From: an uncultured Marivita sp.
Lineage (GTDB): Bacteria; Pseudomonadota; Alphaproteobacteria; Rhodobacterales; Rhodobacteraceae
DNA: 64,000 bases
Assembly: GCF_947488135.1 (NCBI RefSeq)
Contig: NZ_CANKYW010000001.1
Coordinates: forward strand, 1,054,001 to 1,118,000
Reading direction: 5' to 3'
Shown: positions 1-64,000 of the stretch, piece after piece
Layout: every line of letters starts with the position of its first letter
Numbering within the stretch: position 1 is the stretch's first letter
The notes under the pieces: model-generated
The model's input: only the letters and a program-made list of their open reading frames with translations
Told to the model about the DNA's origin: nothing
The model's database searches: none
Program-made: the position numbers and the translations under genes

Positions 1-835
1 TATCGCGCGCCGCTTGATGCTGCGACAGGTGGGCGAGCATCATCCAGCGGTTATCCGTTCGGGACCACAACATGAACGGCGTGAAGAACTTGGCTCCGCT
101 GTTTTTGTGAATGTGCGCCATCAACGCGCGCTGCGTGATCGCGCGGCCCATACTTTCATCTTTGCGCTGCTGCCAATCAGCAATGAACCGGGCATCAATA
201 CCAAATTGCCGGTACAGCAAGAGGTCCGCTGATGTGTCTTGCAAATAGTTCAGCAGGCTATCAATCGCGAAGTTGAGCACGACCTCCGCGCGGTCCAGCG
301 ACCTAAAAATGGTCTGGATCGCCGACATCGGCACGTCGGAATATCCGAACTGATCCAAGAAGAAGATCGAACGCCCTTTGCGCTGCGTTGCCGTGATTTG
401 CTGCATGATGGTTGGCAGGTGATCTACAAAGGTTCCTTCGAAGATTGTAATGCGCGGATCGTCGGCGGCGTATCCTCGGCCCAGCATTTCCCGACGCAGC
501 GCTGCCACATGTTCCGGTTCATCATCGACAAAGATGAACCGGGCGTTGATCTCTAAAGGCTTCTCTCGCCCTTCGTTCAGTCTAACCGCTGCGTCCTCGA
601 CAGCGTTGAGCAGTACCAGCGGACTGCCTGCCCGTGTTTCTGCTCCATCCGAGTAGGCGCCGCCGCCGCTGAAGCCATCAACCAGTGTGATGTTGAGACG
701 GTCCTGCGCCGGGTTGCGGACGACCGTATCAAAGTAGACGTCTAGGTAATTCTTGAGGACGTTGAGTTTGCGCTTTGTATGTTCTTCGATATGCGGCAGC
801 ACACCGTCTGGTCCCCAGATGAAGTTTTTCGCCAT
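1..835 (-). CDS. tcmP: Three-Cys-motif partner protein TcmP, C-terminal part beyond window
   Basis: Reading the minus strand from the ATG at 833-835 gives an open frame of 278 codons that runs off the left edge, so only the N-terminal part is visible. The sequence has a glycine-rich segment DGFSGGGAY near residue 55 and FFLDQFGYSDVP near residue 160. Their order and form resemble motifs I and IV of Rossmann-fold methyltransferases, and they match what I remember of the TcmP family. Members of that family sit beside DUF5131 (Gp37/Gp68) genes, and here the DUF5131 stop lies only 7 nt upstream, so the two are almost certainly cotranscribed. The biochemical activity of TcmP is not established to my knowledge; methyl transfer or another nucleotide-dependent reaction is only inferred from the fold. 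Alternative identity: an unrelated methyltransferase-like protein. Confidence 0.8.
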   Translation of the reverse strand, partial: MAKNFIWGPDGVLPHIEEHTKRKLNVLKNYLDVYFDTVVRNPAQDRLNITLVDGFSGGGAYSDGAETRAGSPLVLLNAVEDAAVRLNEGREKPLEINARFIFVDDEPEHVAALRREMLGRGYAADDPRITIFEGTFVDHLPTIMQQITATQRKGRSIFFLDQFGYSDVPMSAIQTIFRSLDRAEVVLNFAIDSLLNYLQDTSADLLLYRQFGIDARFIADWQQRKDESMGRAITQRALMAHIHKNSGAKFFTPFMLWSRTDNRWMMLAHLSQHQAARD

Positions 836-842
836 TCGCACC

Positions 843-1601
843 CTAACCCGTTAATTCTGCCATTATTGCCTCGGGCACGATCTGCCACGGGAACCCGTTC
901 CATTCCTCGCCCTCAAGCAGTCGTCCACCTGCCTTCGGACGAGGCCCACCCCACTGCTTGAAGAAGAAAGCCACATCGTAACGCTCGCAGGCAATTCGCA
1001 GTTCGGTCGCCCATGCAGGCTCCATTGGTCTTGCTCTTGGACCACTTTCGCCGCCGACAATCGCCCATGCGATGCCTGCCAAATCAACTTCGCCAATTGG
1101 CCCGAGAAGTGGTTCAAAAGATATGAACCGCGCGTCCGAATTGATCTGGCGCAGGTGCTCGATGCGGCCTTTGTGCGCGCTATCTTCGACCGAGACACCG
1201 AGCCAGATATGCGATGGGACACGTCCGCCCTCATACCGTCGTTTGACGTAATTTCGCATCAGTGACGACCGCTTGGTCAGCACCTGATAGACGTGCCAGT
1301 TCGCGGCCTCCATCGCATCGAACACCGCATCAATGTGCGCCTTCGGAATGTCCTTGTGGAACAGGTCGCTCATCGAATTGACGAAGATCATCCGCGGCTT
1401 CTTCCAACGGGTGGGTTGTCCCAGCCTCGACGGCCAAAGGCGCAGGTCAAAGCCCTGTTCATACGGATGCCCTTCAATTCCGCGCCAGCGTTCCGCAAAC
1501 CGCTCTGCATAGCAGTTGTCGCAGCCGGGTCCGATCTTCGTGCATCCCGTCACCGGGTTCCACGTCGCATCCGTCCATTCTATCTCAGATTTCTGTGCCA
1601 T
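843..1601 (-). CDS. DUF5131 / phage Gp37-Gp68 family protein with three-Cys motif
   Basis: The predicted protein has 252 residues starting MAQKSEIEWTDATWNPVTGC. Three cysteines at residues 20, 27 and 30 form C-x6-C-x2-C followed by YAE. This spacing recalls the iron-sulfur cysteines of radical SAM proteins, although it is not the classical CxxxCxxC. Further family-typical blocks are FVNSMSDLFH, IWLGVSVED, FISFEPLLGPI, IVGGESGP and FFFKQWGG. The frame is open further upstream, but the ATG at 1599-1601 gives the usual family N terminus; an ATG three codons earlier is also possible. The gene lies directly before tcmP on the same strand. Members occur in phages and islands. The reaction is unknown to me; a radical or modification chemistry acting with TcmP is inference from the cysteine motif and the conserved pairing. 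Confidence 0.85.
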   Translation of the reverse strand: MAQKSEIEWTDATWNPVTGCTKIGPGCDNCYAERFAERWRGIEGHPYEQGFDLRLWPSRLGQPTRWKKPRMIFVNSMSDLFHKDIPKAHIDAVFDAMEAANWHVYQVLTKRSSLMRNYVKRRYEGGRVPSHIWLGVSVEDSAHKGRIEHLRQINSDARFISFEPLLGPIGEVDLAGIAWAIVGGESGPRARPMEPAWATELRIACERYDVAFFFKQWGGPRPKAGGRLLEGEEWNGFPWQIVPEAIMAELTG

Positions 1602-1944
1602 GCCTCGCATCCTGTTTTTGTGGATAACTCTACGCCAAGGTGCACAAAAAGGGAACATCCAAATCTGTTCGAGTCGGAGACAGTGCAATGCACGCGTGGT
1701 CGAGATGATTGATCGACAGATGCATGGCTTACTGTTCGGTACACGCTGCGGTCATCGAGGCCAGCATCTCGCGATAGCAGCGAATGTCTCCTTCAGCGAG
1801 CCGCAGGGCAGCATGCGATCTTCGAATCCAGGTCCGGTATAGGCCGGACCCGTTGCGGTCAAGTATAACCGCGAGTCGCTCGCGGTCAGCACAAGATGAG
1901 TAAAGGGCACCCCGCCCGGTGATCCCGGGCGGGGCGGTCTGCTG
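1602..1944. other. Intergenic region between DUF736 and DUF5131 genes
   Basis: No convincing gene was found in these 343 bases. The part next to DUF736 holds the strong hairpin listed separately. A perfect inverted repeat with 8-bp arms ACCGCGAG and CTCGCGGT lies at 1868-1886. On the minus strand a 46-codon frame (1752-1892, GTG start) and an overlapping longer frame without a start codon both read protein-like. One of them may be a small gene or a decayed remnant. I cannot decide between these and do not call a CDS. Confidence 0.5.
1910..1934 (-). terminator. Terminator-like hairpin downstream of DUF736 gene
   Basis: A perfect 10-bp GC stem (1910-1919 with 1925-1934) with a 5-nt loop lies 10 nt after the DUF736 stop codon. 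On the minus strand it is followed by TGCCCTTTACT, so the U tract is weak. It most likely ends or stabilises the DUF736 transcript. Confidence 0.6.
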
Positions 1945-2283
1945 TCAGTCGCCGTTGCGGCGGGTGTTGGGGCGTGACCAGATGAGGCTGAAGGTCTCTT
2001 CGCCGCCTTCGATCACCGTGTCGTCGAAGAGGTTGGCGTAGATCGGCTGGGTGAAGCTCGGGTCGTCGAGCTTGAGGCTCAGGTAGTCGCGGCCCTCGGT
2101 CGAGCGCTTGGACCAGGCGGCGCCGATCTCGGCCCGGCCGACGAAGACGCGGTGCGAGGGGGCGTTGTCGTTCGGGGTGCTGTCCTCGGGGACGATGCGG
2201 ACGGCTTTCGCCTGCACGCTCAGGGTGACGATTTCTCCGACGTATTCGCTGCCGGTCTTCTTGAAGGTTCCGATGGTGGCCAT
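1945..2283 (-). CDS. DUF736 family protein
   Basis: The protein has 112 residues and starts MATIGTFKKTGSEYVGEI, the typical N terminus of DUF736. The family is small, beta-rich and of unknown function, and is found on plasmids and integrative elements of alphaproteobacteria. The start at 2281-2283 is supported by an AAAGGAG ribosome site 6 nt upstream and by family length; the open frame extends further but the extension lacks family similarity. The leader contains a hairpin with loop AAGGG and a 13-nt block shared with the DUF2493 leader. The neighbours are other island backbone genes. No function is proposed. Confidence 0.9.
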   Translation of the reverse strand: MATIGTFKKTGSEYVGEIVTLSVQAKAVRIVPEDSTPNDNAPSHRVFVGRAEIGAAWSKRSTEGRDYLSLKLDDPSFTQPIYANLFDDTVIEGGEETFSLIWSRPNTRRNGD

Positions 2284-2940
2284 GTCATTTCTCCTTTTGG
2301 CTTGTCCGAGCCCGCGCCCTTCGCGGCCTCGATGGCGATCGTCAGGACCGGGGCGATCCGCCGACGCAGCCCCTGTGGCCCGCAACGCTAGCGGAGGACG
2401 GCAAGGCCGGTCTTTCTTGTCCCGCGAGGAATGGCGGACCCGATATTTTTCGGGGGCGCCAGGGGAAGAAAGTCCGGACCGGCCGTTGCGGCCTAGGCGG
2501 TCGAGGCGTCAGCCGATCCCGGTCAGATCAGCCGCTGAGAGGCCCGCAAGGGACGCGTGGCGTCATGCCATGGGAGAAGGGATGACTGGCTACCTTTGGA
2601 CCGCGCAAGACCCGGGCAGTGGAGGTCGTGCAAAGACAGGTTTTAGCGTGCAGGCGGAAACAGTGCATGTCCCGGACGTGCCCCATGATTCCGCGAATAC
2701 CCCTCGCACCGTGCGTGCGTTTGTCTGCCGTGATGTTCGGTCTGCCGGCGACCCAAGTGCATGCGCGACCGGGGTCATGCGCCATGACGTGGGTCTCAGT
2801 GATCTGGCTTTGCTCAGCCGGTCCTGCCGAGCCGCAACGCTGTGGTAAAGGCGAAGATCGAGACCTGTTGCCTCAATCGGTTGCGGTGCACGCTGACGAT
2901 TTGGCCTACAGCGCGCAGCGGCGCAAGCTTCACAGGGCGT
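2284..2940. other. 657-bp gap between DUF736 and membrane-protein gene
   Basis: I find no recognisable gene here on either strand. The frames that are open have no family features and no ribosome site. The first 120 bases are the GC-rich DUF736 leader. It has a hairpin at 2308-2330 and the block AGCGGAGGACGGC at 2390-2402, which recurs in front of DUF2493. The remainder holds no palindrome or repeat that I could recognise. It could contain a decayed gene or an unrecognised RNA. Confidence 0.5.
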
Positions 2941-3393
2941 TCAGTGTTCGTCGAAAGACCTGTGTAGGTGCGGGTCGGACATGGCGTTGACCTCGGACCA
3001 GCCCGATACCCGCGCCCATGCGGTCCCACCCACGACCAGCGCCCCCAGCCAGGACAAGAAGGTGATGGTGACTGCGCCCGCGCTGCCGAATTCAGCAAGG
3101 CCTTTTGCGGCATGAAACCCGGCGATTCCGGCAGGGATCGCGTAGATCAGGCCGATGGCAAGTTTGATGGGGATGGAGCGGATGCGGTCGAAGGCGAATT
3201 CCCCCAGAGCGGCGACCAAGCCGCCTATAGAGAGGCCCGCAATGATCGACAGGAAGACGCCTTGGCCCGTTTTATAGAGATACATGCCGGACGTCAGGCC
3301 GATCGCGAAGGGCAGGGCGTAGACGGCCAGGTTGAACAGGATCCAGCAGAGGGCACCAAGGCCGAACAGCGCAAAGAGGGTGGAGACAAACAT
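2941..3393 (-). CDS. Small integral membrane protein of the island
   Basis: The 150-residue product starts MFVSTLFALFGLGALCWILF and shows about four hydrophobic segments (near residues 5-25, 28-48, 75-95 and 108-128), many of them glycine-rich. Only the short C-terminal tail, ending DPHLHRSFDEH, is clearly hydrophilic. I chose the ATG at 3391-3393 because it is preceded by GGGAG and because the frame upstream of it is arginine- and cysteine-rich without membrane character. The gene lies between DUF2493 and DUF736, on the same strand. I do not recognise a family. A membrane role in the element, for example as an immunity or channel protein, would be speculation. Confidence 0.65.
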   Translation of the reverse strand: MFVSTLFALFGLGALCWILFNLAVYALPFAIGLTSGMYLYKTGQGVFLSIIAGLSIGGLVAALGEFAFDRIRSIPIKLAIGLIYAIPAGIAGFHAAKGLAEFGSAGAVTITFLSWLGALVVGGTAWARVSGWSEVNAMSDPHLHRSFDEH

Positions 3394-3511
3394 GAGGCAC
3401 TCCCGTCGAGAACAAGGATCGCGCCGCCACCTCCTCCATTGGCACGGGCAGATCATAGCAGAAGACGGCCCACCCCGGGAGAGTCCAGGGCGGGCATCGG
3501 CGGAAATCCGG

Positions 3512-4438
3512 TCATGCCGATGGTGGGGCTTTCGGACGGAAATCGAAGAGCGGAATGCCCATCGTACGGGCTTTGTCGGCGAGGTTTTCGGTGATGCCGG
3601 AGCCCGGGAAGACGATGAGCCCGATGGGCATGGTGTCGAGCAACCGGTCGTTGCGCTTGAACGGGGCCGACTTGCCGTGCCGCGTCCAGTCGGGTTTGAA
3701 GACGATCTGCGTCACGCCGCGCTTGTTGGCCCAGGCGGCGGCGATGCGTTCGGCCCCGCGTGGCGCGCCGCCGTGCAACAGGACCATGTCGGCATGTTTC
3801 GCGTGGACGCGGTCGAGGGCCGCCCAGATGGCCGTGTGATCGCTGCAATCGAGCCCGCCGCTAAAGGCGATCTTCGTGCCTTGCGGCAGCAGCGGTTCCA
3901 GATCGGCGCGGCGTTTCGCAGCCAGGTGGTCCCGGCTGTCGATCAGCGAGGCGGTCATCGTGCGGCGGTTCACATGGCTGCCGGACCTTGGGTGCCAGGT
4001 CTGGCCGAGATGGGTCTCGAAGAGATCTGCCGCGAGATCGCGCATGGCCTCGTAGGCGTTGCGCCGTTCGAGCAACGTGATGCCCTCGGCGATTAAGGTC
4101 TCGAGCTCAACCGAGCGGACTTCGGATCCGTCCTGCTCGCGTTGCGACCGCTTCTGCGCCTGTTCGTTGGTGTCGAGGTCGCGGCCCGTGCGCTCGGTCG
4201 TGCGGTGGAAGAGGTTCGTCGTGGACCAGAGCAGGTCTTCGAGGTCGGGCTCCAGACGGGTATCGGAGAGAGTTGAGACGAGCGCGTCGAAGATGTCGGC
4301 GACGGCGGAACGAATGGCGTCGGGATCCGGCAGGGGACGGGGATCGGGCTCGTCGGTGAAGGGGCGCCAGCCGTAGAGCTGCAGTTCCTCGAGCACTACG
4401 GCCGTGGAGGATCGGGTTTGAACATGGGTCTCGGTCAT
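3512..4438 (-). CDS. DUF2493 / YspA-type SLOG-fold protein
   Basis: The 308-residue product starts MTETHVQTRSS and carries a C-terminal domain of about 120 residues with FSGGLDCSDH, LHGGAPRGAERIAAAWA, FKPDWTRHGKSAPFKRND and IVFPGSGIT. These are the hallmarks of DUF2493, placed in the SLOG (Smf/DprA-LOG) superfamily proposed to bind nucleotide-derived ligands. The N-terminal 180 residues are predicted helical and typical of the plasmid and island version. The ATG at 4436-4438 has GGAG 9 nt upstream; the longer frame upstream is low-complexity shadow. The leader holds a 10-bp hairpin with loop AGAGG. The gene belongs to the conserved island block with the Toprim and ParB-like genes. Ligand and role are unknown. 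Confidence 0.88.
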   Translation of the reverse strand: MTETHVQTRSSTAVVLEELQLYGWRPFTDEPDPRPLPDPDAIRSAVADIFDALVSTLSDTRLEPDLEDLLWSTTNLFHRTTERTGRDLDTNEQAQKRSQREQDGSEVRSVELETLIAEGITLLERRNAYEAMRDLAADLFETHLGQTWHPRSGSHVNRRTMTASLIDSRDHLAAKRRADLEPLLPQGTKIAFSGGLDCSDHTAIWAALDRVHAKHADMVLLHGGAPRGAERIAAAWANKRGVTQIVFKPDWTRHGKSAPFKRNDRLLDTMPIGLIVFPGSGITENLADKARTMGIPLFDFRPKAPPSA

Positions 4439-4461
4439 GATGTCGTCTCCGCTTTTGAAGA

Positions 4462-4476
4462 CCGCGCCTCTCGCGG
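4462..4476 (-). promoter_or_regulatory. AGAGG-loop hairpin in DUF2493 leader
   Basis: On the minus strand, CCGCG at 4472-4476 pairs with CGCGG at 4462-4466 around the loop AGAGG at 4467-4471. The stem extends outward by further pairs, including one G-U, to about 10 bp. The loop begins 29 nt upstream of the DUF2493 ATG. The same pentaloop occurs in the hairpins before the ParB-like and DUF932 genes. The block AGCGGAGGACGGC at 4546-4558 is shared with the DUF736 leader at almost the same distance from the start codon (108 against 107 nt). Confidence 0.55.
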
Positions 4477-4664
4477 CCTTCCCGGGAGACGGAAAAGCGG
4501 GGGCCGGGCGGGTCTGCACCGCCGCGCCTGCGGCGGCCGAAGCGAAGCGGAGGACGGCTTGCCGTTGCGGGACCGGCCGGGCTCTGCTCCGTCTCGACCG
4601 CTCTCGGAAGGCCGGAAGGCGTGGCTCTGATTTCGGAGGCACTGACCGGAGATATCGTGCCCGA

Positions 4665-5708
4665 TCAGTCGAATGCGAGATCGAGGAGCACGGCAGCGTC
4701 CTCCGGCGCCAGTTGCGGACGCAGTTGCGCGCGCAGTTCGTCGAGGCCGGTGGCGCGCAGGTCGTCGTTGAAGTCGCCGAGACGCGGAGAGAGGCGGATA
4801 ATGTCGATCTGGGAACAGCCGGCATGTCGTTCCATCTGCTCCGCAGCGGTCACGCCTGCCGGATCGGGATCGACGGCGATGTAGAGGCGATGCAGACCCA
4901 TGGGCAGCTTGAGGGCGGCGAGGTGGTTGGCGGACAGAGCCGCGACGCATGCCATCCTTGGTAGCGCGAGGTGCAGGGAGATCATGGTCTCCAGGCCTTC
5001 GCCGACAAGCAGGACGCCGTTCGGTTCGCCAATGCGAAAACCGTGGCCGAGGAGATTGCCCATGGCCTTGCGCGGTGGACTGACAGGGGCCTTGTCCGCT
5101 GTGGCGGGGTCAAGCCAGGTGCGGTGCAGGCCGGTAAGCCGTCCGTCGAGGTCCGTCACCTTGGCGAGCAGGGCGGGCCAGGTCTCGGGTGGATTCCCAG
5201 ACCGGTGTTCCTCGCGCCAATAGTAGCACCTCGGGTGAAATCGAAGACTGTCGAGATGCCCTAGTCCCGTGAGGCCGCGTTTTGCGAGATATCGTTCGGC
5301 CAGCGTGCCTGAAATCGGCTCGCCGATAGCCCAGAGCCGCCGCGCGGCCTCGGGTGAGCCGCGAGATGCTGGCAGATTGGCGGCGCGGTGCCTGTCCGTC
5401 TGCGGCAGGCTGAGAAACCGGCGCGCTTCGTCCAGCGTGTCCCTCAGCGTGGTGATCCCCTTGTTCAGGGCGATCAGGTCCAGAAGGTCCCCATGCTGCC
5501 CGGTTGCTGAATCGGTCCACTTGCCAGCTGCGCCGGGCCCGGAGGTCGGACCCGACAGCCGTACATAGAGGCTGCGACCGGGCGTATTCTGCACGTCACC
5601 GACGATCCAATACCGGCCCTGCTTGCGGCCGTTCGAGAGGTAGTGGCGGCAGACGGTCTCCGCCTCCTCGGCAAGGCGGCGGGCGATGTCTGCGGCGAGG
5701 CTGTGCAT
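4665..5708 (-). CDS. Toprim domain protein, DUF7146-like primase-related
   Basis: The 347-residue product starts MHSLAADIARRLAEEAE. The N-terminal half resembles the DUF7146 region of mobile-element primase-like proteins. The C-terminal half holds a Toprim domain with LLVGEGLETMISLHLA (catalytic Glu) and YIAVDPDPAG (the DxD motif). Such proteins are thought to act in replication or DNA processing of plasmids and integrative elements. The start at 5706-5708 has an AGGAGG site 9 nt upstream. The frame is open upstream into the ParB-like gene, but those residues are a shadow of it. A long hairpin with a T tract lies just upstream. No zinc-finger domain is visible, so it is not a standard DnaG. 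Confidence 0.82.
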   Translation of the reverse strand: MHSLAADIARRLAEEAETVCRHYLSNGRKQGRYWIVGDVQNTPGRSLYVRLSGPTSGPGAAGKWTDSATGQHGDLLDLIALNKGITTLRDTLDEARRFLSLPQTDRHRAANLPASRGSPEAARRLWAIGEPISGTLAERYLAKRGLTGLGHLDSLRFHPRCYYWREEHRSGNPPETWPALLAKVTDLDGRLTGLHRTWLDPATADKAPVSPPRKAMGNLLGHGFRIGEPNGVLLVGEGLETMISLHLALPRMACVAALSANHLAALKLPMGLHRLYIAVDPDPAGVTAAEQMERHAGCSQIDIIRLSPRLGDFNDDLRATGLDELRAQLRPQLAPEDAAVLLDLAFD

Positions 5709-5733
5709 GCTCTGTGCCTCCTGTCGTGGATAG

Positions 5734-5764
5734 AAAAAGGGGCCCGCCATTTCTGGCGGACCCC
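5734..5764 (-). terminator. Hairpin with T tract between ParB-like and Toprim genes
   Basis: On the minus strand a 10-bp stem (5755-5764 with 5739-5748, one G-U pair) with a 6-nt loop is followed directly by five T residues at 5734-5738. It lies 45 nt after the ParB-like stop and ends about 26 nt before the Toprim start. It could terminate part of the ParB-like transcript or act as an attenuator for the Toprim gene. Confidence 0.6.
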
Positions 5765-5808
5765 GGCTGCCGGAACTCGGGGGGAAGGAGCTCCGACCTG
5801 CTCGAAGG

Positions 5809-7938
5809 TCACTCGGCGGCAGTTCGGGCGAAGGCGTCACCGGCGACGGGATCATCTTCCTCCATGGGGTCGGAATCTCCGATAGCCGGTTCGCCGCCGT
5901 CTTCCGCCGATTGCGCTTCGCCGCTGTCAGGATCGTCGTTCGAAGGCTCTTCATCCGCGGTGTCCGCATGGTCGACCAGTTCGATCTCCGGTGCGTCCTC
6001 TTCCGGCAGCGGCGGCGTGCGCAGCGGGTCCGGCAGCCAGCCGGTACCGACGAGCAGGTCCTCTGCGGCCATCACCATCTCGGCCTTCTTCAGCCCGGCG
6101 ATCCTGTCAGCGGCGTCTTCGCCTTTCGCCTCGCGCACGGCCTTGAGGATGCGCGCCTTGGTCACGCGGCCGAGGTAGCTGTCGCCCGTCGCCGTCCAGC
6201 CCGCCTTTGCCATGTCGAGCCCGACGGTCCCGGCCAGCACATCCGCGTGCGCGATGGCCCGCGGTCGGCGCTGGTAGGGGTCGTGGACGGCGTTCACGCT
6301 CATCGCCACGCAATGGGCGAAAAGCGCCTCGCGGCTGCAGCTGTCGAACTCGGTCAGGGCCTCCCAGAGGTCCTCGGGTGCCTTCGGCAGGTTCCGTGCC
6401 CAGGTCTCGTGACACTGGTCGATGGCCTGCGCGTAGGCCGTGTCGCCGAGGCCCGGCACCTGCGATCCGAACCCCGCGTTGCGCGGTTCGATCTCGACGC
6501 AGCTGTCGACGGCGTAGCGATAGAAGAGCCGCAGGACCATCGCGTGCAGGGCCGCGAGGAAGGCGACCTGCGGGTCCTGGGCCAGGGCGTTGCGCAGCGC
6601 CAGGGTGCGATGGGCCGTCAGTTCCATCACGAGGCGGTCGGAAAGCGGTTTCAGGCCCTCGTCCTCTTCTTCGTCGTCCGCCGCGGATGTGACGGTGTCA
6701 TCGGTGTCGGCGACCCGTGCCGCTTCCGGTACAACCTCGCCGGTGTCCTCCACCTCCTCGACAGGCTCATCCTCGGGCCGGACGTAGCCGCGCTCGACCC
6801 GCAGCCGCCCGGAACTGTCGATGCTGACGAAGGCTCCTGCCAGCGCGAGGTCGTCGGCCTCGTACCGGATCGGACGCGCCTCGAGGGCCTCCATCGCCTC
6901 CTCGATCTCGCCCAACCGGGCATCGACATCGTCAGGCAACTCGTCGGCCTCTGCATGTTCGGCCTCGAGCGCGTCGTATTCAGCCTTCAGCGCCTGGTAG
7001 CAGGCCTCCTCCTCGTCGCTCATCGGCACCGCCTCGCCATGGACCCGGCGCATCCCGAAGCTGTAGCCATAGGGGAACTCGGTGTCGACCTCGACCCATT
7101 TCCAGCCCTCGCTGCGCACCGTCTCAGCCTCCTCGGCGAGTTTCTCGCGCACCATGACGTCGAGCAGCGCGGCATCCTGCAGCCAGCCGCCGTCGTCCTG
7201 CTGGAACAGGTCGCGCAGGATTTCGCCCCCTGCCTCGACGTAGTCGTCGAGCCCGACGAATTGCGCCCGCTTATCCGACGCCCGCACCGCACCCTCGGTC
7301 AGCATGCGGCGGATCTCGTAGGGCTGCCGCGAATAGTGCCGCTGCAGCGCCTCCCAGACCTGCTCCTGCCACGCGTGATCGGGGTTGACCGTGAAAGCCA
7401 TGAGCTGGTCGAGCGTCATCTCCTCCTCGGCATAGGAATCGAGCAGCGACGGCGCGACGGCGGCGAGCTTCAGCCGCTGCTTGACCACGCTGGCCGGGAC
7501 GAAAAAGGCCGCGGCGATTTCCTCCTCGGTGCGGCCTTTCTCGCGCATCGCCTGGAAGGCGCGGAACTGGTCGAGCGGATGCAGCGGCGCGCGCTGGACG
7601 TTCTCGGCGAGGCTGTCTTCCTCGGCCAGCCCGTCCGTGCGGATGATGCAGGGCACCAGCGCGGTCTTGTTCATGCGCTTCTGCTTGACGAGCAGTTCCA
7701 GCGCCCGGAACCGCCGCCCACCCGCGGGGATCGTGTACATGCTGGTCTCGGCGCCGCTGTCGTCCAGCACGGGCCGCACGGTGATGGAGCTGAGCAGCGT
7801 CCGCCGCGCGATGTCTTCGGCCAGTTCTTCGATCGACACGCCCGCCTTGACGTGGCGCACGTTCGACTGGCTGAGCATCAGCTTGTTGAAGGGGATGTCG
7901 CGCGAGGCGCTCAGGGTGATCTTCTGCTGCTTGGTCAT
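5809..7938 (-). CDS. Large ParB/RepB/Spo0J-type nuclease-fold protein of the island
   Basis: The 709-residue protein starts MTKQQKITLSASRDIPFNKL. Residues 15-220 form a ParB-type domain: AGGRRFRAL at about 93-101 and the arginine patch ENVQRAPLHPLDQ at about 132-144 are the ParB boxes, followed by a helix-turn-helix region (EEEIAAAFFVPASVVKQRL). The rest is acidic, with long Glu- and Asp-rich stretches near the middle and the C terminus. This is much longer than chromosomal ParB (about 300 residues) and typical of element-encoded ParB-like proteins in alphaproteobacteria. No parA is next to it, so a role in expression control or replication is as likely as partition. The leader holds a conserved structured element shared with the DUF932 gene. 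Confidence 0.88.
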   Translation of the reverse strand: MTKQQKITLSASRDIPFNKLMLSQSNVRHVKAGVSIEELAEDIARRTLLSSITVRPVLDDSGAETSMYTIPAGGRRFRALELLVKQKRMNKTALVPCIIRTDGLAEEDSLAENVQRAPLHPLDQFRAFQAMREKGRTEEEIAAAFFVPASVVKQRLKLAAVAPSLLDSYAEEEMTLDQLMAFTVNPDHAWQEQVWEALQRHYSRQPYEIRRMLTEGAVRASDKRAQFVGLDDYVEAGGEILRDLFQQDDGGWLQDAALLDVMVREKLAEEAETVRSEGWKWVEVDTEFPYGYSFGMRRVHGEAVPMSDEEEACYQALKAEYDALEAEHAEADELPDDVDARLGEIEEAMEALEARPIRYEADDLALAGAFVSIDSSGRLRVERGYVRPEDEPVEEVEDTGEVVPEAARVADTDDTVTSAADDEEEDEGLKPLSDRLVMELTAHRTLALRNALAQDPQVAFLAALHAMVLRLFYRYAVDSCVEIEPRNAGFGSQVPGLGDTAYAQAIDQCHETWARNLPKAPEDLWEALTEFDSCSREALFAHCVAMSVNAVHDPYQRRPRAIAHADVLAGTVGLDMAKAGWTATGDSYLGRVTKARILKAVREAKGEDAADRIAGLKKAEMVMAAEDLLVGTGWLPDPLRTPPLPEEDAPEIELVDHADTADEEPSNDDPDSGEAQSAEDGGEPAIGDSDPMEEDDPVAGDAFARTAAE

Positions 7939-8025
7939 CGGGATATCTCCGCGACGGGCCAGCCGGGAGCCTCTCTCCCGACCTCCAAACCCGTCACGGA
8001 AAACCCGGCACCCCTCTTACTCTGG
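7939..8025 (-). promoter_or_regulatory. Structured 5' leader of ParB-like gene (copy A)
   Basis: On the minus strand an outer stem (GTGACGGG at 7990-7997 with CCCGTCGC at 7951-7958, one G-U pair) encloses a hairpin. The hairpin arms are CGGGAG at 7975-7980 and CTCCCG at 7964-7969, around the loop AGAGG. The ribosome site GGAG directly follows the outer stem, and 12 nt separate the stem from the ATG. The leader before DUF932 has the same layout, spacing and loop with compensatory base changes. This supports a selected RNA structure, probably controlling translation. Confidence 0.7.
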
Positions 8026-8049
8026 AGGCACCGCATAGGTCATATGAAC

Positions 8050-8078
8050 TTGCAAATCAATCCATATGGCCCTATATC
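8050..8078 (+). promoter_or_regulatory. Promoter of the Xre-RES pair with internal palindromes
   Basis: TTGCAA at 8050-8055 and TATATC at 8073-8078 are separated by 17 bp, the ideal sigma-70 spacing. CATATG repeats at 8041-8046 and 8063-8068 form an inverted arrangement, and the second is part of the palindrome CCATATGG inside the spacer. This is a plausible operator for autorepression by the Xre antitoxin. The Shine-Dalgarno AAGGAG lies before the ATG at 8109. Confidence 0.55.
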
Positions 8079-8108
8079 ATCAGTCAAGCTAGGAAGGAGC
8101 GCCAACAC

Positions 8109-8498
8109 ATGGAAAACGTTGTTCTGGAACGTCCTGCGCCGGATCGGCAGGGGGTCGCGCTCAAGGCCTTCGCTCGGATCGCGGACGCCTGGTCGCTCAC
8201 CCTGCGGGAGGCGGCGGCGCTGGCGGATATGTCGGACTCGACTTGGAAGCGGGCGAAGAAGCCCGATTTTGCGGGGGATTTGACGCGGGACCAGATGCTG
8301 CGATTGAGCGCGCTGATCGGCCTCTACAAGTCGCTCGAACTCTATTTCAACGAGCCGATCTCGCGGAACTGGGCGAAGCTGCCGAACCGGGGCCCCGAGT
8401 TCGACGGAGCGCGGCCCGTGGACGCGATGATCGAAGGGGGATTGCCCAAGATCCTGCGCGTGCGGGGCTATGTCGATGCGCTGCGGGGCGGGGTTTGA
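8109..8498 (+). CDS. Xre/MbcA/ParS-type antitoxin
   Basis: The 129-residue protein contains an Xre-like helix-turn-helix (near residues 30-55, LTLREAAALADMSDSTWKR) and a C-terminal MbcA/ParS/Xre toxin-binding domain. That domain has the usual motifs LRLSALIGLYKSLELYF, WAKLPNRGPEFDGARPVDAM and a glycine-rich end IRGYVD-like (LRVRGYVDALRGG). It is expected to neutralise the RES toxin encoded immediately downstream and to repress the operon promoter. The ATG has an AAGGAG site about 10 nt upstream. The gene is divergent from the ParB-like backbone and is the only plus-strand operon in the visible island. Confidence 0.9.
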   Translation: MENVVLERPAPDRQGVALKAFARIADAWSLTLREAAALADMSDSTWKRAKKPDFAGDLTRDQMLRLSALIGLYKSLELYFNEPISRNWAKLPNRGPEFDGARPVDAMIEGGLPKILRVRGYVDALRGGV

Positions 8499-9184
8499 GG
8501 ATCACGTCGGTCAATGACCGCGCCCTTGTTCGGCTGATTTCAGAGACCCATCATAAGCCCCCAGTGCTGCGGGGGCTGGTGGATAGCGACGCTGAGGCGG
8601 AGATCCTCGCCGAAATCGAAAGCGAGACCAGTGCCCGCCTGATCGCCGAAGCGCAGGGCAGTCCCGCGCTCGACCGCCGAGAATTGGCCTTCGCGCGGCG
8701 GTCCCATGACCTGACCCTCTACGGGCAGAGCCATATCAACGCGGCCTTCACCTACACGCGACCCTCGGGCAACCGGTTCAACACCGGCGAGCGCGGCGCG
8801 TGGTACTGCGCCTGGGACATGCTGACGAGCGCGCAGGAAGTTGGGTTTCACCGGACCCGTGAATTGGGCTTCATCGGCAGCTACGAGGACGAGGCACGCT
8901 ACGTGGAACTGCTGGCGGATTTCATCGGGGATTTCCCGGATCTGCACGGGGAGGCGCATCCGGCGCTCGATCCGGTCCCCGAGCGGGGCTACCCGGCTGG
9001 GCAGCGCCTTGCCGCGGATCTGAGATCAGAAGGGTATCGTGGGCTGATCTATCCATCCGTGCGTCACCCGGGCGGACGCTGCTTCGTGGCCTTCGATCCC
9101 GGGATCATCCAGAATGTCCGCCCGGGCGCGAGTTGGAAGCTGGTCTGGCAAGGTGCACCCGAGTTCACGATCGAGGGGCTATAA
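8495..9184 (+). CDS. RES-family NAD+-degrading toxin
   Basis: The 229-residue product carries the RES signature: FTYTRPSGNRFNTG with the first Arg, EVGFHRTRELGF with the Glu, and YPSVRHPGGRCFVAF with the Ser. Characterised RES toxins (MbcT, ParT, Res) consume or transfer NAD+. No ATG precedes the conserved region. The best start is a TTG at 8495-8497 that overlaps the antitoxin stop (TTGA), giving translational coupling. A rare start would keep toxin below antitoxin. The reading frame extends far upstream inside the antitoxin gene as a shadow. It is convergent with the DUF932 gene, 74 bp away. It probably stabilises the island or acts in phage defence; the second is inference. Confidence 0.88.
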   Translation: MRITSVNDRALVRLISETHHKPPVLRGLVDSDAEAEILAEIESETSARLIAEAQGSPALDRRELAFARRSHDLTLYGQSHINAAFTYTRPSGNRFNTGERGAWYCAWDMLTSAQEVGFHRTRELGFIGSYEDEARYVELLADFIGDFPDLHGEAHPALDPVPERGYPAGQRLAADLRSEGYRGLIYPSVRHPGGRCFVAFDPGIIQNVRPGASWKLVWQGAPEFTIEGL

Positions 9185-9258
9185 CGCCCCTCGAAACCAT
9201 CATTCAGTACTTGAGATTATCCCGATAGGGCGTTGATGCTCATGTGTATTATATGCAA

Positions 9259-10449
9259 TCAGGCTTTCTCCAACAACACCTTCGCCTTGCCCTCCATCAC
9301 CAGCCGCGCATCCTGCTGCGGCTTCGACCGGGCCACCGCGGTGATCCCCTGCACGAAGTCGAAGACGCTCTCGGGCGGGCGGCCTTCCTCGGCCAGCACC
9401 GTCTCGACGATCCGCCCCGTCTCCGCCTTGGAGAACCCGCGCTTGCGCAGGAAGTCCTGACGGTCCTCGTCCGACCGCGCGACGATCTTCTCCCGCGCCG
9501 CGCGGATGCCGTCGATGAAGGGCGCGGGCGAGGACTCGGCGAAGCGGCTGAGCGCCGGGGCGGCCTCGTGGGCAAAGCGGGAGGCGGCGTATTTCGAATG
9601 CCGGATCGTGATCTCCTGGAAATCCTCGACGCCCCAGAGGTTGCGGTTCTGGCACACCGCGCGCAGGTAGAAGCTGGCGATGCCGAGCGTTTTGGCGCCC
9701 ACCTCCGAATTCCAGCAGTAAAACCCCCGGAAATAGAGGTCGGGCGAGCCGTCGGGCAGCAGCCCCGCCTCGATCGGGTTGAGGTCGTCGACGAGGAACA
9801 GGAACACATCGCGATCCGAGGCATAAAGCGTCGTCGTCTCCTTCGTCACATCCACGCGCGGGTTGTAGATGCCGGTGGACCAGTCGAGCACGCCCGGCAC
9901 CTTCCAGCGCGTGTCGCCGGCGCCGTTGCCCGCGATGCGCTGGACGGCGGAGACCAGTTCGTGGTCGTAGATGCGGCCATAGTCGGGGCCGGTCACTGCG
10001 CGCAGTTCCGTGCGGCCATTCGCGACCTCCATGGTCTTGATCTGCTCGGCGCGGTGGTTGGTCAGCCCGTATTGCAGGTTGATCCCCGCCAACGGCGCGG
10101 GCAGTTGGCGCAGATAGGCGGCGGGCGCACCGACGAGGCTCGAGAGCTGGCCAAAGGACCAATGCGTCGGCGCGATGGGTTCATCCGCACCGGGCAGGAC
10201 CAGCCCCAGCTTTTCCGGGTTGTCCCGATGCGCCTCGACCCAAATCGCGGCGCTCTCGACCGTCTGCGTCCGGCTCCGCTCCGCCCGGCCCTTGACCGAG
10301 GCGAACAGATCGTCGAGTGACAGATATCGCTCGTCATCCGGTCGAGAGAACCACTCGGACGACACGCGATCCACGTTCGTGCCGCGCGACACATCCACCT
10401 TGTAGCCGCCGCTGATATCACGCCCGGCATCGATAATTTCGGTATTCAT
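9259..10449 (-). CDS. DUF932 family protein (phage/plasmid-like)
   Basis: The 396-residue protein starts MNTEIIDAGRDISGGY. It contains the DUF932 core, including THWSFGQLSSLVGAPAAYLRQLP, GLTNHRAEQIKTM, TGPDYGRIYDHEL, LYASDRDVFLFLVDD, and the segment FYCWNSEVGAKTLGIASF with NRNLWGVEDFQEITIRHS. DUF932 proteins are common on plasmids, phages and integrative elements. Some have been linked to anti-restriction by neighbourhood, but the function is unproven. It is convergent with the RES toxin. The leader is a second copy of the structured element found before the ParB-like gene, suggesting that both are regulated together. Confidence 0.9.
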   Translation of the reverse strand: MNTEIIDAGRDISGGYKVDVSRGTNVDRVSSEWFSRPDDERYLSLDDLFASVKGRAERSRTQTVESAAIWVEAHRDNPEKLGLVLPGADEPIAPTHWSFGQLSSLVGAPAAYLRQLPAPLAGINLQYGLTNHRAEQIKTMEVANGRTELRAVTGPDYGRIYDHELVSAVQRIAGNGAGDTRWKVPGVLDWSTGIYNPRVDVTKETTTLYASDRDVFLFLVDDLNPIEAGLLPDGSPDLYFRGFYCWNSEVGAKTLGIASFYLRAVCQNRNLWGVEDFQEITIRHSKYAASRFAHEAAPALSRFAESSPAPFIDGIRAAREKIVARSDEDRQDFLRKRGFSKAETGRIVETVLAEEGRPPESVFDFVQGITAVARSKPQQDARLVMEGKAKVLLEKA

Positions 10450-10535
10450 GGGTTTTCTCCCGCGACGGGCGGCCGAAAGCCTCTCTCTCGACCTCCAAAC
10501 CCGTCACGGGCCGGGACGGTACCCCTCTGACTCTC
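10450..10535 (-). promoter_or_regulatory. Structured 5' leader of DUF932 gene (copy B)
   Basis: The same two-stem layout as copy A is present. The outer stem is GTGACGGG (10500-10507) with CCCGTCGC (10462-10469). The inner arms are CGAGAG (10485-10490) and CTTTCG (10474-10479) with loop AGAGG (10480-10484). Compared with copy A, one pair changes G-C to A-U and the next G-C to G-U, so pairing is kept while sequence differs. Distances to the ribosome site and the ATG (12 nt) are identical. Confidence 0.7.
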
Positions 10536-10538
10536 AGA

Positions 10539-11627
10539 TCATTCGGCCGCGAGGTTCCCGGACGGGAATGGCGCGCGCGAGGCGGCCAGCCGATGCAGGG
10601 CTTCGGGCCTGATATGTGTGTAGCGGCGCAGCATCTTCCAGTCTTTGTGACCGGTGACGAGGGCGACCTGTTCGATGGCGAAGCCTGCCTCGAAGAGCCG
10701 GCTTGTGCCTTCGTGGCGCAAATCATGGAAATGCAGGTCTTTGACACTGACCTCCACGCAGGCGCGCCGGAAGGCCGTCCCGACCGACTTGGAGTTGTAG
10801 GGAAAGATCCGCCCGTTGGTGTGACCCAGATGCCTGGCCTGTTCAGTGACCAGTGCCCAGGCATCGAACCCGGTGGCTGCGAAAAGGGGGATCCGCTGGT
10901 CGTTCCCGGTCTTGTTGCGCGGGTCCTTCCTGTCGCGGATCAGGAGCATCCGACGGTCGATGTCGAGATCGCTCCATTCGACCCGGCAGATCTCGTCCAG
11001 CCGCATGGCCGTGGCCACCGCGAACTTCACGATCCGCGTCATCGGTGTCGTCAGGCGTTCGTTGTCATCGAAGCAGCGGAATAGGCGGTTCAACTCGTCC
11101 GTACTAGGACGCCGATCCCTCTCCGTGCCCTTGCCGATCAGTCCCAGCCGCTTCAGCGCGACACGCGCCAGATCGACCGGCTCCGGGGAGATATCGAGGC
11201 CATGCACGGCCGCCGCATGGGTGACGATCATCTTGATCACGCCAATATCGATCCCGAGCGTCACCGGTCCCGCACCTTGCTCCGCGCGCATCTTGCCGTA
11301 GTCGATCAGCTTCTGCCGATCGAGGTGGCCGATCTTCTCCTTCCCGAGATCGCGCTTGAGCGTCGTGAGCGTGGCGGCCTTGCTGCGACGCGGCGGTTTC
11401 CCTACCTCGCACATATCGGCTATATGAAGGTCGATGAGGTCGCCAAAGGTCTGAAGGCGGGAGACGGACGACTTGTTCGGCGCCAACCCCTGATCCACCC
11501 GGGTCTCCGCTTGGCGGGCCCAGCGATGGGCGTCGTCGCGACGTAGAAACGTCTCGCTCGCGTAGCGGCCCTTTCGTCTGATCTGAACCCGGTAGGCACC
11601 GGAGGGGAGCTTGGTGATGGAGGCCAT
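10539..11627 (-). CDS. int: Tyrosine recombinase, dusA-specific integrase
   Basis: The 362-residue protein has a short beta-rich N-terminal domain (MASITKLPSGAYRVQIRRKG), a SAM-like core-binding domain and a C-terminal catalytic domain. The catalytic residues are visible: Arg in ATAMRLDEICRVEW, His-x-x-Arg in HFHDLRHEGTSR, His in VTGHKDW, and the nucleophile Tyr in LRRYTHI. I start at 11625-11627 because homologous integrases begin with this N terminus; there is no clear ribosome site. The gene reads away from dusA, whose 5' end lies 113 bp behind it. This is the arrangement described for elements that integrate into dusA. It should catalyse insertion and excision at the att site. Confidence 0.9.
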   Translation of the reverse strand: MASITKLPSGAYRVQIRRKGRYASETFLRRDDAHRWARQAETRVDQGLAPNKSSVSRLQTFGDLIDLHIADMCEVGKPPRRSKAATLTTLKRDLGKEKIGHLDRQKLIDYGKMRAEQGAGPVTLGIDIGVIKMIVTHAAAVHGLDISPEPVDLARVALKRLGLIGKGTERDRRPSTDELNRLFRCFDDNERLTTPMTRIVKFAVATAMRLDEICRVEWSDLDIDRRMLLIRDRKDPRNKTGNDQRIPLFAATGFDAWALVTEQARHLGHTNGRIFPYNSKSVGTAFRRACVEVSVKDLHFHDLRHEGTSRLFEAGFAIEQVALVTGHKDWKMLRRYTHIRPEALHRLAASRAPFPSGNLAAE

Positions 11628-11740
11628 TTTCGTGTGCGCTGTGTGTGCAATGAGTCGTCGTAGAGGGGAAAATTCGGGGATATTGGGGCGTATTCCAGCG
11701 TAGCAGCATCCGCCGCCAACAAATTGAAGATACACAAAAA

Positions 11741-12739
11741 ATGCAAGTAAATCAACACGCTAGATTATCCTGTGCCCCTATGATGGACTGGACCGACCGC
11801 CATTGTCGGTACTTTCACCGGCAGATCAGTCGGCATGCGCTGCTCTATACCGAGATGGTGACGGCGCCGGCGTTGGTGCGGGGTGGGGCGGTGCATTTGC
11901 TGGACTTCAGCCCGGAGGAGCATCCCGTTGCGTTGCAGTTGGGCGGGTCCGATCCACATGAGCTGGCGCAGGCGGCGCGGCTTGGGGCCGAGGCGGGGTA
12001 TGACGAGATCAATCTCAACGTCGGCTGCCCGTCCGACCGGGTGCAGTCAGGCACGTTCGGTGCGGTGCTCATGCGGTCGCCCGCGTTGGTGGCCGAGTGC
12101 GTGTCTGCAATGAAGGCGGTTGTCGACGTGCCGGTGACGGTCAAGTGCCGGATCGGGGTGGACGATCAGGAACCGGAGGATGTCCTGCCGGATTTCATTG
12201 CGCAGGTGCGGGATGCGGGCTGCGATTACCTCATCGTTCACGCGCGCAAGGCGTGGCTGCAAGGTCTGTCACCAAAGGAGAACCGGGATATTCCGCCGCT
12301 GGATTACGATCTGGTGTTGCGTATGGCGGACCGGTTTTCCGACCTGCCGATGTCGATCAACGGTGGCCTCGACACCCTCGGCGCGGCAGAGGCGCTGATC
12401 GCGCGCGGCATGACCGGTGCGATGATCGGGCGCGCGGCCTATCACCGGCCGTGGGACATCTTGTCCGAAGTCGATGCGCGCATTTTCGGCGCCAAACCTG
12501 CGGTACGAAGCCGGGAAGAGGTGATTGACCGGATGCGCCCCTACATCGCCGCGCATCTCGAGAGGGGCGGCAAGCTGCATCAGATCACGCGGCACATGCT
12601 GGGCCTTTATGCGGGCCAACCGGGCGCGCGGACGTGGCGGCGGGTGCTGTCCGAGAAAGCCAACCGCCCGGATGCCGATGCGACTCTTCTCGATGAGGCG
12701 CTGGACCGGATGCAGCAGCCGGACACGCTGGCGGGCTGA
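11741..12739 (+). CDS. dusA: tRNA-dihydrouridine synthase A, 5' end rebuilt by island insertion
   Basis: The 332-residue FMN enzyme reduces uridine to dihydrouridine in the tRNA D-loop (U20 region). Visible motifs include APMMDWTDRHCRYFHR at the N terminus, LQLGGSDPHELAQAARL, NLNVGCPSDRVQSGTFGAVLM with the catalytic Cys, VKCRIGVDD, FIVHARKAWLQGLSPKENR-type block and NGGLDT. The similarity to ordinary DusA begins at about residue 7; the first residues come from sequence next to the integrase, as expected if an element entered the 5' end and restored the frame. No clear ribosome site precedes the ATG at 11741; an internal ATG at 11780 is the alternative. The promoter must lie in the 113-bp gap after the integrase gene. 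Confidence 0.93.
   Translation: MQVNQHARLSCAPMMDWTDRHCRYFHRQISRHALLYTEMVTAPALVRGGAVHLLDFSPEEHPVALQLGGSDPHELAQAARLGAEAGYDEINLNVGCPSDRVQSGTFGAVLMRSPALVAECVSAMKAVVDVPVTVKCRIGVDDQEPEDVLPDFIAQVRDAGCDYLIVHARKAWLQGLSPKENRDIPPLDYDLVLRMADRFSDLPMSINGGLDTLGAAEALIARGMTGAMIGRAAYHRPWDILSEVDARIFGAKPAVRSREEVIDRMRPYIAAHLERGGKLHQITRHMLGLYAGQPGARTWRRVLSEKANRPDADATLLDEALDRMQQPDTLAG
11771..11815 (+). other. Probable attachment site (att) within dusA 5' end
   Basis: The segment encodes the conserved CAPMMDWTDRHCRYF start of DusA, the known target of dusA-specific integrases. It contains a perfect inverted repeat ACCGAC (11792-11797) and GTCGGT (11805-11810) with a 7-nt spacer. The second att copy, at the far end of the island, is outside the window, so the exact core cannot be defined. 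Confidence 0.6.
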
Positions 12740-12743
12740 GCCG

Positions 12744-13520
12744 GTGGTGACGGGCTGGCCAGAGGCGGGATATCTCCGGTTTGGCTGGAACGGCGAAACC
12801 TATCGCTGGTCGCAAGCCGCACGGCAGATCGCCCGCAAGGTCGCCGATGATGCGGCGATGCAAGCCAAGTGGTTGCAATGCGAGGGCACATGGTTCGTCG
12901 GCGTGGATGCCTTGCCCACCGCGGCGGACGGGTCGATTGGCGGCGTTTCCCTGCCGCGACCGGTGCGGGACCGGATCGGCCCGCGCACCGATCTGCATCC
13001 GGCCCAGCTTTCGATCACCTATCTCGGCTATCCGCGCCCGCGGGCCGGGGAAAGTGCTGCGGCGTTCCGCTACCGGCGCGACAGGGACGCGGCGCATATG
13101 GACGGGCTTCTGGCCGAGGGCACCCCGAAACGGCGCTTTATGCGCGAACGGCACGACTGGATCCTTGGCCTGCCGCTCACCGAAACATCGCAGGGGGCGA
13201 GCCCTCTGGTGATCTGGGAGGGCAGTCACCGGATCCTGCAAGACGCGATGATCTCGGCGCTGGGCGATTTCGACGAAGACCTCTGGGCCCGGACCGACGT
13301 CACCGAGATTTACCAGGACGCCCGGAGACGCGCGTTCGCTCAGTGCCGCAGACGACCGCTCTTTACACGGCCAGGCGAGGCGGTTTTACTCAATCCGTTC
13401 CTGTTGCACGGCGTCGCTCCCTGGCAAGCTGCGGCAACGGCCTCTGGGGATGGGCGTATGATCGCGTATTTCCGGCCGGAATCGCGTGAATCAGGGTCGG
13501 ACTGGCTGCGGCAAAAATAA
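12744..13520 (+). CDS. Putative 2-oxoglutarate/Fe(II) oxygenase-like protein
   Basis: The 258-residue product starts at a GTG 4 nt after the dusA stop (a second GTG follows directly). It shows the facial triad pattern: His118-x-Asp120 in AAHMDGLL, a distal His222 in FLLHGVAPW, and an Arg in GRMIAYFRPE sixteen residues later, where 2-oxoglutarate is usually bound. This matches phytanoyl-CoA dioxygenase-like proteins in layout. The substrate is unknown. The frame continues upstream inside dusA as a shadow. The tight spacing suggests cotranscription with dusA, so its expression may have been changed by the island insertion. Confidence 0.65.
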   Translation: MVTGWPEAGYLRFGWNGETYRWSQAARQIARKVADDAAMQAKWLQCEGTWFVGVDALPTAADGSIGGVSLPRPVRDRIGPRTDLHPAQLSITYLGYPRPRAGESAAAFRYRRDRDAAHMDGLLAEGTPKRRFMRERHDWILGLPLTETSQGASPLVIWEGSHRILQDAMISALGDFDEDLWARTDVTEIYQDARRRAFAQCRRRPLFTRPGEAVLLNPFLLHGVAPWQAAATASGDGRMIAYFRPESRESGSDWLRQK

Positions 13521-13684
13521 GGCAGCGCCACATTCCACCGACCGATCCCGAACAATGCGGGCGGATCGGGAAGCACTGTGGCACATTCCCGGACAATACC
13601 TTGAAAAAGATCGATTTCATTGGTGCTGCCCAAGGCGCCAGGCGTAAGTTTAGCGCCATTCGGTAATCTTGGGATTAACGTGCT

Positions 13685-14779
13685 ATGGAAATTGCTGCGC
13701 TTTTGGCTCTCACGCTTCTGGGTATCACTGCTAGCGTGTTCGCCGACTCTGGTGATGATGACGACGACTCCGACACGGATATGGGCGGAGCCGGCGAAGG
13801 TGGAAATGGTGATGACGGCTCTGAGACAGGCGGCGGCACGGGGTCCGGTGGAGGTGAGGACGGAATCCTGACCTCCGAAGGTGTGACCTTCGGGTCCGAC
13901 GGTGGCGATACGCTGACCGCGTCCGAGGCCGATACGGTCGTGGGTGCCGGCGGCGATGACCAGATCACCGGCAATGGCGGGGACAACATCCTCGACGGTC
14001 AGGACGGCAATGACTCCGTCTTCGGTGGCGACGGATCGGATCAGGTCTTCGGCAGCGAAGGCAATGACTCGCTCGACGGCAATTCCGGCGACGATCTTGT
14101 CGCGGGCGGAGAGGGCGATGACGAGCTTTTCGGTGGCCTTGGCGACGACACCCTGTTCGGTGATGCCGGCAATGACCTGATCGACGGTCAGGACGGCAAC
14201 GACCAGGCGGTCGGCGGCGCAGGCGATGACACCATCTTCGGCGGCGCGGGCAATGACACGCTCTTCGGCAACGACGGCAATGACAGCCTCATGGACGGCG
14301 GCGGTGACGATTCCCTCGTTGGAGGGGCGGGTGCCGACACGCTCGATGGCGGTGACGGCGATGACCAGCTCTTCGGCATCTGGGATGGCAACACCGACAA
14401 CGTGATCGCGGCGCGCGATCTTGACGATCCGGACGTGCTTCTGGGTGGCGACGGCAATGACGAGATCCAGATGGGCAGCGGCGACGAGGCCTTCGGGGAA
14501 GGCGGGAGCGATATCTTCTACACCGGCACCTGGGTCGATCCTGACAACGCGCCCGTGGTCTTCGACCTCGAAGAAGATGAAGTCGTGATCGTGTCGGTTC
14601 CCGTCGGGACCTCTGCCGACACGTCGATTTCGCTCGCAACCGATGAAGACAGCGGCGATACCTTGATACAGGCGAATGGCCAGACCGTTGCGGTCGTCGC
14701 AGCCGGTGCCGGACCGGTCTCGCTGGGTCAGGTGCTCATCGTCGAGAGTGTGAGCATCGCACCAGCCGCCGCAGCTTGA
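13685..14779 (+). CDS. RTX-type calcium-binding repeat protein
   Basis: The 364-residue acidic protein begins with a hydrophobic segment (MEIAALLALTLLGITASVFA) followed by an Asp/Gly/Ser-rich linker. About fifteen nonapeptide repeats of the form GGxGxDxLx follow, between residues 70 and 265 (for example GGLGDDTLFG and GGAGNDTLFG). Such repeats fold into calcium-binding parallel beta rolls. Secreted RTX proteins usually leave through a type I system using a C-terminal signal; here the hydrophobic N terminus instead suggests membrane anchoring or Sec export. No hydrolase domain or type I exporter is nearby. A role in the cell surface or matrix is likely but inferred. Confidence 0.85.
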   Translation: MEIAALLALTLLGITASVFADSGDDDDDSDTDMGGAGEGGNGDDGSETGGGTGSGGGEDGILTSEGVTFGSDGGDTLTASEADTVVGAGGDDQITGNGGDNILDGQDGNDSVFGGDGSDQVFGSEGNDSLDGNSGDDLVAGGEGDDELFGGLGDDTLFGDAGNDLIDGQDGNDQAVGGAGDDTIFGGAGNDTLFGNDGNDSLMDGGGDDSLVGGAGADTLDGGDGDDQLFGIWDGNTDNVIAARDLDDPDVLLGGDGNDEIQMGSGDEAFGEGGSDIFYTGTWVDPDNAPVVFDLEEDEVVIVSVPVGTSADTSISLATDEDSGDTLIQANGQTVAVVAAGAGPVSLGQVLIVESVSIAPAAAA

Positions 14780-14881
14780 CGCGGTTTAACGAGTTCGCCC
14801 GCGCCCGGAGACGTGATGTCTCTGCGGCGCGGGCCTATGCCAGAAAAGCCGCGCAATACGCGGCTCCAAGAGGGAAATGAC

Positions 14882-15331
14882 ATGAGACTTGCCCTGCTGA
14901 TTTTCGCTCTGATCGCGGGCCCTGCGCTTGCGCGGGATCTTCCCCCGGAGCAGCCGACATACGAAAAGCCGAGCTTTGAGCGTCCGACGACGCCGGAACC
15001 GCCGACCATGACCAAAAACAACCGCGACGATGAGCGCGAGCCGCGTCCGGTCATCTCCAAGCCCAAACCGAAACCGGTGGTTTGCCCGAAGGTCAAATGC
15101 GTCACCGACGAAAACGGCCACCGCCGCGCCATGTTCACCGCGGACGTTCAGCCGGACATGTACTATCTCGGCCGCAATTTCTGCGCCAAGGCGCCCAAGG
15201 ATGTCGAAGTGACAGCCTGTTGCCTCGCGAAAGAGGATCACACCTACCAAATCCTCTACAACGTCAAGGTGAGCAAGAAGGCGCACAAGAAGGCCAAGGA
15301 ATTCTGCACCTGCGTGCTGGAACTCGACTGA
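14882..15331 (+). CDS. Secreted cysteine-rich hypothetical protein
   Basis: The 149-residue product begins with a clear signal peptide (MRLALLIFALIAGPALA, cleavage before RDLPPEQ). A Pro-rich linker follows, then a C-terminal domain with seven cysteines: CPKVKC, FCAK, TACC and FCTC. The start has AGAGGG before it; the frame upstream is a shadow. The cysteine pattern suggests disulfides or metal binding in the periplasm. The gene follows the RTX protein by about 100 bp on the same strand and is closed by a strong terminator, so the two could be one unit. I do not recognise a family. Confidence 0.7.
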   Translation: MRLALLIFALIAGPALARDLPPEQPTYEKPSFERPTTPEPPTMTKNNRDDEREPRPVISKPKPKPVVCPKVKCVTDENGHRRAMFTADVQPDMYYLGRNFCAKAPKDVEVTACCLAKEDHTYQILYNVKVSKKAHKKAKEFCTCVLELD

Positions 15332-15361
15332 TCCAGAACACGGACGCCAAAATTTGAAAAG

Positions 15362-15385
15362 CCGGGGCAGCAGCCCCGGTTTTTT
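15362..15385 (+). terminator. Rho-independent terminator
   Basis: A 7-bp stem CCGGGGC/GCCCCGG (15362-15368 with 15373-15379) with an AGCA loop is followed by six T. It lies 30 nt after the secreted protein stop and 10 nt before the convergent DUF1289 stop. The A-rich bases before the stem may allow it to work in both directions. Confidence 0.85.
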
Positions 15386-15394
15386 CGTTCGGGA

Positions 15395-15625
15395 TCAGCG
15401 CAGAAGCCGCGCCGCCCGACCGCCGCGCCGCTTGGTCAATTGACCCGCACGCGACGGCAATTCCGCCATCACGGCGCGCCGCGCCTCCGGGGTCATCTTC
15501 GACCACGCGCCGATCTCGTCCATGGTGCGCAGGCAGCCGGTGCAGAGGCGGCTTTCGGGATGCACCACACAGATCTTCACGCAGGGGCTTTCGATCTCGT
15601 CGCGGGTCCAGATGTCGTCCTTCAT
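15395..15625 (-). CDS. DUF1289 family protein
   Basis: The 76-residue protein starts MKDDIWTRDEIESPCVKIC and has the DUF1289 four-cysteine signature SPCVKICVVHPESRLCTGC with DEIGAWS. It is predicted to bind iron or zinc; the family function is unknown. An ATG six codons earlier overlaps the ruvX stop (ATGA), but the chosen start has AAGGAG at good spacing. The C terminus is basic (KRRGGRAARLLR). It is probably cotranscribed with ruvX. Confidence 0.88.
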   Translation of the reverse strand: MKDDIWTRDEIESPCVKICVVHPESRLCTGCLRTMDEIGAWSKMTPEARRAVMAELPSRAGQLTKRRGGRAARLLR

Positions 15626-15639
15626 CGGTGAGCGCTCCT

Positions 15640-16116
15640 TCATGCCCCGGCCTCGATATGGCGCAAACGGTCCAGCGCCCCTTGCAGGATATAGCTTGCC
15701 GCGACGTGGTCGATCACCTCTGCGCGACGTTTCCGTGTCGTATCCGCCTCGAGCAGTGCTCTTTCCGCCGCAACGGTGGACAGGCGTTCGTCCCAGAATC
15801 CGATCGGTCTGTCCCACAACGCACTGAAATTGCGGGCAAATGCGCGGGTTGACTGGCATCGCGGCCCCTCCGACCCGTCCATGTTGCGCGGCAGGCCGAG
15901 GATCAATCCGGCGATGTCGCGCTTGACGAGAATCGCCAGCACCGCCTCCGCATCCAGCCCGAACTTCTTTCGCTTCACCGTCTCGAGCGGCGTCGCCACG
16001 CTGCGCAACCCGTCCGACACCGCGACACCGATGGTCTTGGTGCCAAGATCCAGCCCGGCAATCGCACGCATCGGGGGCAGGGCGGCGGCGAAGTCAGAGA
16101 TGTCGTCGTGGATCAA
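15640..16116 (-). CDS. ruvX: Holliday junction resolvase-like YqgF/RuvX
   Basis: The 158-residue RNase H-fold protein contains GLDLGTKTIGVAVSD (first catalytic Asp), LILGLPRNMDGSEGP, DERLSTVAAERAL and the C-terminal IDHVAASYIL with the last acidic residue. The family acts in 16S rRNA 5'-end maturation and was also named a Holliday junction resolvase. The start used is TTG at 16114-16116, because roseobacter homologues have the same N-terminal extension; the ATG at 16071 is the alternative. It lies 4 nt after ccmI and just before DUF1289, forming a ccmI-ruvX-DUF1289 unit. Confidence 0.9.
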   Translation of the reverse strand: MIHDDISDFAAALPPMRAIAGLDLGTKTIGVAVSDGLRSVATPLETVKRKKFGLDAEAVLAILVKRDIAGLILGLPRNMDGSEGPRCQSTRAFARNFSALWDRPIGFWDERLSTVAAERALLEADTTRKRRAEVIDHVAASYILQGALDRLRHIEAGA

Positions 16117-16120
16117 AACG

Positions 16121-17350
16121 TCACAACACCAGACCGGCAGCCCGCGCGCCTTCGCGCACGATCTCGAGCGCTTCGGGATTGTCGCCGAACACCTCCTGCG
16201 CGTTGTTCCAGACGGCGATGGCCTGCGCCTCGTCGCCCAGCACGCCGAGGGACGAGATCAACCGCGCCCATTCCTCGGGTGTGCCGCCTTCATTCGCCAG
16301 CCGGTCCGACAGCCGCGCGACCATGCCCCGGATCATCTCCTGACGGTCTTCCGGGCTCATCTCTTCGGCCGCGTTCAGATCATCCGCACTGGGACCGGGA
16401 ATGCCCGCGATGCGCGGCGGCTGGTAATCGGACACGCCGGCGCGAAAGGCCATTTCCTCGATCTGCGCGAGGATCGGCGGCAACCAGGCGGCATCCGGCG
16501 GGCTCTGCCGCAGCAACCGGTCCCAAAGCCGGAAAGCCACATCCGGCCGTCCGGTCTGCGCCATCATCAACCCCATGTAATACTGCGCGACACCGTTCTG
16601 CGGATCGCGGGCCAGCGCCGCTTCGAGCACGCGCTCGGCCTCGGGCGACACGTATCCGCCCGCCGCCAGCACCATCATGTCCGCGAGATCTGCGTAATCC
16701 TTGCCCGTGGCGTTGTCGCCCTTGATCGACAGGACCTGCTGCTGCGCGCCGTAGGCTTCGACGTAATTGCCCATCGCCGCCTCGGACCGCGCCAGAAGCA
16801 CGTGGCCCTGCAAATCCCCGGGACGTTCGGCCACGGCGCCGCGCAGGCGCTCTACCAGTTCGGCATACTCCGCCTGCACCTCGGTGTTTTCCGTCGCGGG
16901 CATCTGCGCCTCGGCTTCTTCTTGCGAGGGCCGGGTCTCGCGGGCAAGCTCCGCCATCTCCATCCGCTGGGCAAGCCCCAGGTCGCCATAGCCCGGCGCA
17001 CCGAGCTGCGCGTAGATCCAATAGCTCCCCCCCACAAGCATCGCCGCCACAACCGCCGCCGTCGCATAGCCAAGCGCGGGCGGCTGGCCCCCCGCAACAC
17101 CGGTGGCCTGCGCCTTGGCGTCGGCGGTCAGAATTCGCCGCGAGATCTCGGTGCGCAGCCGCTCGGCATCCTCGTCCGAGATCACGCCGCGTTGCAGATC
17201 ACGATCCACTTCGCTCAGCTGATCGCGATACACCTGCACGTCGAACGCCTCGGCAGGCCCGGTGCTCCGCTGCCCGCGCAGCAGGGCCAGAACCAGAAGG
17301 CCCGACATGGCGATGGCCAGAGCAATGGTCGCGATCCAGAAAAACGTCAT
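16121..17350 (-). CDS. ccmI: c-type cytochrome biogenesis protein CcmI
   Basis: The 409-residue protein has an N-terminal membrane segment (MTFFWIATIALAIAMSGLLVLALL) and a cytoplasmic loop with a leucine-zipper-like region (VYRDQLSEVDRDLQRGVISDEDAERLRTEI). A second membrane segment follows near residues 95-115, then a periplasmic TPR domain (for example LQGHVLLARSEAAMGNYVEA). CcmI holds apocytochrome c for haem ligation by CcmF/CcmH. The other ccm genes are not in the window. The ATG at 17350 is preferred to an upstream TTG. No strong ribosome site was seen. Confidence 0.92.
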   Translation of the reverse strand: MTFFWIATIALAIAMSGLLVLALLRGQRSTGPAEAFDVQVYRDQLSEVDRDLQRGVISDEDAERLRTEISRRILTADAKAQATGVAGGQPPALGYATAAVVAAMLVGGSYWIYAQLGAPGYGDLGLAQRMEMAELARETRPSQEEAEAQMPATENTEVQAEYAELVERLRGAVAERPGDLQGHVLLARSEAAMGNYVEAYGAQQQVLSIKGDNATGKDYADLADMMVLAAGGYVSPEAERVLEAALARDPQNGVAQYYMGLMMAQTGRPDVAFRLWDRLLRQSPPDAAWLPPILAQIEEMAFRAGVSDYQPPRIAGIPGPSADDLNAAEEMSPEDRQEMIRGMVARLSDRLANEGGTPEEWARLISSLGVLGDEAQAIAVWNNAQEVFGDNPEALEIVREGARAAGLVL

Positions 17351-17531
17351 CTTGCGCAAAATCCGTCAGTTGTTTTGTATGGATGTATAGTCGCACGCGG
17401 CTTGAAAAAAGGGCAAAACCCCGTGACAAAGCGCCATGTCGCAAAATCACGGTAAAAGGGCGCTGTGAGTATCCGCCCACATGCCCATCCGGTCCACATA
17501 TCCGTCAGATCACCCCAGCCCCGAGTCGCCC

Positions 17532-18776
17532 ATGAAACGCTATTCCGCCTTTGCTGTCGCCCGTGAAGCTCTGCGCTACCAGACCGGCTGGGAACGCGCG
17601 TGGCGCAAGCCCGAGCCGAAGAAGAAATACGACGTGGTGATCGTGGGCGCTGGCGGGCATGGCTTGGCCACAGCCTACTATCTCGGCAAGAACTTCGGCA
17701 TCACCAACGTGGCGGTGATCGAAAAGGGCTGGCTCGGCGGCGGCAACACCGGGCGCAACACCACGATCATCCGCTCGAACTACCTGCAAGACCCGTCGGC
17801 GGCGATCTACGAAAAGGCGCGCTCGCTCTACGAGACGCTGAGCCAGGACCTCAACTACAACATCATGTTCAGCCCGCGCGGCGTCATGATGCTGGCCCAG
17901 ACCGAACACGAGATTCGCGGCTACCAGCGCACCGCGCACGCCAACAACCTGCAAGGGGTCGAGACGAAATTCATCGGCCCCGCCGAGGTCAAGCGCCTCT
18001 GCCCGATCATCGAGCTCAAAGGCCCGCGCTACCCGGTCCTCGGTGCGCTCTGGCAACCACGCGGCGGTACCGCGCGCCACGATGCCGTGGCCTGGGGCTA
18101 TGCCCGCGCGTGCTCGGACATGGGCATGGACATCATCCAGCAATGCGAAGTCACCGCTGTGCGCCAGTCCGGTGGCAAGGTGCAGGGCGTCACCACCACC
18201 AAGGGCGAGATCGACTGCGACAAGCTCGGCATCGTCGTGGCCGGTCACTCCGGCGTTCTCGCCGAAATGGCGGGCTTCCGTCTGCCCATCGAATCCGTGG
18301 CCCTTCAGGCGCTGGTGTCCGAGCCGATCAAGCCTTGCATGGATGTGGTCGTCATGGCCAACACCGTGCACGGCTACATGAGCCAGTCCGACAAGGGCGA
18401 AATGGTCATCGGCGGGGGGGCTGACGGCTACAACAACTACACCCAGCGCGGGTCCTTCCACCATGTCGAGGAAACCGTGCGCGCCCTGATCGAGACCTTC
18501 CCGATGATCTCGCGCCTCAAGATGCTGCGCTGGTGGGGCGGGATCGTGGACATGACCGGCGACCGCTCACCCATCCTGTCAAAGACGCCGCTGGAGAACT
18601 GCTTCATCAACTGCGGCTGGGGCACCGGCGGCTTCAAGGCGATCCCCGGCTCCGGCTGGGGCATGGCCGAGCTGATCGCCAAGGGCTACTCGCCGCTCAC
18701 CGCCGAGTTCGGTTTGAACCGCTTCCGCGAGGGCCGGTTCATCGATGAGAGCGTGGCAGCGGGAGTGGCGCATTGA
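17532..18776 (+). CDS. soxB: Sarcosine oxidase subunit beta
   Basis: The 414-residue flavoprotein subunit of heterotetrameric sarcosine oxidase oxidises sarcosine to glycine. It has the dinucleotide motif VVIVGAGGHGLATAYYLG, the segment GGNTGRNTTIIRSNY, and TARHDAVAWG, which holds the His that binds FMN covalently. The start at 17532 gives MKRYSAFAVAREAL, the usual N terminus. It is the first gene of the sox operon. In this genome the next canonical gene, soxD, lies about 1 kb away because extra genes are inserted; normally soxD follows almost directly. Confidence 0.95.
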   Translation: MKRYSAFAVAREALRYQTGWERAWRKPEPKKKYDVVIVGAGGHGLATAYYLGKNFGITNVAVIEKGWLGGGNTGRNTTIIRSNYLQDPSAAIYEKARSLYETLSQDLNYNIMFSPRGVMMLAQTEHEIRGYQRTAHANNLQGVETKFIGPAEVKRLCPIIELKGPRYPVLGALWQPRGGTARHDAVAWGYARACSDMGMDIIQQCEVTAVRQSGGKVQGVTTTKGEIDCDKLGIVVAGHSGVLAEMAGFRLPIESVALQALVSEPIKPCMDVVVMANTVHGYMSQSDKGEMVIGGGADGYNNYTQRGSFHHVEETVRALIETFPMISRLKMLRWWGGIVDMTGDRSPILSKTPLENCFINCGWGTGGFKAIPGSGWGMAELIAKGYSPLTAEFGLNRFREGRFIDESVAAGVAH

Positions 18777-19285
18777 AAAAGCTACCGAACCCTTACCTGT
18801 TTCCAGTGTTTTTGGTCTCGTTCGCAGTAATTTGGTTTGCGCCGAGTGCCTATTTTTTCGTCTCGTCTAATTCGGGGATGTTCGCTCGGTTTGGGTCACT
18901 ATTGGTCGTTTTGGCGGTAGCTTGGGCAGTATTCACGAACTCCTTCTTTCCCAAAGCGAACGCGGTATTGCCAACTTGGCAAAAGTTTGAGCAGAAATTG
19001 GAGGCCTTCAGTGTGGAGGAATTGCACGAGATCGTCTCGCATAGAGAAAATTTTCTCGCGGGGCTTTCGGAAAATGCGAAGGCGAGGCGAGAGCGTCTTT
19101 TCGACCAAATCGAATTGCATCTTGAGATATCGGAGCATGGCGGGGTTGAAAAAATGCTCACGTCCTTTGAGTTGGTGATGCGTCGCGTTGAGATTGCGGC
19201 GGTCATACTTGGAACACTCCAATGGGGTTTTGGCGACATCTTAGTTAATAAGCTGACCGGATGCGGAGAGTGGCTATGCTCCTAA
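18773..19285 (+). CDS. Unknown two-segment membrane protein inserted in sox operon
   Basis: The 170-residue product has two N-terminal hydrophobic segments (near residues 8-30 and 38-58), then a charged, coiled-coil-like region (about residues 65-130). A weaker hydrophobic stretch lies near the C terminus. Base composition is visibly lower in GC than the flanking sox genes, suggesting acquisition. The start is a TTG overlapping the soxB stop (TTGA), with GGGAG about 10 nt upstream. The stop overlaps the start of a truncated soxD copy by 10 nt. I recognise no family. The fused junctions at both ends indicate that it entered the operon by recombination and is expressed with it. Confidence 0.6.
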   Translation: MKKLPNPYLFPVFLVSFAVIWFAPSAYFFVSSNSGMFARFGSLLVVLAVAWAVFTNSFFPKANAVLPTWQKFEQKLEAFSVEELHEIVSHRENFLAGLSENAKARRERLFDQIELHLEISEHGGVEKMLTSFELVMRRVEIAAVILGTLQWGFGDILVNKLTGCGEWLCS

Positions 19286-19351
19286 TAACCTGTCCCTATT
19301 GCGGCGTCGCCGCCGAGGAAACCGAACTGCACGCAGGCGGCGAAGCGCATC
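19276..19351 (+). pseudogene. Truncated soxD 5' fragment
   Basis: The first 25 codons of soxD are present, starting with the ATG at 19276. Bases 19288-19343 are identical to 19776-19831 of the intact gene, a 56-nt exact direct repeat 488 bp apart. After codon 25 the frame departs into unrelated sequence, so the metal-binding Cys and His residues further on are lost. It is either a relic of the recombination that brought in the upstream gene or the result of a tandem duplication. Confidence 0.85.
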
Positions 19352-19526
19352 CAAAACCCTTCGTCCCCGAAGGATGCGCTGCAGGGTTTCCGTCTACCCC
19401 AAACCACCTCCCGCGGCTTTCCGCCCATCGCGCGGGCGACACCCCGCCGACGCCCCGCAGCGCTCAGTTGCCAACACGCGCCGCACATCCCACCTTCAAG
19501 ACATCGCAACAAAAGGAGCGAGGTCG

Positions 19527-19712
19527 ATGGGAAGAACTGTCTGGATCATTGTCGGAGCCGTCGTCGTGGTTATCGGAATATGGATGTACTCGTCCGGTGG
19601 GGATGGGTCGGCCACTGCACCGGTCGAGGACGTCAATACCACAACGCTCGAAGGCGACGCCCCCGACGACCCTGTGGATGTCCCGGCGGACGGCGCCGAA
19701 ACCGACAACTAA
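19527..19712 (+). CDS. Small single-pass membrane protein, 61 residues
   Basis: The product starts MGRTVWIIVGAVVVVIGIWM, one membrane helix, followed by an acidic Asp/Glu/Thr-rich tail of about 40 residues. AAAAGGAG lies 9 nt before the ATG. The hydrophobic start, the good ribosome site and the codon usage argue for a real gene, although it is tiny. It lies between the truncated and intact soxD copies. Its topology resembles small roseobacter proteins with a helix and an acidic tail. No function can be given. Confidence 0.6.
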   Translation: MGRTVWIIVGAVVVVIGIWMYSSGGDGSATAPVEDVNTTTLEGDAPDDPVDVPADGAETDN

Positions 19713-19763
19713 ACTTCGTTCCGGACGCGGATCGGCGGTCCAGGAAATCACGGGAGGCGCGCC

Positions 19764-20093
19764 ATGCTTCTCCTGACCTGTCCCTATTGCGGCGTCGCCG
19801 CCGAGGAAACCGAACTGCACGCAGGCGGCGAGGCGCATCTGACGCGCTTCGGCCCCGACAGCTCGGACGCCGATTTCACCTCCTACCTCTTCCACCGCGA
19901 AAACCCCAAAGGCGTGCATTTCGAACGCTGGCGGCACGTCAATGGCTGCGGCAAGTGGTTCCACGCCGCGCGCGACACCAACACGCTCGAAGTCTTCGGA
20001 ACCTACAGCGCGCAAACCACCGAGCCGCCGAAAGACCTGCTCGGCAAAATCCGCGAAAAACGCCCCGGCTTCCGCTGGAGGGACATCGCATGA
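19764..20093 (+). CDS. soxD: Sarcosine oxidase subunit delta
   Basis: The 109-residue subunit binds zinc through CPYCG near the N terminus, a His and a later Cys (VNGCGKWFHAARDT). It contains the family segments DFTSYLFHRENPKGVHFERW and FGTYSAQTTEPP. It completes the alpha-beta-gamma-delta complex and bridges to the tetrahydrofolate-linked chemistry of SoxA. The start has GGGAGG before it. It is the intact copy; its 5' end is duplicated 488 bp upstream. The stop overlaps a 22-codon frame before soxA. Confidence 0.95.
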   Translation: MLLLTCPYCGVAAEETELHAGGEAHLTRFGPDSSDADFTSYLFHRENPKGVHFERWRHVNGCGKWFHAARDTNTLEVFGTYSAQTTEPPKDLLGKIREKRPGFRWRDIA

Positions 20094-20158
20094 CCCTTCA
20101 TCTTGCCAAGAAAACTCCCGCCGGAGGCTCCGACGCTTCCGCCAGCGCCAAGGTCTGA
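20090..20158 (+). CDS. Possible 22-residue peptide between soxD and soxA
   Basis: An ATG overlapping the soxD stop (ATGA) opens a frame MTLHLAKKTPAGGSDASASAKV that ends 3 nt before the soxA ATG. The exact overlap and the tight junction fit a translated coupling peptide. The segment could also be a remnant or a chance reading. No similarity is recognised. Confidence 0.35.
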   Translation: MTLHLAKKTPAGGSDASASAKV

Positions 20159-20161
20159 CTT

Positions 20162-23100
20162 ATGAGCACCCGCGTTCAAACCCAGGGCCGCCTGATCGAC
20201 CGTGATCGCCCCATCTCGTTCAAATTCAACGGCACGCTGCTGAAAGGCTACCAGGGCGACACGCTCGCCTCGGCGCTGCTGGCCAATGACCAGATGCTGA
20301 TCGGGCGCAGCTTCAAATATCACCGCCCGCGCGGCGTCGTGGCCAGCGGGTCGGAAGAGCCGAACGCGCTGGTGGGGCTTGGCGAGGGCGACCGCTTCGA
20401 GCCGAACCAGCGCGCCACCACGACCGAGATCTTCCACGGCCTGACCGCCACCAGCCAGAACCACTGGCCGTCGCTCAACTACGACGTCGGCATCGTCAAC
20501 AACGTGCTCTCGCGCTTCCTGAGCGCGGGGTTCTATTACAAGATGTTCATTCACCCGCGTCCGTTCTGGAAACACTTCTACGAGCCGTTCATCCGCCACT
20601 CCGCCGGTCTGGGCAAAGCCCCGAATCCCGAGGTGCGAGATGCCGATCGCTATGAGCATTTCTATGCATTCACCGATGTGCTGGTGATCGGCGGCGGGGT
20701 GGCTGGCCTGCAATCGGCGCTGACGGCGGCCCGCGCCGGGGCCAAGGTGCTGCTTTTGGAGCAGACCGCGCATCTGGGCGGGCGCGCGCCGGTGGATGGC
20801 GGCACGATCGACGGGATGGAGCCCGAAGCGTGGGTCGAAAAAGCCCGCGCCGAACTGGACGCGTTGCCCAACACGCAGGTCCGCACTCGCACGATGGGGG
20901 CAGGGGTCTATGATCACGGTTACGTGCTGGGCTACGAACGCCTGACCGACCACGCGCCCGATACACCCGGCCCCCGCCACCGCCTCTGGCGCATCCGCGC
21001 GGCTCAGGTCATCACCGCGACGGGGGCCATCGAACGCCCGCTGTCTTTCGCGGGCAACGATATTCCCGGCGTCATGCTGGCCTCCGCCGTGCGCGACTAC
21101 CTCGTGAACTACGGCGTCAGCCCCGGCGACCGCACCGTGGTCGTGACCAACAACGACGACGCTTACCGCACCGCCATCGCGCTGGTGCAGGCGGGACTGA
21201 AAGTGCCGGTAATCCTCGATGCCCGCCCCACGGGTGGCGGCGCGCTGATGGACGAGGCGAAGGCGCTGGGCATCCGGGTCGAAACGGGTGCTGCGGCGGT
21301 CAAGGTCAAGGGCGCGAAACGCGTTCATTCGGTTTGCATCGGCGTGCAGGCCGGTGAAGGCGAAGTGCTGGAAGAGGTGTTCTGTGACGCCATCGCCATG
21401 TCCGGCGGCTGGTCGCCGGTGGTGCATCTCTGGTCCCATTGCGGCGGCAAGCTGACATGGGACGCGGGCCAGGCCGCGTTCCGCCCAGACCACGCGCGTG
21501 CGCCCACCAGCCATGACGGCAACCCTTTCGTTATCGCCGCAGGCGCTGCGGATGGTGCGTTTCACTTGAAGGACGTTCTGCAAAATGCCGTAAAGGCTGG
21601 GGAAACTGCCGCCACGCGAGCAGGTGGCAAAGCAGAAAGCAGCGCTGCGCCCAGAGGCGACGCGCCCGAAGAGGCACCGCTCGCGCCGGTCTGGATGATG
21701 CCGCAGGGCGCCAAGAAGCAATTGCGCATGAAGGCGTGGCTCGACTACCAGAACGACGTGAAGGTGTCGGACGTGCAACTGGCCGCGCAGGAAGGCTTTG
21801 AATCCGTCGAGCATACCAAGCGGTACACCACGCTGGGCATGGCGACCGATCAGGGAAAGCTCAGCAACATCAACGGTCTCGCGACTCTTGCGAACGCGCT
21901 GGATGAAGATATCCCGCGCGTTGGCACAACCACGTTCCGCCCGCCCTATACCCCCATCTCGATGGGTGCGATTGCAGGCGAAGCGCGCGGCGAGATTTTT
22001 CAGCCGATCCGCAAGACCCCGATGCACGCCTGGCACGAAGCCAACGGCGCGCATTGGGAACCCGTCGGCCACTGGCGCCGTCCCTACGCCTTCCCGCGCA
22101 AGGGCGAAAGCGTGACGGACGCGGTGCACCGGGAAGTGCTGGCGACCCGCAACAGCCTCGGCCTGCTGGACGCCTCGACCCTTGGCAAAATCATCGTCAA
22201 AGGCCCAGACGCGGGCCGCTTCCTCGACATGCTCTACACCAACATGATGAGCACGCTGAAACCGGGCAAATGCCGTTATGGCCTGATGTGCAGCGAAAAC
22301 GGCTTTCTCACTGATGACGGCGTGGTCGCGCGCATCGACGAGGACACGTTCCTCTGCCACACCACCACCGGCGGCGCGGACCGCATCCATGCTCATATGG
22401 AGGAATGGCTGCAAACCGAATGGTGGGACTGGCAGGTCTGGACCGTCAACGCGACCGAGCAATTCGCGCAGGTCGCCGTGGTCGGTCCGAACGCCCGCAA
22501 GCTGTTGGAAAAGCTGGGCGGTATGGACGTGTCGAAAGACGCCCTTGGCTTCATGGAGTGGAAAGACGGCGACCTCGCCGGTTTCCCGGTTCGGGTCTAC
22601 CGCATCTCGTTCTCGGGCGAGCTGAGCTATGAAATCGCCGTCCCCGCCAATCTGGGCCGCGCCTTCTGGGACAAGCTGCTGGAGGCCGGGGCGGAGTGGG
22701 ACATCACACCCTACGGCACCGAGGCGCTGCACATCATGCGGGCCGAAAAGGGCTTCATCATGATCGGGGATGAGACCGACGGGACCGTGATCCCGCAGGA
22801 TCTGGGCCTCGATTGGGCGATCTCGAAGAAGAAAGACGATTATATCGGCAAGCGCGCGCAGGCCCGCAGCCACATGACCGATCCGAAACGCTGGAAACTG
22901 GTCGGGTTGGAAACGCTGGACGGCTCCACCCTGATGGACGGCGCTTATGCCGTGGCCGAGGGCACAAACGAGAACGGCCAGACCAACACGCAGGGCCGGG
23001 TGACGTCGACCTATCACAGCCCGACGCTGAACAAGGGCATCGCGATGGGGTTGGTGCTCAATGGTCCCGACCGTATGGGCGAGGTGATCGAGTTCACCAA

Positions 23101-23179
23101 TGGCGGCGACGACCGGGTGAAAGCGCGGATCGTGAACCCGGTCTTCTTTGATCCCGAGGGGGAGAAGCAGAATGTCTGA
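20162..23179 (+). CDS. soxA: Sarcosine oxidase subunit alpha
   Basis: The 1005-residue subunit has an N-terminal small-ligand-binding domain (VQTQGRLIDRDRPISFKFNG) and an NAD-binding domain with VLVIGGGVAGLQSALTAARAG near residue 175. A C-terminal GcvT-like tetrahydrofolate domain spans roughly residues 600 to 1000 (for example RNSLGLLDASTLGKIIVKGP and FSGELSYEIAVPA). Together with SoxB it transfers the sarcosine methyl group to tetrahydrofolate as 5,10-methylene-THF with release of peroxide. The length matches the family. The soxG start overlaps its end by 8 nt. Confidence 0.96.
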   Translation: MSTRVQTQGRLIDRDRPISFKFNGTLLKGYQGDTLASALLANDQMLIGRSFKYHRPRGVVASGSEEPNALVGLGEGDRFEPNQRATTTEIFHGLTATSQNHWPSLNYDVGIVNNVLSRFLSAGFYYKMFIHPRPFWKHFYEPFIRHSAGLGKAPNPEVRDADRYEHFYAFTDVLVIGGGVAGLQSALTAARAGAKVLLLEQTAHLGGRAPVDGGTIDGMEPEAWVEKARAELDALPNTQVRTRTMGAGVYDHGYVLGYERLTDHAPDTPGPRHRLWRIRAAQVITATGAIERPLSFAGNDIPGVMLASAVRDYLVNYGVSPGDRTVVVTNNDDAYRTAIALVQAGLKVPVILDARPTGGGALMDEAKALGIRVETGAAAVKVKGAKRVHSVCIGVQAGEGEVLEEVFCDAIAMSGGWSPVVHLWSHCGGKLTWDAGQAAFRPDHARAPTSHDGNPFVIAAGAADGAFHLKDVLQNAVKAGETAATRAGGKAESSAAPRGDAPEEAPLAPVWMMPQGAKKQLRMKAWLDYQNDVKVSDVQLAAQEGFESVEHTKRYTTLGMATDQGKLSNINGLATLANALDEDIPRVGTTTFRPPYTPISMGAIAGEARGEIFQPIRKTPMHAWHEANGAHWEPVGHWRRPYAFPRKGESVTDAVHREVLATRNSLGLLDASTLGKIIVKGPDAGRFLDMLYTNMMSTLKPGKCRYGLMCSENGFLTDDGVVARIDEDTFLCHTTTGGADRIHAHMEEWLQTEWWDWQVWTVNATEQFAQVAVVGPNARKLLEKLGGMDVSKDALGFMEWKDGDLAGFPVRVYRISFSGELSYEIAVPANLGRAFWDKLLEAGAEWDITPYGTEALHIMRAEKGFIMIGDETDGTVIPQDLGLDWAISKKKDDYIGKRAQARSHMTDPKRWKLVGLETLDGSTLMDGAYAVAEGTNENGQTNTQGRVTSTYHSPTLNKGIAMGLVLNGPDRMGEVIEFTNGGDDRVKARIVNPVFFDPEGEKQNV

Positions 23180-23744
23180 CGTGGCACTGGCGCTGGGCGG
23201 CGCATCTTTTGACGGTCTGGTCAGGATCGAGGAACTGTCCGGGCAGGGCATGATCACCCTGCGCGGCGATCTGACGGACAAGAGCATCGTGAAGGCGGTC
23301 AAGGACGTGTTCGGCGTGACCCTTCCCGGCACCCGCGAAACCATATTTGACGGCGCGAACGGCGCGCTCTGGATGTCGCCCGACGAGGCGCTGTTGCTCT
23401 GTCCCTATACCCAAGCGCAGGCCAAGGCGGATGAGCTGGCGGCCAAGCTGGCGGAGGCCCGTGCGCTTGTGGTGAACGTCTCCGACGCCCGCGCGGTATT
23501 CCGGCTCAAGGGCGCCTTGCTGCGCGAGGTGATCGCCAAGCTTGCCCCTGTGGACATGAGCCCCGAAGCCTTCACCCCGGGCATGGTCCGCCGTACCCGC
23601 ATGGCGCAGGTCGCGGCGGCGTTCTGGATGGACGACACCAGCACCGCCCGCGTGGTCTGTTTCCGGTCGGTCGCGGCGTATATGTTCGGCATCCTGAGCA
23701 ATGCGGCGGATGGTGCCTCTGCGGTGAACCATTTTGCGCGCTGA
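23172..23744 (+). CDS. soxG: Sarcosine oxidase subunit gamma
   Basis: The 190-residue subunit has the gamma-family features GMITLRGDLTDKSIVKAVKDVFG, WMSPDEALLLCP, NVSDARAVFRLKG and MRRTRMAQVAAAFW-type end, here RRTRMAQVAAAF. The ATG at 23172 lies inside the soxA end, so translation is coupled. It is the last gene of the operon. A gap of 121 bp with a fresh ribosome site separates it from sodB. Confidence 0.93.
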   Translation: MSDVALALGGASFDGLVRIEELSGQGMITLRGDLTDKSIVKAVKDVFGVTLPGTRETIFDGANGALWMSPDEALLLCPYTQAQAKADELAAKLAEARALVVNVSDARAVFRLKGALLREVIAKLAPVDMSPEAFTPGMVRRTRMAQVAAAFWMDDTSTARVVCFRSVAAYMFGILSNAADGASAVNHFAR

Positions 23745-23865
23745 CGCGTTGGTCCCCTGACAGGCGGGTTTATTCCCGGTTTGACCCACCGCCGGGCTTG
23801 ACCTTGGAGGTGGGTCGCATCACGTATGCCTGTGTAATTTGACATACAAACGAGGGGACACCACC

Positions 23866-24474
23866 ATGGCTTTCGAACTTCCTGATCTGCCCTACGCTCA
23901 CGACGCGCTGGCCAGCAAGGGCATGTCCAAAGAGACGCTCGAATATCACCACGACATCCACCACAAGGCCTATGTGGAAAATGGCAACAAGGCCATTTCC
24001 GGCACCGAGTGGGAGGGCAAGTCCCTCGAAGAAATCATCAAGGGCACATATGACGCCAATGCGGTTGCGCAGAGCGGCATCTTCAACAACATCAGCCAGT
24101 TGTGGAACCACAATCAATTCTGGGAAATGATGGGGCCGGGCGACAACAAGATGCCCGGAGAGCTCGAGAGCCGCATCACCGATGCCTTCGGCACGGTCGA
24201 CAAGTTCAAGGAAGAGTTTTCGGCCGCAGGCGCTGGCCAGTTCGGATCCGGTTGGGCTTGGCTCGTCGTGGATACCGATGGCAAGCTTAAGATCACGAAG
24301 ACCGAAAACGGTGTGAACCCGGTCTGCTTCGATCAGACCGCACTTCTGGGCTGCGATGTATGGGAGCACTCCTATTACATCGACTTCCGCAACAAGCGCC
24401 CGGCGTATCTCGCCAATTTCCTGGACAACCTCGTGAACTGGGAAAACGTCGCGGAGCGTTTGTCCAAAGCCTAA
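23866..24474 (+). CDS. sodB: Superoxide dismutase, Fe type
   Basis: The 202-residue enzyme converts superoxide to peroxide and oxygen. Metal ligands are visible in EYHHDIHHKAYV, QLWNHNQFW and DVWEHSYYIDFRNKRP. The motif GAGQFGSGWAWLV near residue 125, with AGAGQ, favours iron over manganese. The start MAFELPDLPYAHDAL has GAGGGGA upstream. It stands alone between the sox operon and a strong terminator. Proximity to peroxide-producing sarcosine oxidase may be coincidental. Confidence 0.95.
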   Translation: MAFELPDLPYAHDALASKGMSKETLEYHHDIHHKAYVENGNKAISGTEWEGKSLEEIIKGTYDANAVAQSGIFNNISQLWNHNQFWEMMGPGDNKMPGELESRITDAFGTVDKFKEEFSAAGAGQFGSGWAWLVVDTDGKLKITKTENGVNPVCFDQTALLGCDVWEHSYYIDFRNKRPAYLANFLDNLVNWENVAERLSKA

Positions 24475-24499
24475 GGCCGCAACAATTACGTTATCAAAA

Positions 24500-24526
24500 G
24501 CCCTGCCATTTCGGCAGGGCTTTTTT
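24500..24526 (+). terminator. Rho-independent terminator of sodB
   Basis: An 8-bp perfect stem GCCCTGCC/GGCAGGGC (24500-24507 with 24513-24520), with a 5-nt loop, is followed by six T. It lies 25 nt after the sodB stop. Confidence 0.92.
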
Positions 24527-24590
24527 CGTGGGTGCATCGTAGCTTGGTGCGCCAAGGCCAGCGCTGACCACTCTACGTTGCCAGTGGGAC

Positions 24591-24634
24591 GCATTCCTTC
24601 GAAGGAATGCGCCAAAGCCTTCGAAGGCTTTGGC
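24591..24634. repeat. Two abutting perfect palindromes centred on TTCGAA
   Basis: Bases 24591-24610 form a perfect 20-bp palindrome and 24611-24634 a perfect 24-bp palindrome, both with TTCGAA at the centre and with no base between them. They lie in the sodB-rarD gap. A similar cluster is found before eda and another type near surE. They look like repetitive extragenic elements rather than a terminator, since no T tract follows. Confidence 0.75.
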
Positions 24635-24690
24635 ACCCAGCCCTTGCCGAGCGCGCCGCGCCGCAGTAGGCCAAGCGCAGAGGAGCCCCG

Positions 24691-25641
24691 ATGACCGACA
24701 CTCGAAAAGGCGTTCTGGCGCTGGTTGCCGCCTGCACCATCTGGGGCCTGTCTCCGCTGTTCTACAAGGCGCTGAGCGATGTCGCCCCGCTCGAGGTTCT
24801 GGCGCACCGGACCCTCTGGTCGCTGGCATTCTTCGCGGGGGTTCTGGCGTTGCAAGGCCGGTTGCGGACGCTCTGGGCGGCGGTGTCCAGCTTCGCCTCG
24901 ATCCGCGTCATCGGATTTGCGGCGATCATGATCTCGACCAATTGGTTCCTGTTCATCTTTTCGATCCAGGTGGGGCGCGCGACCGAGGCGTCGATGGGGT
25001 ACTACATCTTCCCGTTGGTCGCGGTTCTGTTGGGGCGTGTCGTTTTGGGTGAACGGCTCAGTCGGTCCCAATGGAGCGCCATCTTGCTGGCCGCGATCGC
25101 GGTGCTGTCTCTGACCGTGGGCTTGCAGATCGTGCCGTGGATTTCGCTGATGCTGGCCACGACATTCGGCATGTACGGGCTCGTCAAGAAACGGCTCGAC
25201 CTTGGACCGGTGGTGTCGGTGACCGCAGAGGTGCTGCTCCTGTCACCGATTGCGGCGGGCTGGCTGATCGTGCTGCATTTCGGGCAGGGCGGCGTCTACG
25301 GTGAGGACGCGGTGCAGACCGCGCTCTTGATGACGTCGGGGCCACTGACGGCCTTGCCGCTGATCCTGTTCTCCTACGGCGCGCGCAGGCTGACCTTGTC
25401 GACGGTGGGGATCGTCCAATACATCAATCCGACCCTGCAATTCTTCTGCGCCGTGGTGATCTTCGGTGAACCTTTCGGCCCCATACACCTGTTCGCCTTC
25501 GCGCTGATCTGGACCGCGCTCGCAATCTATTCCGGCAGCGCCTACCGTCAGGACAAGGCGCGGCGCAAAGCGTTGATCGTGTCGGAGGCCGACGTGGTGG
25601 TTTCCACGAACCCGAGCAGAGAGGCGTCAGCGAAGCCCTGA
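24691..25641 (+). CDS. rarD: EamA-family transporter RarD
   Basis: The 316-residue protein has about ten hydrophobic segments and the RarD N terminus GVLALVAACTIWGLSPLFYKAL, where two EamA repeats follow (second near residue 160-290, with YGARRLTLSTVGIVQYINPTLQF). RarD proteins are inner-membrane drug/metabolite-superfamily carriers with uncertain substrates. The ATG has GAGGAG upstream. The C-terminal tail of about 30 residues is encoded on the opposite strand of the LOG-family gene, a 94-bp convergent overlap. Confidence 0.92.
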   Translation: MTDTRKGVLALVAACTIWGLSPLFYKALSDVAPLEVLAHRTLWSLAFFAGVLALQGRLRTLWAAVSSFASIRVIGFAAIMISTNWFLFIFSIQVGRATEASMGYYIFPLVAVLLGRVVLGERLSRSQWSAILLAAIAVLSLTVGLQIVPWISLMLATTFGMYGLVKKRLDLGPVVSVTAEVLLLSPIAAGWLIVLHFGQGGVYGEDAVQTALLMTSGPLTALPLILFSYGARRLTLSTVGIVQYINPTLQFFCAVVIFGEPFGPIHLFAFALIWTALAIYSGSAYRQDKARRKALIVSEADVVVSTNPSREASAKP

Positions 25642-26099
25642 TCGACCACGTGCGTCAACAGCGCCGATAGCGGCGCCCAGTACTCTTCGACGCTCAGCAG
25701 GATGATCGGCTTGCCGTGTAGGCCCAATTGCCGCCATGTCAGCACCTCGAAGAACTCGTCCAGCGATCCGGCTCCGCCGGGCAGAACGACGATGGCATCG
25801 GCGTTCATCACCATGACCTTTTTGCGCTCGTGCATGGTTTCGGTGACGATGAAGCGGGTGAGATCGGTCTTGCCCACTTCGAGGTCCAGAAGATGCGTCG
25901 GGATCACGCCGAACGTGTCGCCACCGGCCTCTTGCGCCGCGCGGGCGGTGGTGCCCATCAGCCCGACATCCCCCGCGCCGTAGACCAACCGCCAACCTTC
26001 ATCCGCGATGGCGCGTCCCAGCGCCTCGGCTTCGTGCGTATAAGCTGCATTCCGGCCCGGACGTGAGCCGCAATAGACACAGATGGATTTGGAGATCAT
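25548..26099 (-). CDS. LOG-family cytokinin-type phosphoribohydrolase
   Basis: The 183-residue protein carries the LOG motifs SICVYCGSRPG, GWRLVYGAGDVGLMG, and PGGAGSLDEFFEVLTWRQ with the catalytic Glu. LOG enzymes release the base from nucleoside 5'-monophosphates, as in cytokinin activation, and bacterial relatives hydrolyse AMP-like substrates. The start MISKSICVYCG has AAGGA upstream. Its last 94 bases overlap the end of rarD head-on; both proteins have normal family lengths, so the overlap is probably real. It is divergent from the LysM gene. Confidence 0.92.
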   Translation of the reverse strand: MISKSICVYCGSRPGRNAAYTHEAEALGRAIADEGWRLVYGAGDVGLMGTTARAAQEAGGDTFGVIPTHLLDLEVGKTDLTRFIVTETMHERKKVMVMNADAIVVLPGGAGSLDEFFEVLTWRQLGLHGKPIILLSVEEYWAPLSALLTHVVDQGFADASLLGFVETTTSASDTINALRRALS

Positions 26100-26211
26100 G
26101 GGCGGCGTCCTTGACAAGGGGGGTGAAGTTGCCTCGTGATACCCGCGTTGCTAGACACGCTCAACTGCGGGATCGGTGATTGGCCGGTCGGCTGCGAACA
26201 CTTGGGGAAAG

Positions 26212-27609
26212 ATGAGCAAATCGGCTTTGACAAAGGGCCGCTCCGGGATCGTTCTCGGAGCCGCGGCCGCAGTCGGCGCAATCGCCCTGGCGATCTACGC
26301 CAGCGGGTCGCTGTTTCCCGATGCGGATCGACCTGCTCCGGTGGAAACCGCCGCTTTGCCGGTCGAGAGCGTGGAGGTTGCGACTGAACCCTCCGACGTT
26401 GCGACTGCCCCGGCCGAGACCAGCGATACAGAGGTTGCGGTGGCTACGCCCGAGGTCGCGCCCCAAGCGGTCACGGAGGACGCGGCGGAACAGCCATCCG
26501 AAGCAGCCCCCGAACCGCCCACACCCGGCGCGCCGACATTCGACATCGTCCGGGTCGCGCCGGATGGCCAGACGCTTGTTGCCGGGGCCGCGCCGGATGC
26601 GCAGGGCATCACCATTCTCGTCGACGGGGCCGAGGCAGGGCAGGCGGACGTGGATGGCTCGGGCAAGTTCGTCGCCTTTCTCGATCTGCCTGCAAGCGAC
26701 GCGCCCCGCGTCATCAGCTTGCGCGCGACCGGTGCCGGTGGACACATCGACAGCGTGGATCAGGTGATCCTCGCCCCCGCCCCGCAGGTTGCGGATGTCG
26801 CTGATCCTGCGCCAGACACGTCGGTGGACAGGGCCAACGTGCCCGCGCCGGAGGAGGCCACGGGAACCGATAGTCCAACTGTCCTCGCAGAGGCGCCATC
26901 GCCGGAACCTGCGCCAGAGGTCGGGGGTACACCCAACGTTGTACCCGCTGCGCCCGGTGCCGAACTGACCGCGCAGGTCGCCCTGCCGGTGCTCGACACC
27001 GAGGAGGGGGCCTCCGATGTGCCGGACGTCGCGACCCAGGACAGCGCCACAGAGCCGACGCCCGCCGCTCCGGCGGTGATCCTGTCGACAGCCGAGGGCG
27101 TCAATGTTCTGCAAGGCGTTCAAACGCCGACACCCGATGCGCTGGACCAGATCGCGCTCGACGCGATCACCTACGAGGATGCGGGCGCTGTGGCCCTGAC
27201 CGGGCGCGGTACGGCTCGGGAGTTCGTGCGCATCTACCTCGACAACCGGCCCGTGCAGACAACCGAGATCGGCACCGACGGTACCTGGCGCGCGGAACTG
27301 CCGGATATCGACAGCGGCACCTATACGCTGCGGGTCGATGCGGTGGATGCCGAGGGCGATGTCACGTCGCGGGTGGAAAGCCCGTTCCGGCGGGAAGACC
27401 CCGGGGCGCTGGCGCAGGCGGTGGAGCGCGGCGAGACCGCGGCGATCCTTCAGGTGGTGACGGTCCAGCCGGGCAACACGCTATGGGCGATCGCGCGCGA
27501 CCGCTATGGGGAAGGCCCGGCCTACGTCAAGGTGTTCGAAGCCAATCGCGACCGCATCCGCGACCCGGATCTGATCTATCCCGGTCAGGTCTTCGCGATC
27601 CCGGACTGA
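26212..27609 (+). CDS. LysM domain protein with long Pro/Ala/Glu-rich linker
   Basis: The 465-residue product has one N-terminal membrane segment (IVLGAAAAVGAIALAIYASG) and a long low-complexity region rich in Ala, Pro, Glu and Val. Within and after it lie two Ig-like stretches near residues 100-165 and 300-390. A C-terminal LysM motif binds peptidoglycan (VQPGNTLWAIARDRYGEGPAYVKVFEAN ending VFAIPD). It is typical of alphaproteobacterial LysM membrane proteins of cell-envelope function. No peptidase domain is present. The start at 26212 has GGGGAAAG upstream. It shares a 112-bp divergent promoter region with the LOG gene. Confidence 0.85.
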   Translation: MSKSALTKGRSGIVLGAAAAVGAIALAIYASGSLFPDADRPAPVETAALPVESVEVATEPSDVATAPAETSDTEVAVATPEVAPQAVTEDAAEQPSEAAPEPPTPGAPTFDIVRVAPDGQTLVAGAAPDAQGITILVDGAEAGQADVDGSGKFVAFLDLPASDAPRVISLRATGAGGHIDSVDQVILAPAPQVADVADPAPDTSVDRANVPAPEEATGTDSPTVLAEAPSPEPAPEVGGTPNVVPAAPGAELTAQVALPVLDTEEGASDVPDVATQDSATEPTPAAPAVILSTAEGVNVLQGVQTPTPDALDQIALDAITYEDAGAVALTGRGTAREFVRIYLDNRPVQTTEIGTDGTWRAELPDIDSGTYTLRVDAVDAEGDVTSRVESPFRREDPGALAQAVERGETAAILQVVTVQPGNTLWAIARDRYGEGPAYVKVFEANRDRIRDPDLIYPGQVFAIPD

Positions 27610-27776
27610 TCCATCCGCCACCCCCCTGTGATGTCGGAAAATATCACTGCGACACATACAGCATGTTGCGGGGGTTGCCGGGAGGTTTCCGCGATATATA
27701 GTGTCATTCATAGATCGGGGCGGGGCTCCCGTCCTGACGCTGAAACAGGCAGACAGGGCAGGAGACGAGTCCCCCG

Positions 27777-28361
27777 ATGGATGGCAACTTCAGAACAGCT
27801 TTTGTACGTGAACCGGGTGCGCTCCGACACCACCCGGCGCTTGTGCTGAACGCGGATTACAGGCCCTTGTCCTACTATCCGCTGTCGCTCTGGCCGTGGC
27901 AGGATGCGGTCAAGGCGGCGTTTCTCGATCGCGTGGATATCGTGGCCGAATATGACGAGGTGGTCCGAAGCCCGTCGATGACGCTCCGAATACCGAGTGT
28001 CGTGGTGCTCAAAGACTACGTCAAACCACAAAAGCGCGTGGCCTTCACGCGCTTTAATCTTTTCTTGAGGGATGAATTCCGCTGCCAGTATTGCGGTGCG
28101 AAGGGCGAATTGACCTTCGATCACGTGGTGCCGCGCGCCTCGGGCGGGATCACGTCCTGGGAAAACGTCGTGGCCGCCTGTGCGCCGTGCAACCTGCGCA
28201 AAGGCTCCAAAAGCCTGCGGCAAGCCGGGCTATCGCTGCGCAAACCCCCGCGCCAACCGGGCGCGCAGGAGCTTTTGAACATGGGACGCAAGTTTCCCCC
28301 CAACCATCTGCACGACAGTTGGATGGATTTTCTCTATTGGGATGCCGAATTGCAGGCGTAA
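27777..28361 (+). CDS. HNH endonuclease family protein
   Basis: The 194-residue protein has an N-terminal segment LVLNADYRPLSYYPLSLWPWQDAV and a C-terminal HNH motif with zinc-binding cysteines: CQYCG, then DHVVPRASGG (H), TSWENVVAAC (N), and CNLRKGS. This form (COG1403) is universal in roseobacters and many other bacteria and is likely chromosomal; it is related to McrA-type nucleases, but its substrate is unknown. The start follows a 167-bp non-coding gap. No restriction partner is next to it. Confidence 0.9.
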   Translation: MDGNFRTAFVREPGALRHHPALVLNADYRPLSYYPLSLWPWQDAVKAAFLDRVDIVAEYDEVVRSPSMTLRIPSVVVLKDYVKPQKRVAFTRFNLFLRDEFRCQYCGAKGELTFDHVVPRASGGITSWENVVAACAPCNLRKGSKSLRQAGLSLRKPPRQPGAQELLNMGRKFPPNHLHDSWMDFLYWDAELQA

Positions 28362-28640
28362 TCCGCGATGTTGGGTGCCAACGCTGTTGGCTGTCTTGAA
28401 AAGAGGTGACGTCACCTGAGTTGGGTGGACATCCTCTCCCCCGTGCAGAGCGGTGTGACCCGCTCCGAACCTGTACCCCGGCTTTGAAACGGGGCCTTCG
28501 AGATGCATCTCTCATGGTCTGAACGCACATTGAGCGTCCGCAGAGAGAGGGTAGCCTCTTGGAGTGTTCCGCCAAAAGACGGAACGAGTGTCGGATCCGA
28601 TGCGGGGGTTATCCGTGCAAGGCGTTAAGCAGGTAGAAAT
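28362..28640 (+). ncRNA. Structured intergenic region, possible small RNA
   Basis: These 280 bases have no convincing gene but many complementary segments. They include the palindrome GGTGACGTCACC and hairpins GAGCGG/CCGCTC, CCCCG/CGGGG and GTTCCG/CGGAAC. There is also a long-range 8-bp pairing of ATCCTCTC (near 28428) with GAGAGGGT (near 28545) that would enclose the central part. The strand cannot be settled by eye; plus is shown because the nested pairing is easier to draw there. The overall shape (closing stem, open middle, inner hairpins) recalls 6S-like RNA, but I cannot confirm this. Confidence 0.3.
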
Positions 28641-28651
28641 GAAGCGCGCGG

Positions 28652-28763
28652 TGCGAGACTTTTCGAAAAGTCTCGCAAAAGCCTTAGAAGGGTTTTGCCG
28701 CGCTCGGCTAGACGGATACGGCAATTCGAAATGCCGTGTCCAAGCGCCTTCAAAGGCGCTTGG
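28652..28763. repeat. Cluster of palindromes before eda
   Basis: A perfect 26-bp palindrome centred on TTCGAA lies at 28652-28677. Near-palindromes follow at 28675-28698, at 28718-28737 (again centred on TTCGAA, with one mismatched pair) and at 28740-28763 (11-bp arms). The cluster ends 6 bp before the eda stop codon. One of these hairpins may also serve as the eda terminator. Confidence 0.7.
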
Positions 28764-28768
28764 CGTGT

Positions 28769-29413
28769 CTACCGGGAGAGTTGCGACGCTTCGCGGGCCA
28801 GCTCTTCGATCGCTTTCCAATCGCCCTTGGCGACAAGGTCTTTCGGGGCGACCCAGCTTCCCCCGGCGCAGAGCACGTTAGACAGACCCAGGTAGTCCGG
28901 CGCGTTTTTCAGCGACACACCGCCTGTTGGGCAGAACCGCACCTGCGGGATCGGCGCGCCGATGGCCTTGAGCGCGGGCGCGCCGCCATTGGCCTCGGCC
29001 GGGAAGAACTTCTGCACCGTATAGCCGCGTTCCAGAAGCGCCATCGCTTCGGATGCCGTTGCGGCACCGGGCAGAAGTGGCAGATCGGCAGCTTCACAGG
29101 CATCGAGCAACCGGTCCGTCGCGCCGGGTGAAACACCGAACTTGGCCCCGGCCTCGACAGCTGCCTGAACGTCAGACGGGGTGAGGAGCGTGCCAGCCCC
29201 GACGACACCCCCTTCGACCTGTGCCATTTCGCGGATCACGTCGAGCGCGGCATCGGTGCGCAATGTCACCTCGAGCACCGGCAGGCCGCCCGCCACAAGC
29301 GCTTCGGCCAAGGGCCGCGCCACGCTGGCGTCATCGACGACGAGCACGGGGATAATGGGCGCGAGGCGGCAGAGCTTCTCGCTTTCGACGCTGGCTTGAA
29401 GGGGGGTTATCAT
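28769..29413 (-). CDS. eda: KDPG/KHG aldolase
   Basis: The 214-residue class I aldolase splits 2-keto-3-deoxy-6-phosphogluconate into pyruvate and glyceraldehyde 3-phosphate, the second step unique to the Entner-Doudoroff pathway. Visible are the catalytic Glu region PVLEVTLRTDAAL, GAGTLLTPSDVQAAVEAGAKFGVSPG and the Schiff-base Lys in VQKFFPAEANGG, with RFCPTGGV binding phosphate. The start MITPLQASVESE has GGAG upstream. It lies 41 bp after edd on the same strand, a two-gene operon. Confidence 0.95.
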   Translation of the reverse strand: MITPLQASVESEKLCRLAPIIPVLVVDDASVARPLAEALVAGGLPVLEVTLRTDAALDVIREMAQVEGGVVGAGTLLTPSDVQAAVEAGAKFGVSPGATDRLLDACEAADLPLLPGAATASEAMALLERGYTVQKFFPAEANGGAPALKAIGAPIPQVRFCPTGGVSLKNAPDYLGLSNVLCAGGSWVAPKDLVAKGDWKAIEELAREASQLSR

Positions 29414-29454
29414 AGAGTTCTCCGCAGGTTGGGGAGGGATTTTCATGCAATGCG

Positions 29455-31266
29455 TTAAACGACGACGCCTGCGCCGTGTTCGGCCAGACCGACATTGGCC
29501 CGGAAGGCCGCGAACAGCTCGCGCCCGACGCCGTGGCCGTTCCCGCTCAGATCGGCGGTGGCGGGCTCGCGCTGGTCGAAGTCTTCGGCAAGGCAGGTGA
29601 TCTCGCCTTTCACCGCGTCGACGCGAACGATGTCACCGTCGCGCACACGGGCCAGCGGGCCGCCTTTGGCCGCTTCGGGCGAGACGTGGATGGCCGAGGG
29701 CACCTTGCCCGATGCGCCGGACATGCGCCCGTCGGTGACAAGCGCGACCTTGAGACCGCGATCCTGCAAGACAGCCAGTGTGGGCGTCAGGCTGTGCAGC
29801 TCGGGCATGCCGTTGGAACTGGGACCCTGAAAGCGCACCACAACCACGGTGTCTTCGGTGAATTCGCCGTTCTTGAAGGCGACCTTCACGTCGTCCTGAT
29901 CGTGAAACACGCGGGCTTTCGCTTCGATCACATGGCGTTCGGGGGCCACAGCAGAGGTTTTCATCATGCCCTTGCCCAGGTTGCCCGCGAGCTGTTTCAG
30001 ACCGCCGGTCGCCTGGAACGGATCGCTGGCGGGGCGGAGGATCTTGTCGTTCTGGGTCTCGCCCGCGCCGGGGCCGTAGACCACGCGCCCGTCGGTGACT
30101 TTAGGTTCCTGCGTGTAAAGGTGAAGCCCGTCACCGGCGACGGTTTTCACGTCCTCGTGCAGCAACCCGTGTTCGAGCAATTCTCCGATCATGAAGCCCA
30201 AGCCGCCAGCTGCGTGGAAGTGATTCACGTCCGCAAGGCCGTTCGGATAGACCTTGGCCATCAGAGGCGTCACGGACGAAATCTCCTCGAAATCCTCGAG
30301 CCGCAGTTCGACCCCGGCGGCCCGCGCCATCGCGGGCAGGTGCAGGACAAGGTTGGTCGACCCGCCGGTGGCCATCAGTCCGACGATGCCGTTCACGAAC
30401 GCCTTTTCGTCGAGCACATCGCAGACGGGGCGGTAATCATTGCCCAGCTGCGTGATCTCCAGCGCGCGTTCGGTGCCCGCCACCGTCAGCGCCTCGCGCA
30501 GGGGGGTGCCCGGATTTACAAAGGACGCGCCGGGCAGGTGGAGGCCCATGAATTCCATCAGCATCTGGTTGCTGTTGGCGGTGCCGTAGAAGGTGCAGGT
30601 GCCGGGGGAATGATACGACGCCATCTCGGCCTTCATCAACTCGTCGCGACCGACTTCGCCAGCGGCGAATTTCTGCCGCACCTTGGCTTTCTCATCGTTG
30701 GGCAGACCAGAGGGCATGGGACCCGCGGGGAGGAAAATGCCGGGCAGGTAGCCAAAGGTTCCGGCGGCGATCACCAGACCCGGCACGATCTTGTCGCAGA
30801 CGCCAAGATAAAGCGCCGAATCGAAGGTGTTGTGGCTGAGCGCCACGCCGGCGGCGAGCGCGATCACGTCGCGGGAAAACAGTGACAGCTCCATCCCGAC
30901 CTGGCCTTGCGTGACGCCATCGCACATGGCGGGCACGCCGCCTGCGACCTGCGCGGTGCCACCGGCGGCACGCGCCGCGTCGCGGATGATATCGGGATAT
31001 TTTTCAAAAGGTTGGTGCGCTGAGAGCATGTCGTTATAGGCGGTGACGATGCCGATATTCGGGCTGCGTTCCGTCGCCAGCTTGTCCTGATCCTGGCCCA
31101 TCGCGGCATAGGCGTGGGCCTGGTTGCCGCAGCTCAGATGCGCGCGGCGCGGGCCTTCGGCGGCGGCCTGTCGCATCCGCTCCATGTAGCGCCCGCGGGA
31201 TGTCTCCGAGCGTTCCTGAACACGCTCGGTCACCCGTTTGATCGTGTCGTTCAGAGAATGTGCCAT
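29455..31266 (-). CDS. edd: 6-phosphogluconate dehydratase
   Basis: The 603-residue iron-sulfur dehydratase (IlvD/Edd family) forms 2-keto-3-deoxy-6-phosphogluconate. Family motifs include [25 protein letters not shown] with a cluster cysteine, [20 protein letters not shown] with TCTF before it, [15 protein letters not shown] and [21 protein letters not shown]. Length is normal. The ATG at 31266 has GGAGG upstream. It is the first gene of the edd-eda operon and is divergent from the DUF6778 lipoprotein, with a palindromic operator candidate in the gap. Confidence 0.96.
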
Positions 31267-31314
31267 GTTGCCTCCGCGCAAGATCAGCCGTTGCTTTGCG
31301 CCCGATGTAGTGAA

Positions 31315-31326
31315 GTTAGCGCTAAC
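31315..31326 (-). promoter_or_regulatory. Candidate LacI/GntR-type operator before edd
   Basis: The perfect palindrome GTTAGCGCTAAC lies about 50 bp upstream of the edd ATG. LacI-family repressors of sugar-acid metabolism often bind sites with a central CG flanked by TTAG/CTAA-like arms. Its place in the divergent promoter region fits control of the edd-eda operon. The regulator gene is not in the window. Confidence 0.5.
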
Positions 31327-31476
31327 AGTAAAGGCCTATCTGGGCCGTGCAGGTGACCAGGGGTCAAGACAGATTGCGTCAAAATGTACGCATTTCGCCG
31401 CGATGCGGCCCATTTCCGCCGCCAGAACCGCAGGCGAGGAACAAAGAGCACTTGCCCCGCAAAAGGAGGCTTCGAC

Positions 31477-32112
31477 ATGAAACTGTTATTCAAGGCGCTG
31501 ACCGGACTGGTTCTGGCCCTCACGCTGAGCGCCTGCGCCACCACGCCATCCGCGACCCGGTCCGCCATGCCCGACGACGCTGTTCTGGGCTTTTCGCAAC
31601 CCGATGTGCGGATCGACAGCTTTACCGTATCGGTTCCGAAATCGCTCAAGGTGAATGAGCGCAACACCTATTATCCGATCGGCGACATCGTCTGGCGCGG
31701 TGATCCGATGGGCGACCGCCATGCCCAGGTGAAGGCGATGTTCGAGGCTGGTCTGCGCAACGCGGCACCCCGGATCGAGGGGGCGCGCGCTGTCCGTATG
31801 GATGTGCAGGTCACACGGTTCCATGCGCTGTCCGAAAAGGCGCGCTATTCGGTGGGCGGCGTGCACGACATCGACTTCAAATACCGGCTGGTCGATGTCG
31901 CGACCGGCCAGCAGATCGGGCCGACACGGGATGTGAGCGCGGACCTTGAAGGCTTGGCCGGTCAAGCCGCGATGGCCGCCGATGGGCGCGGCGAAACCCA
32001 GAAGGCGCGGATCATCGCGCATCTGTCGCGGGTCTTTGTCGAGGAACTGACCGTGCCGGGCGGCTACGTGAATGCAAATCTCGGTCTATTGCAGGCGATC
32101 AACGATCTCTGA
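31477..32112 (+). CDS. DUF6778-like outer-membrane lipoprotein
   Basis: The 211-residue product begins MKLLFKALTGLVLALTLSAC, a lipoprotein signal with lipobox LSAC, so Cys20 should be lipidated. The mature part has segments RNTYYPIGDIVWRGDP and LVDVATGQQIGPTRDVSADLEG known to me from a roseobacter family (DUF6778). The function is unknown. AAGGAGG lies upstream of the start. It is monocistronic or leads into the methyltransferase gene 51 bp downstream. Confidence 0.75.
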   Translation: MKLLFKALTGLVLALTLSACATTPSATRSAMPDDAVLGFSQPDVRIDSFTVSVPKSLKVNERNTYYPIGDIVWRGDPMGDRHAQVKAMFEAGLRNAAPRIEGARAVRMDVQVTRFHALSEKARYSVGGVHDIDFKYRLVDVATGQQIGPTRDVSADLEGLAGQAAMAADGRGETQKARIIAHLSRVFVEELTVPGGYVNANLGLLQAINDL

Positions 32113-32163
32113 CGCGCAAAGACGGGCTTTCCCCTTGGGAGCGAGGGGCGTAAAGGGGGCGGT

Positions 32164-33360
32164 ATGACACCGTCCCCTTTGCCTATTGTGCGCCTTCTTC
32201 CCAAAACCAAACCGCAAGCCATTCGGCGCGGCTATCCTTGGGTCTATGCCAACGAGGTGGTCACCGACCGCCGCACCCGTGCCCTCGCTCCGGGCACCAT
32301 TGCCGTGCTCGAGGATGCCGAGCGCAGCCAGCTCGCCCTGATCGGCGTGAACGCGAATTCCAAGATCATCGGCCGTGTGCTTGATGGTCCCGAGGCCGCG
32401 GCCCCCGACCGCGCCTGGTTCGAGACCCGCTTGCGCAAGGCGCTGTCGCTGCGTGAACGGCTGTTTCCGACGCCGTTCTATCGCCTGATCCACGCTGAAG
32501 CGGATGGACTGCCGGGGGTCATCATCGACCGGTTCGGCGACATCGCAGTGGTGCAGCCCAACGCCGCCTGGGCCGATGTGCTTTTGCCGGACCTGACAGC
32601 AGCACTGGCCGAGGTCACGGGGGTCAAAACCATCCTCAAGAACGCCGGTGGACGCGGGCGGTCGCTGGAAGGGTTGGACGACGCGGATGCGGTGCTTCTG
32701 GGCAACGGGCCGACAGCGGCCATTCCGGTCGAGATGAACGGTGCCACCTACATGGCGGACCTGATCGGCGGGCAGAAGACCGGGCTTTTCTTCGACCAGC
32801 GCCCGAACCACGCCTTTGCTGCCCGGCTGGCCCAAGGCGCGCGGGTTTTGGACGTGTTCTCGCATGTCGGCGGCTTCGGCCTTGCCGCACTTGCCGGGGG
32901 CGCCGTGTCGGCGCATTGCGTTGACGGGTCCGACGCCGCGCTGGCGCTGGCGACCGACGGCGCGCGGCATATGGGTGCCGGGGACAAGCTGACCACGACC
33001 AAGGGCGATGCCTTCGACGTGCTGACCCAATTGGGCGAGGATCAGGCGCACTACGATCTGGTGGTCTGCGACCCACCGGCCTTTGCGCCCTCCAACAAGG
33101 CGCGCGAAGCAGGATTGCGGGCTTATGAGCGCATCGCGCGGTTGTCGGCACCGTTGGTGGCCGAAGACGGCTATCTGGTGCTCTGTTCCTGTTCGCACGC
33201 GGCGGATCTGTCATCCTTCACCGGGGCTTGCCTGCGCGGCATCGGACGCGCGGGGCGTCGGGCACAGTTGATCCATACGGGGCAGGCGGGGCCGGATCAT
33301 CCGCTGCTGCCGCAACTGGCGGAATCGGGCTACCTCAAAGCGCTGTTCTTCCGGCTGTGA
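32164..33360 (+). CDS. RlmI-like class I rRNA methyltransferase
   Basis: The 398-residue protein has an N-terminal PUA-like domain (IRRGYPWVYANEV), a middle domain with ADGLPGVIIDRFGD and GQKTGLFFDQRPNH, and a SAM-binding Rossmann domain (VLDVFSHVGGFGLAAL). The catalytic motif VVCDPPAFAPSNKA and CSCSHAADL with the Cys follow. RlmI methylates C1962 of 23S rRNA; substrate identity here is inferred from the family. The following PIN gene starts in its stop codon (GTGA), so they are translated together. Confidence 0.88.
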   Translation: MTPSPLPIVRLLPKTKPQAIRRGYPWVYANEVVTDRRTRALAPGTIAVLEDAERSQLALIGVNANSKIIGRVLDGPEAAAPDRAWFETRLRKALSLRERLFPTPFYRLIHAEADGLPGVIIDRFGDIAVVQPNAAWADVLLPDLTAALAEVTGVKTILKNAGGRGRSLEGLDDADAVLLGNGPTAAIPVEMNGATYMADLIGGQKTGLFFDQRPNHAFAARLAQGARVLDVFSHVGGFGLAALAGGAVSAHCVDGSDAALALATDGARHMGAGDKLTTTKGDAFDVLTQLGEDQAHYDLVVCDPPAFAPSNKAREAGLRAYERIARLSAPLVAEDGYLVLCSCSHAADLSSFTGACLRGIGRAGRRAQLIHTGQAGPDHPLLPQLAESGYLKALFFRL

Positions 33361-33920
33361 AGGTCTGCCTCGACACCTGCGTGCTCTATCCGACCGTGAT
33401 GCGCGAGGTGCTGCTGGGGGTGGCGGCGCAGGGGCTGTTCACGCCGATCTGGTCCGAGCGGATCCTCGGCGAGTGGTCGCGCGCCGCCGCCAAGCTGGGG
33501 CCGACGGGACAGGCGCAGGCGGAGGCCGAGATCGCGATGGTCTCTGCCCAATGGCCCAAGGCAAGCGTGGTGCCGCCGCCGTCGCTTGTGGACCGGCTCT
33601 GGTTGCCGGATGCGAATGATGTGCATGTGTTGGCCGCTGCCATCGCGGGACATGCCGACATCATCCTCACGATGAATGCCAAGGATTTCCCGAGGGGTCT
33701 GCTGGCCGAGGAAGGTCTGTCGCGGGCCGATCCCGACACGTTTCTTTTGGGGCTGTTCGAGGCGTCACCCGAGGCGGTGCAACACGCCGTGTCCCATGTG
33801 CATGCCGAGGCGAACCGCCTGTCGGGAGAGATCTGGGACTTGCGCAAGCTGATGAAGAAGGCGCGGCTTCCCCGTTTGGGCAAGGCGCTGGAAGCCACCG
33901 AGGATTATTCGTCCGAATAA
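33357..33920 (+). CDS. PIN domain protein (RSP_2947-like family)
   Basis: The 187-residue protein starts at a GTG overlapping the methyltransferase stop. PIN acidic residues are visible: Asp in KVCLDTCVLYP, Glu in SERILGEW, and Asp residues in LPDANDVHVLAAA and LTMNAKDFP. PIN proteins are metal-dependent RNases, often toxins. Here no antitoxin gene is adjacent, and the fixed position behind an rRNA methyltransferase suggests a housekeeping RNA-processing role in roseobacters. The C-terminal part is helical and basic (IWDLRKLMKKARLPRLGKAL). Confidence 0.82.
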   Translation: MKVCLDTCVLYPTVMREVLLGVAAQGLFTPIWSERILGEWSRAAAKLGPTGQAQAEAEIAMVSAQWPKASVVPPPSLVDRLWLPDANDVHVLAAAIAGHADIILTMNAKDFPRGLLAEEGLSRADPDTFLLGLFEASPEAVQHAVSHVHAEANRLSGEIWDLRKLMKKARLPRLGKALEATEDYSSE

Positions 33921-33957
33921 TCTCGGACGAGCAGAATTTTCGGACGAAACGCCTGGG

Positions 33958-35154
33958 TCAGCGCAGATAGTCCATTGGATCGACGCTGTCGAAGCCTTTG
34001 CGCACCTCGAAATGCACCCGTGCCGGATCGAAATCGGCGACCTTGGCGATGGATTGACCCCGGCTGACCGCATCCCCCTTGGCGACGGTGATGTTGTCGA
34101 CATGGGTGTAGACCGTCAGCAAACTGTCCGGGTGGCGGATGACAAGGATGTTGATGCCATCCGTGTTGCGCGTGATCGCCGCGACCTGGCCGCTGGCTGC
34201 GGCCTTGACGGTGGTGCCCACCGAGGCGCCGATGTCGATGCCGTCGTTGCGACCCTTCGAATACTCGCGGATGATGCTGCCTTGGACCGGAAACGCCATC
34301 GCCGCATTTGATGCGCTGGCCGAGGTCTGGTTGCCGACATTCGCCACAGGGGCCGCCGGAGTTGCCGCAGGCGTCGTTGCCGCGGCGGGGGCGGGTGTCT
34401 CGGCCGGGAGCGGTTGGGAGGCCGATGGCGGCTGCGGCGTGGGCGATCCGCGCCCGGGTTCGACGGGCGGCGCGCTTTCGCGCGGTGCGGTGGCCTCGGT
34501 GACGACGGGGATCAGGAGGTACTGGCCCTCTCGCAGGGAGAAATTGCTGTCGAGCCCGTTCCATTCGGCCAGCGACCGGACCGAGACATTGTAAAGCCGG
34601 GAAATCGTGAAGGCCGTTTCGCCGCGTTTGACCTGGTGCCGGATCGGTTCCGTGCCGACCTGCGGTGCCGCGCGCTGTGCGGCCGGGGTCGGGGCCGAGC
34701 GTTCGATCGCGTCGCTGGCGAGTGTGGTGATGTCGATCTGCGACGTCGGCCGGATCGGACCGGTGGTCGCCGCACCTGTGGCGGGCGAGGGTTCGGCCAC
34801 ACGGCGGGGCAGGGCGATGACCTCGCCCGCGCGCAGCGTGTCGCCGGTCTGAATGCCGTTGTAGCGCGCCAGCTCGTCGGCGGGCAGACCGACGCGGGTG
34901 GCCAGCGTGGCCAGCGTGTCGCCGCGCTGTGCGACGGCGACCTGGTAATTCGGATAAGAGATCACGCCGCGATTGTCGGGTGCAGGACGCGGCGCCGTGG
35001 CAGCGCGGGCGGCATCGGCGGTGTTGAATCCACCGTTCATCACGCCGCGCATGTCCAGGTCGAGCGGTTCGGAACAGGCGGCGAGAAGGGCCAGCACGGA
35101 AAGGCTGGTGCCCACACGAAAACCGGAACGAAGGGAAACTCTGCTGTCAGCCAT
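33958..35154 (-). CDS. LysM/M23 peptidoglycan hydrolase-like lipoprotein (NlpD type)
   Basis: The 398-residue protein has a lipoprotein signal (SVLALLAACSEP). Two LysM motifs follow (VAVAQRGDTLATLATRVG near residue 90 and HQVKRGETAFTISRLYNVS near residue 175), then a Pro/Ala linker and a C-terminal M23 domain. The M23 metal motifs are degenerate: the first His is replaced (KGRNDGIDIGAS) while HFEVRKG remains, as in NlpD/EnvC activators of amidases. It is therefore probably an amidase activator in cell division rather than a peptidase. It follows surE and pcm on the same strand, the classical surE-pcm-nlpD order. Confidence 0.9.
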   Translation of the reverse strand: MADSRVSLRSGFRVGTSLSVLALLAACSEPLDLDMRGVMNGGFNTADAARAATAPRPAPDNRGVISYPNYQVAVAQRGDTLATLATRVGLPADELARYNGIQTGDTLRAGEVIALPRRVAEPSPATGAATTGPIRPTSQIDITTLASDAIERSAPTPAAQRAAPQVGTEPIRHQVKRGETAFTISRLYNVSVRSLAEWNGLDSNFSLREGQYLLIPVVTEATAPRESAPPVEPGRGSPTPQPPSASQPLPAETPAPAAATTPAATPAAPVANVGNQTSASASNAAMAFPVQGSIIREYSKGRNDGIDIGASVGTTVKAAASGQVAAITRNTDGINILVIRHPDSLLTVYTHVDNITVAKGDAVSRGQSIAKVADFDPARVHFEVRKGFDSVDPMDYLR

Positions 35155-35214
35155 GTCGATATCCTCAGATGCGCCGGTTGTACCCCGGTCGTCACGTGCC
35201 ACACTATGCCCGTT

Positions 35215-35856
35215 TTATCCGTCGCGGGCCACCCCTTCGACCAACGGGACGAAGCGGACGGGCCTCAATTCGTCGTAATCCAGCCCTTCGGGTGTCCGGC
35301 GGACCCGGATGAGATGCTGGACGGAGTCCGATTGGCCGACCGGCAGGACCATGATTCCCCCGACCTTGAGCTGCGCGAGAAGCGGTCCCGGAGGGTCCTC
35401 GGCCGCCGCCGTCACGAGGATGCGGTCGAAGGGGGCCTGATCCGGCAGGCCGAAACTGCCATCGGCGGTGAAGGCGGTGACATTGGTCAGGCCAAGCTGG
35501 TCGAACACCTCGCGCGCCTCGCGCACCAGTCGGGCGTGGCGGTCCACAGTATAGACGCGGCGGGCCAACTGGCTCAGGATCGCGGCCTGATAGCCGGAGC
35601 CGGTGCCCACTTCGAGCACGGTATCGCGCGGGCTGATCTCGAGCGCCTGGGTCATCAGGCCGACCACCGAGGGCTGGCTGATGGTTTGCCCACAGGCGAT
35701 GGGCAGCGGCATGTCTTCGTAGGCGCGTTCGGCGAAATAGCCCTTGATGAAGGGCGCGCGGTCGACCTGCTCCATCGCGGTCAGCACGGCGGCGTTGGTG
35801 ACGCCGCGCGACCGGAGCGCGTAGAGGAACTGCATCTTGAGTTCCGCATCCTCCAT
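35215..35856 (-). CDS. pcm: Protein-L-isoaspartate O-methyltransferase
   Basis: The 213-residue enzyme methylates isoaspartyl residues for repair of aged proteins. Motifs are [49 protein letters not shown] for SAM and [32 protein letters not shown]. The ATG overlaps the surE stop (TGATG), so translation is coupled. It precedes nlpD by 60 bp. Length and order are standard. Confidence 0.95.
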
Positions 35857-36641
35857 CAGCGAAAGGCGTCCCGCATCGCGTCAAGCTGATCATGCGCGGT
35901 CAGATCGGCGCGCATCGGCGTGATGCTGATATATCCCGCAAGGTTTTCGGCGGCATCGCTGCCGGGCGCGGTGGGCGCGCGCTGATCGCCGCCCCTGATC
36001 CACAGGAACCGGCGTCCAGAGGGCGAGTTGTGCGGCTCGACCGAAAAGCAAGTGCCTTCGCGGATGCCCTGCGGCGTGATCCGGGTGCCTTTGACGGCGG
36101 CGGCGGGGACGGGCGGGAAGTTGACGTTGTAGAACAGGCGGTAGCCGTCCTGATCGCCGGGGTCATGACCGAGGATCTTCTGGATCACCTCGATGCCGTG
36201 CACCCGCGCGGCCTCGAACGGGTCGTCGGCATGAGCGTTGTCGGGACCGTAGTATTGCGACAGGGCGATGGCCGGAATGCCCTGAAGTGCAGCTTCCATC
36301 GCGCCGCCGAGCGTGCCGGAATAGAGCGCGTTCTCGGCCGAGTTGTTGCCCCGGTTCACGCCGGACAGAACCACGTCGGGGCGCGTGTCCAGCAAGACAT
36401 CGTGCAGGCCCGCCAACACGCAATCCGCCGGGCTACCTTCGGCGGCGAAGCGGCGGTCGCCCATGTCGCTGACCATCATCGGATGGGTGTAGCTGATGCA
36501 GTGACCGACGCCGGATTGCTCGAACGCGGGGGCCACGGTCCAGACCTCGCCATCGGGTCCGGCCAGATCATAGGCGATTTCCGTCAGGACCTTGAGGCCC
36601 GGTGCGTTAATCCCGTCGTCATTGGTAATGAGTATGCGCAT
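35856..36641 (-). CDS. surE: 5'/3'-nucleotidase SurE
   Basis: The 261-residue phosphatase acts on nucleoside monophosphates in stationary-phase survival. The metal site [53 protein letters not shown] and YNVNFPP are all present. The start at 36641 begins exactly at MRILITNDD; the upstream frame is not family-like. It leads the surE-pcm-nlpD cluster. The space behind it towards the SDR gene holds two adjacent palindromes. Confidence 0.96.
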
Positions 36642-36718
36642 CTGCTCTGCCTTGCTTTTTTCCTGCATAGGCCAAGCCCCGCCCTGCGGCAAGCATCCGC
36701 CGGGTCAGGCTGGCGGCG

Positions 36719-36761
36719 GATTTTGCGGTGACGCAAAATCGCGGATGCGTCGACGCATCCG
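36719..36761. repeat. Adjacent hairpin and 20-bp palindrome upstream of surE
   Basis: A 9-bp-arm hairpin (36719-36727 with 36732-36740) is separated by one base from a perfect 20-bp palindrome centred on GTCGAC (36742-36761). The pair lies between the SDR stop and the surE start. It has the same two-palindrome layout as the elements near 24.6 and 28.7 kb, with a different centre. Confidence 0.65.
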
Positions 36762-36770
36762 GCGCGCCGT

Positions 36771-37427
36771 TCAGCCGCCCAGGATCTCGGGCAACAGCCG
36801 TGCCGCTTCCTCGGAGGGAGAGGCCAGAACCGTCCGGTCTTCGCCCGGATAGAACCGCGCGCGCACATGCGTGCCCATCGGGCGCGGCGACAGGATTTTC
36901 ACCTTGGGTCCGATCGACGCCGTTTCCGCCTGCCAACTGCGCGCCAGGCTGATCTGCGCGGCCTTGGTCGTTCCGTAATGACCAAAGAATTTTTCGCCCG
37001 CGTGGTCGTCCTCGAAGAACACCGCAGTGCCGTCGCGGCCCAGAAGTGGCGCGATATAGGGCACGAGGTGGGACATCGCATCGACATTGATCGACAGCGA
37101 TTTCTTCCAGTCCTTGGCATCCATGTGATCCACCGGCGTGAGCGGCCCGGCATGGATGGCCGTGTGCACCCAGAGTGCGACCTGGCCCCAACGATCATGC
37201 ACCGAACGGCAGAGCTGCGCCATGGCGTCGGGCTTGGTGATGTCCATCGGTGCCAGCGTGGCGCTGCCGCCTTTTTGCTGGATGCGGTCATCGAGCTCTT
37301 CCAGCCCGCCGACCGTGCGCGCCACGGCGATGATGTGATGCGTGTCGGCGAGGGCGTCCGCCAGCGCGAAGCCGAGACCGCGTGAGGCGCCGGTGACCAG
37401 CGCGAGGGGGCGAGATGTGTCTGTCAT
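36771..37427 (-). CDS. Short-chain dehydrogenase/reductase family protein
   Basis: The 218-residue protein has the cofactor motif LVTGASRGLGFALADAL and the YxxxK motif in FGHYGTTKAAQISLA. The position of the catalytic Ser holds VFFEDDHAGEKF instead, so the standard triad is incomplete, as I remember for some YciK-like roseobacter members. Activity may be altered or another residue may take over. It reads towards surE and is divergent from bioY. Substrate unknown. Confidence 0.85.
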   Translation of the reverse strand: MTDTSRPLALVTGASRGLGFALADALADTHHIIAVARTVGGLEELDDRIQQKGGSATLAPMDITKPDAMAQLCRSVHDRWGQVALWVHTAIHAGPLTPVDHMDAKDWKKSLSINVDAMSHLVPYIAPLLGRDGTAVFFEDDHAGEKFFGHYGTTKAAQISLARSWQAETASIGPKVKILSPRPMGTHVRARFYPGEDRTVLASPSEEAARLLPEILGG

Positions 37428-37539
37428 GGGCTGTCACATGCCTTTTTGCCGCCCGGCCCGCAAGAGGGCAGTGCTTGACTTGACGCTGCATTTGCAGAAT
37501 TAACAGGGGCAAATGACAGCCATACGAGGGATCCTGGCC

Positions 37540-38130
37540 ATGACACTCACGCACGCCGCCTTTGGCAAGACCACATTGTTCCGTCAGGCGCTGCTCGCGT
37601 TGGGCGGTGCCGCGTTCATCGCGGCGGCCACGCAGGTGTCGGTGCCGTTCTTTCCGGTTCCGATGACGCTTCAGACACTGGCGATCCTGATCGTCGGCCT
37701 GAGCTTCGGCGCGCGTCTGGGGACGGCGACTTTGATCACCTATCTCGGCTACGGCGCGATGGGTCTGCCGGTGTTTGCCAACGGTATGAACGGCTTGGCC
37801 TTCGCCGGTCCGACCGCTGGCTTTCTTCTGGGCTTCGTGCTGATGGCGGGCCTCGCCGGTCTGGCCGCCGATCGCGGGATCGCCAAGGGCTTTGTCTCAA
37901 CGTCGCTGGTGACGCTGGGCCTTGCGGCGCTGCTTTATGTTCCCGGCATCGCGTGGCCGATGGCGGTGGCGTCCGCAACCGGCGTCGAGGCGGGATGGGT
38001 CGGTCAGGAGATCGGCTACTACTGGACCTACTTCATCGCGCCCTTCCTGATTGGCGATGCGGTCAAGGCGGTGATTGCCGCGACGGTCGTGACCGGCGCC
38101 TGGAAAGCATTGGCGGGTCGCCGCGCCTGA
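37540..38130 (+). CDS. bioY: Biotin transporter substrate-binding subunit BioY
   Basis: The 196-residue membrane protein has six hydrophobic segments and BioY motifs PFFPVPMTLQTLAILIVGL, YLGYGAMGLPVFAN and GPTAGFLLGFVLMAG. BioY imports biotin alone or with an ECF energising module; no bioM/N genes are visible here. I start at 37540, which has GAGGGAT upstream, rather than an ATG nine codons earlier. A palindrome CTGCATTTGCAG lies about 50 bp upstream in the promoter region; no BioR-type TTATnTATAA site was seen. A terminator follows. Confidence 0.92.
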   Translation: MTLTHAAFGKTTLFRQALLALGGAAFIAAATQVSVPFFPVPMTLQTLAILIVGLSFGARLGTATLITYLGYGAMGLPVFANGMNGLAFAGPTAGFLLGFVLMAGLAGLAADRGIAKGFVSTSLVTLGLAALLYVPGIAWPMAVASATGVEAGWVGQEIGYYWTYFIAPFLIGDAVKAVIAATVVTGAWKALAGRRA

Positions 38131-38155
38131 AATTTTACCGTATGGTAAAAAAAGA

Positions 38156-38186
38156 CCCCCGCCCGAGTAATCGGCGGGGGTTTTTT
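38156..38186 (+). terminator. Rho-independent terminator of bioY
   Basis: An 8-bp stem CCCCCGCC/GGCGGGGG (38156-38163 with 38173-38180) is followed by six T. A second, smaller hairpin TTTTACC/GGTAAAA lies just upstream at 38132-38149. Confidence 0.92.
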
Positions 38187-38274
38187 CTTGTGGGGTGGGA
38201 ATGGGGGCTCTGCCCCCGTCGCGCAAGCGCGACTCCCCCGAGATATTTTTTGCCCAAAGAAGCCGAAGTCAGGG

Positions 38275-38541
38275 TTAGCCGTTTGGCGCGGGGATTTCGA
38301 GCCACTCTGCCGCGCCGTTGCGGGCCAATGCCACGCGGCCATCCTCGATGGCGACCACGGTCTTGCCGTTCACGCTGTCGCCTCTTGTGACGGTCTTGGT
38401 CCGACCGCTGCGCAGTTTCAAGAGCGCGTGTGGGTCGGTTTGCGAGCCGAAGGTGCCCAGAAGAATGAGCGCGCCGTTCAGATCATTGGTGGTTTGGGTC
38501 GCGGTTTGAGCAACCTGCAGCGGGGTTTGGTCTTGAGCCAT
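38275..38541 (-). CDS. Small hypothetical protein with GspC/PilP-like repeat
   Basis: The 88-residue product starts MAQDQTPLQVAQTATQTTND. The C-terminal half (TVTRGDSVNGKTVVAIEDGRV then ALARNGAAEWLEIP) follows the beta pattern of GspC or PilP homology domains. No signal peptide is present with this start; a TTG 18 codons upstream would extend it. No good ribosome site is visible. It lies 97 bp downstream of purF on the same strand and may be cotranscribed. The function is unknown. Confidence 0.6.
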   Translation of the reverse strand: MAQDQTPLQVAQTATQTTNDLNGALILLGTFGSQTDPHALLKLRSGRTKTVTRGDSVNGKTVVAIEDGRVALARNGAAEWLEIPAPNG

Positions 38542-38637
38542 GATGCGTGCAATTTCTGTTTCGATTGCCCGCCAGATGGGCGCGATCGGTGGCAATGAAA
38601 AGTGGGCATTTTGGCCTGCGCGAAAGGTCGCCGACGG

Positions 38638-40095
38638 TTATTCGGCGGCCTTCATCTGGAAGCCTTTTTCCAGCATGTCCGACGGCTCCACCGGGTATTC
38701 GCCCGAGAAACAGGCGTCGCAATATTGCGGCGATTTCGGATCGCGGCCCGACGCTTCGCCGACGGCGCGGTAGAGGCCGTCGAGCGAGATGAACTTGAGG
38801 CTGTCGACGCCCAGATGATCGCGCATTTCGTCCTCGGACATGGTGGCGGCCAGCAGCTTTTCGCGTTGGGGCGTGTCGACACCGTAGAAACAGGGCCAGG
38901 CGGTGGGGGGCGAGGCGATGCGGAAATGGACCTCGGCGGCGCCGGCGTCGAGGATCATTTCCTTGATCTTGCGGCTGGTTGTGCCGCGCACGACGCTGTC
39001 GTCCACGAGGATCACGCGCTTGCCCTTGATCAGGGCGCGGTTGACGTTGAGCTTGAGGCGCACACCCATATTGCGGATCTGCTCGGTCGGCTCGATGAAG
39101 GTGCGGCCCATGTACTGGTTGCGGATGATGCCCATGCCGTAGGGGATGCCCGACTCGTGTGCAAAACCGATGGCGGCGGGGGTGCCGCTGTCGGGGACGG
39201 GGCAGACGAGGTCTGCGTCCACGGGTGTTTCGCGGGCCAGTTCCACACCGATCTGGCGGCGGGTTTCATAGACCGAGCGGTCGCCGATGATGCTGTCGGG
39301 GCGCGAGAAATAGACGTGTTCGAAGATGCAGAAGCGGGATTTTTGCGGGCGGAAGGGACGGATGGATTCGACGCCCTTGTCGGCGGTGATGACCACCATC
39401 TCGCCCGGATCGATCTCGCGCACGTATTCGGCACCGATGATGTCGAGCGCGCAGGTTTCCGAGGACAGCGCCCAGCCATCGCCGATCTTGCCCAGTACCA
39501 GCGGGCGCACGCCCAACGGGTCGCGCACGCCGATGAGCTTGGTCCGGGTCATGGCAACGACCGAGAACGCGCCTTCGACGCGGCGCAGCGCATCTTCCAT
39601 GCGGCTGGGAATGTCGCGTTGCAGGGAGCGTGCCATCAGATGGATGATACATTCGCTGTCCGACGAGGATTGGAAGATCGAGCCCCGGTCGATCAGTTCT
39701 TTGCGCAGGGCGTCGGCATTGGTGATGTTGCCGTTATGGGCAATCGCGGCGCCGCCCATGGAAAACTCGCCGAAGAAGGGCTGCACGTCGCGGATCTGGG
39801 TCTGGCCTTTGGACCCGGCGGTGGAGTAGCGCACATGGCCGATGGCCAGCTCGCCCGGCAGGGTCTCCATGAGCTTCTGACTGGTGAAGTTGTCGCGCAC
39901 ATAGCCGAAGCGCCGCGCGCTGTTGAAGCCGTGTTCGGGGTGGTGGCTGACGATGCCTCCGGCCTCTTGCCCGCGGTGTTGCAGGGCGTGCAGGCCAAGG
40001 GCGACGAAGTTTGCGGCATCGGTCACGCCGACGACGCCGAAGATTCCGCATTCCTCTTTCAGCTTGTCATCGTCGAAGGGATGGGCGGGTGGCAT
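38638..40095 (-). CDS. purF: Amidophosphoribosyltransferase
   Basis: The 485-residue enzyme starts purine synthesis by making phosphoribosylamine from PRPP and glutamine. A short propeptide precedes the catalytic Cys16 (KEECGIFGVVG). Glutaminase motifs HALQHRGQEAGG and GDRSVYETR-type block, and the PRPP motif VILVDDSVVRGTTSRK, are clear. CIFEHVYFSRPDS and YCDACFSGEYP indicate the oxygen-sensitive 4Fe-4S form. It follows cvpA with a spacing of 120 bp, the common cvpA-purF order. The long open frame on the opposite strand is a shadow. Confidence 0.96.
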   Translation of the reverse strand: MPPAHPFDDDKLKEECGIFGVVGVTDAANFVALGLHALQHRGQEAGGIVSHHPEHGFNSARRFGYVRDNFTSQKLMETLPGELAIGHVRYSTAGSKGQTQIRDVQPFFGEFSMGGAAIAHNGNITNADALRKELIDRGSIFQSSSDSECIIHLMARSLQRDIPSRMEDALRRVEGAFSVVAMTRTKLIGVRDPLGVRPLVLGKIGDGWALSSETCALDIIGAEYVREIDPGEMVVITADKGVESIRPFRPQKSRFCIFEHVYFSRPDSIIGDRSVYETRRQIGVELARETPVDADLVCPVPDSGTPAAIGFAHESGIPYGMGIIRNQYMGRTFIEPTEQIRNMGVRLKLNVNRALIKGKRVILVDDSVVRGTTSRKIKEMILDAGAAEVHFRIASPPTAWPCFYGVDTPQREKLLAATMSEDEMRDHLGVDSLKFISLDGLYRAVGEASGRDPKSPQYCDACFSGEYPVEPSDMLEKGFQMKAAE

Positions 40096-40215
40096 CTGGG
40101 TGTCGGACAAATCGGGACTCCGAATCCGTGGCAGCAGAGGATGCCCCCTCATAAGCGCCCGCGCGCCCGGTGTCACGAAACTATACGATCCTCGCGACCA
40201 TATGCCGGGATTGTG

Positions 40216-40788
40216 TCAGGTGTCGCTTTCCGGTGGTGCATCGCAGACGCCGACCAGCGCCTCGTATTGGGCGGTGATCCAGCCAAGCGCCTGTTCGGGG
40301 TTCTGATCCTCGATCTGGCCGGTCAGGCGGCTGAAGACCACGGCAGAGCGGCTGTCGTCGATCATGGCGACGTCCTGCGCGGTGATGACGACCTCGTAGA
40401 CGAAGAACGCGACCGCGACGAGCAACACGCCGCGTGCGACCCCGAACAGGAACCCGAGCGCCTGATCGACGCCGCCCAGGGCCGAGCGTTGCACGATCGT
40501 CGAGAAGAGCGGGGTGAAGAAAGACATGATGACCAGCGCGATGGTGAAGACGGCGGCGAAACCGCCGATCACGCTGAGTTCGCAGCTGCCGGTCATGAAT
40601 TCGCCGATCACCGGGATTTCCGTCATGAGCGGGCGCAGTTGCGGGCCGAACATGAAGCCCAGAATGGCCGCCGCGATCCAGCCGAGGATCGCCATCGCCT
40701 CGCGGACGATGCCACGCGAATAGGCCAGAAGCGCAGACAGAACGATGACGACGGCCACGACGCCGTCAATTATGGTGAACCCTTCCAT
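40216..40788 (-). CDS. cvpA: CvpA family membrane protein
   Basis: The 190-residue protein has four hydrophobic segments and CvpA-type sequence MEGFTIIDGVVAVVIVLSAL, YSRGIVREAMAILGWI and LGGVDQALGFLFGVARGVLL. In enterobacteria CvpA is linked to colicin V production and envelope integrity. Its gene usually precedes purF, as here. It lies 33 bp after radA. Function in this organism is not known. Confidence 0.92.
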   Translation of the reverse strand: MEGFTIIDGVVAVVIVLSALLAYSRGIVREAMAILGWIAAAILGFMFGPQLRPLMTEIPVIGEFMTGSCELSVIGGFAAVFTIALVIMSFFTPLFSTIVQRSALGGVDQALGFLFGVARGVLLVAVAFFVYEVVITAQDVAMIDDSRSAVVFSRLTGQIEDQNPEQALGWITAQYEALVGVCDAPPESDT

Positions 40789-40821
40789 CGGTCCCTTGCC
40801 CTTCTTTTTCTTCGGATGGCG

Positions 40822-42189
40822 CTAACCTGCGCCGAACACATCACCAACAAAGCTTGCCAAAGCGTCAATTTCCGTGGCCGCGATCCCGTCGCGGGGCATG
40901 GATTTCCCACCCTTTGGCACTATCGCGGCGGTAAAACCAAGTTTTTGTGCTTCTTTCAACCGATTTTCGGTTTGCCCCACCGGGCGGAGCGCGCCGGACA
41001 GGCTGATTTCGCCGAAGACCACGGTCTCGGCGGGCAGGGCGACATCCTCGCGCGCCGACAGGAGCGCTGCGGCCACGGCCAGATCCGCCGCAGGTTCGCT
41101 GACCTTCATTCCGCCTGCAACGTTGAGGTAAACATCCATCCCAGCGAAGGGGATACCGCAGCGCGCCTCGAGAACCGCCAGGATCATGGCGAGCCGACCG
41201 CCATCCCAGCCGACCACGGATCTGCGTGGTTGGCTGTGTGGCGTGGGCGCCACAAGCGCCTGAAATTCCACCAGAACCGGACGCGTGCCTTCGATTCCGG
41301 CAAAGACCGCCGATCCGGGCGATGGATCGCCGCGTTCCGACAGGAACAGGGCCGAGGGATTCGCCACCTCGGCAAGGCCGGCGCCCGTCATCTCGAACAC
41401 GCCGATCTCGTCCGCCGGGCCAAAGCGGTTCTTGACCGCGCGCAGGATGCGGAACTGATGGCCGCGTTCGCCTTCGAAATAAAGCACGGTGTCGACCATG
41501 TGTTCGACCACGCGCGGGCCAGCGATCTGGCCATCCTTGGTGACGTGACCGACCATGACGATCGACGTACCGCGCCGCTTGGCGAAGCTGGTCAGCTCGT
41601 GCGCCGAGGCGCGCACCTGCGCCACGCTGCCGGGGGCAGAGGTGACGTTGTCGGCCCACATCGTCTGGATCGAGTCGATGATGGCGAGATCGGGTTTTTC
41701 GGTTTCCAGCGTCTTCAGGATGTCACGCAGGTTGGTTTCCGTGGCCAGCTTGACCGGTGCATTCTGCAAGCCGAGGCGGGTGGCGCGCATGCGGACCTGC
41801 GCGCTGGCCTCCTCGCCGGAAATGTAGATCACCTTGAGACCGGCATTTGCGAAGGCGGCGGCGGCTTGCAACAGCAGGGTGGATTTGCCGATGCCGGGGT
41901 CGCCGCCGACCAAAAGCGCCGAGGCGGGCACGAGACCCCCGCCCAGAACGCGGTCGAGTTCGGCCATCCGGGATTCCGTGCGCGGTGGCGGCGCTTCGGT
42001 GCCCGACAGGTCGCTGAGCGGCAGGGATCGTCCCTTCGAGGCTCCCAGTGCCTTGGATGATGGACCGGCGGCGAGGGGCACCTCTTCGACAATCGAATTC
42101 CACTCGCCGCACGCGTCGCAGCGTCCGGCCCATTTGTTGGTGGTGTTGCCACAGGTCTGGCAGACAAAGGTTGCGGTGGATTTCGCCAT
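40822..42189 (-). CDS. radA: DNA repair protein RadA
   Basis: The 455-residue RecA-related helicase has a C4 zinc finger (CQTCGN and CDACGEWNS), Walker A GGDPGIGKST, the RadA signature VKNRFGPADEIGVFEM and a C-terminal Lon-like domain (VYLNVAGGMKVSEPAADLAVAAAL region). It promotes branch migration in recombination. The start MAKSTATFVCQTCGN is standard. It is in the same orientation as, and just downstream of, a coiled-coil membrane protein gene. Confidence 0.95.
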   Translation of the reverse strand: MAKSTATFVCQTCGNTTNKWAGRCDACGEWNSIVEEVPLAAGPSSKALGASKGRSLPLSDLSGTEAPPPRTESRMAELDRVLGGGLVPASALLVGGDPGIGKSTLLLQAAAAFANAGLKVIYISGEEASAQVRMRATRLGLQNAPVKLATETNLRDILKTLETEKPDLAIIDSIQTMWADNVTSAPGSVAQVRASAHELTSFAKRRGTSIVMVGHVTKDGQIAGPRVVEHMVDTVLYFEGERGHQFRILRAVKNRFGPADEIGVFEMTGAGLAEVANPSALFLSERGDPSPGSAVFAGIEGTRPVLVEFQALVAPTPHSQPRRSVVGWDGGRLAMILAVLEARCGIPFAGMDVYLNVAGGMKVSEPAADLAVAAALLSAREDVALPAETVVFGEISLSGALRPVGQTENRLKEAQKLGFTAAIVPKGGKSMPRDGIAATEIDALASFVGDVFGAG

Positions 42190-42246
42190 GACGCCGCTTG
42201 TGGCCCAAGCTGCGGGGGCCTGCAAGCGGCGCTGTCGTGACAGGTC

Positions 42247-43104
42247 TTATTCGGCAGCGCGCCGCGCGAGCAGGGCGACGATGCGGTTGTCGTCATTGTC
42301 GGGGAATTGTGTGGGATCGTCCCAATCCGTGGCCGTTTCTGCGGGCTTGGGGTCCGATTTCGTCAGATCGCGCGCCGGGATGGTCGGTGCGGCATCCGCG
42401 GCAAAAAGTTCGGGAAGGATCTCCGAGAGCTCTTCGTTGAGGCGGTTCAGCTGGGCCTGTGCGACGCTTTCCTCAAGCTCGACCTTGTCCATCCAGACCC
42501 GCATCTGCGCGGCGGTGGCCTTGGCGTCGTCGAGACGGGTGTTGAAATCCTCGATCTCCTGCTGGCGCTGAATGAGGAAGTCGCGGGCGCGGGCGACGCT
42601 GCGATCCGAATAGGTCTGCGCGAGATCCTTGGAGACATGGCTCATCTGGCTGGCCACTTCGAGAACCGACGGCTCCAATTCGGCCAGATCCGGGTGATCG
42701 CGCAGGTAGGCCATGCGTTCGCGGACCGAATCAAATTCCGATTTCATCTTGAACACGCCTTCGCGGTCCGAGGCGTGCGACAGCCGATAGGCGCGCGCCA
42801 CGTCCTCCATCGCGATCTGAAACCGGCGGTGCGAGTTTTCCAGCGCCATGATCCGGGCGTTTGCGGGAAGAAAAAAACACAGGCCAACCATGAGCGCCGT
42901 GACAAGCCCTTGTACCACAGGTCCGGCCTGCGGGTAGGCGACACCCCCAAATGTAGCGGTCATCTCGAGCCAAGGCGCGTAGCCGAAGGCGCAGGCGATC
43001 GTGTATCCAAGCAAGCCAAGACCCAGCGCAGCGACGGTTGCGAACATCAACCGTTGCATCAGCCAACCCGTTGCAACCACGAAAGAACGCGTCGCAGCAA
43101 TCAT
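42247..43104 (-). CDS. Coiled-coil membrane protein upstream of radA
   Basis: The 285-residue product has two N-terminal hydrophobic segments (near residues 18-40 and 60-80), then a long helical, charged region with heptad character (roughly residues 90-225). An acidic tail ends the protein. Homologues in roseobacters are sometimes labelled DNA repair protein, probably only because radA is next. Nothing in the sequence supports that; a membrane-anchored coiled coil is what is visible. The ATG at 43104 begins MIAATRSFVVATG. It is 57 bp from radA and likely cotranscribed. Confidence 0.75.
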   Translation of the reverse strand: MIAATRSFVVATGWLMQRLMFATVAALGLGLLGYTIACAFGYAPWLEMTATFGGVAYPQAGPVVQGLVTALMVGLCFFLPANARIMALENSHRRFQIAMEDVARAYRLSHASDREGVFKMKSEFDSVRERMAYLRDHPDLAELEPSVLEVASQMSHVSKDLAQTYSDRSVARARDFLIQRQQEIEDFNTRLDDAKATAAQMRVWMDKVELEESVAQAQLNRLNEELSEILPELFAADAAPTIPARDLTKSDPKPAETATDWDDPTQFPDNDDNRIVALLARRAAE

Positions 43105-43263
43105 CAGAACCCCCAGGTCACCACCTTAACCAACTTCAACATCGGCAACTTTATGCCGAAAGGCGCCAATGCCATACTGTTTTTTAACGATTTTTCCGAC
43201 TGGTCGGGAAGGTGTGATCAATCGACACAATTCTTTCGGATTGTTTCGATTTCGTCATCAATT

Positions 43264-43698
43264 CTACGGGTGGCGCGCCTCGGCCATGCTGATGACCAGC
43301 GACGTCAGGATGCAGGCGGTAAACAGGTAGAGGCCCCATGCCGTTTCGATGCGCCCGATGCCGATGCCTTTGACGATGGTGATGTAGAGGGCGATCAGAA
43401 AAATATCCGCCATGGCGAGTTTGCCGACAATTGCGATACCGGGCAGGGTGCTGCGGTCAAGCAGACCGAACTGGACCAGCGCGAGGGCCAGTGTTTTCGC
43501 GTAGGGTGCAAACAGCGCGAAGACCGTCACGATGACGGCAAGAACGATGTCTTCGCCCCAAAGCGCCCGCAGGCCGGTCAATACACTGATTTCACTCAGG
43601 CTGAAAAGCGGCAGAAGCCCGGCCCGCATGAGCGGCGCGGCCCAGGCCACCGGGTAGAGGATGAGCAGTGACAGGTTGATCCACTTGAGCGCGGCCAT
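43264..43698 (-). CDS. PqiA-like membrane protein
   Basis: The 144-residue protein has about four hydrophobic segments. LSLLILYPVAWAAPLMRAGLLPL and GKLAMADIFLIALYITIVKG resemble the paraquat-inducible protein A domain (in which GxWSMxDVF is typical). It lacks the zinc-finger part of full PqiA. It is 3 bp downstream of the next membrane protein gene and forms a small unit with it and alr. Function is unknown; a role in membrane lipid handling would be inferred from PqiA. Confidence 0.7.
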   Translation of the reverse strand: MAALKWINLSLLILYPVAWAAPLMRAGLLPLFSLSEISVLTGLRALWGEDIVLAVIVTVFALFAPYAKTLALALVQFGLLDRSTLPGIAIVGKLAMADIFLIALYITIVKGIGIGRIETAWGLYLFTACILTSLVISMAEARHP

Positions 43699-43701
43699 CG
43701 G

Positions 43702-44082
43702 TCAGAACTTGGTCGCAATCCAGAAGGCCAGAAAGCCAGCAACGCCGACAAGGTGCGCCCAATCGATCCAGCGCCACCGCCGGTCGGGGAACAAGAAGCT
43801 GCTAGCAAAGACGCACGAGGTCACGAAAGGCACCGCCGCACCGCCCTGATGCGTGATGATCGGCACCGCCTGGCGGTAAATCGGATGGCCTTGCAAACCA
43901 AGCGCGGGAGCAAAAGTCGCCGCCACGACCAGGAGGCAGATCATTAATGTGATCGCCGCGGGCACGCGCGCCCATCCGCGCCCCACGATCAGGCGCAGGA
44001 TTGCAAGACCGCCCAGCACTTCGAAATAGACGAAGCGTTGTACGAAGATAAAGGCAAACAGGATCGGCGAGGGTTCGAACAT
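43702..44082 (-). CDS. Hypothetical four-segment membrane protein
   Basis: The 126-residue product shows hydrophobic segments near residues 7-30, 38-60, 80-98 and 105-124, with short loops (GLQGHPIYRQAVPIITHQGG is the longest). I do not recognise a family. It lies between alr (12 bp upstream) and the PqiA-like gene (3 bp downstream) on the same strand, so it belongs to an alr-led operon. No motif suggests an enzymatic role. Confidence 0.65.
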   Translation of the reverse strand: MFEPSPILFAFIFVQRFVYFEVLGGLAILRLIVGRGWARVPAAITLMICLLVVAATFAPALGLQGHPIYRQAVPIITHQGGAAVPFVTSCVFASSFLFPDRRWRWIDWAHLVGVAGFLAFWIATKF

Positions 44083-44094
44083 GGACCGGCCTCC

Positions 44095-45132
44095 TCAGCC
44101 GTCGATATAGCGCCGTTCGTACCGGGACCCAAGCGAGGTGAGAATCTCGTAGCCGATCGTGCCTGCCGCATCGGCCAGAGTGTCGATGGACTGGTGCCGA
44201 CCCAGAAGCTCGACCGTGTCGGGCATGTCCTTGACCGGGCCGACATCGACGCCGATCAGGTCCATCGAGATCCGACCGACGATCTTGCAGCGCGTCTCGC
44301 CTGCCCAGACAAAGGCTTTCGGCCCCATCGCACGGATGATGCCGTCGGCATAGCCTGCGGAAATCGTGGCGATCCGGCTGGACACGCGCGCGACCCAGCT
44401 GTTGCCGTAGCCCACGGATTCGCCTGGGTTCACATCGCGCACCTGAATCACCGGGATCGACAGCGACACCACGGGAAGCGCATCGACGAACGGCAGACCG
44501 CCGTAGAGCCCGATTCCGGGGCGGGTCATGTCAAAATGGTAATCGGCCCCAAGGATGGTGCCGCCCGTCGCCGAAAGCGACCGCGGCGCTTCGATGCCAT
44601 CGGTCATCTGATGGAAGGTCTGAAGCTGAAACGCGTTCATGCCGTGGTTCGGCTCGTCTGCGCAGGCCAGATGGCTCATTACGAGAACCGGTTTCTGGCT
44701 CAGCGCAATCTCGCGGAGGGCGGTCCATTCGGCCGGTTCCATGCCAAGGCGGTTCATGCCCGAGTCAAGCTGAATGCCGAAAGGGTGGCCGGGCAGCGCT
44801 TCGACGTGGCGCAGCATCTGGTCGATGGAGTTGATCATCGGCACCAGGTTGGCGTCGCGCAGAAGCGGGGCGTCGCCCTGCATATGTCCGCCGAAGACAC
44901 AGATCGTGGGGCCGGGGCCAAGCGCCTTGCGAATGGTCACGCCTTCTTCGGCGAGCGCGACGAAAAACGTCCGCGCGCCCGCGTCGGCCAGCGCCTTGGC
45001 GACTTTTCCAGCGCCCAGCCCGTACGCATTGGCCTTGACCACGGCACCGGTTTCACCCGCGTTCATCGCCGCCAGTGCCCGCCAGTTGGCGCAGATTGCA
45101 CCCAGATCAATCGTTAAAACAGACTGTGCCAT
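44095..45132 (-). CDS. alr: Alanine racemase
   Basis: The 345-residue PLP enzyme makes D-alanine for peptidoglycan. The PLP lysine lies in [12 protein letters not shown], the second catalytic Tyr in [11 protein letters not shown], and DSGMNRLG and RPGIGLYGG are conserved. Length is slightly short of the usual 360-370 but complete at both ends. It is 103 bp downstream of dnaB on the same strand, a common alphaproteobacterial order (dnaB-alr). Confidence 0.95.
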
Positions 45133-45235
45133 GCGCGGTGTTTGTGCATCTCTGTGCGTTGGGTCAACCCGGAAAAAGTGCCCGAGATGCTTTGCGGTGG
45201 AGTTGGGGTAAAGACGGAGCCGATCAGGCCGTGTT

Positions 45236-46726
45236 CTAGATGTCGTCGGCGCCCTGTTGCCACGGCTTGATGAGGTTGCCGAAGCGGGTGAAGCGGCCTT
45301 CGAAGCTAAGCTCTACCGTACCGATGGGACCGTGGCGCTGTTTGCCGATGATGACCTCGGCGCGGCCGTGCAGACGCTCCATTTCCTCTTGCCAGGCGGC
45401 CATCTTTTCAAGCTCGTGATCGCCGGGTTTTTCGCGTTCCTTGTAGTATTCCTCGCGGAACACGAACATCACCACGTCGGCGTCCTGTTCGATCGAGCCG
45501 GATTCGCGAAGGTCCGACAGCTGCGGGCGCTTGTCCTCGCGGCTTTCGACCTGACGCGAGAGCTGCGACAGGGCGATCACCGGGATGTCGAGTTCCTTGG
45601 CAATCGCCTTGAGACCTTGCGTGATTTCAGACACTTCGTTCACGCGGCTGTCTTTCGCGGTCGCGGGGCGGACAAGCTGGAGATAGTCCACGATCAGCAC
45701 GTCGAGCCCGTGCGTCCGCTTCAACCTGCGCGCGCGGGCGGCCAATTGACTGATCGGCAGGGCGGGCGTGTCGTCGATGTAAAGCGGGCAGGCTTCGAGC
45801 GATTTGGCCGCGTCCACGAAGCGGCGGAATTCGGTTTCCGTCATGTCGCCGCGGCGGATCTGTTCCGACGGCACTTCGGCCGCTTCTGACAAGATCCGCG
45901 CGGCCAACTGCTCGGCGCTCATTTCAAGAGAGTAGAAGCCAACCACGCCGCCTTCGACTGTGCCTTCGGTGCCATCGGGGCGGGTGCCCTTGCGATAGGC
46001 CTTGGCGATGTTGAAGGCGACGTTGGTCGCCAGAGAGGTTTTGCCCATCGACGGGCGGCCGGCGAGGATCAGGAGGTCGGATTTGTGCAACCCGCCCAGC
46101 TTTCGATCCATATCCACCAACCCGGTCGAGATCCCGGCAAGCCCGCCTTCGCGCTGATAGGCGGCGTTGGCGACATTGACTGCGTCGGTTACGGCCTTGA
46201 GAAAGCTTTGAAATCCGCTTTCGCTGCGGCCCTGTTCGGCGAGCTTGTAAAGCGCCTGTTCGGCCTCGACGATCTGTTCGCGCGGTTCCGACGCGACATC
46301 GACCTTTGCGGCCTTGGAGCTGATGTCCCGGCCCAGGGCGATCAGGTCGCGGCGGACGGCCAGATCGTAGATCATCTGCGCATAGTCGCGCACGGCAAAG
46401 GAGCTGATCGCGGCACCGGCGAGGCGGGCAAGATAAGCGGGGCCGCCGAGTTCTTTCAGTCCCTCGTCATCCTCCATGAACGCTTTGAGCGTCACCGGAG
46501 AGGCGAGGTTGTTCTTGGCGATGCGCGCCGAGGCGATATCGTAGATGCGGGCGTGCACGGGATCGTAAAAATGCTGCGGTCCGATGATCGACGCGACGCG
46601 GTCGAACACGTCATTGTTGGTCAGGATGGCGCCCAGAAGCTGCTGCTCTGCCTCGATGGAGTGCGGCATGGTTTCGGGGTTCTGGATCTCGGCTCCGGTC
46701 GGATTGAAAGTCGTGATCTCGTTCAT
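45236..46726 (-). CDS. dnaB: Replicative DNA helicase
   Basis: The 496-residue helicase has the N-terminal DnaB domain ([18 protein letters not shown]), Walker [15 protein letters not shown], the Walker B region [12 protein letters not shown] and the C-terminal [33 protein letters not shown] block, with [17 protein letters not shown] at the end. It unwinds DNA at the replication fork. No intein is present. The ATG has GGGGGGA upstream. Divergent from the von Willebrand protein with a 265-bp gap in which no gene is visible. Confidence 0.97.
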
Positions 46727-46991
46727 TTTGTCCCCCCGGCAATTCCCGGCACCGAGGTAGCGATATGTCCGGCAAAGGGCAAAATGTATATCCTGTGGAA
46801 AAGCTGTGTGCGGAGTGGTATCGCCCTATCTTGCGCGATGAAGGGTCGCTTCGTCAATATCTGGTAATTTGAGCGACTCGCTGTGGCGCAGCCGACACGC
46901 GGCAAGATGCCGGTTTCACCTGCGACGTTTCGTTTACAGCCGGGGGCGGTGCGTGCGAACGTAAGGTCAACTTTGGAAAGGGGCGCGTGTC

Positions 46992-47711
46992 ATGAAAGCG
47001 ATTCTGAACGCTCTGGTTGCTTTGGGTCTGGGTGTGGCGCCCGCGCAGGCGCAACAGACCTGCACGCGCGATGCGATGGTGGTTTTCGACGGCTCGGGCT
47101 CGATGGCGGAAATGGGGTACAACCTGATGGATGAGCCGCGCATCTTCGACGCCCGGCGCGCGGTCCGCACGGTGATGCCGCAGGTGGCGCCCGCCCGGCG
47201 GATCGGATTGGTGACCTATGGCTTCGGGAGCCGGGAAAGCTGTGCCAGCGTCGTCGTGCGATTCGCGCCCCAGCCGGACGCGGCGGGTCGGATCATCTCC
47301 GAGATCGACCGATTGCAGCCAGCGGGCGAAACACCCTTGACCGAGGCGATCCTGGCGGCCGCGCAGGTGCTGGAGTACGAGACCAAGCCCGGCGAGATTG
47401 TTCTGGTGACGGATGGCAAGGAAACTTGTGGCGGGTCGCCCTGCCAGTTGGCTGCCGATCTGGCCGCCGGGGCGGACCTGACGGTGCATGTGATCGGGTT
47501 CCGCGTGCGCGGCGAGCATTTCGCCTGGCCCGACCAGCCGCAGGACGACATGGTAGAGCCGGTGGCGCGCTGCCTCGCGGATCGGACGGGCGGTCTGTAT
47601 GTGCAGGCCGAAACGCTCGATGATCTGATCGGCGCGTTGCGGCAGACCCTGGGGTGTCAGATCCTGAGCGAGGTTACGTCCGGGCGTCCTGCCACGCGCG
47701 GGGTGCTTTGA
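46992..47711 (+). CDS. Secreted von Willebrand factor A domain protein
   Basis: The 239-residue product begins with a signal peptide ([20 protein letters not shown]). A VWA domain follows with the MIDAS motif [11 protein letters not shown], a Thr in GETPLTEAI and an Asp in [10 protein letters not shown]. Four to five cysteines, including ETCGGSPC, suggest disulfides. It probably binds a partner protein in the periplasm in a metal-dependent way; the partner is unknown. AAAGGGG lies before the ATG. Its last 38 bases overlap the pyrE end on the other strand. Confidence 0.85.
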
Positions 47712-48348
47712 GGAAGGCCTCGACTTCGGTCAGGGTCGCGTCGTCGAACGCGCCTTGCGCGCGGGCTTCGGCCAGAACGTCCCACCAGGTGCAGAGGTGG
47801 TGCAGTTGTACGCCATGATCGCCCAACGTCTTCGTCGTTTCCGGGAAGATGTCGTAGTAGAAGATCACCGCCGTGTGCACGCAGGTTGCCCCGGTTTCGC
47901 GGATCGCGTCCACGAAGCTGAGCTTCGATCCGCCATCGGTGGTCAGGTCCTCGACCAGCAGCACGCGCTGGCCTTCGGTCATCGCGCCCTCGATACGGGC
48001 GTTGCGACCATAACCTTTGGGCTTCTTGCGAACATAGGTCATCGGCAAGGCCATGCGTTCGGCCACGAGTGCTGCAAAGGGGATGCCGGCGGTTTCGCCG
48101 CCCGCGATGTTGTCGAACGCCTCGAACCCCGCGTTGCGCATGACGGTCACGGTCAGGAAATCCATCAGGGTAGACCGGATGCGCGGGAACGAGATCAACT
48201 TGCGGCAGTCGATATATGTGGCCGAGGGCAGGCCGGAGGCTAGGATGTACGGATCCTCGGGCCGGAAGTTCACCGCGCCGATTTCCAGCAGCATCCGCGC
48301 GGTCAGGCGGGCGATTTCCTCGGATGTGGGATAGGAGGTGGGGATCAT
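47674..48348 (-). CDS. pyrE: Orotate phosphoribosyltransferase
   Basis: The 224-residue enzyme makes OMP from orotate and PRPP. The PRPP motif [14 protein letters not shown] is intact, and [17 protein letters not shown] provides the flexible-loop lysines. The C-terminal part with [17 protein letters not shown] is typical of the alphaproteobacterial form. It overlaps the VWA gene tail to tail by 38 bp. pyrC lies about 600 bp upstream on the same strand, with a DUF2267 gene between. Confidence 0.95.
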
Positions 48349-48469
48349 GGCGCGGCTCCTTGGCAGGGTTGCGCCGCTCTAGCGGGTTTTGCCGCAGAGG
48401 AAAAGACCGGGGAATGTGCGCGGCGCGCCTGTGCGATGTTCTGGGAAACAGCCTTTAGTCTCGGCGCGG

Positions 48470-48922
48470 TCAAACGATGCGCGGCTGTAGCTCTGCCGGA
48501 TCGACGTTCGGGACATCCCAGAAGTCTCGCGCGGGTGGCGGCAATTCTGCAAGCACTCGTTCAAAGTCACGTGCATTGACGGCCCGCCGCACGGCGAATG
48601 CCGTTGCTTCGATGGCGTTTTCCGGTGTCAGGTTGTGGTGCGGGCGGATCGCCTTGACCTCGGCGATCAGGGTCGCGCGGTTGGCAAAGGGCAGGGGATC
48701 GCGGCGCACGTCCCAGTCGTGGACGAAGATCGCGCGCGGAACGCTGGGCAGGATGCTGGCGAAGGCCAGCCCTTCTGCCGCCGTCAGCCGTGCGCGAAAC
48801 ACTTGGAACACCGCGTCGATGGCGGTGTAGGCCATGTTGTCGGACACCAGATCCATCCGGTCTTTCGCATCATCGAGAAACGCGCGCCATTCGCGGCTGG
48901 CATGGCGATATGTCCACGGCAT
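48470..48922 (-). CDS. DUF2267 family protein
   Basis: The 150-residue protein starts MPWTYRHASREWRAFLDDAKDRM and contains MAYTAIDAVFQVFRARLTAAEGLAFASILPSVPRAIFV, the DUF2267 pattern of paired helices. The family function is unknown. A GTG two codons earlier is an alternative start; neither has a clear ribosome site. It follows pyrC by 20 bp and may be expressed through from it. The short length is normal. Confidence 0.85.
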   Translation of the reverse strand: MPWTYRHASREWRAFLDDAKDRMDLVSDNMAYTAIDAVFQVFRARLTAAEGLAFASILPSVPRAIFVHDWDVRRDPLPFANRATLIAEVKAIRPHHNLTPENAIEATAFAVRRAVNARDFERVLAELPPPARDFWDVPNVDPAELQPRIV

Positions 48923-48942
48923 CGGCACGGCGCGGGGTGGGC

Positions 48943-49983
48943 TCAGTCCTCGACCCGCCAGTGCAGCGGCATCAACGGGTCGAACACGGTGACCGGTCCG
49001 TCCTCGGTGTCGATCCGGTCGGGATAGGTGACGGGATCGCCCTTGGTCAGGGTGATCTTGCCGTCATTCACCGGCAGGCCGTAGAATTTCGGTCCATTCA
49101 AGCTGGTGAAGGCCTCGAGCCTTTGTAATGCGTCCTCTTGCTCGAACACCTCGGCGAGGATCGACAGCGTGTTGGTCGCGGTGAAGCACCCGGCACAGCC
49201 GCAGGGCAGCAGCTTGTTCGCGTCGGTGTGGGGCGCGCTGTCGGTGCCAAGAAAGAAGGTCGGATCGCCGCTGGTCGCGGCACGGCGCAGGGCAAGGCGA
49301 TGTTCCTCGCGCTTGGCCACGGGAAGGCAATAGTAATGCGGCTTGATCCCCCCGGCGAGGATGTGGTTGCGATTGATGACAAGGTGATGCGTGGTGATCG
49401 TCGCGCCAAGGTCGGGCCCACCTTCAGAGGCGTATTCGACGCCCTGCATTGTGGTGATATGTTCCATCACCACGCGCAGTCCGGGCGTGGCCCGGCGGAT
49501 CGGATCGAGCACGCGTTCGATGAACACCGCCTCGCGGTCGAAAATGTCGATCTCGCTGTCCGTGACCTCACCGTGGACGCATAGGGGGCAGCCGATCTCG
49601 GCCATGCGCTCGAGCACCGGGCGCACCTTGTCGAAATCACGCACGCCGCTGGCCGAGTTGGTCGTGGCCCCGGCAGGATAAAGCTTGACCGCCGTGATCA
49701 GCCCGTCCTCATGCGCCCGTGCCAGATCGTCTGGATCGGTGTCTTCGGTCAGATAAAGCGTCATCAGCGGGGTGAAACCCGACCCTTCGGGCAGGGCGGC
49801 CAGGATACGGTCGCGATAGGCGGCGGCATCGGCGCCCGTGACCACCGGAGGCACGAGGTTTGGCATGATGATCGCACGGGCGAAATGGCGCGCGGTTTCG
49901 GGGGCCACGGCACGCAGCATTGCGCCATCGCGCAGGTGCAGGTGCCAGTCGTCAGGAGTGCTGAGCGTGATCGTATCGGTCAT
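48943..49983 (-). CDS. pyrC: Dihydroorotase
   Basis: The 346-residue class II dihydroorotase closes the ring of carbamoyl aspartate. Zinc ligands and substrate residues are visible: [13 protein letters not shown], the carboxylated Lys in [30 protein letters not shown] and [10 protein letters not shown]. The end [17 protein letters not shown] is standard. It begins the pyrC-DUF2267-pyrE group. ATG at 49983, directly after the 32-bp gap from the next gene. Confidence 0.96.
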
Positions 49984-50015
49984 GCCCGGCGCGTAGCACG
50001 CGCGCCGAGTCGGCG

Positions 50016-50966
50016 CTAGTCTTCGTCCTCGTCCCCGCTGTCATCGCGGGACGACCGAATTGCCTTGAGCTTGCGCCGGTAGCGGGGGCCGCCGAAGTTT
50101 TCGACGATATGGGCGCAGACCGCTTCGGCCAAGAACTCGCGCTCCTGTTTTTCCACGACACCAAAGAGTTTCTTGCAGTAGGCCGCGTGATCGCGACGTT
50201 TGCGATAAAGCTGTGCGAAGGTTGCCGCGTCCAGCGTGCCTTGCGCCGCATGATGGACCAGCGGTTCGAGCACCTCCATCGCCGCCAGATGCGACTGCAT
50301 CCCGCCACCCAGATGCCGCGCCCGAAAGCGCGTGTTTCCGGAGCGTTCGAACAACGCGGCGTGCATTGCGTCAAGGGTCTCGTTCGGGTCGTAGACGATG
50401 TAGGCGGCCTTCGCCGCTTCGAGCATGTCCGGCGCAAAGCCGTAGCGATCGGTGAAATCGGTTTTGCGCATGTGAAGAAAGCGGTCGTCCCACTCTGTCA
50501 CGCGCGGATCGAGCGTCGCCTGCGGTTCGAGCGCGACAACCGTGGCCCCCGGCGCGGCGACGGAAAATGCGCAGGCGGCATATCCGCAAGGGCCGGCGCC
50601 ATAAAAGATCACCTGATCGAAATCTTCGAAGAACCCGTCATCGGTCATCTGATCGAAAAAGCCATAGACCTCTCCGGCGCGGAACCAGGTATCGCGATTG
50701 CTGATGACGGTAAGACAGGACCAATCATGCGCGCGGGCGATGTCGAACCCGGCGGGGCGCGCGTGATCCGAAAGCGCCTGGATCGCCGGGAGCGATTCAA
50801 AGCTGACCAGCAGCGTGTCGCCCTTTTCGATGAAGGCGGCGTTGTGGTGTTTGTCCAACGGCTCGAAGAACCCGAACGTCTCGCCGAGTTCTTTGATTTC
50901 CTGAATCCACTGCGCCGGACGAAGGTCGGTCAGGGTTACTGTATATGGCTCGAGGCCGTCCTGCAT
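50016..50966 (-). CDS. Roseobacter-type hypothetical protein, possible Rossmann or hydrolase fold
   Basis: The 316-residue product starts [21 protein letters not shown] central segment [38 protein letters not shown] has the look of a nucleotide- or nucleophile-elbow strand-turn-helix. Homologues in roseobacters are sometimes labelled phosphoadenosine phosphosulfate reductase, but the CysH signature is absent, so I do not adopt that name. The C terminus is Lys/Arg-rich followed by an acidic tail. I chose the ATG at 50966, ten bases after GAGGA; an ATG three codons earlier has poor spacing. Confidence 0.65.
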
Positions 50967-51066
50967 GATCCACATGTCCTCATTACATCGCGCCCGTGCC
51001 GGGTCTTTGTTTGACGTAAGGGTTAATCGGGGATTTGGGCAGAATTGAGCCGAAATGCAGGGGAGT

Positions 51067-52122
51067 CTATGAAGTTCCGGCGTCCCGGTCGGACACCCGT
51101 TGCGCCATTTTCGTGAGCAGTTCCGCACCCTTGGCCGGAATCGGTTGTGAGGGCGGCGTCATCAGAAGGCGACCGTACAGATCGCGAAACCGATCTTCCT
51201 GCAACAATGTATCAAACCGGTCCTTGCGCCAGGTCACGGCCTGCGCGTGCAGCTCCGCCAATACCGGGTCGGAGCCCAAAGCGTCGCGGATCGGCTGCGC
51301 CCGATCCCAAAGCGGGACGACTGTCTTGTCCTCATCAATGTTCAGGTTGCGCTCGACCCAGTAGTCGAGACCCAGAGCATCCTCACTGTGCACGGCGCGG
51401 CCCCGGTCGGATTTGAGCACGTAGCTTTCGACCGATCCCAATGGATAATGGTTAAGCTGCACCAGCCCGTGCTGCGGCACGCGGTAGTCCGAAAAAATCC
51501 GGCCATCGGCCGTCTCCGGGGGCAGCGCGCGCCCCGATCCGTCATACCAGCGCGCCTCTGACAGACGCTCTTCGACCGGGTTGCGGGGGCGGTGAACTCC
51601 GAGGTTCCGGTAGGTTTTATCGTTCCGGTAGAGTGTCTTGAACATCGACGCCCGCCACGGCCAGGGCATCGGATGTGGCGACGCGGCGGTGAACTGCACC
51701 GGTATGGGCCGATCCTCGTATGCGACCACGCCCGCATTGCCGAAATTGCGCCAGGTCAGTGTGACCGCGGTGGCCTCGGAAAGCGCTTCGATCAACGCGG
51801 GAAGGGTCCGGTCGCCGACATGCACGTTGACGAATTCATCGATGTCCAACGTGATCAGCCAGTCGGCCCGTTTGACTGCCCCCGTCCGGTTGGCGCGCTT
51901 CAACCCGCTGAACTGGATCCCGCCCTTGCCGTAGGGCGGCGCGTTGCGCAGGTGGGTCAGCCAGCCCATCGCCTCGAGCCGGTCGAGCAGGGTGTCGGTG
52001 CCATCCTCGCATTCATTCGACATGACCACGAAATCGGTCACACCCACGCTGCGATGCCAAGCCAGCCAATCCAGCAGGAACGCCGCCTCGTTGCGGACAC
52101 ACAGAACGGCGGTGATGGACAC
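51067..52122 (-). CDS. Glycosyltransferase family 2-like protein
   Basis: The 351-residue protein starts at a GTG and begins MSITAVLCVRNEAAFLLDWL, the nucleotide-sugar binding start of GT-A enzymes. VVMSNECEDGTDTLLDRLEAMG and the metal motif ITLDIDEFVNV follow. This form (sometimes called Glyco_tranf_2_4) is common near polysaccharide genes, but here it is solitary. Acceptor and sugar unknown. It ends 100 bp from the start of the upstream-reading hypothetical gene. Confidence 0.85.
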   Translation of the reverse strand: MSITAVLCVRNEAAFLLDWLAWHRSVGVTDFVVMSNECEDGTDTLLDRLEAMGWLTHLRNAPPYGKGGIQFSGLKRANRTGAVKRADWLITLDIDEFVNVHVGDRTLPALIEALSEATAVTLTWRNFGNAGVVAYEDRPIPVQFTAASPHPMPWPWRASMFKTLYRNDKTYRNLGVHRPRNPVEERLSEARWYDGSGRALPPETADGRIFSDYRVPQHGLVQLNHYPLGSVESYVLKSDRGRAVHSEDALGLDYWVERNLNIDEDKTVVPLWDRAQPIRDALGSDPVLAELHAQAVTWRKDRFDTLLQEDRFRDLYGRLLMTPPSQPIPAKGAELLTKMAQRVSDRDAGTS

Positions 52123-52271
52123 GGGAACGGGCGCCTCGGCTGAGGAAAATCAACGCGGTAACTGTGTCAGGTCGCGCCTTTCGCGTCAATTCAGGCCGGA
52201 CTTGCGACCTTGGCGCTATTGACCTTGGGGGCACCCACAGGGCAGCAAGGCCTGTGACAGAGGAGCACCCC

Positions 52272-53180
52272 ATGCAGACACCCGACAGTATCGACGCCGT
52301 CCAATCCATGCTTGCCGACACCGGCTACGTTTGCGGACGGGCGCTCGCCACCGTGGTGTTCCTGTCTCTGAAGCTTGGCCGCCCGCTTTTTCTTGAAGGC
52401 GAAGCGGGGGTCGGCAAGACCGAGATCGCCAAGGCGCTTGCGGCCTCACTGGGCCGCAAGCTGATCCGCCTGCAATGCTACGAGGGTCTTGATGCCTCGA
52501 GCGCCGTCTACGAATGGAACTTCCCGGCGCAGATGATCGCCATTCGCACCGCCGAGGCGTCGGGCAATGCCGACCGCGAGATGCTGCAACGCGAGTTGTT
52601 CAGCCCGGATTTCCTTGTCGAACGTCCCTTGCTTGAAGCGATGCGTCCCGACGAGAACGGCCCGCCGGTTCTGCTCATCGACGAACTGGACCGCACGGAT
52701 GAGCCCTTCGAGGCGTTCCTGCTTGAAGCCCTGTCGGATTTTCAGGTGACGATCCCGGAACTCGGCACCATCAAAGCGCCCGAGCCGCCCATCGTGATCC
52801 TCACCTCGAACCGCACGCGCGAGGTGCATGACGCGCTCAAGCGCCGGTGCCTCTATCACTGGGTCGATTACCCGGACTTCGAGCGCGAGCTGGAAATACT
52901 GCACGCCCGCGCCCCAGAGGCTGCCGAAACCCTCAGCCGCGAGATCGTGGCCTTCGTCCAGCGCCTGCGCACCGAGGACATCTTCAAGAAACCGGGTGTG
53001 GCCGAAACCATCGATTGGGCCAAATGCCTGTTGGCGCTCGATGTCATTGACCTGTCGCCCGAGGTCATCAGCGACACGCTGGGCGCGATCCTGAAATACC
53101 AGGACGACATTCAGAAGCTGCAAGGCTCCGAGGCCAAGCGCCTTCTGGACGAAGCCAAGGCGTCGCTTGAACCGGCATGA
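52272..53180 (+). CDS. MoxR family AAA+ ATPase (CoxD-like)
   Basis: The 302-residue ATPase has Walker A LFLEGEAGVGKTEIAKAL, Walker B VLLIDELDRTDEPFEAFLLEAL and sensor segment ILTSNRTREVHDALKRRCLYHW. MoxR ATPases work with VWA proteins as metal- or cofactor-insertion chaperones; CoxD with CoxE matures molybdenum CO dehydrogenase. No cox structural genes are visible here, so the client is unknown. GAGGAG precedes the ATG. The CoxE-like gene follows by 61 bp and is surely its partner. Confidence 0.93.
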   Translation: MQTPDSIDAVQSMLADTGYVCGRALATVVFLSLKLGRPLFLEGEAGVGKTEIAKALAASLGRKLIRLQCYEGLDASSAVYEWNFPAQMIAIRTAEASGNADREMLQRELFSPDFLVERPLLEAMRPDENGPPVLLIDELDRTDEPFEAFLLEALSDFQVTIPELGTIKAPEPPIVILTSNRTREVHDALKRRCLYHWVDYPDFERELEILHARAPEAAETLSREIVAFVQRLRTEDIFKKPGVAETIDWAKCLLALDVIDLSPEVISDTLGAILKYQDDIQKLQGSEAKRLLDEAKASLEPA

Positions 53181-53202
53181 TCTTCCTCTTGTTACAAACG
53201 CT

Positions 53203-53230
53203 CGAGGAGGTCTGGAGGCAGAGCCTCCAG
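53203..53230 (+). promoter_or_regulatory. Hairpin between Shine-Dalgarno and start of coxE-like gene
   Basis: GAGGAGG at about 53204-53210 is an excellent ribosome site but lies over 30 nt before the ATG at 53242. Between them is a perfect 8-bp hairpin CTGGAGGC/GCCTCCAG (53212-53219 with 53223-53230, loop AGA). When folded it would bring the ribosome site to an effective distance of about 12 nt. The stem itself also contains GGAGG. Confidence 0.5.
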
Positions 53231-53241
53231 TCGGCCCTTTA

Positions 53242-54492
53242 ATGGCTGAATACGTCCCTCTCGAACTGCCCGACGATCCGCGCCTCGCGCAAAACATCAT
53301 CCATTTCGCCCGCGCCCTGCGGCGGGCCGGCCTGCCCATCGGGCCGGGCCGAGTGATCGACGCCATCCGCGCGGTCGAGGCGGCCGGGTTCACCGAACGG
53401 ATGGATTTCTTCTGGACGCTGCACGCGTGCTTCGTGAACCGGCCCGAACACCGGGTGATCTTCGCCCAGGTGTTCCGGCTTTACTGGCGCGACCCGCGAT
53501 ACCTTGAGCACATGATGTCCTTCATGCTGCCCGCGATCCGCGGCGTGCAGGAGGAAAAATCAGCCGCCTCGGGTGAAAAGCGTGCCGCGCAGGCGTTGCT
53601 GGACGACCTGATGCCCGAGGTGCCCGAAAACGAACAGTCCGAGGAAGGCACCGAGATCGAGGTCAAATCGACCCTCACCATGTCCGCCGAAGAAAAGCTG
53701 CGCACGCTGGACTTCGAACAGATGAGCACTGCCGAGGTGGCCGAGGCGAAGAGGATGCTCGCCAGATTGACGCTGCCGGTGAAACCGATCCCGTCACGGC
53801 GCGGCAAGGCGTCGGTGCTGGGTAGGCAGGCCGATTTCCGGCGCACGCTGATGAAATCCATGCGGCAGGGGGGCGAGATCCGCACCATCGCCCGCAAGAC
53901 GCCGCGTCCGCGCTGGCCGAACCTCGTGGTGCTCTGCGACATCTCAGGCTCAATGAGCCAGTACAGCCGCATGGTGCTGCACTTCCTGCACGCCGTCGCC
54001 AACGAAAAGGGCGCGGGCTGGGCCAAGGTGCACGCCTTTACCTTCGGCACGCGCCTGACGAATATCACCCGCCATCTCGCGACCCGCGATGTGGATGCCG
54101 CGCTGAAATCCGCCGGGGCCGAGGCACAGGATTGGGAAGGCGGCACGCGGATCGGGCAATGCCTGCACGCCTTCAACCGCGACTGGTCGCGGCGTGTCAT
54201 GGGGCAGGGGGCCGTGGTGCTTCTCATCACCGATGGTCTGGACCGCGACGAGGCGGGTGCCTTGGAGAAAGAGATGGAGCGGCTGCACCTGTCTTCGCGT
54301 CGCCTGATCTGGCTCAACCCGCTTCTGCGCTGGGACGGGTTCGCGCCCAAGGCCACGGGCATTCGGGCGATGCTGCCCCATGTGGACAGCTTCCGCGCCG
54401 GTCATTCGATCCAGTCACTGGAAGAGCTGGCACTTGCGATATCCCGTCCCGATGATCCCGGCGAAAAAGCGCGGTTGATGGGAATGCTCTGA
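53242..54492 (+). CDS. CoxE-like von Willebrand domain protein
   Basis: The 416-residue protein starts MAEYVPLELPDDPRLAQNI. An N-terminal helical region (FARALRRAGLPIGPGRVIDAI) is followed by a VWA domain near residue 215 with VVLCDISGSMSQYSRM (MIDAS DxSxS), WEGGTRIGQCL and LLITDGLDRDEAG. This is the VWA-CoxE family that pairs with MoxR-type ATPases as a chaperone complex. It is cytoplasmic, with no signal peptide. The start is the first ATG of the frame; the ribosome site is separated by a hairpin. Confidence 0.92.
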   Translation: MAEYVPLELPDDPRLAQNIIHFARALRRAGLPIGPGRVIDAIRAVEAAGFTERMDFFWTLHACFVNRPEHRVIFAQVFRLYWRDPRYLEHMMSFMLPAIRGVQEEKSAASGEKRAAQALLDDLMPEVPENEQSEEGTEIEVKSTLTMSAEEKLRTLDFEQMSTAEVAEAKRMLARLTLPVKPIPSRRGKASVLGRQADFRRTLMKSMRQGGEIRTIARKTPRPRWPNLVVLCDISGSMSQYSRMVLHFLHAVANEKGAGWAKVHAFTFGTRLTNITRHLATRDVDAALKSAGAEAQDWEGGTRIGQCLHAFNRDWSRRVMGQGAVVLLITDGLDRDEAGALEKEMERLHLSSRRLIWLNPLLRWDGFAPKATGIRAMLPHVDSFRAGHSIQSLEELALAISRPDDPGEKARLMGML

Positions 54493-54684
54493 ACCGCGCC
54501 GTGCGGTCTCTGTCAGAACATCGAGGTCTCATCAGACGCGAAATCTTTGGACAGCGCGACCAATCTGGATTTCGCCCCCTCGCTGTCAAGGCCGCGACCA
54601 AGTCGGGCTTACCGGATATCCTTTGGAACAGGGATCGGGGCAGGCGCGTTCGACCACCAAAGCAATTCGCATTGGAGCCGTCAC

Positions 54685-55191
54685 ATGAAACCGATAGCCA
54701 CCGTCCTTGCCATGTGCATTCTGGCCGCCCCTGTCACCGCGCAGGATGGGGCCGGGACCATCACCGGCACACTGGACCTGAAACCGGCGCGATGGATCGT
54801 TGCAGGTGCGGGGGATGAGCCGACCAGCGGCTGGGCAGAAACAGATACCGGAACCGAAATCCGGCTCGTGGGCACGCCCGACGCGCAAGGTGACGGCGGA
54901 CCGGGAACACTGACACTCAAGATGGATGTCGAAACCGGAGCTGTCGCGGCGCGCGTGTCCGAGGTCGAGGTGACGCTTCAGCGCTCCGATGAAACCTGGG
55001 TCTCGAACAGTGAAACCATCGATCTGACCCTGGAAGCCTTTCAGCCATCCGGCAATGATGTGGTGGTCGCAGGCAGTTTCGTCACCACTGTCTTTGCCGA
55101 TTCCGTTGAGGGACTCGCGGCGGACAGCGGCAAAGGCCTCACCATTGATGGGAACTTTCAGGCAACCGTGCCAAAAGCGTCCGCACCATGA
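54685..55191 (+). CDS. Secreted hypothetical protein
   Basis: The 168-residue product has a signal peptide (MKPIATVLAMCILAAPVTA, mature start QDGAG). A mainly beta mature domain with many Asp, Thr and Val residues follows (LDLKPARWIVAGAGDEPTSGW and VAARVSEVEVTLQRSDETW). No cysteines remain in the mature part. TTGGAG lies before the ATG. It stands 192 bp downstream of the coxE-like gene and is convergent with the bactofilin gene. I do not recognise a family. Confidence 0.7.
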   Translation: MKPIATVLAMCILAAPVTAQDGAGTITGTLDLKPARWIVAGAGDEPTSGWAETDTGTEIRLVGTPDAQGDGGPGTLTLKMDVETGAVAARVSEVEVTLQRSDETWVSNSETIDLTLEAFQPSGNDVVVAGSFVTTVFADSVEGLAADSGKGLTIDGNFQATVPKASAP

Positions 55192-55255
55192 AGCCGCATC
55201 GCGATTGGAGTTTGATCGAACGACGCCTCGGCGCGGGTGCATCTGCCAACGCCGG

Positions 55256-55285
55256 AAAAGAAAAAGGCCGCCCGAAAGGCGGCCT
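55256..55285 (-). terminator. Rho-independent terminator of bactofilin operon
   Basis: On the minus strand an 8-bp stem AGGCCGCC/GGCGGCCT (55278-55285 with 55265-55272), with a 5-nt loop, is followed by TTTTCTTTT. It lies 25 nt after the bactofilin stop. Confidence 0.88.
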
Positions 55286-55309
55286 GTGTTGCGCGATGGC
55301 GGCTTTCGA

Positions 55310-55819
55310 TCAGCCGTTTGACGCTGCCGGAGCTGGGGCCGCTGCCGCAACCGGCTTGGCCTTGCCGCCGTTGAGCGGATCGTCCTGGCGCTGAACCGAG
55401 CCTTCGAAATGGGCACCGGATTCGATCGCGATGGTCTTGTGGATGATGTCACCCTCAACCCGTGCTGTCGCCGTCAGCCGCACCTTGAGACCGCGTACGC
55501 GACCCACGACACGGCCATTGACTACGACATCGTCAGCCACCACTTCGCCCTTGATCGTGGCACTCTCGCCGACGGTCAGCAGGTGCGCACGGATGTCGCC
55601 TTCGACGGTGCCTTCGACATTGATGTCGCCGGTTGTCTTGAGGTTGCCGGTGATATGCAGATCGCTCGACAGGATCGACGCGGCGGGTTTCGCCTTGGGC
55701 GCCGAGGCCTTGAATTCCGACGTCGAAGAGGAACGAGACGTGTCGGGTGCAGCCGGTTTCGGCGCGCTGGCCTCTTCGGTCTTCGGACCGGGCTCGTTGA
55801 TTTTGCTTTTAGAAAACAT
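55310..55819 (-). CDS. Bactofilin
   Basis: The 169-residue polymer-forming protein has a Pro/Ala/Ser-rich N-terminal tail. A right-handed beta-helix core follows (ILSSDLHITGNLKTTGDINVEG onward, with GDIRAHLLTVGESATIKGEV and GDIIHKTIAIESGAHFEGSV). An Ala/Pro tail ends it. Bactofilins form membrane-associated filaments that place peptidoglycan enzymes. The gene overlaps the upstream M23 peptidase by 11 bp; this bactofilin-M23 pairing is widespread and points to joint control of cell shape. Confidence 0.95.
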   Translation of the reverse strand: MFSKSKINEPGPKTEEASAPKPAAPDTSRSSSTSEFKASAPKAKPAASILSSDLHITGNLKTTGDINVEGTVEGDIRAHLLTVGESATIKGEVVADDVVVNGRVVGRVRGLKVRLTATARVEGDIIHKTIAIESGAHFEGSVQRQDDPLNGGKAKPVAAAAPAPAASNG

Positions 55820-57122
55820 CGTTTGCAGCCTTGATGTAGATCATGGGGTTGACAGGTTTGCCGCCGACACGGACTTCGTAGTGGAGATGGGTGCCGGTGG
55901 AGCGTCCGGTGTTCCCCATAGCAGAGATACGATCCCCGCGCGAGACCCTTTGGCCCTTTGTCACGTAGAGTTTTGAGTTATGCGCGTAGCGGGTTTCGAT
56001 GCCGAACTCATGCTGTATCTTGACGAGCCTACCATATCCTGACTGCCAACCCGCGTAGGTCACAACACCGTCCGCTGTCGCGTAGATCGGGGTGCCATGC
56101 GCGCCTGCGAAATCGGTGCCGGCATGTAGCCGACCCCAGCGATATCCGAATCCGCTGGTGAACCGGAACGAATCCTTGATCGGCATGGCGAAGGGCGCTT
56201 TTTCCGCCGCGATGCGGTAGAGGTTCAGGCGGTCCATCTGGTTGAGGATGCGGTTCGCGCGGAGCACGTCCTCGGACGGGTCTTCGCCCCGGGTCGAGAA
56301 GCTGAGTGGCATCAGCGGGCCACCCTGGCCGGAATAGCCGCGCCGCACTTCGTTCAGAATACGGTCTGGATTCATGCCTGCGGCTTCGAACATCTTGTCG
56401 AGCGGCTCGACAGACACGGTCATCGCTTCCTCGAGCTGTCGGAAGATCGTATCGTTCTTTTCTTCCATCAGCTTGATTTCGGTCGCCATCTCGTCGGCGC
56501 GGATCAAGGCGTCCTGCGCGTCGGCGACGACCTGATCGCGCTCTTCGGCGGTGCGGGCGAGGGCTGCGGACAGGAAATCCAGCGTTGCGGTATCGATGGC
56601 GCCAGATGAGGCGATTCCGGTGCCGCCGTCTTCGATGTCGGCCAGCAATGAGGCCAATTCGGTACGCACATCCTCGCGCGACCGGATCGCGTCGCGCAGT
56701 TTCAACTGCACCGCCTCCAGCCCGGATTCCAGCTCGACCCGTCGCGTTTCGGCATCCAGCAGTTTGGATTGCATCACCGAGACCTGCTCGAGCGCGGTGT
56801 TGAAGCGTTCCTGAGCCGCAATCGCCTCTGCGGCGCGGGCGTTGCGTTCCTCCGACAGGACGTTGAGGCGCATCTGGTACGTCTCAAGATCCCGTCGTGC
56901 CTGTTCGCGGAAATTGCCGGACCCGATCGAGTCCATGAGCAACACGGCGGTGGCGATGATGCTCCAGGCCAAAACAAGCGAGGCGCCCCCGAAGGCGAGC
57001 GCCTGTGTGCTGGATTTCAGTCGGATGAACCGGGTGTCGGTGTCGGAGCGCAGAAACAATCGGCGTTCCGGAAAAAAGCGTTCAAGTATGCCATGCAGTT
57101 TAATCGCAAGACGTGTGCGCAC
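55809..57122 (-). CDS. M23 peptidase with coiled coil, bactofilin partner
   Basis: The 437-residue protein starts at a GTG. It has one membrane segment (SLVLAWSIIATAVLLMD near residue 50), a periplasmic coiled coil (about residues 70-240) and a C-terminal M23 domain. The M23 zinc ligands are intact: HAGTDFAGAHGTP, and HLHYEVRVGG at the end. It should cut peptide cross-links in peptidoglycan, unlike the degenerate NlpD-like protein at 34-35 kb. The overlap with bactofilin suggests that the filament localises it. An ATG-initiated alternative is not evident nearby. Confidence 0.92.
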   Translation of the reverse strand: MRTRLAIKLHGILERFFPERRLFLRSDTDTRFIRLKSSTQALAFGGASLVLAWSIIATAVLLMDSIGSGNFREQARRDLETYQMRLNVLSEERNARAAEAIAAQERFNTALEQVSVMQSKLLDAETRRVELESGLEAVQLKLRDAIRSREDVRTELASLLADIEDGGTGIASSGAIDTATLDFLSAALARTAEERDQVVADAQDALIRADEMATEIKLMEEKNDTIFRQLEEAMTVSVEPLDKMFEAAGMNPDRILNEVRRGYSGQGGPLMPLSFSTRGEDPSEDVLRANRILNQMDRLNLYRIAAEKAPFAMPIKDSFRFTSGFGYRWGRLHAGTDFAGAHGTPIYATADGVVTYAGWQSGYGRLVKIQHEFGIETRYAHNSKLYVTKGQRVSRGDRISAMGNTGRSTGTHLHYEVRVGGKPVNPMIYIKAANDVF

Positions 57123-57336
57123 CTGTATGTTCCTCTTTCCCGTCCCTTGGGCCGCGCCTCTAAAGCCCCAACTCCGGGCGCGTATCCGTTACGGCTCTAC
57201 CGAGACATTCAGAAATTGGCAACGTTTTTGGACCAGTGAGTCGGCACCCCGCGCGATCCCCCGCCGAATTGGCAAGATTTCGCCGATTTTTGCGCGACTT
57301 AGAGAAGGTTGTCGAAAAGCCACAGAGCGGCGCCTT

Positions 57337-58149
57337 CTAGGTGCCGACCTCGGTCAGTGGCCAGTAAAAGTCCGGCGGAAGCCCCGCTTCGGCGCGTTTT
57401 TCCTCGTTGAACGGCGGTTTCAGAGCGCCTTTGAAGTATGTTCTGACGAGGCCGTGAAAGGTGTCTTTGGGGTCCTGGTCGTGGCGGCCGCAGAGAAAGT
57501 GAAACCATTTCGATCCATAAGCGACGTGGCCGACCTCTTCGCTGTAGATGGTTTCAAGCGCCGCCACCGCGCCCGCGTCGCCCGCCTTGCGGAAGATCTC
57601 GATCATGCCCGGCGTCACGTCCAACCCGCGCGCTTCGAGCACCATGGGCACCACGGCCAAGCGGCCCATGAAGTCGTCCGCCGTGTCCTCGGCCGCGCGC
57701 CACATGCCCGCATGGGCCGGCAAGGCACCGTAGAAGCTGCCCTGCGCTTCGAGGCAATCGCACATCAGGTTGAAGTGTTTGGACTCCTCGTCTGCCGCCT
57801 TGACCCAATCGTCGTAGAACCCGGCGGGCATGGGAATACCGGCGAAACGCGGGATGATGTCCCAATGCAAATCCACCGCGTTAAGCTCGATATGCGCCAC
57901 CGCGTGCAGCAGGGCGATACGTCCCTGAGGGCTTCCCGGTTTGCGTTTCGGCACGTCGCGCGGATCGAGCAACTCCGGCGCATCGGGCCGGGAGGGGCGC
58001 AGGGGAGGCGTTGCGCGCCCCAACGCGATCGGTGTGCCCGCGGCGCGTGCCGCAAACCATTGCGCCGCGTAGTCGCGCGATTTCGCGGTCTTGGCCCGTC
58101 CGTCGGCAGTGGTCAGAACATCCACTGCCATATCGCAAAGAGTTTTCAT
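57337..58149 (-). CDS. DUF455 ferritin-like protein
   Basis: The 270-residue protein contains the DUF455 metal-binding helices: HAVAHIELNAVDLHWD, ADEESKHFNLMCDCLEAQGS and YSEEVGHVAYGSKWFHFLC give the ExxH-type ligands of a ferritin-like four-helix bundle. The family is related to di-iron hydroxylases such as MiaE, but its substrate is unknown. The ATG begins MKTLCDMAVDVL. A 214-bp gap separates it from the M23 gene, and nothing was recognised there. Confidence 0.9.
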   Translation of the reverse strand: MKTLCDMAVDVLTTADGRAKTAKSRDYAAQWFAARAAGTPIALGRATPPLRPSRPDAPELLDPRDVPKRKPGSPQGRIALLHAVAHIELNAVDLHWDIIPRFAGIPMPAGFYDDWVKAADEESKHFNLMCDCLEAQGSFYGALPAHAGMWRAAEDTADDFMGRLAVVPMVLEARGLDVTPGMIEIFRKAGDAGAVAALETIYSEEVGHVAYGSKWFHFLCGRHDQDPKDTFHGLVRTYFKGALKPPFNEEKRAEAGLPPDFYWPLTEVGT

Positions 58150-58308
58150 GGTCCCTCATCGCATGCTTGGCCGCGACCCGCAAAGCTCACGCCTGGTTTC
58201 TTTGGGCCTCGAATACCTCGGGAGGGTGAAGGTGGAACCCTCACGCGAGCCGCAGGCGCGCTCCGGTCGGCCCGGTCGCTCTGGGTAGCGCCCGATCCGA
58301 AACCTGGA

Positions 58309-58776
58309 CTAAAGCGCCTTCGCCGCCTCCAGCACCTCTTCGGCGTGACCCGGAACCTTGACCTTGCGCCATTGCCTGGCGATCCGGCCCTCTTCGTCGA
58401 TCAGGAAGGTCGACCGTTCGATCCCCATGAATTTTTTGCCGTACATGGATTTCTCTTTCCAGACGCCGAAATCCTCGGACGCCGTGCCGTGCTCGTCCGA
58501 GATCAGCGGGATGCGCAGCTTTTTCTTGACCATGAACTTCTCATGGCTGTCGAGGCTGTCCTTGGAGATGCCGAAAACCTTGACGCCGATCTGGGCGAAT
58601 TCGTCGTCGAGCGCGGTGAAGGCCTCGTTTTCCTTGGTGCAGCCGGAGGTATCGTCACGCGGGTAGAAAAAGAGCACGACCGGCGTGCCGCGCAGCTCGG
58701 ACAGCGTCACTTCGCTGTGATCGCCGCCTTGAACGGGAAGGGTGAAATCCGGTGCCAATTCCAGTGTATCGCTCAT
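58309..58776 (-). CDS. bcp: Peroxiredoxin Bcp/PrxQ, apparently one-cysteine form
   Basis: The 155-residue peroxidase starts MSDTLELAPDFTLP and has the active-site block FFYPRDDTSGCTKENEAF with the peroxidatic Cys. Many Bcp proteins have a resolving Cys five residues later (CxxxxC), but here that place is taken by Asn/Glu/Ala residues and no second Cys is seen. An external thiol would therefore be needed. The start was chosen for family fit; the open frame extends 35 codons upstream. Divergent from the AsmA-like gene by 81 bp. Confidence 0.93.
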   Translation of the reverse strand: MSDTLELAPDFTLPVQGGDHSEVTLSELRGTPVVLFFYPRDDTSGCTKENEAFTALDDEFAQIGVKVFGISKDSLDSHEKFMVKKKLRIPLISDEHGTASEDFGVWKEKSMYGKKFMGIERSTFLIDEEGRIARQWRKVKVPGHAEEVLEAAKAL

Positions 58777-58857
58777 GGCGCTATCCTTTGATTGAAGTAC
58801 GTCGGTAGGGTGATATCCCTGCGAGGCAGAGAATAACGCAAAAGGACGCCGCTTCCA

Positions 58858-61800
58858 GTGACGGAGCCGGAGCAGAGCCACGATATCAGCGACACGCCGC
58901 GCCGCAGGCGGCGGGGTCGGTGGGCGTTGGGCGTAACCACAGTGCTCGTGCTGAGCGTTCTGGTGGCGGGATGGGCGCTTGTCGGACGCAGCCTTTCGGC
59001 CCCGATCTGGGTCCGCGACACGGTCGAAGAAAGGCTGGCCGATGCCTTGCCCGGCTTTCGGGTGCTGTTCGGCGATGTGCAGGTGCGGCTGGAACAGGAC
59101 GGGCGGACGCGGATCATCCTGCTGGATGTCGATGTGCAGACGGCGACCGGTGCCCCTGTCGCGGTTCTGTCGGACGTCCAGATCGGGTTGACGGCCTACG
59201 ATCTGATCCGCCGTCAGATCGTCCTGCGCGACCTGAGCGTCAGCGGCGCGTTCGTCACCCTGACCCGCAACCGGGCCGGACAGTTGGGCCTCGCGCTGGG
59301 GGATGCCTTTGCGATGGACGGTGCCTCTCCCGATCTGCCGACGCTCGTGGCGCAGGTTGACGCTCTGTTGGTGGACGACCGACTGTCACGACTGCAAAGC
59401 GTCGAGGCCAATGCCCTGACGCTGCGGTTCGAGGATGCCCGCGCGCGGCGCGGCTGGACGGTGGATGGCGGGCGGCTTTTGCTGGAGCGTGAGAACGAGC
59501 AGTTGCGCCTCTCGGGGGACTTCGCGCTTCTGGGGGGCGGGGCGACGGCGACCCGGCTGCAACTCGACGCGTCCTCGGTGATCGGCGAGACGGAGGTGGC
59601 CTTCGGTGTCTCGCTCGATGACATGCCGTCACAAGACATTGCCACCCAAGGCCCGGCTCTGGCGTGGCTCGGGGCGTTGCGGGCGCCGATTTCGGGATCG
59701 CTGCGCGCTACCATGCAGCCCGATGGCGGGCTCGGTGTTCTAAACGCGACCTTGCAGATCGACGAGGGCGTCTTGCAGCCCACGCCCGAGACCCCGCCGG
59801 TGCCGTTCAACTCGGCACGCAGCTATTTCACCTTCGATCCGGACCGGTCCCAGATCACCTTTACCGAGCTTTCGGTGGACAGCGACCTGGTGCGCGCCGT
59901 CGCCGATGGGCGCGCGACCCTGGACGGGCTTCGCGATGGCATCCCGTCCGAGATGCTGGGACAGGTGCGGTTCAGCCTGCTCGAAGCCGCGCCGGACGCG
60001 CTTTTCGAGGCACCGTTGTCGCTGGACCGCGCAGAGCTGGACTTCCGGCTGCGGCTCAACCCGTTCGAACTCGATCTGGGTCGGGTCTGGATCGACGATC
60101 CGCAGGTCCCGCTGCGTATGACCGGGCGGCTTTTGGCGACCGAGGATGCGTGGGATTACGCGCTGGATGGCACTGTGGGCGTGCTGACGCCCGACGCTTT
60201 GTTGCGGCTCTGGCCGGTCACAATGGCCCCGCGCACCCGCGACTGGGTTGTGAACAATATCGAGGGTGGCGTCATAACGGAGGGGCAGTTCGCCCTGCGG
60301 TCGCAGGACCAGGCGCGCCCCGTGGTGTTCCTGAACGCGGCCTTCGATGAGGCGCAGGTTCGCTACACGCGTACCTTGCCGGTGGTCGAGCGCGGAAAGG
60401 GCACGCTGACGCTCAACGCGAACCGTCTGGCGGTGCGGGTGACCGAGGGCGAGATCACACCGCAACAGGGAGGCGTGCTCGACATCACGGGCAGCACGTT
60501 CGTCATTCCCGACACAAGGCAACGACCGCCGGAGGGGCAGGTTACGCTTGCCGGGGGCGGGCAGATCGAGGCGCTTCTGTCCTATCTCGACTCGCCGGGG
60601 CTCGAGATCATGCAAAAGGCGCGCCGCCCTGTGGACATCGTATCAGGCCGCGCGCGTTTCGATGGCTCGCTTATTCTGCCCCTGCGGCGTGGCCTGCGTC
60701 TGCCGGACATACAACTTGATGTCCGCGGGCGGGCGACCGGGGTCGTCAGTGACCAGATCATCCCGAACCGCGAGCTTACCGCGCGGATGCTGGACGTGTC
60801 GGTCACGAATGAGGCGTTGCGCATCTCGGGGCAGGCCGAGCTGTCGGGCGTCCCGTTCAACGGGTCCTGGACGCTGCCGATCCCAGCGCCGGGAGAGCCC
60901 GCGACCGACAGCATGGTCGAGGGCACCGTCACCCTGTCAGAGGCTGCGGCGCGGTCCTTCGGCGTGGCGCTGCCAGATGGCACAATCAGCGGGATCGGTC
61001 CGGCGGAGTTGCGCGTCGACCTGCGGCGCGGCGCGCCACCGGAGTTCGAACTCACCTCGCGGCTGTCCGGGATCGGCTTGTCCCTGCCAGCGATCGGCTG
61101 GACGCTGGCGCGCGGCACGACCGGCAGTCTGCGCGTCGCCGGTGTGCTCGACCGCCCGGCGCGGATCGACACACTTGCGCTGGACGCTCCGGGTCTGGAG
61201 GCGCAAGGGTCGGTTCGGCTTAATGCGGATGGGTCACTCGCCACAATCGATCTGGACCGGGTGCGCGCGGGCGGGTGGCTGGACGCGCCAGTGACGTTGA
61301 CCGGTCGCGGCGCCGGTGCAGCGACTGCCGTGCGGATCAGCGGCGGCACAATTGATCTGCGCAATGCGCCCTTCGGGCGGGGAAGCGGCGGTGGAGCAGG
61401 CGGGCGCGTGCCATTGTCGCTGGCGCTGGATCAGTTGCAGGTGTCCAACAGCATCCGCCTGACCGATTTCCGCGGCGATCTGCAATCCGGCGCAGGGTTG
61501 ACCGGCAACTTCACCGCAAGCGTGAATGGCAAGGCTCCCATCGTGGGTGAGGCGCTGGCGCAAGCCGGATCGACCGCGTTTCGCATCCGGTCGAATGACG
61601 CGGGCAAGGTGATCCGCGAGGCGGGGATTCTCAAGACCGTCGCAGGCGGTGACATGACGCTGGCGCTGGTGCCCGTGCCGGGACAACCGGGCAGCTATGA
61701 CGGGTCGCTCGATGTGGTGAACACGCGGTTGCGTAACGCGCCCGGGATTGCCTCGCTGCTGGATGCGATCAGTATCGTCGGGTTGCTGGACCAGCTCGAA

Positions 61801-62148
61801 GGGCCGGGAATCCTGTTCACCGAGGTCGAGGCGCGCTTCCGCTTGACGCCGGATCAGCTTTACCTGACCCGCTCAAGCGCGACCGGCCCGTCGATGGGCA
61901 TTTCGCTGGATGGCACCTACAACCTCGCGACCAGCACGTTGGACTTGCAGGGCGTCCTGTCGCCGATCTTTTTCCTTAACGGCATCGGCAGCATCTTCAC
62001 CCGCAAGGGTGAGGGGCTGATCGGGTTCAACTTCAACCTGACCGGCCCGGCAAGCCAGCCGAATGTCAGCGTGAACCCCTTGTCTGCCCTGACGCCGGGC
62101 ATGTTCCGCGAGATTTTCCGAAGACCGGCGCCTGTGCCGGGCGAGTGA
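58858..62148 (+). CDS. Large AsmA-like / YhdP (DUF3971) family protein
   Basis: The 1096-residue protein starts at a GTG with AAAGGA upstream. It has a single N-terminal membrane anchor (GVTTVLVLSVLVAGWALVG) and a very long periplasmic beta-rich part. A DUF3971-like region (about residues 250-600) and an AsmA-type C terminus (about 950-1090, with FNLTGPASQPNVSVNPLSALTPGMFREIF) are visible. Such proteins span the periplasm and move phospholipids to the outer membrane. Homologues are usually followed by unrelated genes; here queA follows after 96 bp. The identity as YhdP itself is likely but not certain. Confidence 0.85.
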   Translation: MTEPEQSHDISDTPRRRRRGRWALGVTTVLVLSVLVAGWALVGRSLSAPIWVRDTVEERLADALPGFRVLFGDVQVRLEQDGRTRIILLDVDVQTATGAPVAVLSDVQIGLTAYDLIRRQIVLRDLSVSGAFVTLTRNRAGQLGLALGDAFAMDGASPDLPTLVAQVDALLVDDRLSRLQSVEANALTLRFEDARARRGWTVDGGRLLLERENEQLRLSGDFALLGGGATATRLQLDASSVIGETEVAFGVSLDDMPSQDIATQGPALAWLGALRAPISGSLRATMQPDGGLGVLNATLQIDEGVLQPTPETPPVPFNSARSYFTFDPDRSQITFTELSVDSDLVRAVADGRATLDGLRDGIPSEMLGQVRFSLLEAAPDALFEAPLSLDRAELDFRLRLNPFELDLGRVWIDDPQVPLRMTGRLLATEDAWDYALDGTVGVLTPDALLRLWPVTMAPRTRDWVVNNIEGGVITEGQFALRSQDQARPVVFLNAAFDEAQVRYTRTLPVVERGKGTLTLNANRLAVRVTEGEITPQQGGVLDITGSTFVIPDTRQRPPEGQVTLAGGGQIEALLSYLDSPGLEIMQKARRPVDIVSGRARFDGSLILPLRRGLRLPDIQLDVRGRATGVVSDQIIPNRELTARMLDVSVTNEALRISGQAELSGVPFNGSWTLPIPAPGEPATDSMVEGTVTLSEAAARSFGVALPDGTISGIGPAELRVDLRRGAPPEFELTSRLSGIGLSLPAIGWTLARGTTGSLRVAGVLDRPARIDTLALDAPGLEAQGSVRLNADGSLATIDLDRVRAGGWLDAPVTLTGRGAGAATAVRISGGTIDLRNAPFGRGSGGGAGGRVPLSLALDQLQVSNSIRLTDFRGDLQSGAGLTGNFTASVNGKAPIVGEALAQAGSTAFRIRSNDAGKVIREAGILKTVAGGDMTLALVPVPGQPGSYDGSLDVVNTRLRNAPGIASLLDAISIVGLLDQLEGPGILFTEVEARFRLTPDQLYLTRSSATGPSMGISLDGTYNLATSTLDLQGVLSPIFFLNGIGSIFTRKGEGLIGFNFNLTGPASQPNVSVNPLSALTPGMFREIFRRPAPVPGE

Positions 62149-62244
62149 GGCCCCTTTGCAGTGTCCCGGAGGTGCTGACCGCTTTCGTTGGGCGTCGGAT
62201 TTCGGTAAAGGCGATGGCGACACGGCAGAAGCGGACCCGACCCG

Positions 62245-63294
62245 ATGAAACTCAGCGATTTCGATTTCGATCTTCCCGATGAGCTGATCGCCACGCGACC
62301 GGCCTCTCCCCGATCGTCCGCACGCCTGTTGCACGCCGAGGCCGGGGGGATCGCGGATCGGATCGTGAAAGACTTGCCTGAAATCCTGCGCCCGACCGAC
62401 CGGCTGGTGCTCAACGACACCAAGGTGATCCCAGCGCGGCTTTTCGGGGTGCGGCGGCGCACGGGGGCGGCAGGGCCGTCCGAAGCGAAGATCGAGGTCA
62501 CGCTTTTGGAACCGCAGGCGAGCGGCACATGGTCCGCGCTGGTCAAGCCGCTCAAGAAGCTGCGCGAGGATGAAACGGTGGTGTTCTCGTCCGATCTGAC
62601 GGCCGTTCTCGAAGGCCGGACCGAAGGGCAGGCGCTGTTGCGGTTCAACCTGACCGGGGCTGATTTCGACGCGGCGCTGGCCAAGGCGGGCGCGATGCCG
62701 CTGCCGCCCTATATCGCGGCCAAACGCGCCGCGGACGACAGGGACAAGGAAGACTACCAGACGATCTGGGCGCGCAACGCGGGCGCTGTTGCTGCGCCGA
62801 CCGCATCACTGCATTTCGACGAGGCGCTGGTGGCTGCCCTTAAAGCGCGCGGCGTGGGCATGAGCTTCGTCACCCTGCATGTCGGCGCGGGCACGTTTCT
62901 GCCGGTCAAGGTCGAAGACGTGACCACCCACAAGATGCATGCCGAGTGGGGCCGTGTTTCGGAAACCGCCGCCGCCGAGATCGCCGCGACCAAGGCCGCG
63001 GGCGGACGGGTGATCCCCGTGGGTACCACCGCGCTGCGCCTGATCGAGAGCGCGGCACGCGGCGGGTCGATCCAGCCTTGGGAGGGCGACACGGACATCT
63101 TTATCTATCCGGGGTTCAACTTTCGGGTGACGGACGGGTTGATGACCAATTTTCACCTGCCGAAATCCACCCTGATGATGCTGGTCTCGGCGTTGATGGG
63201 GCCGGAGCGGATCAGGGAGATCTACGCCCACGCGATTGAAAACCGGTACCGGTTCTTTTCCTACGGCGACAGTTCGCTGCTGATCCCCGCCTGA
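62245..63294 (+). CDS. queA: S-adenosylmethionine:tRNA ribosyltransferase-isomerase
   Basis: The 349-residue enzyme adds the ribosyl moiety of SAM to preQ1 in tRNA to form epoxyqueuosine. Motifs are [83 protein letters not shown] and [18 protein letters not shown]. Complete and of normal length. The start ATG is clear. The tgt gene often follows queA but is not next here; an MFS carrier is. Confidence 0.96.
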
Positions 63295-63422
63295 CGCAGC
63301 GCCGCAAGCCCGCGGACCGACAAAAAAAGTCGCCCATGTGATTGCGATTGCGATCCGGCTGCACTAGCCCCCGGGGGACCCGCGCAATCCGCGCCCAACA
63401 CCTGCCGCACGAAGGACGTGAT

Positions 63423-64000
63423 ATGTTAAGTGTGATCCGGACATCCTGGCCGCTCCTGCTCGGTATGCTGCTACTGATGCTCGGCAACGGTTTGCAGGGC
63501 TCTTTGCTGGGTGTGCGCGGCTCGACCATCGGGTTTTCTTCGGTCGAGATGTCGCTCGTCATGTCGGCCTATTTCGCCGGCTTCCTTGTGGCCTCGCGTG
63601 TGACCCCCGATATGATCCGCCGGGTCGGACACGTGCGGGTCTTTGCCGCGCTGGGCTCGTTCATCTCGGCGGCGCTGCTGGTGTTTCCCACCGTTCAGGA
63701 ACCCATCGTGTGGATCCTGTGCCGGGTGGTCATCGGCTTCTGTTTCTGCGGCGTCTACGTCACCGCCGAAAGCTGGCTGAACAACGCCACTTCCAACGAG
63801 ACGCGGGGGCAGACCCTTTCAGCCTACATGATCGTTCAGATGATCGGCATCATCATCGCGCAGGGCCTTCTGGTCGTGCCGGACCCGTCGGGATACCTGC
63901 TTTTCGTGATCCCGTCGGTGCTGGTTTCCATCGCCTTCGCGCCGATCCTGCTGTCGATCTCGCCGACCCCGGCCTTCGAGAGCACCAAGCGGATGACGCT
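63423..64000 (+). CDS. MFS transporter, C-terminal part beyond window
   Basis: The visible 192 codons encode about six hydrophobic segments, starting MLSVIRTSWPLLLGMLLLML. The segment after helix 2 (SRVTPDMIRRVGHVRVFAAL) matches the MFS signature loop, and GVYVTAESWLNNATSNETRGQ is typical of the YcaD-like group. The gene is cut by the right edge. GAAGGA precedes the ATG. Substrate unknown. Confidence 0.88.
   Translation, partial: MLSVIRTSWPLLLGMLLLMLGNGLQGSLLGVRGSTIGFSSVEMSLVMSAYFAGFLVASRVTPDMIRRVGHVRVFAALGSFISAALLVFPTVQEPIVWILCRVVIGFCFCGVYVTAESWLNNATSNETRGQTLSAYMIVQMIGIIIAQGLLVVPDPSGYLLFVIPSVLVSIAFAPILLSISPTPAFESTKRMT

Follow-up and report, generated by a model that had tools for sequence, protein, structure and literature searches.

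The window (the whole stretch of 64,000 nucleotides that was analyzed) carries, within a mobile DNA island, a ParB-like gene and a DUF932-like gene on its minus strand, and each of the two genes is preceded by a leader that ends at the ATG (table 1). The ParB-like protein matches the NCBIfam ParB models below their cut-offs and also matches ParB-like families in PHROGs. Leader-bearing homologues of the DUF932-like gene are named DUF932 in plasmid records, and the structure predicted for the DUF932-like protein (mean pLDDT 38.9) was set aside. The leader pair is the longest direct repeat listed for positions 7000-12000 (60 nt, 78% identity, ungapped).

Table 1. Positions of the two leaders, their elements and the genes that follow them within the window.
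Feature	Position	Strand	Evidence
Leader of ParB-like gene, AGAG box to ATG	7936..8026	-	R1 match 94.7 bits, E 1.2e-24 (copy within model alignment)
AGAGUAAGAGG box, upstream edge of conserved unit	8013..8023	-	sequence; per-column conservation
P1 5' arm CCGUGACGGG, ParB-like leader	7990..7999	-	sequence, fold, model alignment
P2 5' arm GGUCGGGAG, ParB-like leader	7975..7983	-	sequence, fold, model alignment
P2 pentaloop AGAGG, ParB-like leader	7970..7974	-	sequence, fold; loop counts
P2 3' arm CUCCCGGCU, ParB-like leader	7961..7969	-	sequence, fold
P1 3' arm CCCGUCGCGG, ParB-like leader; its closing GG opens the ribosome site	7949..7958	-	sequence, fold
Ribosome-binding site GGAG, ParB-like leader	7947..7950	-	sequence
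ParB-like gene, 709 aa	5809..7938	-	Pfam ParB_N E 7.5e-5, 23.1 bits, under cut-off 26.3
Leader of DUF932-like gene, AGAG box to ATG; start adjoins integrase stop codon	10447..10537	-	R1 match 82.8 bits, E 4e-21 (copy within model alignment)
AGAGUCAGAGG box, DUF932-like leader	10524..10534	-	sequence
P1 5' arm CCGUGACGGG, DUF932-like leader	10500..10509	-	sequence, fold
P2 5' arm GGUCGAGAG, DUF932-like leader	10485..10493	-	sequence, fold
P2 pentaloop AGAGG, DUF932-like leader	10480..10484	-	sequence, fold
P2 3' arm CUUUCGGCC, DUF932-like leader	10471..10479	-	sequence, fold
P1 3' arm CCCGUCGCGG, DUF932-like leader	10460..10469	-	sequence, fold
Ribosome-binding site GGGAG, DUF932-like leader	10457..10461	-	sequence
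DUF932-like gene, 396 aa	9259..10449	-	Pfam DUF932 18.2 bits, E 0.0022, under cut-off 23

Both leaders consist of an outer stem P1 and an inner stem P2 that carries an AGAGG pentaloop, and in both P1 is closed by the first two G of the ribosome-binding site. This is the duplicated two-stem layout that an earlier sequence-only reading had placed before the two genes, and the changes it had described within the inner stem (one G-C pair becoming A-U and the adjoining pair becoming G-U) were also found. Folds of 73 nt were more stable than dinucleotide shuffles (z = -6.7 and -3.3; 0/200 shuffles as good for each copy). The distance between P1 and the ATG, previously given as 12 nt, has that value if the two G of the ribosome-binding site are left uncounted and is 10 nt in both copies when P1 is taken as the 10 bp that they share; the best fold of the second copy adds one extra G-C pair to P1. 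A run of C before the ATG had been proposed to form a hairpin with the ribosome-binding site. The C run does pair in the best fold, but its partner is a run of G upstream of P1 and not the ribosome-binding site, and in the second copy the pairing appears only when a longer stretch is folded. The genome from which the window was taken contains four strong leader matches, which represent two DUF932/ParB-like pairs. By themselves the two copies in the window prove little, and the case is carried by the collected homologues.

Conservation and distribution of the leader

A total of 146 leaders were collected by sequence and 54 of these, both window copies among them, make up the model set. Within the model set 94.8% of the cells are paired (slid controls ≤49.1%) and 38 cells are changed on both sides compared with 14.1 in shuffles (0/500 as high). 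A further 73 leaders outside the model alignment display 92.4% paired cells (slid controls ≤48.1%) and 104 cells in 16 out of 18 pairs that are changed on both sides (29.9 cells in shuffles, 0/500 as high), these leaders having been obtained with a structure-aware model that favors paired sequences, whereas 80 DUF932 loci were not so obtained. In an alignment of 108 leaders based on sequence only, the three column pairs that covary most strongly all belong to P2 (0.46, 0.44, and 0.42; next 0.23). G-U cells outnumber A-C cells by 143:23 in the model set and by 192:32 outside it, which indicates that it is the sense strand, in the form of RNA, that is under selection. The conserved unit starts at the AGAGUGAGAGG box, upstream of which no column exceeds 0.27 bits, and the pentaloop is mostly AGNGG across the leaders. 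With within-class controls P0 is retained in the ParB-like leaders, whereas its support in other classes is weak or lacking; a hairpin overlapping the P1 5' arm is favored in the DUF932 class. Conserved pairing, compensatory change and a fixed place before genes, by which structured cis-regulatory RNAs are generally recognized, are all present. Searches by sequence and by covariance model recovered many further copies before homologous genes, with covariation supported in the 73 leaders outside the model alignment, and the proposal of a cis-regulatory RNA is strongly supported by these copies together with the covariation, the G-U asymmetry and the fixed place at the ribosome-binding site.

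The model search (146 out of 183 rows) and the sequence matches (146 out of 154) gave 292 entries, from which removal of identical ones left 277 distinct leader sites. The 37 rows left out were repeat views of a site already counted, matches cut off at the end of a locus and one match of 14.2 bits, and the eight sequence matches left out were without landmark. The great majority of the sites (264 out of 277) lie before genes of just seven families, namely ParB-like, DUF932, ArdC, RadC, DUF3768, and two without a name. Seven sites have no reading frame of at least 25 aa at the expected start, and two matches (L114, 26.8 bits, and L197, 23.4 bits) that were judged to be chance are counted in the 277 and stand outside the seven families. 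A protein-only search for DUF932 relatives (best 80 of 575) revealed the leader before 78 of 80 genes, including one degenerate leader (L024) that the covariance model missed, and two starts without it. Up to 17 leader matches occur in one genome, and leader-bearing genes share their orientation in 97 out of 98 loci with at least two leaders (some loci overlap); this recurrence and co-orientation fit a shared control of several genes of one element, in line with the co-control of the two window genes suggested earlier. The leader begins just after an upstream stop codon in 47/118 ParB-like, 14/21 172-aa family, 3/3 RadC, 2/2 DUF3768, 21/93 DUF932, and 2/14 ArdC cases. Among the matches listed, those that were classified are alphaproteobacterial. 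A phage origin was not indicated by 50,697 phage records, which contain no leader match, or by IMG/VR, which has no match to three exact patterns (such patterns miss divergent copies), and searches of E. coli gave no leader match.

The ribosome-binding site and comparison with known RNAs

The ribosome-binding site reaches into a stable stem, the first two bases of its motif being paired in 89 out of 108 best folds. Its mean unpaired probability is 0.21 in the leaders compared with 0.31 at 300 ORF starts taken as controls (p = 1.4e-6), with class values of 0.17 (ParB-like and ArdC), 0.22 (172-aa family), and 0.30 (DUF932, approximately the control level). The AUG is no less accessible in the leaders than in the control ORF starts. 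The occlusion signal is modest and uneven, and the DUF932 class taken together does not show it. Two other modes of control were rejected. A leader peptide starting from the GTG of P1 would require a constant frame, and the distances from GTGACG to the ATG are spread over all three frames (54/101/93 of 248 for modulo 0/1/2), so that no upstream reading frame from GTGACG is conserved. An attenuator based on an intrinsic terminator was dismissed as neither window leader has a U-tract terminator.

No match to Rfam 15 was found in the window at the gathering cut-off, which agrees with the earlier statement that no described RNA class has this layout, and no family emerged for the window leaders or for seven more loci when the thresholds were lax. 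The sole sub-threshold overlap with a leader in these seven loci is Acido-1 (22.1 bits compared with 50, in L077). The radC RNA motif occurs upstream of radC, integrase, and anti-restriction genes, and the leader likewise precedes a RadC family. According to the text cited, this motif (RF01754) is a candidate structured RNA of Proteobacteria (PMC2864571). Its model (149 positions) reached the 40-bit gathering cut-off in none of 41 genomes under stricter filters, and it was absent from the window leaders up to E 5 and from the seven more loci up to E 10. Four of the 41 genomes carry the leader (G000, G018, G023, and G028) and no radC match overlaps a leader in them among the matches listed. STAXI (RF01728) belongs to Enterobacteriales and forms a pseudoknot that is repeated in tandem, whereas the leader, the folds of which were computed without pseudoknots, is an alphaproteobacterial element with a single two-stem copy per gene, located at the start codon. 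No STAXI match was found in the window at the gathering cut-off or, within positions 7800-10700, up to E 5. The text cited for radC places this structured motif in the neighborhood of genes for SSB, topoisomerase, anti-restriction, and integrase (PMC2864571). The leader resembles ribosome-site-occluding mRNA leaders in general by the pairing of a stem with the ribosome-binding site and differs from them by its own loop, box and gene set and by having no known ligand. The leader did not appear among the papers listed in literature searches, for which coverage of subscription papers was limited, and literature matches to its sequence strings were unrelated by title among the matches listed.

Potential role of the leader and alternative explanations

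The same fold stands before several unrelated mobile-element genes across the Alphaproteobacteria and therefore has the appearance of an RNA control element not listed before, through which such elements would control their genes for entry and anti-defense together. A different role would be that the leader mainly stabilizes the mRNA or loads the ribosome, as a 5' or intercistronic hairpin with GAGG-like standby sites and no factor-specific regulation. The leaders that directly follow an upstream stop codon, the unreduced accessibility of the AUG, the control-like accessibility of the ribosome-binding site in the DUF932 class and the loop variants, which show no element-specific match, are all compatible with such a role, but a pure stabilizer has no need of a conserved loop, a box or an exact overlap with the ribosome-binding site, on which P1 closes in 89 out of 108 leaders, and we consider this explanation unlikely. 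The two arms of P1 are inverted repeats of each other and one of the carrier genes codes for a ParB-like protein, as might be expected for a double-stranded DNA operator or a parS-like site with inverted half sites CCGTGACGGG and CCCGTCRCGG, for example for the ParB-like protein itself. The large excess of G-U over A-C on the sense strand, the covariation of P2 with free sequence and the tie of the leader to the ribosome-binding site and the ATG make such a site very improbable.

ArdC, RadC, and ParB-like genes occur in leading regions, and the carriers of the leader appear to resemble such genes and are co-oriented in nearly all loci, which would suit a folded single-stranded DNA site for conjugative entry (a Frpo-type promoter or a priming site). 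Frpo/ssi promoters are, in the text cited, folded elements that precede leading-region genes of some conjugative plasmids (PMC11541004). The leader differs from them in that its fold includes the ribosome-binding site and ends ~10 nt before the ATG, too close for a start between the fold and the ATG, and in that the base-pair asymmetry indicates a sense-strand RNA. Some leaders also directly follow an upstream gene, and no sigma-70-type promoter was matched in 7900-10700 (a weak test, since promoters of Alphaproteobacteria may be of another type and the duplex-mimic form lay outside the model), so that a single-stranded DNA site is hardly to be expected here. A dispersed REP- or MITE-like repeat that landed before two genes by chance would explain the multiple copies per genome, but it is contradicted by the fixed orientation and distance to the ATG, by the concentration of the sites before seven families and by the two DUF932/ParB-like pairs that make up the strong matches in the window's genome, and can practically be discounted.

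The best reading is that the leader represents a new cis-regulatory RNA family that occludes the ribosome-binding site of genes with which conjugative elements establish themselves and counter restriction. It is probably a cis-acting RNA of ~90 nt with its effect at the initiation of translation, and it may be set by a factor and time the expression of conjugative-element genes. In the folded leader the 30S subunit would reach the ribosome-binding site poorly, resulting in low translation, and a factor acting in trans, by recognizing the AGAG of the box and the loop, could set the balance between the folded and the open form for all genes with the leader. Among the carriers are genes for establishment, anti-restriction, and DNA handling that belong to conjugative plasmids and islands, and a likely use of the leader would therefore be timed expression around the entry into a new cell. 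Conjugative elements need protective genes to be expressed while they enter a cell, and we know of no described means of early expression for the large plasmids and islands of Alphaproteobacteria (rhizobial, roseobacter, and sphingomonad). In some plasmids early expression of protective genes is driven by single-stranded promoters, according to the text cited (PMC11541004).

The shared leader on ParB-like, DUF932, ArdC, RadC, and other genes defines a candidate regulon, provides a handle for finding further members of unknown function (such as the 172-aa family and DUF3768) and makes timing at the RNA level directly testable. A more tentative possibility is a post-transcriptional regulon of alphaproteobacterial conjugative elements that would be the RNA-level counterpart of zygotic induction: a factor reading the AGAG box and the AGNGG pentaloop might silence at least six unrelated families (establishment and anti-restriction among them) in the donor and allow translation at once after entry. 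The DUF932 leaders may add a switch, since the hairpin overlapping the P1 5' arm is favored in that class.

A trans factor that reads AGAG is plausible, although none was found. The earlier interpretation had offered a cis-regulatory RNA or the binding site of an element-encoded protein and is partly supported. The cis-regulatory RNA stood, and a test for element-specific recognition was negative: the loop variants of different genes within one element match no more often than expected (44 out of 125 pairs alike compared with a shuffled mean of 40.1; 332/2000 shuffles as high), based on a simple loop parser that misreads some leaders. For an antisense RNA, the only full anti-box matches in the window are the complements of the leaders themselves. 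One further anti-loop match in the window is located on the minus strand at position 4795.

Architecture of the leader and evidence for a structured RNA

The two leaders in the window share one layout (5' to 3'): a AGAGUNAGAGG box, a short spacer, the outer stem P1 (arms CCGUGACGGG / CCCGUCGCGG), the inner stem P2 (arms GGUCGRGAG / CUYYCGGCY, pentaloop AGAGG), a ribosome site (GGAG or GGGAG) whose first two Gs end P1, and the ATG. The folding of both copies beats 200 out of 200 shuffles. The sequence-only reading had claimed that pairing is kept while bases change, and covariation bears this out in the 54 non-redundant sequences from which the covariance model R1 was built (model set) and in 73 further leaders. 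Within the model set 94.8% of cells are paired and both sides changed in 38 cells, compared with 14.1 in shuffles. The 73 outside leaders, which were aligned by sequence only but had been fetched by a structure-aware model with a bias towards paired sequences, show changes on both sides in 16 of 18 pairs and in 104 cells (29.9 in shuffles). When 108 leaders were aligned by sequence only, the three column pairs with the strongest covariation were P2 pairs. Since G-U and A-C are equivalent on duplex DNA, the excess of G-U over A-C cells (143:23 in the model set, 192:32 in the outside leaders) indicates selection on the sense strand. This pattern of base changes argues that the leader acts as RNA.

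Conservation begins at the AGAG box. Among 166 upstream-distinct leaders no column between -140 and -25 relative to P1 exceeds 0.27 bits, and the highest upstream values lie at -32 to -28, where C is weakly preferred. A simple parser, which misreads some of the other leaders, gives AGNGG as the P2 loop of 192 out of 267 (AGAGG 150, AGUGG 39, AGCGG 3). AGAG is absent from box and loop in 5 of 108 leaders, and leaders lacking it include ones upstream of DUF3768 and of a family of 120-128 aa. Divergent leaders retain the layout with different stems, and those that have other loops and no AGAG box possibly form a second recognition class.

An extra hairpin around the box (P0) was identified in the ParB-like leaders (mean energy -14.80 vs. 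-11.76 after within-class swapping of 5' arms, 0/100 swaps as low). By the same test, for which the rarer classes are too small, P0 is weak in the 172-aa family (5/100) and DUF932 (7/100) and unsupported for ArdC (69/100); the all-class swap gave -13.09 vs. -11.01. DUF932 leaders favour a small hairpin that shares bases with the P1 5' arm (-5.74 vs. -5.00, 0/100 swaps as low) and could compete with P1; in the swap test it is not favoured in ParB-like, ArdC or 172-aa leaders. The best fold of the DUF932 copy in the window contains the upstream hairpin and P1 together.

Positions of leaders and neighboring features (L-numbers, loci holding leaders or relatives)
Feature	Position	Strand	Remark
Leader of ParB-like gene	window, gene 5809-7938	-	directly upstream of ATG
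Leader of DUF932-like gene	window, gene 9259-10449	-	directly upstream of ATG
Integrase gene	window 10539-11630		stop codon adjoins start of DUF932 leader
Tyrosine integrase and dihydrouridine synthase genes	window 10539-12739		
Xre/RES toxin-antitoxin pair	window 8109-9184	opposite	between the two leader-bearing genes
DUF736, YspA-like SLOG and Toprim proteins	window 1945-2283, 3512-5861		all in same orientation
Divergent leaders	L196:3402-3486, L211:2311-2395, L112:1971-2057, L113:1945-2031, L192:5430-5512		other loops, e.g., AUCGG; without AGAG box
Degenerate DUF932 leader	L024:4908-5014		5' half lost, gene retained; missed by covariance model
Second related element	L198 (own genome, C5:298000-316000)		has leaders of its own for DUF932 and ParB-like genes; its DUF736 gene shares 97% identity with that of the window
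172-aa family	L191:10641-11159 and relatives		leader in common with known mobile-element genes

Associated genes, distribution and novelty

Seven gene families follow 264 out of 277 distinct leader sites: ParB-like (120), DUF932 (100), a 172-aa family without Pfam match (21), ArdC (ArdcN and zincin peptidase, 16), RadC (3), DUF3768 (2) and the small 120-128-aa family (2). For ArdC, RadC and DUF3768, a single member of each family was checked against Pfam. The thresholds applied in Pfam, NCBIfam and PHROGs left the 172-aa family unmatched, the only hit being DUF6459 below the cut-off. All leaders are co-oriented in 97 of the 98 loci with at least two leaders (some loci overlap and not all are independent), and one element (L190) carries four leader genes (ArdC, RadC, ParB-like and 172-aa). 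The same leader genes are seen in four annotated plasmids; in pEJ01, typed conjugative, leaders precede ParB, DUF932 and a hypothetical gene.

Relatives were gathered with the DUF932-like protein as the sole query (best 80 of 575, 82-98% identical), and 78 of these 80 DUF932 starts are preceded by a leader, the exceptions being L025 and L071; the 78 include the degenerate copy in L024. An iterated profile seeded with the two window copies found the leader 154 times in the 80 loci and the window, with two leaders each in 73 out of 81 places. A covariance-model search had been proposed as a check. R1 matches (E up to 0.01) were found in 58 of 248 family genomes (a count that includes the own genome; a single genome had as many as 17 matches, the weakest matches being unchecked), in 12 of 142 class-wide genomes (including the own genome and G138, judged a chance match) and in 11 of 150 genomes sampled over the phylum (own included). 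In the phylum sample, whose share from other classes was not itemised, every positive genome is either the own one or assigned to the same family or class. A blastn search with a window copy matched 161 plasmid records (60 predicted conjugative, 28 mobilizable, 73 non-mobilizable), of which the ten commonest genera are alphaproteobacterial and 41 further ones are not named. The leader was not found in the phage records or the E. coli genomes searched, and IMG/VR contained no match to three exact leader patterns.

No Rfam 15 family fits the leader, in agreement with the sequence-only reading, which knew of no described RNA class; radC RNA, tested by itself, does not fit either. The leader was not found described among the matches listed in the literature search, outside which subscription papers mostly fell. 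Related published elements are treated in PMC2864571 (STAXI motif and motif table) and in PMC5512222 and PMC11541004 (RadC, ArdC and Frpo). The leader is classified as a new family within a known kind, the structured cis-regulatory leaders.

Potential mode of action

In the probable mechanism P1 closes on the ribosome site and would occlude it, and this occlusion is the step with the best support. Of 108 best folds, 89 have the first two bases of the ribosome-site motif in a pair, and the mean unpaired probability of the site is 0.21 in leaders vs. 0.31 in 300 other ORF starts, a modest difference. Taken together, the DUF932 leaders (0.30) are like the controls, and the AUG of leaders is no less accessible than in controls. 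A leader peptide starting at the P1 GTG was excluded, as was a terminator at the two window leaders.

The repeated occurrence of a conserved motif suggests that a trans factor may read AGAG. The earlier proposal of a binding protein encoded by the element found no support, as testing gave a negative result for element-specific recognition; a host factor, or no factor, is therefore possible.

Surroundings of the leaders in the window

The island looks inserted at the dihydrouridine synthase gene, presumably dusA-like, because the tyrosine integrase gene abuts its 5' end. Relatives of both genes occur in 16 sources (window included; at least two are views of the same place), and a search of the rest of the window showed no 14-base repeat of the beginning of the dihydrouridine synthase gene. 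The gene order of the DUF736, YspA-like SLOG and Toprim genes is resembled by that of Agrobacterium pAtK224b.
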